From the NCBI GenBank assembly GCA_016879935.1, contig JAACJQ010000334.1, forward strand, positions 1 through 51,388: a DNA stretch of 51,388 nucleotides, written 5' to 3'. This stretch comes from Archangiaceae bacterium (GTDB lineage Bacteria; Myxococcota; Myxococcia; Myxococcales; Myxococcaceae). A program made the translations under genes and the position numbers. The notes beneath the pieces were generated by a model that saw only the letters and a program-made list of their open reading frames with translations, made no database searches and had not been told where the DNA came from. Numbering within the stretch: the first letter of the stretch is position 1; the number at the start of each line of letters is the position of its first letter. Below, piece by piece: positions 1 through 51,388 of this stretch.

Positions 1-24
1 TCGGCGATTCGGGACTGACGCGCG

Positions 25-576
25 ATGACGCTCGAGCCGTTGCCGTCGACGTTCGCGGCCCGCGACACCATCGTGGTGGCGAAGGCGCTGCTCGGTCAGC
101 GGCTCGTGCATCGCGTGAACGGCGTCGCGCGGGTCGGCCGTATCGTCGAGACCGAGGCGTATCTGGGCCCGCACGACCTCGCGTGTCACTCCTCGAAGGG
201 ACGCACGGCGCGCACCGAGGTGATGTTCGGGCCTCCGGGCCGCTCGTACGTGTTCCTCATCTACGGCATGCACCACTGCATGAACGTGGTGACGGGTGAC
301 GGAGCCGCGGTGCTCCTTCGCGCAGTCGAGCCCGTCGAAGGTCACGAAGACGGAGCGCGTGGTGACGGCCCAGGGCGGCTCACGAAGCTGCTCGGCATCA
401 CGCGCGCACAGAACGATTGGCCACTCGACGAAGGGCCGCTCTTTCTCGCGCGGGGCGTTCGGGTTCGCAGCATCGGCGTCAGCGCGCGCATCGGCGTCGA
501 CTACGCCGGGCGCTGGGCGAAGGAGCCGCTGCGCTTCTTCGATGAACGCTCGAAGCACGTAAGCTCGAGTCGATGA
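25..576 (+). CDS. mpg: 3-methyladenine DNA glycosylase (AAG/MPG family)
   Basis: This is a 183-residue base-excision repair enzyme. It would flip out alkylated purines such as 3-methyladenine and cleave the N-glycosidic bond, in the cytoplasm. The N-terminal RDTIVVAKALLGQ stretch, the GRIVETEAYLGPHD segment carrying the expected catalytic Glu, the GPPGRSYVFLIYGMHHCMNVV block and the C-terminal RIGVDYAG all match the family in order. The length is normal for bacterial members. The ATG has no strong ribosome binding site. The stop overlaps the start of the next gene as ATGA, so the two are probably co-transcribed. Confidence 0.93.
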   Translation: MTLEPLPSTFAARDTIVVAKALLGQRLVHRVNGVARVGRIVETEAYLGPHDLACHSSKGRTARTEVMFGPPGRSYVFLIYGMHHCMNVVTGDGAAVLLRAVEPVEGHEDGARGDGPGRLTKLLGITRAQNDWPLDEGPLFLARGVRVRSIGVSARIGVDYAGRWAKEPLRFFDERSKHVSSSR

Positions 577-1349
577 AGCTCATCGCGCTCGTGGGGCTGC
601 TCGCCGGAACCGCAGAGGCGATGTCGTGCTCCGCTGATCGCGTCGAGCTGCTTCCAGCACGCGGAGTCGTTCCGACGCGGCCAGTGCTTCTGCTGACCCT
701 CTCCGGAATCGCTGCGGAGCAGCCACCGACCGGGCTCGTGTTTCGCTCAGGGACGAAGGCCATCGCTGCCACGGTCGAGCCAGTTCAGGGTGCACTGCGC
801 CAGCGCGTGCGTCGCTTCTTCGTGCGCCAGTACTTCGTGCGCGCCGCCGCACCGCTCGAGCCTGGCGAGTGGACGCTCGAGGCGACCGAGCTCGTCTCGG
901 GTCCCTTCACCACCGCGACCCAGGCCCGCTACACCGTTCGCAACAGGCCCATGCCGGCGGTGTTCGTCGGCCCCGTTCGATTCCTCGGCTTCGGCACCGA
1001 CGACCCCAACGACCATTTCGCACGCGTCGCGGCGGTGGCGCCTTCGGCTGCTGCCGTGTTCGCCGAGCTGAAGCTCGAGGGACTCCACTACTCGCGCACG
1101 GTCGTGGTCGGGGTCGAGGACGGCGAAGCGCGTTTTGGTGACTTCGTGTGCTGGTCGTTGCCGCACCTCCCCAACGGTCGGCACCTCACCGTCACCATCA
1201 CGCCCGTCGCGCTCGATGGCCTTCGTGGAGACCCGACGTCGTTCGAGGTCGATGTTCCCGGCGTGAACGAGCCGACCGAAGAAGAACTCGAGGCGCTCGA
1301 TGCCGGAACGCCGAAGAAGTTCGTGCCTGCCCATTTGAACGAGCGCTGA
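573..1349 (+). CDS. Secreted protein of unknown function
   Basis: The product has 258 residues and I do not recognise a family. Residues 1-16 form a short signal peptide (MKLIALVGLLAGTAEA), so export is likely. The mature part reads like beta-rich, Ig-like material (stretches such as RPVLLLTLSGIAAEQPP and LEPGEWTLEATEL) and has few cysteines. The start overlaps the stop of the upstream glycosylase gene by four bases, so the two are translationally coupled although no functional link is evident. The stop is followed by about 200 bases before the sigma factor gene. Myxobacterial genomes contain many such single secreted beta-sandwich proteins. Confidence 0.75.
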   Translation: MKLIALVGLLAGTAEAMSCSADRVELLPARGVVPTRPVLLLTLSGIAAEQPPTGLVFRSGTKAIAATVEPVQGALRQRVRRFFVRQYFVRAAAPLEPGEWTLEATELVSGPFTTATQARYTVRNRPMPAVFVGPVRFLGFGTDDPNDHFARVAAVAPSAAAVFAELKLEGLHYSRTVVVGVEDGEARFGDFVCWSLPHLPNGRHLTVTITPVALDGLRGDPTSFEVDVPGVNEPTEEELEALDAGTPKKFVPAHLNER

Positions 1350-1547
1350 GAGCCCCGCAAGTGCCCGCGGTTCTTCGGCGAGTCGCGTTCGCCTCACCAC
1401 CTGGCCCGACGAAACGGGAAATCACTTCGAGCGTATGGAGTTTGTGCGCGTGGGTCGTTCGGTGTCGGAGCAGACGACTCGATATCTCGCATCAGCTTCG
1501 AGTCATCCCGCTGGAGCGGGGAGCAAACGAAAACTCAAGAAAGTGAC

Positions 1548-2222
1548 ATGGTCCCGTCCGTGCCGGCCCCCGCGCCACAGCCGATGCAGCTTGATGCTCC
1601 ACAAGGAAGTGGAGATGGTGCGCGCGCCGTGACGATGGTCGAAGACAGCGTGCTGCTCCTGAGAGCGCAGGCCGGAGAGATGGCGGCCTTCGAGCAGTTG
1701 GTCGAGCGACACCAGCACAAGGTGTTCGCCATGACGGCCCGCATGCTGCGCAGCGACGACGACGCCGCCGAGGTGGTGCAGGAGGCGTTTCTCGCGGCCT
1801 ACAAGAAGCTGCCCGAGTTTCGCGGTGAGTCGGCCTTCGGCTCGTGGGTGTACCGAATCGCTGCGAACTACGCGCTCATGCGCCTGCGTCATCGCAAGGT
1901 GACCGCGCAGGTCGAAGAGCCCGAAGGCGGCCCCGAGTTCAACGAGCGCGGCAGCCTCATCGACGAGGTCGCCGACTGGAGCCCCAACGCCGAAGGCCAG
2001 ACGCTCGACGCCGAGCTGCGCAACGCCATCGACGAAGCGTCGGCGAAGCTGCCCGAGGAGTACCGCCAGGTGTTCCTGCTCCGCGACGTCGAGGGCCTCT
2101 CGTACGAAGAGATCGCCACCGCGACCGGTGACTCCGTGCCTGCGATCAAGAGTCGGCTGCACCGCGCACGGTTGTCGCTCCGCGCCGCCATCGACCGCTT
2201 CTATGCAGACCGCGCCAGTTGA
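1548..2222 (+). CDS. ECF RNA polymerase sigma factor
   Basis: This is a 224-residue sigma-70 family protein of the extracytoplasmic-function type. Region 2 spans roughly residues 45-115 (FEQLVERHQHKVF, then the DDDAAEVVQEAFLAAYKKL core and FGSWVYRIAANYA). Region 4 covers about residues 155-215, with LPEEYRQVFLLRDVEGLSYE and the helix-turn-helix AIKSRLHRARLSL. The extra 25 N-terminal residues are Pro/Ala rich. A GTG at 1629, or the ATG after it, could be the true start and would remove that tail. The next gene encodes a zinc-finger anti-sigma candidate, the usual arrangement for ECF control. I could not identify a convincing autoregulated promoter. Confidence 0.92.
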   Translation: MVPSVPAPAPQPMQLDAPQGSGDGARAVTMVEDSVLLLRAQAGEMAAFEQLVERHQHKVFAMTARMLRSDDDAAEVVQEAFLAAYKKLPEFRGESAFGSWVYRIAANYALMRLRHRKVTAQVEEPEGGPEFNERGSLIDEVADWSPNAEGQTLDAELRNAIDEASAKLPEEYRQVFLLRDVEGLSYEEIATATGDSVPAIKSRLHRARLSLRAAIDRFYADRAS

Positions 2223-2354
2223 GCGGCGCTCATTCTGGACCGCTCAGGGCCTGATTGAGATGACTGACCAGTCGTTCAGCTACCGCATTTGGAGTTGCAC
2301 CCACCACGCGGGCCTCGCACTAATCGGCTCATCTTCCCGAGGTGGTGGGGTTTC

Positions 2355-2615
2355 GTGAGCGCGACGTCGACCTGTCAGGACTGCATCGATTTGCTGCTCG
2401 ACTACGTCGACGGCGAGCTGCCAGCGGACACGAAGGCGAAGCTCGACGAGCACTTTCACGGCTGCCAGCCCTGCGAAGATTTTCTCGCGACGTACCAGGC
2501 GACCTCGACGCTGTGCCGCCGCTCGCTCGCGAAGAAGATGCCCGATTCGGTCGCTGCGAAGCTGCACGACTTTCTGCGGCACGAGATCTCGAAGGACCGC
2601 GACGGCGAGCGCTGA
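2355..2615 (+). CDS. Small zf-HC2 (ZAS-type) anti-sigma factor candidate
   Basis: The protein has 86 residues if it starts at the GTG at 2355, which follows a GAGGTGGTGGGG purine-rich site. Upstream in-frame starts would add an implausible Pro/Arg-rich leader. CQDCIDLLLDYVDGEL followed by the HFHGCQPC block (H-x3-C-x2-C) is the zinc-binding anti-sigma signature. There is no membrane helix, so the protein should be cytoplasmic. Position directly after the ECF sigma gene argues that it binds that sigma factor. The gap of 132 bases between the two genes is larger than usual, so a separate promoter is possible. Confidence 0.82.
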   Translation: MSATSTCQDCIDLLLDYVDGELPADTKAKLDEHFHGCQPCEDFLATYQATSTLCRRSLAKKMPDSVAAKLHDFLRHEISKDRDGER

Positions 2616-2786
2616 TCACCCCAGCGAGCGAGGCGGTCGCCAGGCCGACTTCGAGAAGTGCGTCAAGCGGCGGCCGACGCCGACCGCGGCGAGCGAGCGG
2701 ATCAACCCAGCGAGCGAGGCGGTCGCCAGGCCGACTTCGAGAAGTGCGTCAAGCGGCGGCCGACGCCGACCGCGGCGAGCGAGGGG
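2615..2786. repeat. Tandem direct repeat, two 86-bp copies
   Basis: Two head-to-tail copies (2615-2700 and 2701-2786) differ at only two positions. They fill nearly the whole space between the convergent anti-sigma and DUF302 genes. Each unit starts at a GATCA(A/C)C box that also supplies the stop codon of the adjacent gene, and each contains a CTTCGAGAAG mini-hairpin. A degenerate third start (GATCAACGCAGCAACG) runs into the 3' end of the DUF302 gene. No gene is apparent inside. Confidence 0.93.
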
Positions 2787-2787
2787 A

Positions 2788-3171
2788 TCAACGCAGCAAC
2801 GCGATGACGCGCTCGAGCTTGCCGCGCACCAGCGCAGCGACGTCTATGAAGCGTGGGTCGGCGAGGGCTCCCACCGAGGTGAGCGGGTCGACGGCGCGAA
2901 CGACGGTGCCGGTGCCTTCTTCGTAGACGATGACGTTGCACGGCAGCAGCGTGCCGACCTCGAGCGAGGTGGTGAGCGCCTGATGCGCGAGCGTCGGGTT
3001 GCAGGCGCCGAGAATCGTGTAGCGGCGAAAGTCGACGCCGAGCTTCTTCTGCAGCGTGTCCTTCATGTCGATGGTGGTGAGCACACCGAAGCCTTCGGCC
3101 TTCAGCGCGTCGGGCATGCGAGCGAGCACCTGGTCGTACGAGTCTTTCAGCGTCGTCTGGAGCGGGTTCAT
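2788..3171 (-). CDS. DUF302 family protein
   Basis: The protein has 127 residues. The pattern KAEGFGVLTTIDMKDTLQKKLG, followed by YTILGACNPTLAHQALTT and a VGTLLPCNVIVYEE strand, is the DUF302 fold signature. Members are small alpha/beta proteins whose biochemical role is not settled; some occur with redox or metal-handling genes. There is no signal peptide, so it should be cytoplasmic. It lies 31 bases downstream of tex on the same strand and may be co-transcribed with it. The gene ends in the last part of the 86-bp repeat array. Confidence 0.88.
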   Translation of the reverse strand: MNPLQTTLKDSYDQVLARMPDALKAEGFGVLTTIDMKDTLQKKLGVDFRRYTILGACNPTLAHQALTTSLEVGTLLPCNVIVYEEGTGTVVRAVDPLTSVGALADPRFIDVAALVRGKLERVIALLR

Positions 3172-3202
3172 GACGGTGGGAGGCCTTTGACTCGAGAAGG
3201 GT

Positions 3203-5449
<2,247 letters not shown>

Positions 5450-5501
5450 GCGGCGCACCGTACTCGACGGCGGCCGGGCGCCTTCGCGTCTTCAGCGCGC
5501 T

Positions 5502-6101
5502 TCAGGGAGGAACGGAGCCATCGAGGCCGTCACAGCTCGACACCGCCCGGAAGAAGTTGGTGCGTTGGCCATCGGCGAGGTCGAACCCGGGCTCTTCGTC
5601 GCTGGCACGCCACGTCGTTCGCAGCTCGAGCCGCTCAGCGATGACGACGCCTCCGTCTTCGAGCGCCACTTCACCCGCGTCCACCAGGCCCGCGTCATGG
5701 GCGAACTCGTAGTGGTACGGCGCCGCCACGTTGAGCGGGAAACAGGCCGAGCCCCGCCAGCGGCCCCCTGCCCGCGTCAGCGCCACGCCGCTCGAGAAGG
5801 CGTTGAGCTCGATGCGCAGCGTGCCGACCGTCACACCCGCGGCAGGCTCCTGGTCCGAGATGCTGAAGTTCGTCGCGCAGCAGCGCGTGTCGACGACGAT
5901 GACGCCCGAGTCGATGGCGGGAATCGATGCGTCGAGCGCGAACTCCTCCGAGAGCGCGGGAATGCCGGCGTTCGCCGTCGGCCCGTCGAAGACGACCTGT
6001 TCGGGTTCGCCCGCGTCGTCTTCGGTGACGATGGGTGGTGGGCGCGGGCACGCCGCGAAGAGCACCAGCAGCGAGAGCGAGACGAAGAAGCGAGCGCTCA
6101 T
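5502..6101 (-). CDS. Small lipoprotein, last gene of the lectin/OmpA surface cluster
   Basis: The protein has 199 residues. The first 20 (MSARFFVSLSLLVLFAACPR) form a lipoprotein signal with lipobox LFAAC, so it should be lipid-anchored in the envelope. I recognise no domain in the mature part; it has two cysteines close together (RCCATNF) and a beta-rich character. The ATG overlaps the stop of the upstream HEAT-repeat gene by four bases (ATGA), which sets the start and implies translational coupling. It is the fifth and last gene of the minus-strand cluster that begins with the OmpA-like protein. Confidence 0.8.
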   Translation of the reverse strand: MSARFFVSLSLLVLFAACPRPPPIVTEDDAGEPEQVVFDGPTANAGIPALSEEFALDASIPAIDSGVIVVDTRCCATNFSISDQEPAAGVTVGTLRIELNAFSSGVALTRAGGRWRGSACFPLNVAAPYHYEFAHDAGLVDAGEVALEDGGVVIAERLELRTTWRASDEEPGFDLADGQRTNFFRAVSSCDGLDGSVPP

Positions 6102-8113
6102 TGCAGCACCTGGTCGGGCAGGTCGACCCGGGGACCCATCGAGGGCGGAATCTGGGCCGGCGGCGGCGGCGCAGCCATCACGGGCAGCCGTACCGGCGTG
6201 TCGTTGCGGTGTTGGTCGGCCAGCGAAGGAATCGTCGCCAGCACCATCGTGATGTCCTCCTGCGGCAGGTACATCGCGATGAAGGGGAACATGCCGGAGT
6301 CGTTCTCGTACTCGACCTTCAGCTGGTCTCTGAAGGCGGCGCGAACCGTCTCGTCGGTCGCGACCAGGGGAGCGAGCAGCTGCAGCAGCGACTGCCGCGT
6401 CAGAATTCTCGGCTGACGGCGCAGGTACTGAACGGCCTCGCGCTTCAGGTCGTCGTCCACCACCTGGCCGACGTCTTGATACTGGTGGTGCACGACCTCG
6501 AAGAGCTCTCGCATCACGAGCGGGCTGGTCTCGCGGCGCAACCACTCGAGCGTGAAGTCACGAACGGCTGCCACGGGCATGCGGCGCATGCCGATGGGCA
6601 CGATGGCGCGCCACTCGGGGTCGGGGTGACGCGAGGCGCGCTCGAGCTCGGGCAGGAACGCGAGGTCGCCGGTGTTGCCGATGGCCGAGAAGAGTGGCGC
6701 GCGCTCCTCGATGGTCTGCCGAGCGGGCAGCTCCGACGCGAGGCCCGTCTGCACGGCCGTCCGCACCTCTTCGTCCTCCTGCCTCAACCCCGAGAGCATG
6801 CCGGCGTGAATGAGGGCGTGCTGCGAGACGCTGCGCTGCGACGGGGTGCCGGGCCGTCGTGACTCGGCGAGCAGCTCCTTCGCCAGTGGCGCGCCGACGT
6901 CGCGACGGGTCACCAGCCCGACGCTCGCGCGAATGCGGTCCATCTCCGAGGCGTTGCGCTCGCGCCAGACGTCGAGCAGCACCTCACGCGCCGCCGTGTT
7001 CTGCGTCGACGACAGCGCGAGAAAGCCGGCCGCCTTCCACTCCGGCTCGAACTCGGTGAGCACGGCGCCCGCGAACTCGGGAATCTGGTCGGGGTGCCCG
7101 TCGAGGAACGCGGCCATGTCACGCGTCTGCTCGTACAGGTTCGACGTGCGCCCGAACGTCTCGAGCATGCCCTTGAGCGCCTCGGGGTAGCTGACGTTGC
7201 GCATCGCCTCGACGCGCTGCTGGTGGTCGGGCGCGACGTAGGGGCGAACCTCCTGGCTCGGCACTTCTTCGAAGGTGTTGCCCCAGACGTAGTGCGCCTC
7301 GTCTCGCGCGGCCTCGGCGAGCACCGCGCCCTCGGGGGCGACGCTCGACACGCGCAGCGTCGAGGTCGCTTTGGTGACGAGGCCTGGCACCGAGAACGAC
7401 TCGGCGCTCTCGAGGAACTCGAACCAGCCACCGTTGCCACGCCGAACCTCGGTGTGCGAGCGGTCGACGATGATGCCGTTCATGCCGGGCGACCAGGTCG
7501 AGTCGTAGCGCTGAATCGTTCGCACGTAGTGGTGCGGCGCGCTGGCCGGGGCGATGGTGGCGAAGGCACGGCCCACGGCGTTGTCGAACGCCACCAGCGC
7601 CGGCGCCTGCTGCTTCGGGAGCGTGAACCACAGCTCGTGCGCCAGCCCCTGCTGCATTCGCGCGATGCGACGGAGCACGCCCTTCTGGCGAGCGAAGCCT
7701 TCGACCTCGCACCGCTCGTTGACGCGCACGAGCCAGGGTTGGTCCGCTCCCGCGGTGGTCTGGTCGAACGCGCCAGTGAGCGAGGTCGCCCTGGCGAGCA
7801 GCACCGAGCTCGAGGTGTCGACGTGCAGCACCTCGAAGGTGAGCCGCGCCGTCGAGCGGTTCTCGACCGCCTGAGCCGCGCCGGTCGTGTTCACCTGGGT
7901 CGTCGACGTCACGTCGTACGCGAGCAGGTTGCCAGCCGAGAACCTGCACGGCGGCTCGCTGACCTGCGCTGCTGGCGCGACACCGGGCGTGACGACGGGC
8001 GCGGGCGGCAGCGGGGGCCTGACGGTGGGAGGTGGAGCCGCTGCAGGGCGCAGCAGCACCACCGCCGCGACGAGCGCCAACACCGCGACGCTGACAAGAA
8101 GGGCGCGCTGCAT
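6098..8113 (-). CDS. Membrane-anchored HEAT-like / vitellogenin-N-like protein
   Basis: The 671-residue protein has an N-terminal hydrophobic segment (residues 5-23) followed by a Pro-rich linker. An N-terminal beta-rich part follows (LLAYDVTSTTQVN..., LTFEVLHVDTSSSVLLARA). The C-terminal two thirds are paired helices with repeated patterns such as FLALSSTQNTAAREVLLDVW and LAKELLAESR. This order, a beta sheet followed by an alpha-alpha solenoid, recalls the N-terminal domain of vitellogenin and large lipid-transfer proteins, but I cannot confirm homology by eye. It starts on the last base of the upstream lectin gene's stop and overlaps the downstream lipoprotein gene, so it sits inside one operon. 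A role in binding a lipid or a large partner at the envelope is inference. Confidence 0.75.
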   Translation of the reverse strand: MQRALLVSVAVLALVAAVVLLRPAAAPPPTVRPPLPPAPVVTPGVAPAAQVSEPPCRFSAGNLLAYDVTSTTQVNTTGAAQAVENRSTARLTFEVLHVDTSSSVLLARATSLTGAFDQTTAGADQPWLVRVNERCEVEGFARQKGVLRRIARMQQGLAHELWFTLPKQQAPALVAFDNAVGRAFATIAPASAPHHYVRTIQRYDSTWSPGMNGIIVDRSHTEVRRGNGGWFEFLESAESFSVPGLVTKATSTLRVSSVAPEGAVLAEAARDEAHYVWGNTFEEVPSQEVRPYVAPDHQQRVEAMRNVSYPEALKGMLETFGRTSNLYEQTRDMAAFLDGHPDQIPEFAGAVLTEFEPEWKAAGFLALSSTQNTAAREVLLDVWRERNASEMDRIRASVGLVTRRDVGAPLAKELLAESRRPGTPSQRSVSQHALIHAGMLSGLRQEDEEVRTAVQTGLASELPARQTIEERAPLFSAIGNTGDLAFLPELERASRHPDPEWRAIVPIGMRRMPVAAVRDFTLEWLRRETSPLVMRELFEVVHHQYQDVGQVVDDDLKREAVQYLRRQPRILTRQSLLQLLAPLVATDETVRAAFRDQLKVEYENDSGMFPFIAMYLPQEDITMVLATIPSLADQHRNDTPVRLPVMAAPPPPAQIPPSMGPRVDLPDQVLQ

Positions 8114-11100
8114 CACTTGAACTCCTCGGCAAACGGGGTGATGACCGGCGAGTAGATTTCGCCGTCGAAGCGCAGGGCCGGGTTGGTCGCGGCTCCGAAC
8201 TCCTTGATCTTGAAGCTCTGCGAGAAGAAGAAAAACTTGAGCTGAAAGTCGACGGAGCCGTCGAGCAGCTTTCGCTCCCAGACGCCGGTGTTCTCGGTTT
8301 CTCCGAACAGCCGGTACAACTTCTTCTGGCCGAACTGCGTGCGGAAGACCTCGACGTTGAGGTGCTTCAGCCCCCACTGCCATGACGCGGTGAAGATTTG
8401 CAGACCAAAGCCAACACAGACACCGAGCCGATTGCTTGGCAGACAGACGGAAGCATTGAAGCCAATCGAGAACTCGAGGTTGAACTTCACCTCGTTGTAG
8501 TTCGACTTCACCTCGGTCGCGCTCGCGTAGCCGCAGATGTAGGGCAGCTGGCTCGAGGTGTTGGCCGTGCCGACGGTGCCGTTGGCGGTCGACCGCTGGT
8601 AGGTGACACCCGCCCGCACGGGAACGGGGCTGGCCGCCAGTGCCAGGTTGGGGAAGGCGTGGTTGTTGTCGACGTTGACGTGCGCGGGCGTCAGGCCCCG
8701 CTGGCTGGCGAAGCCTCCACCCTCGAGCCACTGGTAGGTGGTCGAGGAGCGCGTGCGGCACCCCTCCGAGCCGCCGTCGAGGAAGCCGCCGTCGGCGCAG
8801 CCGTTGAACTCGTAGTTGTACGCCGTCTGAGCGCCAATCCAGTACGCGGGGCTCGACGCGCTCACGCCACCATCGCTCACGCCGTTGGCGAGCCCGATGG
8901 CGCGGTTCAAGTCGTTGAGCAGGCCGCCGCTGCGAGCGATGGCCAGCATGCCGCCCTTGTTCTTGCAGGCCGCGAGGGCGTCATCGAACGTCTTGGGCGA
9001 GTCTTCGACCGTGTAGCAGGTGGTGTCTCCGGCGCGCACGCAGGGGTAGTTGTTGCTCATGGCTCCCGTCGAGGTGCTGTTCTCGATGGACGAGCGCTCG
9101 CCACCCAGCTCGAGGTCGAGCTTGAACCCGACGCCCAGAGCCGCGCCGATCTCGACGGTGATGGGCACGGGCCCGATGTTGATGAAGAACTCGCGGCCTG
9201 CGCTGATGCCGAGCCCTTCTGACGTCGGCGAGAGCCACGACTTGAAGCCGTCTTTGCTGAAGAACTTTCCGCGTTCGGCCGCGCGCACCACGGGCTTTCC
9301 GCGCTTCGTCTCCATCAGCGTCTTCTTCGCGTCGGTGTTGAAGACGCCGTACTTCTTCCCCTGGAACAGGGCGATGAGCGGGTTGAGGTCGGGCGCGAAG
9401 CTCATCTGCAGCTTCCACTTCTCGGGCGTGTCGAGGCGGTTCTCGCAGCGCATCGGCGGCTCGAGCACGATGAACGACAGCACCGCGCTTCTCGCAGACC
9501 CACAACCGACGGTGAGCGGCTCTCCGGCCCGCTGGGTCGACGCGCTCGAGCTCGAGGTCGACCTCGAGTCGAACATGCTCACGGGCAGCTGACCGCTCAT
9601 GCCGCCTTCCGCGCGCTGGTCGTCCTTGCACTGGCGGTTCTCTGGCGTCTTCGTGCAGCTGCCGATGGTGCCGTTGGGGCCCGCGATGCAGGTGCCGTTG
9701 CCGCAGTCGGCGTTCGTCGTGCAGTCGCGCACGCAGCCGACCTGCGCGCCGTTGGCGTTGTTGCCGCCGATGTCGCGGTCTCCCGTCGGCTGCACGTTGC
9801 CCTTGTCGTTCTTGAGCTCGCGCTGCGCCGCGGGAATCTTCGGGCGTACGAAGAGCTGCCGCCTGAAGACGATGCTCTTGGGCGTGGAGCAGCGCTTGGC
9901 GACCTTGAGCGTGTAGCCGTTGAGCGATGGCAGGGTGGCGTTGTCGAGCGACGTGTCGGCCGGCGTGTGGCTGCTGCCGTCGAGGTCGATGCACGTGCGC
10001 ACCATGAACTCGGTGTCGTCGTCGAGCAGGTCGCTCATGAAGCCGTCGGGCGACGTCACCACCGCGCCCGGGTCGAGGCCCGTGCGAAGGGTCATGAGGC
10101 GCTTGCGAACGGCGGGGGTAATCTGCACGCGCTGATGGTTGGTCTGCAGGAAGTTGTTGCCGCCGCTCAATGGCAGCGATGGGAACTGTACCGAGTTGTT
10201 CGCCTGCCAGGGGTTCGCGAGGCTGCTGTCGACCCGCGCCATCTCGACCGTCATGCGAAGGTTGCGGTCGCGGAGTGAGGTGTTGGCAGGGTTGTTGGCG
10301 ACACGCGTTCGCGGCGAGTAGGGGTTGGCCGGCGCGTCGCCGCGCAGGTACCAGCCGAAGTCGATGTCGAGCGAGGGCAGGTAGTCGGGTTCTTCGACGT
10401 CGAGGGTCAGGTCGCCGTACGAGACCGTCTGCAGCAGGGCGCCCAGCTCGATTTCGGTGCTCGGGACGAAGCGCGCGGGAGCGGCCGCAGCGAACTGCGC
10501 CGACTGCGCGTAGTAGTCCATCATCGACACGTAGTCGCGCCGCGGGTCGTAGAAGAAGCCGATGGGGTTCGTGCCCACCGCAATCGACATGACGCCCGGC
10601 GAGATGAGCCGGCGCCTCGACGAGCTCAGGCCGTGCGGGTCGAACGACGACACGACCCACGAGCGCGAGAAGTCGTACCGGCTGCGAAACTGCGACTCCT
10701 CGAGCCCTGCCCGCTTCGACGCGTCGAAGAACGAGGTGGCCGGGTCGTTGTAGCCGTCCTGCTCGAAGCAGGTCGTGGGAATGGTCTGGCCCTTGCCGCC
10801 CATCAGCGCAAACCGGTACCCCGCGACGGGAGACGGCCGCTCGGCGCCACGCAACGAGGCCTCGCCGATGATGCAGCGCATGCCGAAGACGGTCTGGGTC
10901 AGCACGCCACCGTCGGGCGCCGTGGCGCCGGTCTTCTTCTCGAACTGGTCATACGCCCAGACGACGCCCGAGGTCTTGTCGTTGAGCGCGGTGCCATCGT
11001 CAGTCTTGTACGTGACGGCGGTGAAGACGCTGTACGGGAAGTCACTCTTGTACGTGTAGGCGCCACCTGCGCCGGGCGCGGGCATCGGGCTGCCGATGGG

Positions 11101-13146
11101 GTCGGAGCCACCGTCGGGCAGCGGCACCCAGTTGTTCACGACGGGCTGCGTGCCGAAGTGGGTGGGTTTGATGTTCGCGTCGTTCACGCACGCGAGGTCG
11201 GCGTTGCGGCGGGTGGCGCCGGTGCAGACCTTCGGCACGCACGCCTTCCCCGTACAGGCGGTCGCGACCGACGGGCAGGTGAGCACCGCAGGCGCGTTCT
11301 GGTCGAGGAAGTAGACGAGCCCGTCACGCGGGTTGGGCGCGTAGCGGTTGCTCCTGATGGTCGGGTCGCACCCGCACGTGTACGAGACCGTCGCCGTGCC
11401 GCACCTGAAGCGCGAGCCCGAAGCGTACCCAGTCCACGCGGCGAACGTCGGGTAGTAGTTGCAGGTGCCGAGCTGGCCCGAGCACGAGGTCGACTGAGGC
11501 GCGTCGAAGCAGGGCTGGCTCGAGCCGTCGTTCGTGACGGCGACGACGTTGATGGCGGTTCGACAGTCGAGGCGGCGTGCGGCGTCGTTGCCATTGGCCG
11601 AGCCGGTGGCCTTCACGGCCGGGTCGTCGGCGCAGCGGTACGTCGCGGTGACGCCGGTGGGCGCGACGCAGGTGTCGCGACCTCCACAGAGCCGGCTCAG
11701 CTCGAGGGTGCGCTCCGACGGCGAGACACTCACGAGGCGCACGCCGGTCTCGAGCAGGTCGGTTGCCGAGGTCGGGCAGTCGAAGTCGATGGCGTTGGCG
11801 CTCTGGTACTGGTCGATGGTCGTCTCTTTGGTGACGCTGTTGACGAGCGTGCCGCAGGCGTACCGGTACCTCGTTCGATTGCCGAGCTGCTGAATGCCGC
11901 CGTCGGGCCCGGTGAAGAAGCCCATGCCCGCGCCACCGATGTACCCGGCAGGCGAGCAGGTGCGCTTGCCGTCGCACCGGTCCTTCATCACCTGCGTGAG
12001 CACCGGGTCGGCCACGAGCGTGCCGAAGTTGTTCTCCTTGTCGACGCCGGTGATGGTGACGAAGTCACCGCACTTGAGGGTGGCCTTGTTGGTCGGGTAC
12101 GGCGATTGCGGGTCGAGCGCGCGGTAGTAGACGGCGCTCCCCGCGCCACAGGTGTAGCCGACGATGAGCAGCTCGCCACCGATGCGCAGGGTGCTGCCGT
12201 TGATCAGGCGCTTGTCGAGCCAGCCCATCTGGTCGGTGCCGCGAAGAACGAAGTTCTCGCTGCCGCCACCCCTGGCGTACCAGTTGGCAGGTGCAGCGCC
12301 GCTGGCCCGCAGGCCCGTGAACGTCACCTCGCACTGAGGCTTTCCATCACACGCCTTCACGAGCTGCTGCTTCAGCTCCTCGGCGTACTGCAATTGAGTG
12401 CTGTAATAGGGGTCGTAGCTGATGCGAAGCCGGGGCAGCGCCGAGACGATGCGAATGTTCTCTCGCACCTCGAACTTGCTCGCGACGGTCGGGCAGTAGA
12501 AGTCGAGCTTGAAGTCGTCGTACTCGGCGACACGCTCGAGGCCTTCGACGCCGCAGCGGTAGGTGACCTTCACGGTCTTCGAGTTGTTGGGGTGCGGGTC
12601 GCGGAAGGAGTTCAAGGAGTAGCCCGAGGCCCCGTTCGAGCAGCGCCGCTTCCCCGAGCAGGTGGCCGCGAGCTGCGCCGAGATGTCGGCCGGCGTCGGG
12701 CTGGCTGGCGCGTAGATGGCGCGCAGAATCGTCATCGGCTGACCGCAGCTGACCCGAATGAAGCGCTCGCTGCCCGTGCCCTCGACTCGAGCCTTGTACG
12801 TCGCAGGCTCGGTGCCGCAGGCGTAGGTGACCTCGGCGGCCGAGTCGTCGCAGGTGACCGCCTTCTGGCACTCGGCTTCGCCGTCGCAGCTGCCCCGCAG
12901 CTCCATGGGCGTCACGCCGCAGTTGGTGAGGTTGACGGTGAGCAGCTTGACCGTGTCTCCGACCGAGTTGCGCTTGAGCGGCTCGAGGCCGCCGCCGGTC
13001 GTCAGGTCCCACCCGATTTCACTCGCGTTCGGGCACGACTGGGTCGGGTCGTACGCCGAGAAGAGCGGCGGCGCCTCGGGAATGGGCTCTGGCTCGCACG
13101 CGGTGGCGAGCACCACGAGGGACAAGAAGAGGGTCGAGCGTTTCAT
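8113..13146 (-). CDS. Giant cysteine-rich lectin-like lipoprotein (SUEL-like and C-type-lectin-like domains)
   Basis: The product has 1677 residues. Residues 1-17 form a lipoprotein signal with lipobox ATAC. Residues about 25-510 hold several cysteine-paired modules such as VSCGQPMTILRAIYA, then CSGKRRCSNG, then KVTYRCG, as in SUEL/rhamnose-binding lectins. A cysteine-rich EGF-like stretch lies near 1135-1165 (CTTNADCGNGTCIAG). Residues about 1365-1540 form a C-type lectin-like domain with CYTVEDSPKTFDDALAAC, YWIGAQ and the closing QLPYICG. The last 130 residues are beta-rich. The start overlaps the upstream gene's stop as ATGA. Binding of surface glycans is inferred from the folds; calcium ligands cannot be assigned by eye. 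Confidence 0.82.
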   Translation of the reverse strand: MKRSTLFLSLVVLATACEPEPIPEAPPLFSAYDPTQSCPNASEIGWDLTTGGGLEPLKRNSVGDTVKLLTVNLTNCGVTPMELRGSCDGEAECQKAVTCDDSAAEVTYACGTEPATYKARVEGTGSERFIRVSCGQPMTILRAIYAPASPTPADISAQLAATCSGKRRCSNGASGYSLNSFRDPHPNNSKTVKVTYRCGVEGLERVAEYDDFKLDFYCPTVASKFEVRENIRIVSALPRLRISYDPYYSTQLQYAEELKQQLVKACDGKPQCEVTFTGLRASGAAPANWYARGGGSENFVLRGTDQMGWLDKRLINGSTLRIGGELLIVGYTCGAGSAVYYRALDPQSPYPTNKATLKCGDFVTITGVDKENNFGTLVADPVLTQVMKDRCDGKRTCSPAGYIGGAGMGFFTGPDGGIQQLGNRTRYRYACGTLVNSVTKETTIDQYQSANAIDFDCPTSATDLLETGVRLVSVSPSERTLELSRLCGGRDTCVAPTGVTATYRCADDPAVKATGSANGNDAARRLDCRTAINVVAVTNDGSSQPCFDAPQSTSCSGQLGTCNYYPTFAAWTGYASGSRFRCGTATVSYTCGCDPTIRSNRYAPNPRDGLVYFLDQNAPAVLTCPSVATACTGKACVPKVCTGATRRNADLACVNDANIKPTHFGTQPVVNNWVPLPDGGSDPIGSPMPAPGAGGAYTYKSDFPYSVFTAVTYKTDDGTALNDKTSGVVWAYDQFEKKTGATAPDGGVLTQTVFGMRCIIGEASLRGAERPSPVAGYRFALMGGKGQTIPTTCFEQDGYNDPATSFFDASKRAGLEESQFRSRYDFSRSWVVSSFDPHGLSSSRRRLISPGVMSIAVGTNPIGFFYDPRRDYVSMMDYYAQSAQFAAAAPARFVPSTEIELGALLQTVSYGDLTLDVEEPDYLPSLDIDFGWYLRGDAPANPYSPRTRVANNPANTSLRDRNLRMTVEMARVDSSLANPWQANNSVQFPSLPLSGGNNFLQTNHQRVQITPAVRKRLMTLRTGLDPGAVVTSPDGFMSDLLDDDTEFMVRTCIDLDGSSHTPADTSLDNATLPSLNGYTLKVAKRCSTPKSIVFRRQLFVRPKIPAAQRELKNDKGNVQPTGDRDIGGNNANGAQVGCVRDCTTNADCGNGTCIAGPNGTIGSCTKTPENRQCKDDQRAEGGMSGQLPVSMFDSRSTSSSSASTQRAGEPLTVGCGSARSAVLSFIVLEPPMRCENRLDTPEKWKLQMSFAPDLNPLIALFQGKKYGVFNTDAKKTLMETKRGKPVVRAAERGKFFSKDGFKSWLSPTSEGLGISAGREFFINIGPVPITVEIGAALGVGFKLDLELGGERSSIENSTSTGAMSNNYPCVRAGDTTCYTVEDSPKTFDDALAACKNKGGMLAIARSGGLLNDLNRAIGLANGVSDGGVSASSPAYWIGAQTAYNYEFNGCADGGFLDGGSEGCRTRSSTTYQWLEGGGFASQRGLTPAHVNVDNNHAFPNLALAASPVPVRAGVTYQRSTANGTVGTANTSSQLPYICGYASATEVKSNYNEVKFNLEFSIGFNASVCLPSNRLGVCVGFGLQIFTASWQWGLKHLNVEVFRTQFGQKKLYRLFGETENTGVWERKLLDGSVDFQLKFFFFSQSFKIKEFGAATNPALRFDGEIYSPVITPFAEEFK

Positions 13147-16100
13147 GGGTTGATCCTCGCGACGCCAGGGTCGCTGGGCGACGCCGCGCCCGTCGAGAAC
13201 ACGCCTGCGATGACGATGCGGCCGAGCGAGTCGACGGCTGCTGCGAGCCCGACGGCCTGGCCTGAGTAGGTGTCGAGGAATTGACCTGACGTGCCGAAGG
13301 TCATGTCGTGCGCGCCGCTCGCGCTGAAGCGCAACACGGCGACGCTGGTGTCGCTCGAGCCCACTGCATACCAACCGCCGCCAGGCCTCGCCGCGAGCGC
13401 GGTGAAGCGCTCATCGGGGGTCGCGGCGCCAACGCCCGTGACGCCGGCAGCGCCGAACGTCGTGTCGAGCACGCCCGCTGAGGTGAAGGCCGCGAGGTAG
13501 AAGTTCGAAGCCGACGAGTCGAGGCCCGAGCCCGCTGCGACGAGACGCGTGCCATCGAGCGCCACGGCGTTGAGCTGGTCGGCGTAGAGACCGGTGGTGA
13601 GGTCGACGGTCGTCACACCGCTCGTGCCGAAGGTGCTGTCAGGCACGCCCGCGGCGGTGAGCTTGATGACGAGCGAGTCCTGGTCGCGGAAGCCGACCGC
13701 GAAGATGTCGTTCGAGGCGTCGAGCACCACGGCGTTGAGCGCCTCCATCGGCGTCGTCGTCGGCAGGTAGCGGCCACCCGTCGCGAAGGTGCTGTCGAGC
13801 ACGCCCGCCGTGGTGAGCCGGGCCACGAGCATCTCGCCGCCGAACTGGCCCTGCCGCCCGACGACGACGATGCGGCCCATCGAGTCGAGCGCGAGGCCGC
13901 TGCCAACCTCGTCTCCGCCGAAGTCGAAGGTGGCGACGCCGTTGGTGCCGAACGTGGTGTCGAGCACCCCGGCCGCCGTCAGCCGTGCGACCCCGAGGTC
14001 GAGGTCGGTCGTGCCCCGGAGCGCGCCCGCGACGAGGTAGCGGCCCATGGAGTCTCGCGCGATGGCGTACGCCTGCTCGGGGCCCGTCGCCTTCGTGATG
14101 AGCCGATGCCCGCTCGCGCCGAAGGTGGTGTCGACGGCGCCACTCGCCGTGACCTTCGACACGAGCCACTGCGTCGAGCCCATGACGGGCTCCGCGAACC
14201 CGGCCAGCACCATCGTGCCATCGGGGTTGATGACCATCGCCTGCCACCCATCGCCGTTGGCCGTCTGGGCGACCGTCAAGTAGCCGTTGGTGCCGAAGGT
14301 GGTGTCGCGGCCGGCGGGCCCGGCGCCAGCGCACGTCACGGTCACGTTGCCGACGTTCATCGTCGCCGTGCCGGTGGCATTCTGAATCGTACAGGTCTGG
14401 CCTTGTGGCTGCGTTGCCACGGTGACGCTGTACATGCCTGACACCGGTGTGAGGAATTGCCACGAGCCGTTCGACGAGAGCGTCAGCTGCTCGCTGCCGT
14501 TGTCGAGCACGACCGTCTTCGCCATGCCCAGGCCAGAGAGCGTGCCGCCGAGCGTGAAGGTGTCGGCGCAGGTGACGGTGACGTTGGTGACGGCCATCGT
14601 CGCCGTGCCGGTGTCGTTGGTGACGACGCACGTCTGGCCCATCGGCTGCGTGACGACGGTGACGGCGGTAGGCGCCGGTGACGGGCGTGGCGAACGTGAA
14701 GGCGCCGTTGGCCATTCGCGTGAGCCGCTCGCCGTTGTTGTCGAGGGTGACCGACTTGCCGGTGCCGAGGCCCGAGATGGAGCCGCCGATGGTGAAGGTG
14801 GGCGCCGAGGTGCACTCGACCGAGATGGAGGTGACGTCGGCGGTCGGCGCGGGGCCAGAGCCGTTGGTCACCAGGCAGGTGGCGCTCGCGGGCTGCGTGC
14901 TGACCGTCACGTTGTACGCACCCGCAGGCTGGAGCGGGAACGAGAAGATGGTGTTCTGGCTGAGCACGAGCGGGCTGGCGCCGTTGTTCTGCAGCGTCAC
15001 CGTCTCACCCGCGGGCAGGCCGGTGAGCAGGCCGCCGATGAGGTAGCGGCGCACGCACGTCACCGTGAGGAGCACGTTCGCCGTCGCAGTGCCGCTGGGG
15101 CTGCCCACGGTGCACGAGGCCTGACTCGGCTGGCGCGAAATCGTGACGGCGTACGCTCCGGTCGTGCGCGTGGGGAACCGGTAGGTGCCCGAGCTCGAGA
15201 TGGTCAACCGGTCGGCGCCGTTGGAGAGCTCCAGCTCGGCGCCGGCGCCGCTGATGTCGGACGGGAGATCGACCACCGCGCCGAGGCTGAAGACGCGTTG
15301 GCAGGTTTGAGCGACGCAGTCGTGCGTCGCGAGGTCGGCGCAGTCACCCGACGTTCGGCACGCACGCCCGGCCGCGCAGGCCTCGCAGTGCCCGCCGCAG
15401 TCGACGTCGGTCTCGTCGGCGTTCTTCCGGGTGTCGGTGCACGAGTCGGCGAGGCAGACCTTCTGCGTCGGGTGACAGAAGCCCGAGGCACAGTCAGCGT
15501 CGGCGCCACAGGCGAGGCCGACCGCGCAGCCGGCGTTGCACACGGCGCCACAGTCGACGTCACTCTCCTGCCCCGACTTCACGCCATCGGTGCAGGCGTT
15601 CGAGAGCATGCTCGTCGCGCCGCCGTTGTTCAGCGACGCGGTCAACAGCCCGCCCTGCATCCACGAGGTGGTCTCGGCCTGGAGGCTGACGGCGCCCGAG
15701 CCCGCGCCGGTCAGGAAGAACTGAGCCGAGCGCGTGTCACCCGAGGTGGTGCGCCCCTGCACCTGCACCGCGACCGGCGTGCCCATCGCGCCCGACAGCT
15801 CGAGCGTCACCCGGCCCGTCGCAGCGTCGACCTGCGCCGAGACCGAGTCGGAGCCACCGCTCACGAAGGCCGTCACCGTCAGCTCGCCCATGCCCGTCGG
15901 AATTCGGGTCGTGAGCTGCATCGGGCTGTGCGAGTTGTTCGTGTACGTGCCGCCCTGCGGCGTGGCGGTGAACGTGTCGCGCGCCGTCACCCGCAGACCA
16001 GTCGCAGTGGTGAAGGCTCCGCTCTGCAGCGCCGCCACACCCTGAAACGCGTCGGGGTTGAGCGGGTCGGGCGGCATGGTGACGTTCACGACGACCTGCG

Positions 16101-17169
16101 AGCCCATCTGCGACATGGCGTCGGCGCCGAGGCCGATGACGAAGCTCGTGCCTTCGGCGTCGGCCGGGTCGGAGAAGGAGGGCGTGATGGAGGTGCCGGC
16201 GGCCGTCGAAATCTCTCCATCATCGAGGCCAACCGTTCCCGTCGGAGTCGTGATGCTGGGCTGCGCGCCGCCGGTGGTGACGACCTGCGCTCCGCCGCCT
16301 TCACAGAATGGGCACGGGAGCACGCCCTGTCGGGCGAAGACTGGCGCGAGGTAGATGGGGTTGTTGTTCGACGAGTCGCCGAAATACAGACGCGATGGCG
16401 CGTTCGGGTTCGTGTTCGACTCGAACTCCCAGCGGTTCTTGACGGTGTCGAGCTTCATCAGCCGCTCCACCTCGGGGTGGTTGTTGTCGTAGACGCGCAG
16501 CCAGTAGACGCCGGTCGCCTTCGGGTCGCGGTAGAAGCCGATGGGCGTGAGCGAGTGCCCACCCGAAATGCTCGCGCCGTTCTTGCGAACGATGCCGATG
16601 CGGTAGTGCTCGGTCGCCGTGTCCTCCAGCGAGTCGGCCAGCACGCCGAGCACGTCTTTCGCCGTGTACTGCTTCGTCTTCGAGCCGACCGCGCCGGGCA
16701 CGAGCTGCGTGGCGAACCAGTAGGCAATCTCCTTCTGCAGCGGCGTGTTGTCGTCGAGCGTGAGCTCGCGCGCGGTGTCGGCGCCGAACGTCTTCGGGTC
16801 GACCTTCTTCGCGGCCATCAGGTCGCTGAGTACGGCGAACCCTTCGCAGCGGCCGCCAGACATCGAGGTGTTCGCCTGCTCCATGAAGGTGCGGGCCGCG
16901 CTCGTCAGCTCGCACGGCGTGCTGCCGGGCGTGCAGACCTTGTCACCGAACATGCGCTGCATCGCCGCGGTGTCGAGCGCCGACGAGTCATAGCCAGTGA
17001 CGAAGTTCGGGAACGCCAGCGCGTCACGGTCCATTCGGAACGAGGAGCTCGCGACGTCTGGAATGGGCTTGCTGCCGCATTGGCACGCGGAGGTCGAGAG
17101 AACGGCGGTCAGCACGGCGATGGTCGCCAGGCCTCCCCGCCGTCTCGCGCCTGTGTACACGAATGACAA
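13143..17169 (-). pseudogene. Multidomain surface lipoprotein gene interrupted by a single-base frameshift
   Basis: Removing one base near 14667-14668 gives a continuous protein of 1341 residues. The TTG start at 17169 is chosen because GAGGAGG lies six bases upstream. A lipobox (LSTSAC) follows the signal. Residues about 90-260 look like a papain/transglutaminase-type cysteine peptidase (GGRCEGFAV, GGHSLTP, VYDNNHP). Next come two Cys-rich repeats (CTDGVKSGQESDVDCG, CTDTRKNADETDVDCGG) near 525-620 and four Ig-like repeats ending in VTC near 626-945. The C-terminus is a row of delta-60 repeats (LDTTFGTNGV type). Both halves keep normal codon use and the end still overlaps the next start, so the break is recent or a sequence error. 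Confidence 0.8.
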
Positions 17170-17221
17170 GACAGACCTCCTCAGTGCGCCGCCTCGACGG
17201 GAGGCAGCGAGCAATGGCAAT

Positions 17222-18697
17222 TCAGTCACCAACGATTTTGAACTCGACGCGGCGGTTCTTCTCGCGGCCGACGGGCGTGTCGTTCGTGTCGGCCGGTCGC
17301 GCAGGGCCGTAGCCGATGGGCTCGAGGCGCGAGGGGTCGACCTTCTGCGACAGGTACTTGAAGACCGCGTCGGCGCGCTTCTGGCTCAGCGCGAGGTTCT
17401 TCTGCGGGTCGCCGACGTTGTCGGTGTGGCCTTCGATCTGCACCTTCTTGATGTCGGGGTGCGCCTTGAGCACCGCCGCGACCTGGTCGAGCAGCGGGAA
17501 CGACTTGGGCAGCACCGAGGCATCGCGCGTGGCGAAGTAGACCTTCTCGAGAATCTCGATCTTCTCCTTGGTGATGACGACGAGCTGCTTCTGCTCCTTC
17601 GGGCACCCCTGATTGTCGGCAGGGCCAGCCACCGCAGGGCAGTTGTCAGACGGGTCGGGCAGCCCATCGCCGTCGGTGTCGGGCGGAGGCGGAGGCGGCG
17701 CCACGCGAGGGTCGGTCTCCCCTTCGTCGACGACCCCGTCGTGGTTCTTGTCTTCGTCGCCGTCGCTCACGCCGTCACCGTCGGTGTCGGCCTTCGTCGG
17801 GTCGGTGTTGGTGGCGAGCTCGAGCTTGTCGCCGAGCGCGTCGCCGTCGGTGTCGGCCTTGAGCGCGTCGGTCTTGCCCGCGAGCTCGACGTCGTCGGTG
17901 AGCCCATCGCCGTCGGTATCTGCTTTGAGCGGGTCGGTCTTGCGCGCGAGCTCGACGTCGTCAGCGACGCCATCACCATCGGAGTCGGCTTTGAGCGGGT
18001 CGGTCTTGCCCGCGAGCTCGACGTCGTCACGCAGCCCGTCGCCGTCGGTGTCGGCCTTGCGCGGGTCGGTGTGATGAACCTCGAGCTCGGCCGCGTTGGT
18101 GAGGCCGTCGCCATCGTCATCGGGCGGCGGCGGAACGGGGAACGGCACGAGGTCGAACGACGCGCTCACGCCGACGACCGCCATCACCGTCGCGCCGCGC
18201 TTGAGCCCCGGAGCCGCGACGACGCCGCGCGCGAAGGGCCCGATGCCCAGGCGGTCGAACACGGTGAACTGGTAGCCCGCGCCAAGGTCAGCCGAGAACG
18301 CGCCACCGTCGAGGAGCCGCGCGCCGACGTGCACGCTCGCCCAGAGGTTGCCCTTGTCGGTGTCGAAGAAGCGAAAGCGCGGGCCAACGCCGAGGCCGAT
18401 GTTCGCGGTCGCCGCAGGCAGCTTCTCGAGGTTGCGAATCGAGAGCCACGAGGGGAGCAGCAGCACTCCGAAGTCGGCCATCACCTCGAGGGCGAGTGGA
18501 CGAAACAGCTGGTAGTCGACGCCGACCGCGAGCTGCGGCCCGAAGGCCTGCGCCGCGTAGTTCGTTCCGACCGCGGTGCCGTAGCGGCCAGTGAAGGGCG
18601 CCGCGAGGCCGAGGTCTGCGTTGAGGTTGATTTGGCCCGACTCGGCATGTGCAACACCGGCCAGCGTGACAAGGAGCGCGAGGCTTCTTCCCTTCAA
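17222..18697 (-). CDS. OmpA-family outer membrane protein with TSP3 calcium-binding repeats
   Basis: The 491-residue protein has a TTG start preceded by AAGGAG at six bases, giving a clean signal peptide (residues 1-19, ending AHAES). Residues 20-185 form a beta-barrel region. Residues about 190-350 carry thrombospondin type 3-like repeats (DTDGDGLRDDVEL type) that bind calcium in the family. Residues about 385-490 are the OmpA C-terminal domain, with IEGHTDNVGDPQKNLALSQ and GREKNRRVEFKI, expected to bind peptidoglycan. It heads the cluster, with 52 bases to the next start. It probably anchors the complex between the outer membrane and the cell wall. Confidence 0.93.
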   Translation of the reverse strand: MKGRSLALLVTLAGVAHAESGQINLNADLGLAAPFTGRYGTAVGTNYAAQAFGPQLAVGVDYQLFRPLALEVMADFGVLLLPSWLSIRNLEKLPAATANIGLGVGPRFRFFDTDKGNLWASVHVGARLLDGGAFSADLGAGYQFTVFDRLGIGPFARGVVAAPGLKRGATVMAVVGVSASFDLVPFPVPPPPDDDGDGLTNAAELEVHHTDPRKADTDGDGLRDDVELAGKTDPLKADSDGDGVADDVELARKTDPLKADTDGDGLTDDVELAGKTDALKADTDGDALGDKLELATNTDPTKADTDGDGVSDGDEDKNHDGVVDEGETDPRVAPPPPPPDTDGDGLPDPSDNCPAVAGPADNQGCPKEQKQLVVITKEKIEILEKVYFATRDASVLPKSFPLLDQVAAVLKAHPDIKKVQIEGHTDNVGDPQKNLALSQKRADAVFKYLSQKVDPSRLEPIGYGPARPADTNDTPVGREKNRRVEFKIVGD

Positions 18698-18855
18698 GAA
18701 CAGCTCCTTCGAGCGGGGGTTCAGCGGCCGAAAACTTCCACACCGGCCTCCTCAGACAAGCCGAAAGGATGGGGCCTCCCATGCAGTGCGGCAAGAAATG
18801 TACGATCGCAGCGTTATTCGTCCCACATCGCTGGCAGCGCGGTTTTCGTCGCTGA

Positions 18856-19284
18856 TCAGCGAGTCAGCCCCTCGAGCCAGACGCGAACGGTGCGCACGCG
18901 AAGCGGCAAATCGTCGCGCGTCATCATCCACCCGAAGTGGCGCGTGTTGCCGGTGAGCAGCACGTCTGCGCCACAGCCGACCGCGGCGGCGACCACCCAC
19001 GCATCGTCTTCAGGCAGCTTTCCCTCGGCCCACGGCAGCGCGGCGGGCGCAGGGTCGACCAGCTCGATGTCGAGGAAGAGCGACTCGAGCCGAGCCAGCG
19101 CGTGCGGCTTCTTGAGTGTCAGATTGCGGCGCGCCTCGTCGACACACTGAGGGCTCGTGCAGAAGGTGGCGAGCCCGGCGGTGCGCATGCTCCACAACTG
19201 CGTGAAGCTCTCGCCACCGAGCGCTGCCGAGAAGATGACGTTCGCGTCGAGGAAGAGGCGCACGGGTGGTAACGAGGGCACCAT
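18856..19284 (-). CDS. PIN-domain protein (VapC-like ribonuclease candidate)
   Basis: The protein has 142 residues from the ATG at 19284; a GTG at 19263 would give 135. LFLDANVIFSAALG near the N-terminus supplies the first PIN acidic residue. DDAWVVAAAVGCGADVLLTGNTRHFG supplies the later Asp and the TxNxxDF-like block, here TGNTRHF. PIN domains are metal-dependent RNases. No antitoxin gene is adjacent; the divergent neighbour encodes a Thg1-like enzyme whose start codon overlaps this one. It could be an orphan toxin or a housekeeping nuclease. Confidence 0.75.
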   Translation of the reverse strand: MVPSLPPVRLFLDANVIFSAALGGESFTQLWSMRTAGLATFCTSPQCVDEARRNLTLKKPHALARLESLFLDIELVDPAPAALPWAEGKLPEDDAWVVAAAVGCGADVLLTGNTRHFGWMMTRDDLPLRVRTVRVWLEGLTR

Positions 19285-20086
19285 GAAGGACGAGCTGGGC
19301 AACCGGATGAAGGAATACGAGATGGCCGAGGCCGGAGCGCGCCTCATGCCACGTCTTCCCATCTGCGCGCGCATCGACGGCAAACGATTCTCGAAGTTCA
19401 CCGAGGGGCTGCCGCGGCCCTACGACGTGCGCCTCTCGAAGCTGATGGTCGAGACCACGAAGTACCTCGTCGACGAGACCGTGGCGCGCATCGGCTACAC
19501 GCAGTCAGACGAGATCAGCCTCGTGTGGTTCGACGAAGACCCGAAAGCGCAGAGCTTTCTCGACCGCCGCGTGCAGAAGCTGACCTCGATTCTCGCCTCG
19601 ATGACGACGGCGTTCTTCAACAAGCACCTGGCGGCCGCCATCCCCGAGCGGGCCGACGCGCTGGCGCTCTTCGACTGCCGCGTGTGGGCCGTGCCGACGA
19701 AGGACGAGGCCGCGAACGTGCTGCTGTGGCGCGAGCTCGACGCGACCAAGAACTCCGTCAGCATGGCGGCGCGCGCGCACTACTCGCACGCCGAAGTCGT
19801 CGACCAGAACAACGCAGCGATGCACGAGCTGCTGTTCAAGAAGGGCGTGAACTGGAACGACTACCCACCGTTCTTCAAGCGCGGCACCTTCGTGCGCCGG
19901 CAGTCGGTCGAGCGTGCCTTCACCGCTTCGGAGCTCGAGGCCCTGCCGCCCATGCACGCCGCGAGAACCGACCCGAACCTCGTCGTCACCCGCACGGCGC
20001 TGGTCGAGCTCGAGATGCCTCCGTTCGCGAAGGTGCTCAACCGCGTCGGCGTCATCTTCGACGGCGAGGCACCCCGCACCGCCTGA
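19283..20086 (+). CDS. Thg1-like (TLP) 3'-to-5' RNA polymerase
   Basis: The protein has 267 residues and a GAGG site seven bases before the ATG. The opening GNRMKEYE, the RIDGKRFSKFT metal-binding Asp and YTQSDEISLV with the Asp-Glu pair are the signatures of the tRNA-His guanylyltransferase superfamily, which adds nucleotides 3'-to-5'. The HINNLYN motif of eukaryotic Thg1 is replaced by QNNAAMHELLF, as expected for bacterial Thg1-like proteins, which are known to repair truncated tRNA 5' ends. Bacteria normally encode G-1 of tRNA-His, so a repair role is more likely here. The gene diverges from a PIN-domain nuclease gene, a suggestive RNA cleavage/repair pairing. Confidence 0.93.
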   Translation: MKDELGNRMKEYEMAEAGARLMPRLPICARIDGKRFSKFTEGLPRPYDVRLSKLMVETTKYLVDETVARIGYTQSDEISLVWFDEDPKAQSFLDRRVQKLTSILASMTTAFFNKHLAAAIPERADALALFDCRVWAVPTKDEAANVLLWRELDATKNSVSMAARAHYSHAEVVDQNNAAMHELLFKKGVNWNDYPPFFKRGTFVRRQSVERAFTASELEALPPMHAARTDPNLVVTRTALVELEMPPFAKVLNRVGVIFDGEAPRTA

Positions 20087-20089
20087 GCG

Positions 20090-21547
20090 TCAGCGTCGGC
20101 CGTTGGCGTAGCGGGCGTCGAGGTGGCGAAGGAACGACTCGGCCGTCAGCGGCCTGCCCGTCGCGAGCTGCACGCGCTCGAACACGTTCCCTTCGCCACC
20201 GTGGCGGTGCACGTTCGCCTTGAGCCACGCCAGCGTCGGAGCGAACTCTCCCCGGCCCAGCTCGTGTTCAGCCTCGGGCCGGTCGCGCTTGAGCGCCTCG
20301 GCGAGCTGCGCGGCCGCGAGGTTGCCCAGCGTGTACGTGGGGAAGAAGCCGAACTTCCCTGCGCTCCAGTGGCCGTCTTGCGGCCAGCCCTCGAGGTCGT
20401 TGCGTGGGCGCGTACCGAACCAGTACGCCGATGCGTCGCTCCACGCCGTCGGCAGGGCGTCGACCTGGAGCGTGCCTTCGATGAGCGCGCGCTCGAGCCG
20501 CATGCGCATCACGATGTGCAGGTCTGACGTCACCTCGTCGGCCCACGAACGCAAGAGCCCACGGTGCACGCGACGCAGGTGTTTGCGCACGGCCACCGAC
20601 GACGACGCGTCGTAGAACGGCGCCCACGCGGCCTTCGCCTTCGGAAACAACCACTCCCAGAAGGCGTCGCTGCGGCCGACGTGGTTCTCGAAGAAGCGCG
20701 CCTGCGACTCGTGGAGCGAGTGTGACGACGGCTCTCCGCGCGGCGTGCCCCAGGCGTTCTCGGGCAGGCCGTCGTCCATGAACCAGTGCCCCAGCTCGTG
20801 CAGCGTGCGCAGCACCGGGCCCGTCGCGTCGACCTTCGAGAAGCGCGTGGTGATGCGCACGTCTCCCGGGCCAATGGCAGCCGCGGAGCCGTGGGTGCCC
20901 TCGTCGATGCGTCCGCGTCGGTCGGCGAAGCCCATCGTCTTCGCGAGCGAGAGCAGCAGCTGCAGCTGGCCTGAGTCGGGCACCGGCCCCGGCTGTCGTT
21001 CGGGTGGCCCACTCTCCCAGGTCGTCGCGCGGCGCAGCAGTTCGTGCGCGAGCGACTCCACCAGCGGCACGATGGTGGCGGCCGAGACGAAAGGCTCGTA
21101 CTCGTCGAGCAGCGCCTCGTAGCGATCTCCGCCCCCGGCGAGCGCGTCGGCCTCTTCCCGTTTGAGGTTCACCACCTTCGACAGCTGCGCCTTGAAGACG
21201 CGCCCGTCGTTCGCGTCTCGCGCCGAGGCCCACGCTTCACGCGCGAGCGTGCACGTCTTTGCGAGCGACTCCACGAGACGGCGGGGCACGCGCACGGCCC
21301 GCCGGTGAATGCGTCGCCAGTGCTTCACATCGGCATCGTCGGAGCACGCGGTGAGCCACTCACCCACCTGTGGATCCGCCGCGAGGTCGCGCGCCATGCC
21401 GGCGAGCAAGGCCTGTTGATCAGCCCGGTGACGGGCTCCCGCGACGGGCATGCCGGTCGCCTCGTCCCAGGAAAGCAATGCGCTCGTCGAACGCAGCAGG
21501 GCACGTTCCCGCATCCTTTGCAGCAGCTGGGTGCGTGCGTCCGTCAT
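20090..21547 (-). CDS. M32 carboxypeptidase (carboxypeptidase Taq family)
   Basis: The 485-residue cytoplasmic zinc carboxypeptidase removes C-terminal residues from peptides. The zinc site is visible as LHELGHWFMDDG (HExxH), with LHESQARFFENHVGRS downstream supplying the family HES block. GTHGSAAAIGPGDVRITTRF aligns with the region before the zinc motif. HELGH replaces the HEGGH seen in many members. It lies convergent with the Thg1-like gene, three bases apart. An 18-bp near-perfect palindrome lies 34 bases upstream of the ATG. Confidence 0.93.
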   Translation of the reverse strand: MTDARTQLLQRMRERALLRSTSALLSWDEATGMPVAGARHRADQQALLAGMARDLAADPQVGEWLTACSDDADVKHWRRIHRRAVRVPRRLVESLAKTCTLAREAWASARDANDGRVFKAQLSKVVNLKREEADALAGGGDRYEALLDEYEPFVSAATIVPLVESLAHELLRRATTWESGPPERQPGPVPDSGQLQLLLSLAKTMGFADRRGRIDEGTHGSAAAIGPGDVRITTRFSKVDATGPVLRTLHELGHWFMDDGLPENAWGTPRGEPSSHSLHESQARFFENHVGRSDAFWEWLFPKAKAAWAPFYDASSSVAVRKHLRRVHRGLLRSWADEVTSDLHIVMRMRLERALIEGTLQVDALPTAWSDASAYWFGTRPRNDLEGWPQDGHWSAGKFGFFPTYTLGNLAAAQLAEALKRDRPEAEHELGRGEFAPTLAWLKANVHRHGGEGNVFERVQLATGRPLTAESFLRHLDARYANGRR

Positions 21548-21580
21548 GAGGGTGACGCCACTGCAAACGGTGACCCGATG

Positions 21581-21598
21581 CCGTGTCAGCTGGCACGG
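21581..21598. promoter_or_regulatory. Palindromic operator candidate upstream of the M32 peptidase
   Basis: CCGTGTCAG is followed directly by CTGGCACGG, an 18-bp inverted repeat with one mismatch. It lies 34-51 bases before the carboxypeptidase start, in the 90-base gap after the glycosyltransferase gene. A dimeric repressor or activator site is plausible. A transcription terminator is less likely because there is no loop or T-run. Confidence 0.35.
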
Positions 21599-21637
21599 AC
21601 AGGTGGGCTGATCAGCGCCGCGTTGATGGGCGTCACC

Positions 21638-23317
21638 TCAGCGCGGTGGCAGCAGCTGCACGATGGACCAGTCGTGCACCTTCGAGCGGTAGGCCACGCG
21701 CCCGCGCAGCCCGAGGCCCTTGAAGTGCTCGTCCACCCAGCGCTGCAGGCCCTCCTCCGTCTCGACCCCGCCGAAGCCCCAGTACACGAGCGACGTCACG
21801 TGGTCGTACCCGCGCTTCACTGCGAGCTGCGGCAGCTGGCCGGCCTTCGAGGCTTCAGCGCCCTCGATGTCGAGCCCGAGCCCGGTGCCCGACATCGCGT
21901 GGCGCTGGGTGGCCCAGCTGACGATGCCGTCGTCGTATTCCAGCAACCTGGCGTCGGCGGGCAGCTGCGCGCGAATCGCCGGCGCTTCGTCGAACCAGAA
22001 CGACGCGTAGCGCGCGTGGTACTCGGGCTGGTGGTGCAGCCGCAGGAAGAAGGCGACCGCGAGCGCAGGCCCGCCCACCAGCGCGCCCCACGCGAGCGGT
22101 GACGCGACGCGCTCGGGAACACGCTCGGCCAGCCGCTCGAGGCCGTGCAGCGCGACGAGCGAGACGAACAGCTCGGGTACCGGCACGTACCAGTGGCCCT
22201 GGCTGAAGAGCTGCACGAAGAAGAAGTCGTAGCCGAGCAGCAGCGCCACGCCGATGCCGCTTGCTGCGAGGAACTGAGCGCGCAGCGCAGGCCCGCCCCA
22301 GGTGACGACGACGCTCTGCCCGTCGCGTCTGAACGAGAGGAGCAGTACCGGCATCACCACCAGCGCGAGCGCCGGCACGACGAGCTGACTGACGCGAAAG
22401 AAGGTGGGAATGCTCTGCACGCCGCCGCTGAGCAGTGTGTTGTACACCTCCCACAGACTCGTGAAGTTGGTGGCGTTGACGTACGGCACGGTGCTCTTCA
22501 GCGAACCGCTCACCGGCATCGCTGCGCCGAAGTACCACTTCGAAAACGACAGGTACGCCGCGACGGGCGCCGCTGCCGAGAGCGTCAAGGCGAGCCGGGC
22601 GCGCAAGCCGGGCAGCCTCCACATCGCGACCGCCCACAGCGCGCCAGCGACGAAGACGAGGTCGAGGCGGCTCAACATCAGCATCGCGAGCGCAAGGCCG
22701 AACCGGGTGGCGTCGCGCCTGTGCTCCAGCGGCCGCGCGACCCACAACCAGAGCAACAGACAGAACGCCGCGACCGAAGACGAGCTCTCCATGCCGTTGG
22801 CGAAGCTCCACCATGAGCCGTAGAGCGGCAGCGGCCCCTCCTCCGAGTTCTGCGCCGCGATGGTGGCGACGGGCACCGACAGCCACACGGGAGCCACCAG
22901 CAACCCGAAGGCCCCCGGCACCAGCAACGGGAAGAGCGCGGTGAGCGACCCATCAGCCCGGCGGAACGCCCGCGCGAGGAACTACACGGCAGCGCCCAGC
23001 AAGACGAGCTCGAACGTCAGCAGCCACGCGAGGTCGAAGTGCGTGCCATGGCCCGGCAGCCGCAGCACGTACACGAGCGACACCGCGGCCTGCCAGAGCG
23101 GGTGAAAACCGTTCGACGGGCGCTCGCCATCGGAGCCGATGACGCCCTCGAGCCCCACGTTCCGTCCGACGACGAGATAGTAGAACGTGTCTGCAGCGGT
23201 GTAGCCGAAGAGCCTTGGGCCTCCGCCGTGCAGCACGTCAGCCAGAATCGGAGCGACGAGGACGGCGAGCGTGAGCCCGAGCGGAAGAACGAACGAGAGA
23301 CGACGGTGGCGAGGCAT
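21638..23317 (-). pseudogene. Membrane glycosyltransferase-like gene with an in-frame TAG stop
   Basis: The ATG at 23317 opens a frame that runs to a TAG at 22982-22984 and then continues in the same frame to 21638, giving about 559 codons in all. The first part has a transmembrane helix and GSDGERPSNGFHPLWQ, typical of GT39-like or arabinofuranosyltransferase-like membrane proteins. The second part has many further helices and a soluble C-terminal domain. Two alternatives are a TGG-to-TAG or TAC-to-TAG change and a sequencing error. The downstream piece could only start at TTG or internal codons, without a ribosome site. Confidence 0.78.
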
Positions 23318-23454
23318 TTGGGTGTGAGTGGCCGTGCCTACTCGCTTTCGTTGAACGCAGCACGTCACGGCTCGCATGGTTCTCGTGTCGACAGTCGACA
23401 CCCGACACCTCGCCGTCTAAGCCGCCACGCCTCTCTTCCCGGGGGAAGTCCTTC

Positions 23455-24990
23455 ATGCGGCGTCTGCTCCTCACTGCTGTGCTGTTCACCACCGCGGCCC
23501 ACGCGTCGGGCTTCTACTTCGGCGACAACGGCGCCAAGGCCATGGTGCAGGGCGGCGCTTTCACTGCGCAGGCTGACGACGTCTCGGCGATGCAGCACAA
23601 CCCGGCTGGCCTGACGCAGCTCAAGGGCCTCTCGTTCCTCGTCGACGGCAACTTCATGAACAACGAAGTGTCGTTCTGGCGCCAGGACCCGGGTTGGAAC
23701 CCGGGCGCGCCGTCGAACCTGATGGAGAAGGTGCTGCGCACGGGCAGCAACTTCGCTCCGGGTGGCACGGTGTTCGTGTCTCCGATGTTCGGTGTGTCGT
23801 ACGGCTTCGAGCTGTTCGGCCGCGCGGCGACGGTGGCGCTGGGCCTCTACGTGCCGCCCGCGGTGGGGCTCAATCAGTACGCCGCGCCCGACTACACGCA
23901 GGAGAACGGCCGCTACGTGAAGAACCCGCGCCGCTTCTCGCGCAATCGCTACATGCTCGTGAAGCAGGACATCGTCATCGCGTTCCCGACGCTGTCGCTC
24001 GCGTACGACATTCACCGGCTGGTGCAGGTCGGCGTGTCGCTGCAGCTCGTCGTCTCGCAGTTCGACTTCAACCAGGCCGTGTACAGCGGCTTGTCCGACC
24101 CGACGAAGTCGACCGAAGAAGACCCGTCGTTCGACTCCATCGTCTCGGCGAACCTGCAGGGGAAGATGGGCTTCACCGCCGTCGCCGGCGTGATGGTGCG
24201 CCCCACCGACTCGTTGTCGTTCGGCGTCTCGGTGCGCCCGCCCATCGCGATTCGCGCGCGCGGCAAGCTGACGTTCGAGCTCGGTGAGGCGGCGCGGTCG
24301 CTGAACTCGCAGGTGACGGGTGACCAGGGAGAGCTCGCCTTCACGATGCCGCTCGAGCTGGCCGTCGGAGCGCGCTTCTCGCCCTCGCAGACGTGGGGCG
24401 TGAACGCCGACTTCCGCTACCAGGGGTGGAACTCGCTCGACGCGCTGGTGCTCACGCCCATCGACGTGACGCTGAAGGTGGGCGCCGGAGAGCCGCAGGC
24501 CGTGGCGCCGTTCCGCATTCCGAAGAACTGGGTCGGCACGTTCTCGGCGCGCGTGGGTGGCAGCTATCGCCCGTGGAAGTGGACGACGTTCTCGGCGGGC
24601 GCCTGGTACGAGACGTCGGCGCAGCCCTCGCAGTACTTCGCGCTCGACTTCCCGCACCCGAACCGCGTGTTCCTCACCGCGGGCGTGACCGGCCACCTCG
24701 GGCCCGTCGATGTCATCGTCGGCTTCGTCTACACGCCGACGCAGACGTACAACATCACCGACTCCGAGCAGCGGCAGGGGCAGACGAGCGCCGACTTGAA
24801 GGGCGGCATCGTCGGCAACGGGCAGTACGTCGTCGGAGGCTGGGTGGTGTCGGCCGGTGTTCGCGGCAACTTCCAGTTCGGTGCGCAGAAGGAAGCGCCG
24901 AAGGCCGAGGTCGCGCCCGTGGTTGCGCCCGTGACGCCGCCCGCTGCCGAGCCGACGCCCGCGCCTGCACCGGCTCCCGCGACGCCGTGA
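23455..24990 (+). CDS. FadL/OmpP1-type outer membrane transport protein
   Basis: The 511-residue protein has a signal peptide (residues 1-18, MRRLLLTAVLFTTAAHAS) followed by GFYFGDNGAKAMVQGGAF and HNPAGLTQLKG, the N-terminal hatch motif of the FadL family of hydrophobic-compound channels. The remaining body alternates polar and apolar residues as in a beta barrel, to about residue 480. The last 30 residues are Pro/Ala/Glu rich and would extend beyond the barrel, which is unusual because FadL proteins normally end in a barrel strand. No operon partner is obvious. A weak GCCACA/TGTGGC hairpin follows the stop. Confidence 0.92.
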   Translation: MRRLLLTAVLFTTAAHASGFYFGDNGAKAMVQGGAFTAQADDVSAMQHNPAGLTQLKGLSFLVDGNFMNNEVSFWRQDPGWNPGAPSNLMEKVLRTGSNFAPGGTVFVSPMFGVSYGFELFGRAATVALGLYVPPAVGLNQYAAPDYTQENGRYVKNPRRFSRNRYMLVKQDIVIAFPTLSLAYDIHRLVQVGVSLQLVVSQFDFNQAVYSGLSDPTKSTEEDPSFDSIVSANLQGKMGFTAVAGVMVRPTDSLSFGVSVRPPIAIRARGKLTFELGEAARSLNSQVTGDQGELAFTMPLELAVGARFSPSQTWGVNADFRYQGWNSLDALVLTPIDVTLKVGAGEPQAVAPFRIPKNWVGTFSARVGGSYRPWKWTTFSAGAWYETSAQPSQYFALDFPHPNRVFLTAGVTGHLGPVDVIVGFVYTPTQTYNITDSEQRQGQTSADLKGGIVGNGQYVVGGWVVSAGVRGNFQFGAQKEAPKAEVAPVVAPVTPPAAEPTPAPAPAPATP

Positions 24991-25088
24991 GCCGCAGTCA
25001 GATTCGCTCCACCTGCGCCACAGCGAATGTGGCTCATCACGAACTGATCCACGCGAGCGGCGCGCTGGCGGTGTAGACCCACGCCGCG

Positions 25089-26549
25089 ATGTCCGACGGG
25101 CTCACCTTTGGCCGTTACCAGTTGCTGGAGCGCGTCGCCGCGGGCGGCATGGGTGAAGTGTGGGTCGGCCTGCAGACGGGCATCGGCAAGTTCCAGCGGC
25201 CGGTCGCGGTGAAGCTCTTGCTCCCGCACCTCATCGACGACCCGCGGCTGGTGAAGATGTTCCTGCAGGAAGCGCGGCTCGGCGCGCAGATGACGCACGC
25301 GAACGTCGTGCAGGTCTACGACGTCGGCTTCGAGCACGACCGCTACTTCATCGTGATGGAGCTCGTGCGCGGCGTCTCGCTCTCGAAGCTCATCGCGGGG
25401 CTGCAGGGCGCGCAGCAGCGGCTCTCGCCCGACCTCATCGCCTTCATCGCGCGCTCGGTGTGTGACGGCCTCTTCGTCGCGCACGAGCAGCGCGGCAACG
25501 ACGGCAAGCCGCTCCACTTCGTCCACCGCGACGTCACGCCGCACAACGTGCTCGTGTCAGTCGACGGCGCGGTGAAGCTCACCGACTTCGGCATCGCGCG
25601 TGTGGCCGAGGGCGACAGGCTGTCGAAGCCCGGCATCGTGCTGGGCAAGCTCAGTTACCTACCGCCGGAGCAGCTGCTCGGCCAACCGGTCGATGCGCGC
25701 GCCGACGTGTTCGCCGCAGGAGCGACGATTTTTCACCTCGCCGCCCTCGAGAAGCCGTTCGAGGCCTCGACTGGCCCCACGCTCGACCCGATGCGGCTGC
25801 CCATCGTGCCGTTGCGCGTGCTGCGCCCCGACCTGCCGAAAGAGCTCTGCGAAGTCATCGAACGCGCGATGCGACCCGACCCCGCGGAGCGGTTTCAGAC
25901 GGCGCGCGAGTTTCGAAACGCGCTACCGGTGCCGTCCCCCGACGCTCCCGAAGCCCTCGGCGCATTGATTCGCCGCGTGTGCGCCGCGGCGCTCATCGAC
26001 CTCGAAGCGAAGACGGAACGCGCCGCCCGTGGCCAGCCCGAGACCGAGCCGTCGCGGCCCTCCGTCGTTCGGCGTGAGCCCACCAACGCGTCATCGATGT
26101 CGGCGAGCGAGCTGCCCCAGCTTCAGAGAGACCGGCGCGGCCCCATCGCGCTGCTGGTGCTCGCGCTCCTCGCGGGCGCCGGCGGCTATCTCGCGTTGCG
26201 GGAGTCGCCGAAGGAGCAGCCGCCTCCACCCGTCGTCGAGGTGAAGCCGCCGCCGCTCGCGCCAGTCGTTCCCGTCGTCGCCGTCGAAGCGCCAGTGGTC
26301 GACGCGGGAGCGCCGCCGGCCGTGGTCGCGGTGAACCGCACGCCAGGCAGCCTCGTGCTCGAAGCAACGCCGTGGGCCGAGGTGACGCTCGACGGCCGCA
26401 GCGTGGGCGAGACGCCACTGGGCAACGTCTCCGTCCTTCCCGGCATGCACACGCTGCTCTTCAAGAACCCCGAGAGCGGCAAGTCGGTGAAGCGCACGAT
26501 TCAGGTGAACCCGGGTCAACGGGTCTCGCTGCGGGTCGACCTGCGATGA
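25089..26549 (+). CDS. Ser/Thr protein kinase with transmembrane helix and PEGA domain
   Basis: The 486-residue kinase has its catalytic domain at residues 8-275. The glycine loop is VAAGGMGEVW, the ATP-anchoring lysine is in VAVKLLLPHL (K42), the catalytic loop is FVHRDVTPHN and the metal site is LTDFGIARV. A transmembrane helix (about 355-372) separates it from a Pro-rich linker and a C-terminal PEGA domain (about 417-486, TPGSLVLEATPWAEVTLDGR) expected outside the membrane. The stop overlaps the start of the FHA enhancer-binding gene (ATGA), so kinase and regulator are co-expressed. Phosphorylation of that FHA partner, or docking to it, is likely. Confidence 0.95.
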   Translation: MSDGLTFGRYQLLERVAAGGMGEVWVGLQTGIGKFQRPVAVKLLLPHLIDDPRLVKMFLQEARLGAQMTHANVVQVYDVGFEHDRYFIVMELVRGVSLSKLIAGLQGAQQRLSPDLIAFIARSVCDGLFVAHEQRGNDGKPLHFVHRDVTPHNVLVSVDGAVKLTDFGIARVAEGDRLSKPGIVLGKLSYLPPEQLLGQPVDARADVFAAGATIFHLAALEKPFEASTGPTLDPMRLPIVPLRVLRPDLPKELCEVIERAMRPDPAERFQTAREFRNALPVPSPDAPEALGALIRRVCAAALIDLEAKTERAARGQPETEPSRPSVVRREPTNASSMSASELPQLQRDRRGPIALLVLALLAGAGGYLALRESPKEQPPPPVVEVKPPPLAPVVPVVAVEAPVVDAGAPPAVVAVNRTPGSLVLEATPWAEVTLDGRSVGETPLGNVSVLPGMHTLLFKNPESGKSVKRTIQVNPGQRVSLRVDLR

Positions 26550-27805
26550 GCCGCACGAACTTCACGGGTCCGACGCAGACGATGTCGGAAGACGCCGCGC
26601 CGCTCGAGCCGGTGGTGCTCGAAGCTGGCGACGTCACCTTCCGGCTCGAGCAGGGCATGGCCATCGCGGGCTCGAGCAGCCGCAGCGACCTCGTGCTCGT
26701 CGACCGCACGGTGTCGGGCCGGCACGCGTCGTTCGAGCTGCTCCCCGGCGCGGTGCGCGTGCGCGACCTGGGCAGCCGCAACGGCATTCGGTTCCTCGGC
26801 GCGAAGGTGGAGTCGGTCGTCGTACCCATCGGCGCGAGCGTGACGTTGGGAAAGACGCTCGTGCAGCTGCGCCGGCCGGCCGATGGAGCGGCCGCTGCTG
26901 CCACCGATGACTGGCACGGCCTCGTCGCGCGAAGTCTGCCGATGCGGCAGTTGCTCTGGCGGCTCGAGCGCGCCGCGAAGACCGACGTCTCCGTCGTGCT
27001 GCGTGGGCCGACGGGCGCGGGGACAGAAGCGGTGGCGCGCGCGCTCCATGCGGCGTCGCCACGCGCGAAGGCGCCGTTCGTGGTGTTCGACGGTGCCGGC
27101 GCACGCGGCGACCTGCTCGAGAGCGAATTGTTCGGCCACGTGAAGGGCGCGTTCACGGGAGCGGTGCTGGCGAAGGCCGGCGTGCTCGAGCTCGCGCACG
27201 GCGGCACGGTGCTGCTCGACAACGTCGACCAGATGCCGATGGACCTGCAGCCCAAGCTGCTCAGGTTCCTCGAGGAGCGAACGCTTCGTCGCATCGGCGA
27301 CACGAAGACGAAGCAGGTCGACGTGCGCATCGTGTCGACGTCGCAGCAGGGCCTCGAGCGCGCGGTGGAGCAGCGGCTGCTCCGTGAAGACCTCTTCTAC
27401 CGGCTCGCGGCGGTGGTGCTCGACGTGCCCGCGCTGCATCAACGGCGTGAAGACATCGCGGTGCTGGCGAGGGTGTTCGCAGGCCCGAAGGTGACGCTCT
27501 CGCCTTCCACCATCGCGGCGCTCGAGGCACACCCGTGGCCGGGCAACGCGCGCGAGCTCAAACACGCGGTGGAGCGCAGCCTCACGCTCGGCACCTGGGA
27601 GAACGCCAGGCCGGTCGATGGTGCGCTGCCCGAGACCGACCTGAAGGCCGCGCGGGAAAAGGTGTCAGGCGCGTTCGAGGCCGATGCGCTCAAGGCGCTG
27701 CTCGAGAAGCACCGGTGGAACGTGGCGGCCGTCGCGCGCGAGGCAAAGATGGCGCGCAGCCATCTCTACACGCTGATTCAGAAGCACGGCCTCAAGCGCC
27801 GCTGA
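26546..27805 (+). CDS. FHA-domain sigma-54 enhancer-binding-like protein with degenerate ATPase motifs
   Basis: The 419-residue protein begins with an FHA domain (about 20-105; SGRHASFEL, DLGSRNGIRF). A sigma-54 activator AAA+ domain follows at about 130-345, then a Fis-like HTH at about 375-419 (NVAAVAREAKMARSHLYTLI). The GAFTGA sigma-54-contact loop (201-206) and the arginine-finger segment REDLFYRL are kept. The Walker A Lys is Thr160 (GPTGAGTE), and the Walker B Glu is Asn226 (LLDNVDQMP). ATP hydrolysis is therefore doubtful. It may be a pseudo-ATPase that modulates a partner activator, or bind DNA as a phospho-sensor. The start is fixed by the overlap with the kinase gene. Confidence 0.9.
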   Translation: MSRTNFTGPTQTMSEDAAPLEPVVLEAGDVTFRLEQGMAIAGSSSRSDLVLVDRTVSGRHASFELLPGAVRVRDLGSRNGIRFLGAKVESVVVPIGASVTLGKTLVQLRRPADGAAAAATDDWHGLVARSLPMRQLLWRLERAAKTDVSVVLRGPTGAGTEAVARALHAASPRAKAPFVVFDGAGARGDLLESELFGHVKGAFTGAVLAKAGVLELAHGGTVLLDNVDQMPMDLQPKLLRFLEERTLRRIGDTKTKQVDVRIVSTSQQGLERAVEQRLLREDLFYRLAAVVLDVPALHQRREDIAVLARVFAGPKVTLSPSTIAALEAHPWPGNARELKHAVERSLTLGTWENARPVDGALPETDLKAAREKVSGAFEADALKALLEKHRWNVAAVAREAKMARSHLYTLIQKHGLKRR

Positions 27806-28480
27806 TCACTTCTTCGCGACGAACCCGCACAGCTTCGCATTCGTGCGCGTGGCCTTCGCGATGCGGGCGAACAGCTCTTCGTACGACGGCTCGTAGCCGA
27901 TGGGCTCGTTGGCCGGAGCGTCGCGGTACTCGGCGAGCGGTTCGAGCGTCGCCAGACACGCAGCATCATCTCCCGCTTTGTGCTGCGTGATGGCGAGGTC
28001 GTTTCGAATCCACATCACGTCGAAGCGGTCGAGCACGGGAACGCAGGTCTCGAGGAGCGGCTTGAGCAGCGCGATGGCCTCGGCGTACTGCTTCTTGTCG
28101 TACGCCGTCTTGAACGCCGCGCGCGTCTTCTTCACCTCGGGCACGGCGCAGCCCTTCTTCGGCGTCAGATAGCGGCCATCGAACGACGCGCGCGCACCGC
28201 AGTAGCTCCGGCACGCCTCGCCCGTCGACGTCACCGTCACCTCGTCGTCCTTCACCGCGAACTGAAGCTCGCACTTCTCACCTTCGTCGTTCGCGAGGCC
28301 GGAAGCGCCCTTCCACGCTCCGCTCAGCTGGCAGGTGTGTGCGTTCGCGCCGACGACTTCGATGGAGAACGTGCCCTTGCCGAGCACCAGCGTGCCGGCG
28401 CCACCTTCGAAGACGTACGTGCCGGCTTTCGGCTCCAGCGGGCCAGCGCTCAGCACCATTGCGACCATCAGAACGTGCAT
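27806..28480 (-). CDS. Secreted protein of unknown function
   Basis: The 224-residue product starts at an ATG (MHVLMVAMVLSAGP) that reads as a short signal peptide; longer upstream starts add an Arg-rich leader and were rejected. The mature part has a beta-rich first half (GTYVFEGGAGTLVLG, then TVTSTGEACRSYCG) and a helical, TPR-like second half (YDKKQYAEAIALLKPLLETC). The stop abuts the stop of the convergent FHA regulator gene with no gap. I do not recognise a named family. A periplasmic or surface location is inferred from the signal. Confidence 0.7.
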   Translation of the reverse strand: MHVLMVAMVLSAGPLEPKAGTYVFEGGAGTLVLGKGTFSIEVVGANAHTCQLSGAWKGASGLANDEGEKCELQFAVKDDEVTVTSTGEACRSYCGARASFDGRYLTPKKGCAVPEVKKTRAAFKTAYDKKQYAEAIALLKPLLETCVPVLDRFDVMWIRNDLAITQHKAGDDAACLATLEPLAEYRDAPANEPIGYEPSYEELFARIAKATRTNAKLCGFVAKK

Positions 28481-28601
28481 GAGCGCTTCATCGCACAAGC
28501 GTCCTCTCGACCGGACAGCGACGCGATCGAGGGCACTCCAAACCGGCCCGGAACGGCGGCACCCGCGCCCGGAAACGCCCGCGACCACTGGGCAATCGCA
28601 C

Positions 28602-28617
28602 TGGCCGCGCGTTTGCC
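28602..28617 (+). promoter_or_regulatory. Sigma-54-type promoter candidate
   Basis: TGGCCG, five bases, then TTGCC matches the -24/-12 pattern with correct 16-base geometry. It lies 43 bases before the ATG of the lipoprotein gene at 28661, in a 180-base intergenic region. The sequence resembles the pseudo-receiver promoter at 39129. A FHA enhancer-binding-like gene lies less than 1 kb upstream. Confidence 0.5.
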
Positions 28618-28660
28618 CTGTGTCTGTCTCGAAGCACTCACTCACTCCCAGGAGAAGCAC

Positions 28661-29266
28661 ATGAAGAAGCAGATGATGACGGTCGCGGCGCTGGCGGGTC
28701 TGGCGCTCACGGGTTGCGGTGTTCCGGCGAAGGTCGGTGGTGGCAAGACGGGCGCGGCGCAGTCGCTCCAGGCCGCGTCGGCTCCGACCAAGTCGGGCGT
28801 GAACAAGGCGGCGGGCGGCATCGACCTCACCGGCAACGTCGACTACTCGTGCCCGCACGGCGGCTCGGCGACGTTGAAGGACTTCGCCTTGAGCGTGAAC
28901 GGCACCGAAGCCGGCGGCGTCGTCTCGCAGAAGTTCACGCTCACGTACGTGAACTGCGGGCTCGCGAAGAGCGAAGCGGGCGTGGCCATCTACAACGGCA
29001 GCTTCGAGGTCGCGCAGCGCATCGAAGGCACCGCGAGCGGCGGCACGGTGGAGCAGACGTTCAAGGGGCGCGTCACGCTCTCGGGCGCGTTCGACGACTT
29101 CCTCGAGGCTGACGTGAAGCAGCGCATCGCGGCGAGCGCCATCGGCACGGGCACGGCGTCGGTGAAGCTCGAGGGCTCGCTCAAGAACTCGGGTGGCGCG
29201 TACACGTACGCCGAAGACCTGAACCTCTCGGGTGAGCTGCCCGTGGAAGTGGCGGCGGCCAAGTGA
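28661..29266 (+). CDS. Lipoprotein of unknown function
   Basis: The 201-residue product has a clear AGGAG site eight bases before the ATG and a lipoprotein signal ending in LALTGC. After a Ser/Gly/Lys-rich linker the body is beta-rich with two cysteines (VDYSCPHGG, TYVNCGLAK). It could form a single beta-sandwich, but I do not recognise a family. The stop overlaps the GTG of the next small lipoprotein by four bases. A sigma-54-like promoter precedes the pair, which suggests regulated, not housekeeping, expression. Confidence 0.8.
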   Translation: MKKQMMTVAALAGLALTGCGVPAKVGGGKTGAAQSLQAASAPTKSGVNKAAGGIDLTGNVDYSCPHGGSATLKDFALSVNGTEAGGVVSQKFTLTYVNCGLAKSEAGVAIYNGSFEVAQRIEGTASGGTVEQTFKGRVTLSGAFDDFLEADVKQRIAASAIGTGTASVKLEGSLKNSGGAYTYAEDLNLSGELPVEVAAAK

Positions 29267-29637
29267 AGACCTTCATGCTCTCGGTGGTGGCGGTGCTCGC
29301 GCTCCTGGCAGCCGCGTGTGGACCGACCTGTGTCGGCACCTCGTGTTCGTGCGCAGAGGGGCAGACGTGCAACTTCGCGGCGTGCGACTCGAGCACGTCA
29401 TCGTGTCAGCTCGACTGCGCGAAGGACGCGTCGTGCACGGGAACGTGCGGGCCCAACTGTCAGGTGACGTGCGGCGGCAAGGAGTGCACGGCCTCGGTCG
29501 GCGCGAGCTCGCAAATCACGTGCACGAGCGGCACGTGCAAAATCCCCTGCAACGGCAGCTGCTCGGTCGCGACCTCTGGCGGAACGCTCTCGCTCACGTG
29601 CAAGGGAGGAACGCAGTCGGCTGCTGGCTGCATCTGA
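29263..29637 (+). CDS. Small cysteine-rich lipoprotein
   Basis: The 124-residue product starts at GTG, coupled to the preceding lipoprotein (GTGA). The signal ends in LLAAAC. The mature chain carries about 17 cysteines in short spacing (CVGTSCSCAEGQTC, then CTGTCGPNCQVTC) and almost no hydrophobic core. A disulfide-rich surface knob or a metal-binding role is possible. No family is recognised. Its stop is followed within 11 bases by the first copy of a 46-bp direct repeat. Confidence 0.75.
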   Translation: MKTFMLSVVAVLALLAAACGPTCVGTSCSCAEGQTCNFAACDSSTSSCQLDCAKDASCTGTCGPNCQVTCGGKECTASVGASSQITCTSGTCKIPCNGSCSVATSGGTLSLTCKGGTQSAAGCI

Positions 29638-29647
29638 GCGAGGCCTC

Positions 29648-29693
29648 GCCGCGGCGAGTATGGCTCGCGAAGGCAAAGTCGAACTGGGAAACC
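29648..29693. repeat. 46-bp direct repeat, copy 1
   Basis: This 46-base unit begins GCCGCGGCGAGTATGG, contains a GCGAG/CTCGC hairpin with a five-base loop, and ends GGGAAACC. It is repeated exactly 106 bases downstream. It contains an ATG followed by eleven open codons and lies just after the small Cys-rich lipoprotein gene. Confidence 0.9.
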
Positions 29694-29753
29694 GTGAGAC
29701 GACGCCGAGAGTGAGCCTGAGGAGCGGCGGCACCTCGATGAACTGCAGGCCCT

Positions 29754-29799
29754 GCCGCGGCGAGTATGGCTCGCGAAGGCAAAGTCGAACTGGGAAACC
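29754..29799. repeat. 46-bp direct repeat, copy 2
   Basis: This copy is identical to copy 1 over 46 bases, and 60 bases separate the copies. Its internal ATG (29766) is in frame with the gene starting at 29823, so it could act as an alternative start encoding MAREGKVELGN ahead of the signal peptide. That extension would spoil the signal, so the annotated start remains 29823. Confidence 0.9.
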
Positions 29800-29822
29800 C
29801 AGCGGCACACTACACTCAGGCC

Positions 29823-30779
29823 ATGCTGCTCTCGTTGATCACCACGTTGCTCGCCGTCACGCCCGAGCTCGAGGAGGGCCGCGCTGCCTTCTCGAGCCTC
29901 AAGTACCAGCAGGCCATCACCGTGCTCGGCACCGTCACCACCTCGAACGCACCGTCGTCCGAGAAGGCCGAGGCGTTCGGGTTGATGGCGCGCGCGTACC
30001 TGGCGCTCGGCAAGACGGCGAACGCGCAGGCCGCGTTCGAAGGGCAGCTCCAGGAAGACCCGATGGCCGAGGAGCCACCGGGCGCTCCGAAGGTGAAGCA
30101 GGCCTTTCTCGCGGCGAAGCGGGCGCGCTTTCCTCCCGGCTACGTGCAGCTGGTGAAGCGGCCGTCGGCAGAAGACTCGCTCGTGCTCGACGTCGTCAAC
30201 CCGTGGCGCGTGACGCTCGTCGTGCAGGCCTGGGAAGCGACGACGGGAGACTTCGTGAAGAAGGCCGTCACGCTCGATGGGCTGCGCGTGGTGCTCGCGT
30301 TGCCGGCGGGCTCGAAGACGTGGGTGCAGGCGGTGAGCGCCGAGGGAAAACCGCTCGCCACCTTCGCGAGCGCGTCGGAGCCCGTGCTCGGCCCGAAGCT
30401 CGAGGTCGTCGTCGTCGCGCACGAGCAGAAGCCCGATGCGCCGGTCGAGGTGAAGACGACGCCGGCTCCGAAAGACACGCCGCCGCCACCGCCCATCGTC
30501 GTCACGGCTCCAGCGAGCGGGCCGTCTGCGAATCGCGTCATCGGCTACACGCTCATCGGGGTCGGTGCGGTCGCAGCCATCGTCGGTGGCATCGTCGCGG
30601 GGCTCGGTTCTGCGGAGTGGGCGAAGGGCGACGGCTTTCCCTTCACCGTTCAGGACCTGCAGGAGGCCGAGCGGCTCAAGCTCGAGGGCACCACGATGAT
30701 GATCGGCGGAGGCATCACCGCGGGCGCCGGCGGCCTCTCGCTCATCGGCGGACTGCTGCTCGCCATTCTCTCCAACTAG
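29823..30779 (+). CDS. Tetratricopeptide-like secreted or membrane protein of unknown function
   Basis: The 318-residue product has a short signal peptide (MLLSLITTLLAVTP). Helical TPR-like repeats follow (LEEGRAAFSSLKYQQAITVL, EKAEAFGLMARAYLALG), then a beta-rich middle. A Pro/Ala/Lys linker precedes one or two C-terminal hydrophobic segments (about 240-262 and 295-317). This pattern occurs in many myxobacterial envelope proteins. I do not recognise a named family. It is preceded by the 46-bp repeats and followed by 75 bases before the next gene. Confidence 0.75.
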   Translation: MLLSLITTLLAVTPELEEGRAAFSSLKYQQAITVLGTVTTSNAPSSEKAEAFGLMARAYLALGKTANAQAAFEGQLQEDPMAEEPPGAPKVKQAFLAAKRARFPPGYVQLVKRPSAEDSLVLDVVNPWRVTLVVQAWEATTGDFVKKAVTLDGLRVVLALPAGSKTWVQAVSAEGKPLATFASASEPVLGPKLEVVVVAHEQKPDAPVEVKTTPAPKDTPPPPPIVVTAPASGPSANRVIGYTLIGVGAVAAIVGGIVAGLGSAEWAKGDGFPFTVQDLQEAERLKLEGTTMMIGGGITAGAGGLSLIGGLLLAILSN

Positions 30780-30854
30780 CTGGATTCGCTCCTGAATCTA
30801 CCTGTGTAGGATTTATCGCACAACATCCGCCATGCGCTGGCTATAACTCCCATC

Positions 30855-31940
30855 ATGGGGTGGCGTGTCTCTTTGCTGGTGGTGCTCTGCGCGTGCGGCG
30901 TCGACTCAGGCGCGAGCATCAGCGAGGGCATGCTGGTCGAAGAGAACGAGTCAGCCGATGTCGCGCAGGACGTGTCGGCCGATGTTCTGAACGTGAAGGT
31001 GATGGAAGGCGACGTCGCTCCGGGAACGTTGAGCGCGCGCACGACGAAGATCTTCACCACGATGGAGTCTGCGCGGTCGCTGCTCGGCGGCGGCGCTCCG
31101 ACGGTCGACTACAGCCGCAACTGGCTCATCGCGTACCGGCCCGAGGCGAAGTCGCCGCGCTCGCGGGTGACGGTGACGCGGGCGCAGCTCAGCGCGACTG
31201 GGCAGACGCTCTCGTTGTGGGCGACGGTGAGTGAGCCGGCGGCGGGTTGTCCCTCGTGGCAGCCGAACGAAGTCTCACTCGCGCGGGTGCCGAAGCGCCC
31301 TGCGCTGCCGACGTCGATGCGCGTGTACCTCTCGCGTGAGACGACGACGTGTGGACTCGTCACCGGGCCCGCGTGCACGCCCGGAATGACGACGTGCCCT
31401 TCGGCGACGCCGCTGTGTCTGGGCGCGTTCGAGACGAGCGATGGCTCCTTCACGGGCGGCACGTGCGCGAAGCTCGAAAAGTACGACCACTCGAGCGAGG
31501 CGTGTGCGAGCGACGCCAACTGCGCAGGTGGCATCTGTGCGGGGCTCTCGTTCGGCAGTGGGCTCTGTCAGCCGGCGTGGATGCGTGGGACCTGGTCGAT
31601 GCCGGAGTCGGGCCAGCTCTCGGTGCCTCTGCCGCAGGGTGGCGCGTGGCATCGCGTCGTGGTGCGCGTGATGGGGCAGGCCTCGGTGCCGATGGATGCG
31701 TGGGTGTCGTTGTTCGTCGATGGCGTGCCGGCGTCGCGGGTCGAGTGGCGGCTCGTGAACGGGTACGGCACGACGTCGTCGTTGATGCGCGTGGGGCAGT
31801 TCGGAGTGCCCGTGCCCGTCGGAGTTCCCGGCGACGAGATGGTGAACGCCGACTGGGTGCTCGAGGTGCGCGACCTGGGTCGTGGAGCGCCAGGCGTGTT
31901 CCGTGGAGCGCGCCTCTCGTTCACCAGCCGCTGGGACTGA
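30855..31940 (+). CDS. Lipoprotein with P-domain-like C-terminus
   Basis: The 361-residue product has a lipoprotein signal whose cleavage site lies in the VVLCACGVD segment. A middle Cys-containing segment (ACTPGMTTCPSATPLC, then CASDANCAGGIC) follows a PrcB-like stretch. The last 120 residues, from GTWSMPESGQLSVPLPQGG through ARLSFTSRW, have the spacing of a proprotein-convertase P-domain or similar jelly-roll, but this is a by-eye match. TATAAC sits eight bases before the ATG and might be a -10 element giving a very short leader. No enzymatic function can be assigned. Confidence 0.7.
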   Translation: MGWRVSLLVVLCACGVDSGASISEGMLVEENESADVAQDVSADVLNVKVMEGDVAPGTLSARTTKIFTTMESARSLLGGGAPTVDYSRNWLIAYRPEAKSPRSRVTVTRAQLSATGQTLSLWATVSEPAAGCPSWQPNEVSLARVPKRPALPTSMRVYLSRETTTCGLVTGPACTPGMTTCPSATPLCLGAFETSDGSFTGGTCAKLEKYDHSSEACASDANCAGGICAGLSFGSGLCQPAWMRGTWSMPESGQLSVPLPQGGAWHRVVVRVMGQASVPMDAWVSLFVDGVPASRVEWRLVNGYGTTSSLMRVGQFGVPVPVGVPGDEMVNADWVLEVRDLGRGAPGVFRGARLSFTSRWD

Positions 31941-31954
31941 GCGCTGCCGACTGT

Positions 31955-33364
31955 TCAGGCCGCGCGCGCGCCGGTCACCAACTCGTGCAGTCCGACCGCG
32001 AGCTCCCGCAACGTTCCCGTCTTCGTCGCCAGATGTTCGGCGGCCTCGGCCTCACTGTGTGCGGCGATCTCGTTGTCCTGCACGGACTCGCCGAGCGACC
32101 CGACCGACGACGACAGCTCCGACGCCGACTTCGCCTGCTCCGACGCCGACTTCGCGACGCCTTCGATCTTGTCCGTGATGCTCGCGACCGACACGTCGAT
32201 GCGCATGAGCGATTCGTCTGCCTTCGCCGCGAGCTCGGCCGCTTCGAGAGACCGCCGCGCCGTCTCTCCCAGATGCTCGGTCGAGGCCCGCGCCGCGTTG
32301 GCTGCCTTGCCCGCGAGCGAGCGCACCTCTTCGGCGACGACCGCGAAGCCCCGGCCGGCTTCTCCCGCGCGCGCCGCTTCGACGGCCGCGTTCAACGCGA
32401 GCAGGTTCGTCTGCATCGCGATCGATTCGATCTCCTTGATGATGGGGCCGATGGCGTTCGACGCGGCCTTGATGGCGTCGACCGACTCGTGCAGCTGCGA
32501 GACCTCGTCGTGGCTGGTGACGGCGGCCGACTGCGCCTCGACGGCCAGCTTCTGCAGCTCGCTGAGCGACTCCGCGTCGCGGTGAGCGTGCGACCGCACG
32601 GCGTCGGCGATGGCCGCGGCTTGCTCCAATGACGCGCGCTGGTGGGTTGCGCGGCTGGTGGCGGCCTGGCTCTCGCTCGACAGCTTCTCGGAGTCGGTCG
32701 CCATCTCGTCGGCCGAGCTGCGCAGCACTTCACTCACCTGGTCGAGCGGGCCGACGAAGCGGCGGGTCACCCACCACAGCACGGCCCCGACGACGAGCAG
32801 CAGCCCGACGAGCAAGGCGTTGAACCGGAGCGTCAGCGCGCCCACGTCGGTGTCGAGGTGTTTGCGGGGAACACCAACGAAGAACATGCCGACGATGCGG
32901 CCACGGGCATCGCGCAGCGGCGTGTAGGCGGCGAGGTACGGCTCGTCGACGACCATCGCTCGGCCCTGAAACTCGCGCCCCTCCTTGAGCACCGCCTTCG
33001 AGACTTCGGGCGCGGCCGTCGACCCCACGGCGCGGGCTCCGTCCTTTCGCAGGACGGTCGTGGTCACCCGTTTGTCGTGCGCGAACAGCGTCGTCGCAGC
33101 GCCGGTCAGCGCCTTGATGTGGTCGACGACAGCATCCTCACCCGAGAGCACGTGCTGCCCCTTCGTGAGCACGTCTCCATCGGCCGCCCACGCGCCCGGG
33201 TACTGCGCGTCGATGACCGAGAGCGCCAGCTGCGAGACGGTCGCCAGGCTGGCAGCGGCGTGCTCTTCGGTGACGGCGTGAATGCCGCGGGTGACGAACA
33301 CCGAGAGGCCGACGCCGAGGCCGACGAGCAGCAACACGATGGGCGGCAGGAAGCGTCGAGTCAT
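31955..33364 (-). CDS. Methyl-accepting chemotaxis protein with single-Cache periplasmic domain
   Basis: The 469-residue receptor has a transmembrane helix at about residues 7-29 and a periplasmic sensor domain of the sCache_3 type at about 40-165 ([30 protein letters not shown]). A second helix lies at about 181-203. The signalling domain at about 210-469 carries the hairpin-tip block [20 protein letters not shown]. There is little or no HAMP module and no C-terminal methylation-enzyme tether. A TGGCAC-N5-TTGC sigma-54 promoter lies on the same strand just upstream of the ATG. It may feed a chemotaxis-like pathway elsewhere in the genome, since no che genes are nearby. Confidence 0.95.
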
Positions 33365-33385
33365 GGAGCGCCTGACTGCTGCATC

Positions 33386-33400
33386 GCAAGGCGGGTGCCA
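33386..33400 (-). promoter_or_regulatory. Sigma-54 promoter of the chemoreceptor gene
   Basis: On the minus strand the sequence reads TGGCAC, five bases, TTGC, an exact match to the conserved -24 and -12 elements. The ATG (33364) lies 22 bases beyond the -12 element. A 10-bp inverted repeat lies 42-77 bases further upstream and could be the enhancer site. Confidence 0.65.
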
Positions 33401-33441
33401 GCCCAGAGGGCCGCGCGATCACTGAAGCGCGGCGGGCGCAG

Positions 33442-33477
33442 GCCACGAACGAACTGCGCGCGTGTCACGTTCGTGGC
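33442..33477. promoter_or_regulatory. 10-bp inverted repeat between the TonB-like and chemoreceptor genes
   Basis: GCCACGAACG and CGTTCGTGGC are perfect inverted arms separated by 16 bases. The repeat lies three bases after the stop of the TonB-like gene and about 42 bases upstream of the sigma-54 promoter. It could be an enhancer-binding site for the chemoreceptor promoter or a terminator hairpin for the TonB-like gene. No T-run follows, which slightly favours the former. Confidence 0.45.
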
Positions 33478-33480
33478 GGC

Positions 33481-34728
33481 TCAGTCGGCTTCGAGCAGCG
33501 TGACGGTGCACTCGTAGTGCGGTGACGAGAGGTCGAGCGTCTCGACGGTGCCGGTGACCTCGTCGAAGCGGCCGAGCGCGATGGGCACGCGCCCTCCGGT
33601 GAGCGCGCTCAAGGCCATGAGCGGAATCTGCGTGGCGAGGTCACGCGCGGTCGGTGCCGTCGCCTTCTTCATGAACGACACCCGCCCGGTGAATTGCCAG
33701 AGGCTCGAAAAGCCGCGGTCGCGCGCGCCGGCGTCGAAACGAACGCTCCCCAGGCGTGAGCGCGCGGTCTCCATCACCCAGGTGTCGAAGGGCTTCACGC
33801 CCGAGGCCTCGGCGAGGCGCAGCTCGAGCATGGTGCCGTCTGGCGCCTGCGTGAGGGCGACGGTGGTGACGAGGGCGGTGCCAGCGCGGCCGTCGGCGAA
33901 CTCCTGCAGGCGCGCACCCGCCGAGAGGAACTGCACGAAGTTCATCATCTCGGGAGAGCCGGCCTGGGCCTGACGCATGAGCGACTCGGGCTGCTCGATG
34001 ACGGGGTTCCAGCCGGGCGGCGTGTCGTAGGGAGCGCCGGTCTTTCCATATCGCTCGGCACCGCCCTGCCAGGCGTCTCTGAGCGCGGTGGCGACGGCCT
34101 TCGGGTCGTCGAGGCCGATGAGGTCGGGCACGTCGTCGGTGGCGGCAGCAAGCTCGCGCTGCAGGTCGGTGTAGTGCGGGTCGACGATGCCGTTGGCGAC
34201 GCGTGCGCGGCGAATCGACTGACGGGCCCAGCCATCGACGCGGTCGTGCACCCGTTCGGATTCTTCGGCGAGCCGTTCGGCCTCGGTCGGTTCGTCTCCG
34301 GGGTAGAGCGTGCGGCCCGAGGGGTCTGTGTCGACGACTTCGGTGCCGAGCACGTCGTCACGCGGAGTGAGGATGCTCGGCGTCGCGCGGTGTGGGCTTC
34401 CTTCGAGGGAACGCGGCGCCTCCGTGGTGGAAACGATGACGGCTTCTCGCGGCGCGGCGGAGGTCGTCCCCGCTGTTGCTGGTCTCGCCGTGCGAGGTGC
34501 TCGTGCCGGCGCTGACGAGGCGTGCAGTGGAACAAGTGGCAGAGCCGAGTCCTGGCTCTTCGCCACGAGCGTTTGGGGCGGCAGCTCGGTGTCGACCCAG
34601 AGCAACGACGCGGGGTCGATCGGCGGCTTCGGCTTCGGAGCGGGACGCTCGTCGACGAGGTTCACGACGACGAGGTGGGCGAGTGCCGAGAGCGCGAGCG
34701 CGAACAGTGCCTGTCGAAAGCGCCCCAT
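33481..34728 (-). CDS. TonB-like (energy-transducing) C-terminal domain protein
   Basis: The 415-residue product has an N-terminal membrane helix (about 5-24) and a long Pro/Ala/Thr-rich linker. The C-terminal region at about 280-370 matches the TonB C-terminal pattern: GTALVTTVALTQAPDGTMLELRLA, then FDTWVMETARSRLGSVRF. TonB links the proton-motive force to outer-membrane receptors. ExbB/ExbD genes are not in the window, and this protein might serve another periplasmic bridging task. The MCP gene follows downstream on the same strand after a 116-base gap that contains its own promoter. Confidence 0.8.
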   Translation of the reverse strand: MGRFRQALFALALSALAHLVVVNLVDERPAPKPKPPIDPASLLWVDTELPPQTLVAKSQDSALPLVPLHASSAPARAPRTARPATAGTTSAAPREAVIVSTTEAPRSLEGSPHRATPSILTPRDDVLGTEVVDTDPSGRTLYPGDEPTEAERLAEESERVHDRVDGWARQSIRRARVANGIVDPHYTDLQRELAAATDDVPDLIGLDDPKAVATALRDAWQGGAERYGKTGAPYDTPPGWNPVIEQPESLMRQAQAGSPEMMNFVQFLSAGARLQEFADGRAGTALVTTVALTQAPDGTMLELRLAEASGVKPFDTWVMETARSRLGSVRFDAGARDRGFSSLWQFTGRVSFMKKATAPTARDLATQIPLMALSALTGGRVPIALGRFDEVTGTVETLDLSSPHYECTVTLLEAD

Positions 34729-34882
34729 CGGCGAGCCTACGGCAGAGTGTGCGGTCGATTGCGAACGACGTCGACTCAGCGCTCCCGCGGCTTCGCGCCG
34801 AACGCCGCGTCATGACTCAGGAAGCAGGGGGTTCAGCGAGAACAAGTTCAACCACCGGCGTGGTGGTCTGCGTCGCGTTCGT

Positions 34883-34905
34883 GCGGAAACACACGCCTGT
34901 TCCGC
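34883..34905. other. Inverted repeat in the 34.7-35.0 kb intergenic gap
   Basis: The 263-base gap between the TonB-like gene and the MBL-fold gene has no gene that I can support. It holds an imperfect hairpin (GCGGAAACA facing TGTTCCGC, one bulged base, six-base loop). It may be a terminator or operator, but no T-run follows, so this is weak. Confidence 0.25.
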
Positions 34906-34991
34906 CGACTCGATGAACGCGGTTGGGCGCAGGAATCCCCGCGGTGTGCGCGCCACACGGTGGAGAACGTCGCCAGCCTCACGACGAGCGA

Positions 34992-35867
34992 TCACCAGGC
35001 GTCGCGCCAGTCCTTCAGGGGCATTCGGCGAAGCAGGTCGTCGAGGCGTTGCTGCATCTCGGTCACGGGGCGGTGCGCGCGACCGCCGTGCCCCGCCAGC
35101 ACCCACTCGAAGCTGCGGCCCTTCATCCTCGCCAGAGAGCCCGTCTGCGCTTCCCACGAGAACCAGCACTGCTTGCGATGCGCGTGCAGCGTCTGCAGCT
35201 CGCGACTCCAGAAGAGGGAGTCGCCCGTGAACAGGAAGCGCCCCTGCACCTCGAACATCACGCTGCCGCGCGTGTGGCCGGGAACGGGGAGCGCGATGAC
35301 GCCGGGCTGCAGCTCGACCGGCGCATCGCCGCTGATCAGCTCGGTCGCGAACGGCGCACTCGAGGCCTCGGTCTCGTGAATCCACACGCGCGCGCCGAAC
35401 GCCTTCGCGTACTCAGCCGCGTCGCCGAGATCGTCCCGGTGCGTGAGCAGTATGTGCTGCACCCCACCGAGGCGCTCGAACACCTTCGTGAGGTGCTTGG
35501 TGAAGCGCGGGCCGTCGACGAGCAGATTCCCCTCGGGCCGCTGCACGAAGAACGCGTTGCCACCGTACGCGCGTGGAGAGTTGTAGCCGGTGAGCCAGAC
35601 GCCTTCGTCGAGTTGATGCGGGAAGACGTCGACCTGCACCGGCTCGCGACCTGAGCCGATGCTCCCGGTGGGGCACGCCAGGAGTGCACGGCTCATCGCC
35701 CGTCGGTCCTCGTCGGTCTCGGGCTGCTTCACGACGAGCGACAGGCCGTCACGCTCTTCGATGAGTCCGGGCGCGCACTGCCGCGAGGCGTCGCAGCCCA
35801 TGCACGTGTCGTCGACGAACCACTCGCCTGGAGCGTTACCGGGAAGTCTGCGTCGGGGGTTCGCCAT
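34992..35867 (-). CDS. MBL-fold protein with N-terminal ferredoxin-like domain
   Basis: The 291-residue product opens with RRRLPGNAPGEWFVDDTCMGC, resembling a ferredoxin-fused MBL family of cyanobacteria and plants. Four cysteines (CMGCDASRQC and LACPTGS) should hold one iron-sulfur cluster. The metallo-beta-lactamase fold follows, with LLTHRDDLGDA, VPGHTRGS, FTGDSLFW and AGHGGRAH. The usual HxHxDH metal site is altered to HRDDLG, as in that family, so its chemistry may differ. The start overlaps the 3' end of the upstream beta-helix gene by 32 bases, an unusually long same-strand overlap. Confidence 0.88.
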   Translation of the reverse strand: MANPRRRLPGNAPGEWFVDDTCMGCDASRQCAPGLIEERDGLSLVVKQPETDEDRRAMSRALLACPTGSIGSGREPVQVDVFPHQLDEGVWLTGYNSPRAYGGNAFFVQRPEGNLLVDGPRFTKHLTKVFERLGGVQHILLTHRDDLGDAAEYAKAFGARVWIHETEASSAPFATELISGDAPVELQPGVIALPVPGHTRGSVMFEVQGRFLFTGDSLFWSRELQTLHAHRKQCWFSWEAQTGSLARMKGRSFEWVLAGHGGRAHRPVTEMQQRLDDLLRRMPLKDWRDAW

Positions 35868-37515
35868 GAGGTCGTGAATGACGACGTGCGAGCGTCAGAG
35901 CAAGCAACACGAGTGCTGGCGTGAAGTCGGTGGTCGCACACCCACAACCGGTCGGCGCGGTGCCCCCACCTGCTCCGCCTCCGGCGCTCGCCGTTCCTCC
36001 CGCGCTCGCCGTTCCTCCTGCGCTCGCCGCTCCTCCTGCGCTCGCCGTCCCTCCTGCGCTCGCCGCTCCTCCTGCGCTCGCAGTTCCTCCTGCGCTCGCT
36101 GTTCCTCCTGCGCTCGCCGTTCCTCCTGCGCTCGCAGTTCCTCCTGCGCTCGCCGTTCCTCCTGCGCTCGCAGTTCCTCCTGCGCTCGCTGTTCCTCCTG
36201 CGCTCGCCGTTCCACCACCCGCACCGCCGCCCATCGCGGATCCAAACTCGTACGCTCCGATATCGATGACGCCCACGACTGCGCGCGGCTCGACGACGCC
36301 CGGCGTGATCATTCTCCTCGGCGGCTGCGACATCGGCGCGCCAAGCGGATTCGGAAACGCCGCCCCCGGCGGAGAGGGGAACGTCATCGTTCCCGCGTTC
36401 ACGAGCGGGCTGCCCATCAACGGCCGGTAGTCGAAGCCCGCAGGCATCGTGAAGCCGGGATCCGTTCCAGTCACCGTGTTCGTCCACTCCGTCACGGTGC
36501 CGGCCGCGCCAGTCTGCACCCAGTTGTTCGTTCCGCTGATCCGCCGCGTGCCGCCGACCCACTGCATCTCCATCGAGTTCGCACGCATCACGTTCAGCGT
36601 TCCCGTGCCGGCGACGACCATCACGTTGTTGTGCATCTCGACGCTCTCGAGCTGGTCGAAGAGGCGAAACACGGCGCTCCCGTTCGGCTGCACGATGATG
36701 GTGTTGTTCACGAACCGGTAGCGGCCCTTCGACCACCCGGTTCCATCTCCGCCGATGCGCGCGACGAACGTGGTCGCTGTCTTCCGCAGCACGTTGCCGA
36801 CGACCTCGGAGTCTTCGCGCGCGGTGTCGACGTTCCACCCCGCGGGAGCGCCGCCCGGGTCGGGGCCGATGAGCTCGAGCTCGTGATACACGGCGCCTTC
36901 GATCCAGTTGAAGTGAATCTCGTTTCGCTCCGCGCGCGACTTCACGTTGTTGCCGCCGTTCGCGTCGTGCAGCCAGCAGTACCGCATGCGGAACACACTG
37001 CCCGGGTGCGCGACCTCGTCGGTGGCCATGTAGACCTGATGCTCCTGGGTGCCGTTGCCGCAGTGGTGCACCTCGACGTGCTCCATCAAGAGACTGCCCG
37101 AGTCCTGATCAGCGCCGAGCACGCCATGCGCGGGGCAGTCGTGCACCACGCTGTCACGCAAGGTGACGTCGTCACCGTGATGGTAGAAGCAGCGCGACGT
37201 TCCGCCGGTGAGGTCGAAGCCCTCGACGACGACGTGATCAGCCTGCACCTCGATGGTGTTCGCGCCGCCCATCAACCGCGGCCGCGCGCCGTTCACCCGA
37301 AGGCCCACGAGCCGAATCGGATTTCCGGGCTGGCCTGACTTCGTCCACCGCACAGCCGAGTACGTCGCGTTGCCGTCGACCTCGACGACGTCTCCTGCGT
37401 TCACGGTGCTCTGCTGCACCGCCGACAGCTGCGTGAGGGAGCGCGTGGGCCCAACCCGAATCGTGGCCGCGAAGACGGGAGCTCCGACGAGAACGACGAC
37501 GAGCGCGAGACGCAT
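35836..37515 (-). CDS. Secreted right-handed beta-helix protein with Gly/Ala/Ser repeat tail and MYXO-CTERM-like end
   Basis: The 559-residue product starts with a signal peptide (MRLALVVVLVGAPVFAA). A parallel beta-helix region follows (ADHVVVEGFDLTGG, VTLRDSVVHDC, YRFVNNTIIV), to about residue 430. Thirteen GGTASA/GGAASA hexapeptides span about 433-510. The C-terminus has the MYXO-CTERM shape: a Gly-Cys start (PTGCGCATTDF), a hydrophobic helix (LVLLALTLA) and basic residues, so it is probably sorted to the cell surface. The helix fold suggests a polysaccharide-binding or lyase role, but I see no clear catalytic set. Downstream it overlaps the MBL-fold gene by 32 bases. Confidence 0.85.
   Translation of the reverse strand: MRLALVVVLVGAPVFAATIRVGPTRSLTQLSAVQQSTVNAGDVVEVDGNATYSAVRWTKSGQPGNPIRLVGLRVNGARPRLMGGANTIEVQADHVVVEGFDLTGGTSRCFYHHGDDVTLRDSVVHDCPAHGVLGADQDSGSLLMEHVEVHHCGNGTQEHQVYMATDEVAHPGSVFRMRYCWLHDANGGNNVKSRAERNEIHFNWIEGAVYHELELIGPDPGGAPAGWNVDTAREDSEVVGNVLRKTATTFVARIGGDGTGWSKGRYRFVNNTIIVQPNGSAVFRLFDQLESVEMHNNVMVVAGTGTLNVMRANSMEMQWVGGTRRISGTNNWVQTGAAGTVTEWTNTVTGTDPGFTMPAGFDYRPLMGSPLVNAGTMTFPSPPGAAFPNPLGAPMSQPPRRMITPGVVEPRAVVGVIDIGAYEFGSAMGGGAGGGTASAGGTASAGGTASAGGTASAGGTASAGGTASAGGTASAGGTASAGGAASAGGTASAGGAASAGGTASAGGTASAGGGAGGGTAPTGCGCATTDFTPALVLLALTLARRHSRPHGEPPTQTSR
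35983..36216. repeat. 18-bp tandem array, 13 units, inside the beta-helix gene
   Basis: Thirteen tandem 18-base units encode GGTASA (eleven) or GGAASA (two) on the minus strand. The opposite strand reads as PPALAV-type repeats in one frame, but that frame is not considered coding. Units vary at a few third positions. Such arrays are prone to slippage and length change, which would alter the stalk ahead of the MYXO-CTERM-like tail. Confidence 0.92.
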
Positions 37516-37537
37516 GACTCCGAACTGTAGGCAGGAA

Positions 37538-38311
37538 TCAGCGCAGCGCCGTCACCAACTTCGGCAGCAGCACCTCGGCGCCGCCATGCAGTTCGGTCAC
37601 GTTGGGAAACGGAGCGGGCTCGAGGTTCACGTTCACCACGCGCGCGCCCGACACCTGCGCAGAACGAATCGCCGAGCTCGTGATGCCGACCGAGAACGAG
37701 GTGCCCACGAAGACGATGACCTCGGCGTCGTCGAGCGCGCGCCGCGCCCGGTGCGCCTGATACTGCGCGTGCCCGTCGTAGTACTCGTCGAAGAGCAGCA
37801 CGAGCGGCCGCATGGGCGCTCCGCAGTGACGGCACAGCGGAATCACGCCCGCGTCGAGCTTCGAGAGATCGACGGACGGCTCCGGGTGGTCGATGCCTTC
37901 GCAGCCCGAGTCCGACGCGCAGATGAAGCGGTCGTGCCTTCCATGAATCTCGATGAGCTTCGCTTCGGGGTGGCCCGCGGAGCGATGCAGGCCGTCGATG
38001 TTCTGCGTGATGACGAGGTCGTTGGGCCCGCGCGCGACGAGCATCACCAACGCCTCGTGCCCTGCGTTCGGGCGAAGGTCGGTCTTCAGCAGCTCGCCGT
38101 GCGCGCCGAGCCAGAACGTCTTCCACCACGCCGCCGGGTCCACGAGGAACTTCGAGCGCGTGCCCCACTCGAGCACGTACTCGCCCCACACCGCGTTGGT
38201 GCCGCTGCGATACGCCCGAATGCCGCTCGGCACCGAGAGCCCCGCGCCGCACAGGTACAACACGCGCCGCGCCTGCTTCAGCCAGCCGGCCACCTGGTTC
38301 AGGTCGTCCAT
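37538..38311 (-). CDS. Sir2-family NAD-dependent protein deacylase (sirtuin)
   Basis: The 257-residue protein contains the sirtuin set: LYLCGAGLSVPSGIRAYR near residue 20, TQNIDGLH, HGRHDRFICAS (catalytic His region), VGTSFSVG, and VVNVNLEPAP. The zinc cysteines are uneven, with CASDSGC (CX5C) and CRHC (CX2C). It should deacylate lysines, or act as another NAD-consuming enzyme, in the cytoplasm. It lies 22 bases upstream of the beta-helix gene on the same strand, so it heads a possible three-gene unit (sirtuin, beta-helix, MBL). The functional link is unclear. Confidence 0.93.
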   Translation of the reverse strand: MDDLNQVAGWLKQARRVLYLCGAGLSVPSGIRAYRSGTNAVWGEYVLEWGTRSKFLVDPAAWWKTFWLGAHGELLKTDLRPNAGHEALVMLVARGPNDLVITQNIDGLHRSAGHPEAKLIEIHGRHDRFICASDSGCEGIDHPEPSVDLSKLDAGVIPLCRHCGAPMRPLVLLFDEYYDGHAQYQAHRARRALDDAEVIVFVGTSFSVGITSSAIRSAQVSGARVVNVNLEPAPFPNVTELHGGAEVLLPKLVTALR

Positions 38312-38382
38312 CGCTCCATGATGCCTCGCGCGCTTTGCATTCCTTCACGGAAGAATGGCCAGACCGGCGGTACACAGCCGCC

Positions 38383-39048
38383 ATGCGAGTTCTCATCCTC
38401 GGTGCGACGGGAATGATTGGGCAGGGCGTGTTGCGGGAGTGCCTCGCCGACCCCGACGTCACCAGCGTGGTCGTCGCAGGGCGCACACCCATCGGCCAGA
38501 CGCACGCGAAGCTCACCGAGCTGCTCAGCACGGACCTCACGAACTGGACCAGCCACGAAGCGCAGCTCGCCGGCATCGACGCCTGCTTCTACTGCCTGGG
38601 CGTCTCGTCGAGCGGCATGAGCGAGGCCGACTACACCCGCATCACCTACGACTACACGATGGCCCTCGCGACGAGCCTCCACCGGGCCTCACCGTCGGCC
38701 ACCTTCTGTTTCATTTCGGGAGCCAGCACCGACGCGACCGAGAAGGGCTCCGTCATGTGGGCGCGCGTGAAGGGCCGCGCAGAGAACGCGCTGGGGCGCA
38801 TCGGTTTCCGGCAGCTGTTCCTGTTCCGGCCCGGCTACATCCAACCGATGGACGGCATCGTGTCGAAGACGACCTCGTACCGCGTGATGTACGCCGTGAT
38901 GAGCCCGCTCTACCCGGTGCTCAAGCGCCTCGCGCCGAAGATGGTGACGTCGACGCGGCAGCTCGGTCGCGCCATGCTCGCCGTCACGAAGCGCGGCTTC
39001 CCAAAGCAGGTGCTCGAGAGCACCGACATCAACCTCGCGGCGCAGTGA
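38383..39048 (+). CDS. NAD(P)-binding Rossmann / epimerase-like protein
   Basis: The 221-residue product begins with a Rossmann motif (MRVLILGATGMIGQGVLREC), typical of NAD(P)-binding oxidoreductases and of the HTATIP2/NmrA-like atypical short-chain family. Later segments, with CFYCLGVSSSGMSEADYTRI and FRPGYIQPMDG, fit small NAD-dependent regulators. An active-site YxxxK is not evident. It diverges from the sirtuin gene across 71 bases. The specific reaction is unknown. An earlier in-frame start at 38335 was rejected in favour of the ATG that begins the Rossmann strand. Confidence 0.82.
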   Translation: MRVLILGATGMIGQGVLRECLADPDVTSVVVAGRTPIGQTHAKLTELLSTDLTNWTSHEAQLAGIDACFYCLGVSSSGMSEADYTRITYDYTMALATSLHRASPSATFCFISGASTDATEKGSVMWARVKGRAENALGRIGFRQLFLFRPGYIQPMDGIVSKTTSYRVMYAVMSPLYPVLKRLAPKMVTSTRQLGRAMLAVTKRGFPKQVLESTDINLAAQ

Positions 39049-39128
39049 GTCACGAAAGCGGTGCAGCGCAACCGCGCTCGTCGCAAGCCTTGCAGCCCGA
39101 CCTTTCCCCAAGTCGTTGATCAGCGAGT

Positions 39129-39144
39129 TGGCCCCGCGCTTGCT
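39129..39144 (+). promoter_or_regulatory. Sigma-54 promoter candidate for the pseudo-receiver gene
   Basis: TGGCCC, five bases, TTGCT matches the sigma-54 consensus with correct spacing. The ATG of the pseudo-receiver gene is 31 bases downstream of the -12 element. A GCAAGCCTTGC hyphenated palindrome and a GTCACGAAAG box lie upstream. Confidence 0.55.
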
Positions 39145-39174
39145 CTGCGTCAGCCGCCTGCGCCTGGGGGATAC

Positions 39175-39579
39175 ATGAAGCCTGACGTTCTGGTGGTCGA
39201 GTCAGACATCTCAGCTTTCGCCATCGCCGACCGGCGGCTGCGCGACCGGTTTCATCTGGTGTGGGCGCCCTCGTATGAAGCAGCCCACACGGCCATGAGC
39301 CGCCTCGCGTTCGATGCAGTGTTGACCCGCGCTGACGACGACCCGAGCTTCGCCTTCATCTCGCGCGCGTCGTCCGAGCACCCCGCCATCCCCGTGATCG
39401 CGATCGCGCAATGGGAGGTACAGGGTGACCGCGCGGCGGCCAGCGGCGCGACCGACTGGGTTTCAGCGCCAGTGAACTTCCATCGCCTCGCGGCCGTGCT
39501 CGACTTCGTCGTCGTCAACGCACAGCGCCAGAGCCCGAAGCTCGAGACGCACGGTCACTTCATGGTGGCGCCGGCCTGA
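39175..39579 (+). CDS. Receiver-like protein lacking the phosphorylation site (pseudo-receiver)
   Basis: The 134-residue product has the beta-alpha pattern of a CheY-like domain: VLVVESD, then FDAVLTRADDD, then IPVIAIAQWEV, then SGATDWVSAPVNFHRLAAVL. The phospho-Asp that ends beta-3 is Arg or Thr here (DAVLTR), and the conserved Lys after beta-5 is Ala (SAPV). It cannot be phosphorylated in the usual way and may act by protein binding. It has no output domain. A sigma-54-like promoter precedes it. The next gene is convergent, with only four bases between stops. Confidence 0.8.
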   Translation: MKPDVLVVESDISAFAIADRRLRDRFHLVWAPSYEAAHTAMSRLAFDAVLTRADDDPSFAFISRASSEHPAIPVIAIAQWEVQGDRAAASGATDWVSAPVNFHRLAAVLDFVVVNAQRQSPKLETHGHFMVAPA

Positions 39580-39583
39580 GCCG

Positions 39584-40327
39584 TCACCAGACGTACGGAA
39601 TCAGCGCGCGCCGGTTCTGCGGGTAGTCGGGGAACGTCTGTCGATACCAACGCCAGTGAGCGCGGGCGCGAGGCACCAGGTTGGCGGCGGTGTACGCGGC
39701 GAAGGCGAGCCCGGCGAGCGACCACGCGGCGAGCGAGAACCCGAGCCACTCGAGCAGTTCGCCGAAGTAGTTCGGGCACGCGATGAGCTCGTACAAGCCG
39801 CCGCGCGGAATCGAATAGCCCTGGTCCTTCGGCCCTCGCAGCGCACGCAGCACGGCGTCTGACCAGACGTTGATGCCGAACCCGATGAGGAAGATGACGG
39901 CGCCGACGATGAAGCGCGGCTCCAGCAGCCAGCTCGCGGGGTAACGGTTCTCGACCGCCAGCCAGCGCCCGTTCAGGTACGCGTTGAAGAGGTTGAAGCC
40001 GATGGCCATCGCCGCGATGACGACTGGCATCGTCTTGCCGTCGGCGCGCATGCGAAACGGGAAGATGAAGGTGCGGTTGCAGTAGTGCAGCAGCCACAGG
40101 CCCAGCAGCGCGATGGCTCCGGGTTGGAGCGGCGCTTCGCCCGTGAGGTGAAACCCGAGCAGCGCGAAGACGGCGGGGCTCTCCATGAGCACCCAGCCCA
40201 GCCGCGCGGGAATCATCGGGCCCCAGCCCGCGCGCGTGTACCGGCCGTACGGCGCGGCGATGAACGAGACCGCGATGACGGTCGCTGCGCCGAGCCCGAA
40301 CATCCACCACACCAGGGAGTCGCTCAT
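39584..40327 (-). CDS. Steroid 5-alpha-reductase C-terminal family membrane protein
   Basis: The 247-residue polytopic protein matches the 3-oxo-5-alpha-steroid 4-dehydrogenase family: YCNRTFIFPFRMR near residue 95, NVWSDAVLRALRG, YSIPRGGLYELIACPNYFGE and the ending RRALIPYVW. Members reduce the double bond of steroids or polyprenoid intermediates using NADPH at the membrane. Six or so transmembrane helices are apparent. The start at 40327 was chosen because longer versions add a Ser-rich leader. Some relatives are isoprenylcysteine methyltransferase-like, so substrate assignment stays open. Confidence 0.88.
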   Translation of the reverse strand: MSDSLVWWMFGLGAATVIAVSFIAAPYGRYTRAGWGPMIPARLGWVLMESPAVFALLGFHLTGEAPLQPGAIALLGLWLLHYCNRTFIFPFRMRADGKTMPVVIAAMAIGFNLFNAYLNGRWLAVENRYPASWLLEPRFIVGAVIFLIGFGINVWSDAVLRALRGPKDQGYSIPRGGLYELIACPNYFGELLEWLGFSLAAWSLAGLAFAAYTAANLVPRARAHWRWYRQTFPDYPQNRRALIPYVW

Positions 40328-40407
40328 GGTCGGTGCGGAACTACGCGAAGAACGGGTTGAGGTCATTCATCTGCTTCGCGCCTTCGTTCTCGGCTAACGA
40401 CGCACGC

Positions 40408-41133
40408 ATGGAGTCCTCCGTTCTGCAGCGCATCGTCGTGGTGCTCGTTCGACCCGAGGGCCCGCTCAACGTTGGCAGCGTGGCACGGCTGTGCGGCAAC
40501 TTCGGCTGCGCGCTTCGACTCGTGCAGCCCATCGCCGACCGCGACTCGTCCGAGGCGATGAAGATGGCGCACCCGCAGCAGACGTTCCTCGCGCAGGCGC
40601 CGGTGTTCTCGAGCGTGCGTGACGCGCTCACCGACGTCTCACTCGCCATCGCCACCTCGTCGAAGCTGCTCGACGCCGTCGAGACGCCGGTGCTGTCGGC
40701 CGCGCGCGCGAAGCTGATGCTGCCCGCTCCAGCGGAGCGTGTGGCGCTCGTCTTCGGCAACGAACGCACCGGGCTCTCGGTCGACGAGGCGGAAGCATGT
40801 CAGCGCGTGGTGCGACTGCCGACGCCTGGCTCCGTCGACAGCTTGAACCTGAGCCACGCAGTCGCAGTGACGTTGACGCTCTTCGCTGCGGCGCTGGAGG
40901 GTGAGCCCGAGTTCCGTGCGTCGCAGACCTCACGCGCCGAACTGCGCGAGTTCATCACCCGGCAGCTCGACGCACGTGGCTTCTTCAAGGGCGGAGACAA
41001 AGCGCGCGCATCGTTCCGCCCTCGCCTCGAAGAGCTCACCGACAAGATGGACCTGAGCGAACGTGACGTGGCGTTGCTCACCGACGTGCTGCGCGTGCTC
41101 TCGGCTCAGTCGCTGTTGGACCAGAGCAGGTAG
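40408..41133 (+). CDS. trmJ: TrmJ-like SpoU/TrmH-family RNA 2'-O-methyltransferase
   Basis: The 241-residue protein shows the SPOUT motifs: RPEGPLNVGSVARLCGNFGC, LVFGNERTGLSVDE and SLNLSHAVAVTLTL, the last forming the knotted SAM site. TrmJ methylates the ribose at position 32 of tRNA in other bacteria. About 80 residues form a C-terminal extension after the knot, as in TrmJ. The gene ends 28 bases inside the convergent hypothetical gene at 41106. Confidence 0.88.
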   Translation: MESSVLQRIVVVLVRPEGPLNVGSVARLCGNFGCALRLVQPIADRDSSEAMKMAHPQQTFLAQAPVFSSVRDALTDVSLAIATSSKLLDAVETPVLSAARAKLMLPAPAERVALVFGNERTGLSVDEAEACQRVVRLPTPGSVDSLNLSHAVAVTLTLFAAALEGEPEFRASQTSRAELREFITRQLDARGFFKGGDKARASFRPRLEELTDKMDLSERDVALLTDVLRVLSAQSLLDQSR

Positions 41134-41678
41134 AGGCCGAGCGGCTGGCGCGAGATGGCAGCGGCCGCAACCAACTGGTCGAGCAATTCGTCGTCCATGA
41201 GGCCGGGTCCGTCGGGGCTCCAGGTGAACCACTCCGAGAGCACCTTCGGGTCGACGGGCACCGACTCGGCGAACGCCTCCCACGCGCGGGTGAAGGGCGG
41301 AATCGGCAGATAGCCCATGAAGACGTCGCTCACGGCCTTCGCTGGTAGCTCTTCACCAAACGTGTAGCCAAACGCCTGGAAGCGACGATCAACGGGGTAC
41401 TCCGGTGGAGCGGGTTGCTCCGAAATGCTGCCGATGCCGCCGAGCAGGCGCTTCACGTCTCTGTGAGCGGGCGCGTCTTCGACTCGAAAAATGACGCCCG
41501 TGACCTGTTCGTGAGCGCACGAGTAGCCGGCGTATTGGTGCTCGACGGTGATCAGCCGCGAGGTGGCCTCGACGTGATCCATCTCGTGCGACTTCGACCG
41601 AATGCGCCCACGAACGCCGATCATCAGAAACGCCAGCCCGAGCCGCTCGTCCCAGCTGTCGAGAATGATCCGCTCCAT
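41106..41678 (-). CDS. Conserved hypothetical protein
   Basis: The 190-residue product has no motif I can name. A GTG two codons upstream could also be the start. Its composition is soluble and acidic, with Trp/Tyr-rich segments (SEWFTWSPDGPGLMDDELLDQL) and three His in HRDVKR / MDHVEA / CAHEQV. No signal or membrane segment is visible. The 3' end overlaps the convergent methyltransferase gene by 28 bases. The intergenic region upstream contains a divergent sigma-54 promoter for the small lipoprotein. Confidence 0.6.
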   Translation of the reverse strand: MERIILDSWDERLGLAFLMIGVRGRIRSKSHEMDHVEATSRLITVEHQYAGYSCAHEQVTGVIFRVEDAPAHRDVKRLLGGIGSISEQPAPPEYPVDRRFQAFGYTFGEELPAKAVSDVFMGYLPIPPFTRAWEAFAESVPVDPKVLSEWFTWSPDGPGLMDDELLDQLVAAAAISRQPLGLYLLWSNSD

Positions 41679-41713
41679 GAGCACGCGTGACGGAGCCGAC
41701 CTCTGTCTCTGAC

Positions 41714-41740
41714 CATTCGTGTCAGGGCATTCGTGTCAGG
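41714..41740 (+). promoter_or_regulatory. 13-bp direct repeat, putative enhancer site
   Basis: CATTCGTGTCAGG occurs twice, separated by one base (14-bp period), at 41714-41726 and 41728-41740. The pair lies 38-65 bases upstream of a TGGCAC-N5-TTGCT promoter, where enhancer-binding protein sites are expected. The core TTCGTG is shared with the inverted repeat upstream of the chemoreceptor promoter. Confidence 0.5.
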
Positions 41741-41778
41741 CCTGCACGTAAGGCGTCGCGCTTCTTCACGTGCGTGGC

Positions 41779-41794
41779 TGGCACCTCGATTGCT
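41779..41794 (+). promoter_or_regulatory. Sigma-54 promoter of the small lipoprotein gene
   Basis: TGGCAC, CTCGA, TTGCT is an exact consensus -24/-12 pair. The predicted transcription start (about 41804) is only five or six bases before the ATG at 41810, so the messenger would be almost leaderless. Confidence 0.65.
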
Positions 41795-41809
41795 CACGAC
41801 TGCGGCGCC

Positions 41810-42097
41810 ATGAGCAGAGCAATCACCATCCTTCTTCTTCTCGCCTTCGCAGCCTGCGGTCAGGGAGCCAGCTTCGTCGTGGGTCAAGCCTGGTGTCTGA
41901 GCGACGGCATGTGCAGCGGCGGGCAAGTCTGCGTGCACGAGCACGCCCACGACGGCGACTGGGACGCGTGCTTCCTTCCCTGTGACACCGGCGGCCGCTG
42001 CCCCTCGGGAACGACGCGCTCCGTCTGCCCCGACTCACCGAGCGGCGACGCCTGCACCCGCGACGACGGGCGAACGAAGGCCTGCTTCTGCCGCTGA
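41810..42097 (+). CDS. Small cysteine-rich lipoprotein
   Basis: The 95-residue product starts at an ATG that gives a lipoprotein signal (LLLLAFAAC). The mature part has nine cysteines in a short chain (WCLSDGMCSGGQVC, CFLPCDTGGRC), probably disulfide-bonded. No family is recognised. The gene is preceded by a consensus sigma-54 promoter and 13-bp direct repeats. Expression may be controlled by an enhancer-binding protein of the type encoded at 26546. Confidence 0.75.
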   Translation: MSRAITILLLLAFAACGQGASFVVGQAWCLSDGMCSGGQVCVHEHAHDGDWDACFLPCDTGGRCPSGTTRSVCPDSPSGDACTRDDGRTKACFCR

Positions 42098-42118
42098 AGC
42101 CGGCGCTGCGTTTGGTAC

Positions 42119-42967
42119 ATGCGCTCCATGAACCTCTCGTGGGACGACCTGCGCTACCTCGAGGCGCTCGAGCGCACCGGCAAACCGGGCCACGCCGCGC
42201 GTGAGCTGGGCATCTCGTTGTCGACGTTCTACCGCCGCGTGTCCGAGCTCGAGCAGCTGGTCGGCCGGCTGTGTCTCAAGCGCAGCGCGTCGGGCGCCTC
42301 GCTCACCGAGTTCGGCCACTCGCTTGCCATCATCGGCCGCCGCACGCGCACGGGCCTCACCGAGGTGTTCGCCGAGCTGCGCGCGAACGAGACCGCCGTC
42401 GAAGGTGAAGTGAGCCTCACCACCGTCGTCGCGTTGCTGCCGCTGCTCGAAGCGCCGCTGGCCCGCCTGACGCAGGAACACCCGATGCTGAACGTGAAGC
42501 TGCACCTGGGCGATGACGGGCCCTCGGTGCGGCTGCGCGAGGTCGACGTGGCGCTCGGCGTGATGAAGCGGCCGCCGCAGGGCTGCTGGGGCCGCAAGCT
42601 GGTGCAGCTGCCCGTCGGTGTGTTCGCCACGACAGAGGCCGCCGCCCGCAAGCCGCGCCGCTGGGTGGTGCGCTCGCTGGCCGAGGTGACGTCGCCCGAG
42701 TCTGCGTGGGAGCGCCAGCACGCCACCGACTTCGCAGTGCGCGCTCCGTTTCACGCGCTCGTGCCGCTGTGCGCCGCCGGGGTGGGCCTGGGCTTGATGC
42801 CGCGGCTCCTCGCGAGTCAGCACCCGCAGCTCGTCGAGGTGAAGGAGTTCGCGCCGCTCGTGACCTCGCTCGAACGCACGGTGTGGCTGCTCACCCACCC
42901 CGACCTTCGCCGCACGCCACGCGTGGTTGCGTTGATGGGCGCGCTGGCGACCGCCTTCGAGACCTGA
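42119..42967 (+). CDS. LysR-family transcriptional regulator
   Basis: The 282-residue protein has an N-terminal winged HTH (about 5-65; WDDLRYLEALERTGKPGHAARELGISLSTFYRRVSELE in the LysR manner). A substrate-binding-like domain follows at about 90-280. An ATG at 42128, three codons in, is an alternative start. LysR proteins usually control divergent or downstream genes. The neighbour ahead is a small lipoprotein gene and the one after is the b561-SHP gene. The two-component pair is a better candidate regulator for the redox operon. No effector can be predicted. Confidence 0.9.
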   Translation: MRSMNLSWDDLRYLEALERTGKPGHAARELGISLSTFYRRVSELEQLVGRLCLKRSASGASLTEFGHSLAIIGRRTRTGLTEVFAELRANETAVEGEVSLTTVVALLPLLEAPLARLTQEHPMLNVKLHLGDDGPSVRLREVDVALGVMKRPPQGCWGRKLVQLPVGVFATTEAAARKPRRWVVRSLAEVTSPESAWERQHATDFAVRAPFHALVPLCAAGVGLGLMPRLLASQHPQLVEVKEFAPLVTSLERTVWLLTHPDLRRTPRVVALMGALATAFET

Positions 42968-42983
42968 TCCACCTCACGCCGGG

Positions 42984-43019
42984 CCGTTCATCTTCCGTTC
43001 ATCCGACGCTCCGTAGGGT
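42984..43019 (+). promoter_or_regulatory. OmpR-type direct repeat and -10 candidate for the redox operon
   Basis: CCGTTCATC occurs twice with an exact 11-base period (42984-42992 and 42995-43003), as expected for two response-regulator subunits on one DNA face. A TANNNT -10-like hexamer (TAGGGT, 43014-43019) lies 11 bases beyond the second repeat. The operon encodes its own OmpR-type regulator, so autoregulation is likely. Confidence 0.5.
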
Positions 43020-43023
43020 TCCT

Positions 43024-43054
43024 CTCGTGCCTGCCGCTCTCTCACCGGCACGAG
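43024..43054 (+). promoter_or_regulatory. Hairpin overlapping the ribosome site of the b561-SHP gene
   Basis: CTCGTGCC and GGCACGAG form perfect 8-bp arms around a 15-base loop. The 3' arm overlaps the first bases of the GAGGAG site that lies six bases before the ATG at 43064. In the RNA this could cover part of the site, giving translational control, or it may be an operator in DNA. Confidence 0.4.
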
Positions 43055-43063
43055 GAGAACTCG

Positions 43064-44083
43064 ATGAAGCGCGTCAAAGTCTGGGACCCCGCCGTTCGAC
43101 TCTCACACCTCGCGATGGGCGTGTTGGTGCTCGCCGCGTTCCTCACGTCGGAGGAGGACGACACGTTGCCGCTGCACATGCGCCTCGGGCTCGGCCTGCT
43201 CGGCGTGGTGCTCTTCCGCGTCGTCTGGGGCTTCGTCGGCTCGACGCACGCGCGCTTCAGTGACTTCGTGAAGGGCCCAAAGGCGGTGCTGACGGCGGTG
43301 CGCAGCATGGTGCGCGGAAAGCCGGAGCACACGCTCGGTCACAACCCCGTCGGCGCGCTGATGGTGGTGACGCTGCTGGTGCTGCTCGCGTTCGTGACGA
43401 TGACGGGCATCGTGATGGGCCTCGGCCCCGACTGGAGCGGCCCGCTCGCGCTGTCGAAGTCGACCCTGCACCTCGTGAAGGAAGTGCACGAAGGCGCGGC
43501 CGAGGCGTTGCCGGTGCTCATCGTGCTGCACGTGCTCGGCGTCATCCTCTCGTCGGTGCTCGAGAAGCAGAACCTCATCGGCGGCATGGTGACGGGCTTC
43601 AAGCGGGCCGACGACGCGCACGTCGAGCCTGGCGCTCCTTCGGCGTTGCGGCTCACGGCCGGGTTTCTCATGGCGGTGGTGCTCGCAGCGGCGGTGGTGC
43701 TCGGGCTGTGGCGCGTGCTCCCGAGCGGCGTGGCCGACGCGGCGCCGGCGTTGTTGTCGACCTACGAGCAGCAGGCGCGCGCGGAGTCACCGTCGTTCGA
43801 GCGCTTCGACGTCGCGCGAGGCAAGGCGCTCTACTTCACCGAGCACCCGACGAAGAACGGCGCCACCTCGTGCGCCACGTGCCACTCGCCCGATGCGCGC
43901 CAGGAAGGCCGTTCTCCCGTCGGAAAACGCATCGACCCGCTCGCGCCCTCGGCCAACCCCGACCGCTTCACCGACGCCGCGAAGGCGATGAAGTGGTTCG
44001 ACCGCAACTGCACGCAGGTGCTCGGCCGGCCCTGCACCGCCGTCGAGCGCGGCGACTTCCTCACGTACCTCTCATCACTCTGA
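43064..44083 (+). CDS. Cytochrome b561-type membrane protein fused to a SHP-like (DUF1924) cytochrome c domain
   Basis: The 339-residue product has four membrane helices and His residues of the cytochrome b561 family in the first 190 residues (VWDPAVRLSHLAMG, LVKEVHEGAAE, LIVLHVLGVI). Another helix lies at about 206-228. The periplasmic domain (about 255-339) has one heme site, CATCH. Around it lie RFTDAAKAMKWFDRNCTQV and GRPCTAVERGDFL, the pattern of sphaeroides heme protein (SHP/DUF1924), whose heme ligation is His/Asn in characterised members. In other bacteria SHP and b561 are separate proteins in one operon with a diheme cytochrome; here they are fused. Confidence 0.9.
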   Translation: MKRVKVWDPAVRLSHLAMGVLVLAAFLTSEEDDTLPLHMRLGLGLLGVVLFRVVWGFVGSTHARFSDFVKGPKAVLTAVRSMVRGKPEHTLGHNPVGALMVVTLLVLLAFVTMTGIVMGLGPDWSGPLALSKSTLHLVKEVHEGAAEALPVLIVLHVLGVILSSVLEKQNLIGGMVTGFKRADDAHVEPGAPSALRLTAGFLMAVVLAAAVVLGLWRVLPSGVADAAPALLSTYEQQARAESPSFERFDVARGKALYFTEHPTKNGATSCATCHSPDARQEGRSPVGKRIDPLAPSANPDRFTDAAKAMKWFDRNCTQVLGRPCTAVERGDFLTYLSSL

Positions 44084-44096
44084 CTGGAGCCATCTC

Positions 44097-44615
44097 ATGA
44101 ACCGGAACCTCGCGTTGCTGTTCACTGCTGCCTTGCTGCTCGGCGCCGTCGTCGCGAACGCCGACGATGATGATGACGACGAACACGAACGTCCGCGTGC
44201 TGGAAAGCGGGCTGCGGTCGCCCGCACGACGCCGGAGTGGAAGGCGTACGATGCCGAGTGCGGCAGCTGTCACCTCGCGTTTCCACCGAACCTGCTCCCG
44301 GCCGCGTCGTGGAGGTTGCTGATGGGCGGGTTGAGCGACCACTTCGGCCAGAACGCGACGGTCGACGCGGCGACGAAGCAGACACTCGAAGCGTGGCTCG
44401 TGAAGAACTCAGGAGGTCCGCTGCCGAACCCCACGCTGCGCATCACGAAGACGGCCTGGTGGGTGCGGGAGCACGACGAAATCGCTCCCTCGGTCTACGC
44501 CCGCAAATCCATCACCAGCGCCGCGAACTGTGGCGCCTGCCATACGCGCGCGAATGAGGGTGCATTCGGCGAGCACGAGGTGAGAATTCCCCGCGATGCG
44601 CCTGCTCCTCGCTGA
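44097..44615 (+). CDS. Diheme cytochrome c (DHC family)
   Basis: The 172-residue product has a signal peptide (about 1-22), an Asp-rich linker and two heme-binding sites, CGSCH and CGACH, about 78 residues from each other. The LAFPPNLLPAASWRLLMGGLSDHFG stretch after the first site is the DHC family hallmark. In known systems DHC passes electrons to the SHP protein from the b-type cytochrome. It lies 13 bases after the fusion gene. The 3' end overlaps the response regulator gene by 20 bases. Confidence 0.92.
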   Translation: MNRNLALLFTAALLLGAVVANADDDDDDEHERPRAGKRAAVARTTPEWKAYDAECGSCHLAFPPNLLPAASWRLLMGGLSDHFGQNATVDAATKQTLEAWLVKNSGGPLPNPTLRITKTAWWVREHDEIAPSVYARKSITSAANCGACHTRANEGAFGEHEVRIPRDAPAPR

Positions 44616-45279
44616 AGACACGGTGGCCCTCGCGAAGAGCCTCGCGCAGGGCCTCACCGAAGAGGGCTTCACCGTCGACGTCGTCGGCGATGGCGAGTCG
44701 GCGCTGCACCTCGCGACCGAGGTGGCGTTCGACGTCATCGTGCTCGACCGCATGATGCCGGCAGGTGACGGCCTGTCGGTGCTCAAGGCGCTGCGGAAGA
44801 AGAACGTCGCGACGCCGGTGCTGTTGTTGACCGCGCTCGGTGAGGTGCACGACCGCGTCGATGGGCTCGAAGCCGGCGCTGACGACTACCTCGTGAAGCC
44901 GTTCGCCTTCGCGGAGCTGCTCGCGCGTGTTCGGGCGTTGGTGCGTCGCTCGGCCGGCAAACCGTCGAACGTAGTGACGGTGGGCGTGCTCTCGCTCGAC
45001 CTCGGCGCGCGGCTCGTCTCGGTGCGCGGCGTGGCGCTGGAGTTGACGGCGTCGGAGTACTCGTTGCTCGAGCTCCTCGTGCTGCAGCCCAACACCACCT
45101 GGTCGCGCACGCGGCTCGTCGAACACCTGTACAACGAAGAGAGCGACCGCGACTCCAACGTCATCGACGTGTTCGTGGCAAGACTGAGAAAGAAGCTCGA
45201 CGCGGCGGGTCTACCGAACGTCATCGCCACCCCACGCGGAGCCGGGTACCGCTTCGACCCCGCGGCGGTGCCCGCATGA
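44596..45279 (+). CDS. OmpR/PhoB-family response regulator
   Basis: The 227-residue protein has a receiver (about 1-118) with the acidic pair in LLAEDT, the phospho-Asp in IVLDRMMP and the Lys in LVKPFAF. A winged-helix DNA-binding domain follows at about 130-222 (LTASEYSLLELLV, VFVARLRKKLD, TPRGAGYRF). It overlaps both the diheme cytochrome gene and the kinase gene, so the operon is translationally coupled. The nearby 11-base-period repeat upstream of the operon is its likely binding site. Confidence 0.96.
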   Translation: MRLLLAEDTVALAKSLAQGLTEEGFTVDVVGDGESALHLATEVAFDVIVLDRMMPAGDGLSVLKALRKKNVATPVLLLTALGEVHDRVDGLEAGADDYLVKPFAFAELLARVRALVRRSAGKPSNVVTVGVLSLDLGARLVSVRGVALELTASEYSLLELLVLQPNTTWSRTRLVEHLYNEESDRDSNVIDVFVARLRKKLDAAGLPNVIATPRGAGYRFDPAAVPA

Positions 45280-46616
45280 CGCTGAGACTGAAGTTGATGG
45301 TGTTCGTCGCCGGGCTGCTCGCGCTGGTGCTGACGGGGCTGGGGCTCGTGGTGTCGGGCGGCATGAAACGGTGGACGCTGGAGGTCGTCGACGCCGAGCT
45401 GTCGCGACGTGCGCTGGCGCTTGCCGACTCGATTCATCAGGAGCACGGCCGGCTCGAGCGTGCGGGTGACGATGATGATGGACCGACCGTGACAGCGCGC
45501 GGCTGGCCGTTTCGCGTCGAGCGTGAAGGTGGCGCGGTGGTGCTGCAGGAGGGCCGGTGGCACGTCGAGGAGTCGCTCCCATCGAGTGGCGCCACCACCG
45601 TCTCGACGAAGAAGGGACCGCTGCGGGTGTGGTCGATGACGTTCGCGCCGCGCGTGGAGCATCACGACGAGGCGGAGCGGTATGTGCTGCGGGTGGCGGC
45701 TCCGCTCGAGGCGTTCTCGGGGTTGGCCGACCGGGTGTGGCTCGGGCTGCTGCTCGCGCTCGGTGTGGCGATTCTGCTCGGTGTCGCTGGAGCGGCGGTG
45801 CTCGCCCAGGTCTTCCTCGCGCCGCTGCATCGCCTGACGACGTCGGCGCGTACGCTCGATGCGACCTCGACGAGCGCGAGACTCGACGTGGGCGGGCTCG
45901 ACCCAGACTTGAAGAGCCTGGCTGAGGCGTTCAACGGGGTGCTCGCGCGATTGGCGGCGGCGTTCGAGACCCAACGGGCGTTCACGGCGCGCGCGAGTCA
46001 CGCGTTGCGAACGCCACTGGCGGCGGTGCTTTCTCAAGCCGAGGTCGCGCTGAGACGAGAGCGGTCTGCGCAGGAGTACAAGACGGCACTCGACGACATC
46101 GCGGGGTCGGCGCGTGACTCGGCGAAGCTGGTCGATGGCCTGCTCGCACTCTCCCGCGCCGACGCGACGGCGCCGGTGGAGCGGACGAAGGTCGACGTGA
46201 ACGAACTGCTCGCCGAGGTGAAGCGGTTGTTCGATGCGCGCGCACAGGCGAAGTCAGTCGACCTCGGCGTCATCGCTCCACCCGGCCTCGAGTGGCTCGC
46301 GTCGAGAACGCGGCTGCGGGAGCTGCTCGATGCGCTCCTCGACAACGCGCTGACGTACACACCCGAGCACGGGGTCGTTCGGGTCGAAGCCACGGCCACC
46401 ACGCTCGAGGTTCGAGACAGCGGCCCCGGAATTCCTGCCTCCGAGCGTGAGCAGGTCTTCGAGCGCTTCTTCCGCGGCAGCGGCGCTCAGGGAACTTCGG
46501 GCAGCGGACTGGGCCTTGCCGTCGTGAAAGCCATTGCCGAAGCCGACGGTGCCACCGTGAGCATCGACACGGCGCCCGAAGGCGGAGCGTGCGTTCGCGT
46601 TCGTTTCGCCAGCTGA
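45276..46616 (+). CDS. Two-component sensor histidine kinase
   Basis: The 446-residue kinase has two membrane helices (about 5-28 and 153-177). The periplasmic loop between them has an acidic segment (GDDDDGP). A HAMP-like region follows at about 180-230. The HisKA His lies in ARASHALRTPLAAVL. The ATPase domain carries the N-box LLDALLDNALTY, G1 DSGPGIP and G2 GSGLGLAV. Stop and start overlap with the regulator (ATGA). The signal may be the redox state of the SHP/DHC system, or nitric oxide or another ligand; this is inference. Confidence 0.95.
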   Translation: MTLRLKLMVFVAGLLALVLTGLGLVVSGGMKRWTLEVVDAELSRRALALADSIHQEHGRLERAGDDDDGPTVTARGWPFRVEREGGAVVLQEGRWHVEESLPSSGATTVSTKKGPLRVWSMTFAPRVEHHDEAERYVLRVAAPLEAFSGLADRVWLGLLLALGVAILLGVAGAAVLAQVFLAPLHRLTTSARTLDATSTSARLDVGGLDPDLKSLAEAFNGVLARLAAAFETQRAFTARASHALRTPLAAVLSQAEVALRRERSAQEYKTALDDIAGSARDSAKLVDGLLALSRADATAPVERTKVDVNELLAEVKRLFDARAQAKSVDLGVIAPPGLEWLASRTRLRELLDALLDNALTYTPEHGVVRVEATATTLEVRDSGPGIPASEREQVFERFFRGSGAQGTSGSGLGLAVVKAIAEADGATVSIDTAPEGGACVRVRFAS

Positions 46617-46749
46617 TCTCTGTACGCTCGCGACATGAAACCGGGCGCAGCGGCGGCTTCACCGCGGGTCAGCTCGACGGCCCTGGCTGAAGCGACGCTC
46701 GACGCTGCTCGACATCGCGCCCTCGACTGGAAGGCGCTTCCTGTGTGAC

Positions 46750-48255
46750 TCAGTAGTTCTCGGGGCTGTGATTCTGGCCGTGGCAGCGCAGCCGGCATGA
46801 CCCGGGAGTCCATTGCGGTTGGCCCACACCACCCGGCCCCTGAATGTTCGGCGAGAAGTTCACGCCCTTCGCATAGGTTTGATTTCCGCTCACCACTGCG
46901 CCGCGCGTGCCGTGTGTATTGAAATGACACTCGCGGCAAATGGCGTTGCCCATGCCTGCGCCGGGCGTGTTGATGTCGCCGGCTCCGCTGCCTTTGGTGT
47001 TGATGCTGTTGAGGTGCATGCCGTGGTAGCGGAACGAGGTGTCGATGCGCGTGCCCGAGCTCGTGGTCCGGAAGGGCCCGCTCGCGTGGCAGATGAAGCA
47101 GAGCGAGAACTCCTCGAGCGTGAAGTCGTTGGTCGTCGAGCGGGGCTTGAGCGTCGCGCGGTACGGAGCCCGCAGCAGCGCGCCTGAAGACGGCGTGGTG
47201 ACGGTCGAGCCGTGCGGCCCCGAGGGCACTGCTCCCGTGTACGTCGAGACGAGCGACACGTTGCGCGGCATCGCGTCGTTGTTGTGGCAGTCGGCGCAGG
47301 TGATGACGGAGTTCGTCGAGAGGTGCGGCAAGCCCGTGCCTCCGTCGAGGCTGTTCGACATCGTGCTCGTCACGTTGCGGCCCGGGCCCTCGACCGGGTG
47401 GAACGATTCGTTGGCAGGGTTGAACACCATCGCAAGGTCGGTCTGGCCCGCGGGTCGCGTCGTCCACGACGAGTGGCACTTGAAGCACAGCTCGTACTCC
47501 TTCACGGCCGTGGTGTTCGACGCAGGGAGCGCCGTGTACGCCGGCACCGTGCCTGCCGCGCCGTTCGTCACCTGGACCCGAGTGGTACCGGAGAGAACGG
47601 CGCCGGCTCGAGCCGCATGCGGGTTGTGACAATCACTGCACTCGGCGTGGCGCGAAGCCGTTCCAAACGAAGCCGACACCGTGCCTTCGTTGGTGCGATG
47701 CACGCCGGCGATCGTCGTGACGGGATGCGCCCTCACCTTCGTGACTTCTGCCGCGATGTTCGTCGACGCGGGCCCCGAGCCGTCGTGACACGCGAGACAG
47801 AGCGCCTCTTCGCGAAAGAACTCGAGGTTCGGCACCAGCCCCTGGCCGTCCCGGGCGCCGTGCGGTGTGTGGCAGTTGACGCACTTGCCCGAATCTCCAG
47901 CCGGCCTCGCAGCGGGTACCGGGCCTGGCCACCGCATCGTCGTCGCGGTCGCGTGGCTCGCTGACACGAACGCCGTCTGCCCTGCGTAGACCTGACTCGT
48001 CCCTGCCGAGACGTGACAGGTGAAGCACAGCCCGTTGTCATTCGCCGTGAAGAGCGTTGGCGTGCCGGGCGTTGGCGTCTGCCGCGTCGGGTGACACTGC
48101 ATGCAGTGCCCACGAGGAATGGACGAGAGGCGCGACACGCCCGTGGTCTGACTTCCATGCGCGGTGAGGTGGAAGACCTGGTCTCCTCCGCCGGCGAGCG
48201 AAGCAGACGAGGCGAGCGCCACCATCGCCGTCAGTATTGATGGCAGACGTTGCAT
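46750..48255 (-). CDS. Secreted multiheme cytochrome c-like protein (10 heme motifs)
   Basis: The 501-residue product has a signal peptide (about 1-22, VALASSASLAGG) and nine CXXCH sites (CMQCH, CFTCH, CVNCH, CLACH, CSDCH, CFKCH, CADCH, CFICH, CRECH). A final CX3CH (CRLRCH) lies near the C-terminus. HP, HT and HN residues next to the motifs provide axial His candidates. Fold and function are not identified, but the doubled CXXCH pattern resembles periplasmic or extracellular electron-transfer cytochromes. Its start overlaps the end of the larger multiheme gene by 25 bases. It is convergent with the redox operon. Confidence 0.88.
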   Translation of the reverse strand: MQRLPSILTAMVALASSASLAGGGDQVFHLTAHGSQTTGVSRLSSIPRGHCMQCHPTRQTPTPGTPTLFTANDNGLCFTCHVSAGTSQVYAGQTAFVSASHATATTMRWPGPVPAARPAGDSGKCVNCHTPHGARDGQGLVPNLEFFREEALCLACHDGSGPASTNIAAEVTKVRAHPVTTIAGVHRTNEGTVSASFGTASRHAECSDCHNPHAARAGAVLSGTTRVQVTNGAAGTVPAYTALPASNTTAVKEYELCFKCHSSWTTRPAGQTDLAMVFNPANESFHPVEGPGRNVTSTMSNSLDGGTGLPHLSTNSVITCADCHNNDAMPRNVSLVSTYTGAVPSGPHGSTVTTPSSGALLRAPYRATLKPRSTTNDFTLEEFSLCFICHASGPFRTTSSGTRIDTSFRYHGMHLNSINTKGSGAGDINTPGAGMGNAICRECHFNTHGTRGAVVSGNQTYAKGVNFSPNIQGPGGVGQPQWTPGSCRLRCHGQNHSPENY

Positions 48256-50474
48256 TCGACGTTCACCGAATCAGGGCGGAAGGGGTGGCCATTCACCACG
48301 GCGGTCTGCGACTTGTGACACGACACGTTCGAGCAGGAGTGATTGGTCTGCGAATACGTCGCACCCGCGAGTGACTGCATTCGACCGGCGGACGACACGG
48401 AGTTGACCGCATCGAACGCGACGTCGGGCAGACCGTTCACGTGCGCCGCAAAGCCCGTGATGGGCACAGGGCTGTACATCGACACGCCTGCATTTCGCGA
48501 AGTGCTGTTGGGTGCCGTCACCGTGTCGCGATGACAGGTGCGGCAGTTGAGCGGCGCGTCGTTGTGATTGAAACCGTGCCCGCTCTCGAGGCCTGCGCCG
48601 TTGAGGAAGGAGTGTGTCTGGCCCGCGCCATGGTTCGTCGGCTCCGAGGTGCGCACGGGGAAGCCGTGACAGCCGCTACAACCCAATCCGGTGCTTCCCC
48701 ACACCACCGGCTGCAGTTGTCTCGAGACATCGACTGCATACGCGGGGTAGCTCACTGGGAAGCCGGCGAACGAGAAGTCGATACCGGGGCGTGGAACGGT
48801 GTCGGGTGTGACGACCGATGGGCCGGAGTGGCAGTACGTCGTGCAGGTGCCCTGGGTGTACGGCAAGCCCGCGTCGTCGGTGAAGACGGTCGCGCCTGGC
48901 GTGTACGCGGCGAGGGGCGCGCGCGCCTTCAACGAGTTCGGTGGTGCGAGCGGCGAGTAGAGCTCGATGTCGGCCCTGCCTCCGCTCAGGTGCCGCGACG
49001 AGTCCATCGGGTGACATTGACCACAACCGAACGCGTAGCCGGTCGTGCTGCCGGTCGACGCCGCGGTCGAGAGATTTCCATACAGCCGCGAACCCTGGGT
49101 TCCCGTGTGGAGGAGGTGTGTACCGGTTTGCGGTGGCAACGCGTGACAACTGCCGCACGAGACCTGCGCCTCGACCTGCCCGTTGATGTGGAGCGAACCG
49201 TCGACGAAGCCGCCGTCAGGCCCGATGACTGCTCCGTGGCAGGTGCTGCACTGCGGGTTCTGTGGGTGCGGCCCACCCGGCGGGAGCGCGTGGCACGTTC
49301 CACACGCCGTCTGCGTTCCATTCACGGTCGTCCATGTCGGGGTGGTGTTGGAGCCTGCTCCACCATCGATGGTCTGCCCGTGACAGTAGGTGGAGCAGGT
49401 GTTCCCGTTCCACGTCGGCTGCGCGCCGCGAGACTGGGCCGTGGCGCCGAAGTGCACCTCGGCCGGGAGCACGCCGATGTGGCCCGGGTCATCGACGCGC
49501 GTAGGCACGGTGTGACAGTCGTCGCACGTCACCTCGGCGTGCCAGCTCGAAGGCGTCAGGTGCGAGCGATGTGCGCCGACGCCTCGGGCACTCGTGTTGT
49601 GATTGCCTTGCGTGTCTTTCGGCGGCGCCGGATTTCCATTGCTGCCATGGCAAGAATCACATGCGAGTGTGATGTCGAGCTTGCCGTCGATGTGCTTCTC
49701 GCCCTGCTGAAAGACGTCTTCGTGGCAGGTGGCGCACATCAGCGGCTGGACTGCAGGGTGCGGTGGCGGCGGTGGAATGCCGTGACACCGGCCACAGACG
49801 CTCGCAGGCCCAGTCACCCAATCGGGGTCCGTGAAGTTCCCGCCCGTGAGCGTCACGCCGTGGCAGTAGGTACCGCAGGTGTTGCCATTGAACTGCGAGG
49901 TGACGTTCGCCGCGTTGGCGATGGGCCCGAAGGTGAGCTCCGCAGGCGCGGGGTCGATGTGGCCGGGCTCTTCGATGGTGGCTGGAACGCGGTGACAGTC
50001 TTCGCAGAGCACGGTGCGACGCCACGTCTTGACGAGCAGATGCTCCTGATGGGCGCCGACGGTGCGAGCGGTTCGGCTGGTGATGCCTTGCGAGTCGCGC
50101 GGTGGCGCTGCGTTCGAGGCGTTGCCGTGGCAGCTCGTGCAGGTGAGCACGACACCCGCGTCGACTTCGACTCCGGCGTCGACCTCGATCAGCCCGGCGT
50201 CGACTTCGCTGGCACCCGCGTCCACGACTCCGGCATCGATGACTCCAGCGTCGACGCCGCCATCGACGACCTCTCCCGCGTCGGGAGTTCCGGCATCGAC
50301 CTCGAGCCCTGCGTCGACACCAGCATCGACGACCACCACACCACCATCGAAGGGCTCGCCCGCGTCGGTGGTGACGCCCGCGTCCTTCCCGGGCTCGACC
50401 ATCACGCCTTCGCAGCTGCAGCCATGCAGCATGCCGAGCGCGAGCACCACCCAGACCGAATTCGGACTCCTCAT
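48231..50474 (-). CDS. Large multiheme cytochrome-like lipoprotein (17 CXnCH motifs, DAG repeats)
   Basis: The 747-residue product begins at an ATG after GAGGGG; longer versions were rejected. A lipobox region (GMLHGCSC) indicates lipid anchoring. Residues about 30-110 are a DAG/VDAG repeat stalk. Thirteen CXXCH sites are joined by three CX3CH (CGTYCH, CSTYCH, CTTYCH) and one CX4CH (CSNVSCH). The repeated NGNTC...YCHG and CGxCH pairs match the CxxxxCH...CXXCH family known from Geobacter. Outer-surface electron transfer is likely. A perfect 8-bp inverted repeat sits just upstream. Confidence 0.9.
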   Translation of the reverse strand: MRSPNSVWVVLALGMLHGCSCEGVMVEPGKDAGVTTDAGEPFDGGVVVVDAGVDAGLEVDAGTPDAGEVVDGGVDAGVIDAGVVDAGASEVDAGLIEVDAGVEVDAGVVLTCTSCHGNASNAAPPRDSQGITSRTARTVGAHQEHLLVKTWRRTVLCEDCHRVPATIEEPGHIDPAPAELTFGPIANAANVTSQFNGNTCGTYCHGVTLTGGNFTDPDWVTGPASVCGRCHGIPPPPPHPAVQPLMCATCHEDVFQQGEKHIDGKLDITLACDSCHGSNGNPAPPKDTQGNHNTSARGVGAHRSHLTPSSWHAEVTCDDCHTVPTRVDDPGHIGVLPAEVHFGATAQSRGAQPTWNGNTCSTYCHGQTIDGGAGSNTTPTWTTVNGTQTACGTCHALPPGGPHPQNPQCSTCHGAVIGPDGGFVDGSLHINGQVEAQVSCGSCHALPPQTGTHLLHTGTQGSRLYGNLSTAASTGSTTGYAFGCGQCHPMDSSRHLSGGRADIELYSPLAPPNSLKARAPLAAYTPGATVFTDDAGLPYTQGTCTTYCHSGPSVVTPDTVPRPGIDFSFAGFPVSYPAYAVDVSRQLQPVVWGSTGLGCSGCHGFPVRTSEPTNHGAGQTHSFLNGAGLESGHGFNHNDAPLNCRTCHRDTVTAPNSTSRNAGVSMYSPVPITGFAAHVNGLPDVAFDAVNSVSSAGRMQSLAGATYSQTNHSCSNVSCHKSQTAVVNGHPFRPDSVNVECNVCHQY

Positions 50475-50481
50475 GGGCCCC

Positions 50482-50504
50482 TCATCAGGAATCAGACCTG
50501 ATGA
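50482..50504. promoter_or_regulatory. 23-bp inverted repeat upstream of the large multiheme lipoprotein
   Basis: TCATCAGG and CCTGATGA are perfect 8-bp inverted arms separated by AATCAGA. The repeat ends eight bases before the ATG (50474) and borders the GAGGGG ribosome site. It is probably an operator, or an RNA hairpin that controls translation. A terminator is less likely because the next gene starts immediately downstream. Confidence 0.5.
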
Positions 50505-50553
50505 AGTCCCAGTTGGCCACGACCCCGCGCCTGGCTTGCGCGCGGTCAACTCC

Positions 50554-51240
50554 TCACGGTGTGCACGGCTCGTTCAGCCCGCCGATGCAGCCACGAACCA
50601 CCTTCAGCGAGCGCACCCACCCCGCGCCTTTTGGCGTCGACTTGCGGTCGAAGTCCCAACCGTCGAGGTGGTCGCTCTCCGGCTTCTCGATGGACTCGCG
50701 CAACACGGGCACGCCGTCGTCGAAGGAGAAGCGACGATAGAGGCCCGCGCTCCCGTCGCCCGTCACCTTCCTGAACGAGAGCAATTCCTTCTTCGCAGGG
50801 TCGAAGTCACGCGTGAAGACGAGCGGGTCGACCGTTCCATCGACGAAGGGGAAGTACAGCAATTGAAGTGGCGCAGCACCGCTCGCTGGTTTTCGTTCGT
50901 CCCACACGAAGTGCAGGAATTGTTCGTTGTACGCGCCGCTCGAGCACCGAACGCGCGCGACGAAGCGGCCAGGCGCGAGTGCATGAAAGAACACCGGCAC
51001 CGACTCACCGAGCGACGCGGCCTTCAGGTCGGGCAAGTCACCGCAGCGCTCCGACCAGGGTGACTGCTTCAAGGCGGCATCGAGCTGAACGAGAAACTCC
51101 GCACAGCGATGCAGCACCCGGCGTTTCCCCTCGTGTGATTCGGCCGAAAACGAACAGTCCTTCGGCAGCGTGATGGAGCGGCGCAACTGTTGACCAAAAG
51201 CTGCGCTCGACAGCAGCACCGAGATGAGGACGACTCTCAC
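50554..51240 (-). CDS. Secreted protein of unknown function
   Basis: The 228-residue product starts at GTG (GTGAGAGTC), overlapping the upstream stop as GTGA, with a signal peptide (MRVVLISVLLSSAAFG). The mature part contains five cysteines and stretches such as FVARVRCSSGAYNEQFLHFVWDE and YRRFSFDDGVPVLRE. It recalls small DUF1176-like or beta-sandwich periplasmic proteins, but I cannot assign a family. It follows the AtoE-like gene and is separated from the multiheme lipoprotein gene by about 80 bases. Confidence 0.7.
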   Translation of the reverse strand: MRVVLISVLLSSAAFGQQLRRSITLPKDCSFSAESHEGKRRVLHRCAEFLVQLDAALKQSPWSERCGDLPDLKAASLGESVPVFFHALAPGRFVARVRCSSGAYNEQFLHFVWDERKPASGAAPLQLLYFPFVDGTVDPLVFTRDFDPAKKELLSFRKVTGDGSAGLYRRFSFDDGVPVLRESIEKPESDHLDGWDFDRKSTPKGAGWVRSLKVVRGCIGGLNEPCTP

Positions 51241-51388
51241 AGGGGGTACCTCAACGTGGCTCCGAGCACGGTCACCAACACCAGCACCAGCGGCGCCAGC
51301 ACGAGGAACACCAGAAACGTGTACCCCATCACGTCGCGCGCCTTCAGCCCGAACAGGCCGAGCACCGGCAGCATCCAGAACGGCTGCA
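51237..51388 (-). CDS. 3' end of an AtoE-like short-chain fatty acid transporter (partial)
   Basis: Only the last 50 residues are present; the gene runs off the window edge. The sequence QPFWMLPVLGLFGLKARDVMGY followed by a hydrophobic tail matches the C-terminus of AtoE/TIGR00366 short-chain fatty acid transporters, which end in QPFWALP and ARDIMGY. One membrane helix follows and the chain ends at a TGA whose second and third bases overlap the next start. The call rests on this short segment, so it is moderately sure. Confidence 0.65.
   Translation of the reverse strand, partial: QPFWMLPVLGLFGLKARDVMGYTFLVFLVLAPLVLVLVTVLGATLRYPL

What the first reader, a model, noticed from the sequence alone, without database searches (positions are those of the whole stretch)
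5502..18697. Five-gene envelope operon: OmpA/TSP3 barrel, modular lipoprotein, giant lectin, HEAT/vitellogenin-like protein, small lipoprotein
Four of five junctions overlap (ATGA or TGATG), and the genes encode exported products that read as one surface machine: a peptidoglycan-linked barrel, two giant lipid-anchored chains, a long alpha solenoid and a small lipoprotein. The architecture recalls the TraA/TraB pair of Myxococcus, an OmpA-type protein with a cysteine-rich, lectin-like surface receptor, though sequence homology was not shown. A self-recognition, prey-contact or lipid-transfer apparatus is a reasonable guess.
Basis: partly seen in the sequence, partly recalled or inferred. Interest (0 to 1): 0.75.

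Follow-up and report, generated by a model that had tools for sequence, protein, structure and literature searches.

The report
Bacterial two-gene vitellogenin-like lipid system
Soil predatory bacteria carry a relative of the animal egg-yolk and blood-fat carrier proteins, split over two neighbouring genes that are nearly always found together, which suggests a bacterial lipid carrier built like vitellogenin or the microsomal triglyceride transfer protein.

Summary
The five genes are real. Three of four junctions overlap by 1-4 nt; the first (g1/g2) is uncertain, and gene 2 carries a one-base frameshift absent from relatives. The TraA/TraB analogy fails: gene 1 is a facultative neighbour and the TraA/TraB-defining features are missing.

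The conserved core is genes 3 and 4. Gene 4 is predicted (AlphaFold, pLDDT 78) as an 11-strand barrel with a central helix followed by a HEAT superhelix; its eight best PDB matches are all animal large lipid transfer proteins (MTP, lipovitellin, vitellogenin, ApoB). Its Myxococcota relatives pass the Pfam Vitellogenin_N cut-off in 53 of 195 genomes. Apart from one subfamily beside dnaA, these genes lie next to a gene with a conserved, strongly amphipathic beta domain: 22 of 22 such domains in 13 complete genomes, and 8 of 8 in the genus, are adjacent. That domain's best Pfam match, sub-threshold, is the vitellogenin open beta-sheet. In this window a C-type lectin domain is inserted in it.

Best reading: an LLTP split over two genes, barrel/solenoid plus beta-sheet partner, in the envelope. 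Complex formation, lipid cargo and direction are untested.

The parts
17222..18697 (-). g1: exported OmpA-type protein, N-terminal barrel-like part, six TSP3 repeats, C-terminal OmpA domain; facultative neighbour
   Evidence: Pfam TSP3_bac 1.5e-29, OmpA 1.3e-20; orthologues upstream of g2 in G150, downstream of g4 in G151, on another contig in G152
14668..17232 (-). g2, N-terminal part: lipoprotein with a domain holding invariant Cys, His and Asp (GGRCEGFAV, GGH[AS][LV]TPI, RVYDNN), cysteine-peptidase/transglutaminase-like by motif only; start uncertain (17232 TTG or about 17155 GTG)
13143..14666 (-). g2, C-terminal part after the frameshift near 14667: repeat modules and DUF5122/delta-60 repeats
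   Evidence: PF17164 1.7e-21, TIGR02608 3e-55; intact in relatives
8113..13146 (-). g3: giant lipoprotein (lipobox LATAC), SUEL-like cysteine motifs, C-terminal amphipathic beta domain with inserted C-type lectin domain
8116..9340 (-). beta domain of g3, the conserved partner domain (lectin insert about 8520-9060)
6098..8113 (-). g4: LLTP-like protein, signal anchor, Pro-rich linker, 11-strand barrel (residues 54-280), HEAT superhelix (297-636)
5502..6101 (-). g5: small lipoprotein, conserved with the cluster in the close clade

Best explanation
Genes 4 and 3 are the two halves of a bacterial large-lipid-transfer-protein (LLTP) system. Gene 4 supplies the barrel plus alpha-solenoid module that in animals forms the N-terminal half of MTP, vitellogenin and ApoB. 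The C-terminal domain of gene 3 supplies long amphipathic beta-strands that take the place of the open beta-sheets found in the same chain in animals. The two assemble in the periplasm into a lipid-binding cavity: gene 4 is probably held by its N-terminal signal anchor in the inner membrane, gene 3 by its lipid anchor in the outer membrane, so the complex would carry or bridge lipid between membranes or to the surface. The lectin and the other modules of genes 1, 2, 3 and 5 are lineage-specific additions that tie it to cell wall or surface glycans. Shown here by computation: family, predicted fold, near-obligate pairing, amphipathic strands. Inferred: complex formation, membrane placement, lipid cargo, direction.
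For: Fold: Foldseek top eight are all LLTPs (MTP 6i7s 1.4e-13, lipovitellin 1lsh 1.4e-9, bee Vg 9ens 2.1e-8, ApoB 1.7e-7 to 1.4e-5); the next family is at 4.8e-4; alignments run over barrel and solenoid together (model 52-614). Sequence: 12 of 27 family members match Vitellogenin_N, some over cut-off; PF01347 over cut-off in 53/195 Myxococcota genomes, best 63.5 bits, none in 14 controls; g4 family against those proteins hhalign E 3.7e-43 full length; their profile finds 1lsh (4.2e-10) and MTP (2.5e-4) in register. Pairing: beta-domain gene next to g4 in the covered relatives and next to all 17 tested PF01347 loci; 22/22 and 8/8 beta domains in whole genomes adjacent, max gap 784 nt in the complete genomes. 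Co-divergence r 0.92, 0/2000 permutations. Strands amphipathic, z 7.7. Best Pfam match of the beta domain is Vit_open_b-sht; 4 of 28 weak PF09172 hits in 195 genomes fall on these partner genes. Near-invariant C56 and invariant C135 fit an oxidising compartment.
Against: The window's own g4 has no significant Pfam hit. Vitellogenin_N matches lie mostly in the HEAT part (profile 300-586), where HEAT_2 also matches; a barrel-only profile found nothing in PDB sequences. The beta-domain model is weak (pLDDT 56) and its PF09172 matches are below cut-off. Seven of 29 LLTP genes in complete genomes, one subfamily beside dnaA, lack a recognisable beta partner. No lipid, expression or interaction data.
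Confidence: 0.55

Rival explanations
1. MTP-ApoB-like division of labour: gene 4 is a lipid-loading chaperone and gene 3 the client, whose amphipathic beta-strands take up lipid and are then displayed or released as a bacterial lipoprotein particle. The two do not form one stable cavity.
For: Same data as above; MTP is the best match and the partner has amphipathic strands on a variable, exported chain with lectin and other modules.
Against: Tight one-to-one pairing and co-divergence fit a permanent complex at least as well; no sign of processing or release.
Confidence: 0.2
2. Surface recognition or prey-contact machine of the TraA/TraB type: gene 1 anchors it to the wall and the lectin protein is the receptor; gene 4 is only a scaffold.
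For: OmpA-type gene 1 next to lectin-bearing lipoproteins in two genomes in the same order; C-type lectin fold in g3.
Against: Gene 1 is missing from the cluster in most relatives; TraA/TraB-defining features not met; the lectin insert is absent in the divergent clade while the 3+4 pair persists.
Confidence: 0.1
3. Gene 4 is a HEAT-repeat scaffold with a chance barrel: the LLTP likeness is convergent, and the partner is a secreted protein that it chaperones, without lipid.
For: HEAT_2 is the commonest Pfam match; other solenoids score alike on the helical part.
Against: Only LLTPs match barrel and solenoid in this order, with E-values far better than other HEAT proteins; relatives pass the Vitellogenin_N cut-off; the partner's best Pfam match is the vitellogenin sheet.
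Confidence: 0.13

Closest known systems
Animal large lipid transfer proteins (MTP, vitellogenin/lipovitellin, ApoB, apolipophorin)
   Same: N-terminal beta-barrel with central helix followed by an alpha superhelix in the same order; detectable Vitellogenin_N sequence signal in relatives; partner with long amphipathic beta-strands
   Different: Bacterial; chain ends after the helical domain; the beta-sheets sit on a second, adjacent gene; no vWD domain; signal anchor instead of secretion
TraA/TraB outer-membrane-exchange pair of Myxococcus (PMC3325183)
   Same: Overlapping genes, OmpA domain in one protein, lectin-like domain in another
   Different: No PA14, TIGR04201 cysteine repeats or MYXO-CTERM found; TraB model far below cut-off; gene 1 not obligate
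Bacterial periplasmic lipid transport (Lpt, Mla, TamB/AsmA-like), from general knowledge
   Same: Proposed role: moving lipid across the periplasm with an amphipathic beta surface
   Different: No sequence or fold match to these families was seen; alpha-solenoid plus barrel is not part of them
C-type lectin-like domains
   Same: Fold of the insert in g3 (Z 13.5, rmsd 2.0 over 97 residues)
   Different: Inserted inside a beta domain; no Pfam lectin hit for it; ligand unknown

Membership tests
Large lipid transfer protein superfamily | N-terminal beta-barrel around a central helix | tested here: met
   DSSP of the predicted model: strands 63-257, helix 148-160; ApoB barrel 9bd8 Z 16.3, 280 residues
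Large lipid transfer protein superfamily | Alpha superhelix following the barrel | tested here: met
   helices 297-636; lipovitellin and MTP aligned over model 52-609
Large lipid transfer protein superfamily | Vitellogenin_N (PF01347) over curated cut-off | tested here: inconclusive
   not for the window protein; yes for several family members and 53/195 Myxococcota genomes
Large lipid transfer protein superfamily | Open beta-sheets (C/A sheets) in the same chain | tested here: not met
   g4 ends after the solenoid; a beta domain is on the adjacent gene. So the pair is described as a split variant, not filed as a classical LLTP
Large lipid transfer protein superfamily | Partner beta domain is PF09172 (vitellinogen open beta-sheet) | tested here: inconclusive
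   best Pfam family, E 0.014, below cut-off; enriched among weak genome hits
Large lipid transfer protein superfamily | Binds and transfers lipid | not testable with these tools
   needs biochemistry
TraA | PA14 domain, TIGR04201 repeats, MYXO-CTERM | tested here: not met
   no such Pfam or NCBIfam hit in g2 or g3
TraB | NCBIfam NF033763 over cut-off | tested here: not met
   102.9 bits vs 700
C-type lectin fold | CTLD fold | tested here: met
   g3 insert, Z 13.5, rmsd 2.0 over 97 residues, on a model of modest confidence
SUEL lectin | PF02140 over cut-off | tested here: not met
   19.2 bits vs 31.4

The most novel reading that the evidence does not exclude
Myxococcota carry a two-component LLTP in which an inner-membrane-anchored barrel/solenoid and an outer-membrane beta-sheet lipoprotein meet in the periplasm to form a lipid conduit: a new bacterial lipid-transport system, and a bacterial branch that could bear on the origin of animal yolk and ApoB proteins.
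Probability: 0.3. Interest if true: 0.92.

Novelty: new variant of a known kind. Interest (0 to 1): 0.78.

Why it matters
LLTPs are, to general knowledge, treated as an animal invention. A widespread bacterial family with the same barrel-solenoid module, nearly always paired with an amphipathic beta-sheet protein, would give a small and genetically tractable model of how LLTPs load lipid. It would add a candidate route for lipid traffic in the two-membrane envelope of predatory, multicellular bacteria, and it makes the origin of LLTPs testable. No paper on bacterial LLTPs was found in the held library; that library lacks most subscription journals and all preprint servers.

Tried and rejected
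A 27-member g4 alignment was too diverse for the pattern search of genome contigs; a six-member subset found seven loci, including two Labilithrix. Plasmids gave no g4 relative. A barrel-only profile found nothing among PDB sequences, nor did the beta-domain profile. hhalign between lectin-bearing and lectin-free beta domains was weak on its own (37 %); position next to the LLTP, the shared terminal motif and the whole-genome searches carry that link. Foldseek on the g3 domain returned only lectins in the rows shown, because the insert fills the list, so the fold of the beta part stays open. An in-frame giant protein plus LLTP in G171 is probably two genes without a stop between them, so it was not used as a fusion argument. 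A strict lipobox pattern found 13 of 46 partner genes and 0 of 31 LLTPs; it misses W-containing boxes, so it is used only as a hint. Whole-phylum profile searches with the LLTP alignments failed on the server. Sigma-70 promoter scan: nothing.

Full report
Observation. The five minus-strand genes exist. Junctions g2/g3, g3/g4 and g4/g5 overlap by four, one and four bases. The g1/g2 overlap depends on a TTG start; a better lipoprotein start lies further in. Gene 2 has a single-base frameshift near 14667: its N-part ends in a repeat unit, and the other frame continues the same repeat and runs through DUF5122 propeller repeats to the g3 start. Five relatives have one intact frame of 1250-1350 aa, so the slip is an assembly error or a private lesion. 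About 60 nt below g5 the next gene on the strand is tex.

What is conserved. Searching 195 Myxococcota genomes with gene 4 gave 26 genomes. In the 31 loci read around these hits, the gene directly upstream on the same strand ends in the same kind of sequence, down to about 20 % identity of g4; one copy (L035) is degraded. Gene 2 and gene 5 accompany the pair only in the closer clade; gene 1 is absent from most clusters. In the closest relative the order g1-g2-g3-g4-g5 is the same; in G151 an orthologue of g1 lies downstream of g4; in G152 it is on another contig. So the unit is the pair g3+g4, with accessories.

Gene 4. The AlphaFold model from eight sequences (mean pLDDT 78, pTM 0.52) shows a signal-anchor helix, a disordered Pro-rich linker, about eleven strands with one helix at 148-160, then about twenty helices. 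Foldseek against the PDB ranks MTP, lipovitellin, bee vitellogenin and ApoB in the first eight places (1.4e-13 to 1.4e-5), before any other protein. VIA-align covers barrel and solenoid together for ApoB, lipovitellin and MTP; the rmsd is large (15-22 A, read here as differing curvature and domain angle), and pure solenoids tie on the helical part alone. Sequence evidence is independent of the model: 12 of 27 family members match Vitellogenin_N, a few above its cut-off and at matching profile positions. A search of the phylum with PF01347 itself finds 53 of 195 genomes above cut-off, up to 63.5 bits, mostly in frames of 620-760 aa, and none in 14 controls. Gene 4 and those proteins align over their whole length (hhalign E 3.7e-43), and the profile of the latter finds lipovitellin (4.2e-10) and MTP (2.5e-4) at corresponding positions of the helical domain. 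The barrel alone carries no sequence signal. All seven genomes of the genus carry at least one such gene; the window's own genome has a second, partial match.

The partner. The last 160-250 residues of the upstream protein form a conserved domain. AlphaFold gives long strands of 26-31 residues at low confidence. Hydrophobicity alternates along the strands far more than in shuffled profiles (z 7.7), as in sheets with one lipid-facing side. In this window and the close clade a C-type lectin domain is inserted in it; the divergent clade has the same domain without the insert. A profile of the domain found a partner gene at all 17 tested PF01347 loci, eleven of which had not been used to build it, upstream, downstream or on the opposite strand. 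The strict test used whole genomes: in 13 complete genomes the beta profile has 22 hits and the LLTP profile 29 full-length hits, clearly separated from HEAT noise (next best 40 bits); all 22 beta domains lie within 784 nt of 22 different LLTP genes, and the two genomes without LLTP have no beta domain. In the genus, 8 of 8 are adjacent. Seven LLTPs without a recognisable partner belong to one subfamily beside dnaA. The profile was seeded near LLTPs, but no solitary member turned up in these genomes. Pairwise distances of the two proteins over 44 pairs correlate at 0.92 (0 of 2000 permutations); common inheritance contributes to this.

Link to vitellogenin sheets. The best Pfam family for the beta domain is PF09172, the vitellinogen open beta-sheet, sub-threshold. 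A search of 195 genomes with PF09172 gave 28 weak hits, none over cut-off; four of them, in two genera, are exactly such partner genes next to an LLTP (G193 twice, G073, G074). Partner domains make up roughly one ten-thousandth of the sequence searched (estimate), so this is above chance, though each hit alone is weak.

Mechanism. Animal vitellogenin has a barrel, a helical domain and further beta-sheet domains in one chain, the helical domain and DUF1943 being the presumed lipid-binding region (PMC8727950). Here the first two are on gene 4 and a beta-sheet domain is on gene 3. The simplest reading is a split LLTP that assembles in the periplasm. Gene 4 has an N-terminal hydrophobic anchor and no lipobox in 31 relatives; gene 3 has a lipobox; C56 (near-invariant) and C135 (invariant) fit an oxidising compartment. 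Placement in inner and outer membrane, the complex and the lipid are inference. The rival that gene 4 loads lipid onto a client, as MTP does for ApoB, is close to it and cannot be separated by sequence.

TraA/TraB. [quoted passage not shown] None of the TraA features was found, and g1 is far below the TraB cut-off. The likeness is limited to an OmpA domain near a lectin.

Limits. One structure model is weak, distribution outside Myxococcota was not testable here, and there are no functional data.

Noticed in passing
window 14660-14670: Single-base frameshift in g2 inside a repeat unit; relatives have an intact frame.
   Followed up: yes
window 16300-17000 (g2 N-terminal domain): Invariant Cys, His and Asp in GGRCEGFAV, GGH[AS][LV]TPI and RVYDNN across six relatives, like a cysteine-peptidase or transglutaminase triad, with no Pfam match.
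   Followed up: partly
L103-L109: A separate LLTP subfamily sits directly next to dnaA (gene identity from reading the sequence) in several complete genomes, without a recognisable beta partner; in some a MYXO-CTERM-like protein is the convergent neighbour.
   Followed up: partly
L035 (G149:C73): A degraded copy of the cluster: remains of g2 fused to the end of g3 upstream of an intact g4; the same genome has a complete second copy (L036).
   Followed up: partly
L101/L102 (G171:C28 13108-27855): A 4916-aa open frame joins a giant EGF-like cysteine-rich protein to an LLTP lipoprotein with no stop between them.
   Followed up: partly
window 23455-24990: FadL/TodX-type outer-membrane transporter for hydrophobic compounds about 5 kb upstream of g1.
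   Followed up: no
window 19157-20086: Thg1-type tRNA-His guanylyltransferase domain, to general knowledge uncommon in bacteria, just upstream of g1 on the other strand.
   Followed up: no
G000:C188:40283-41287: Second, partial LLTP match in the window's own genome.
   Followed up: no
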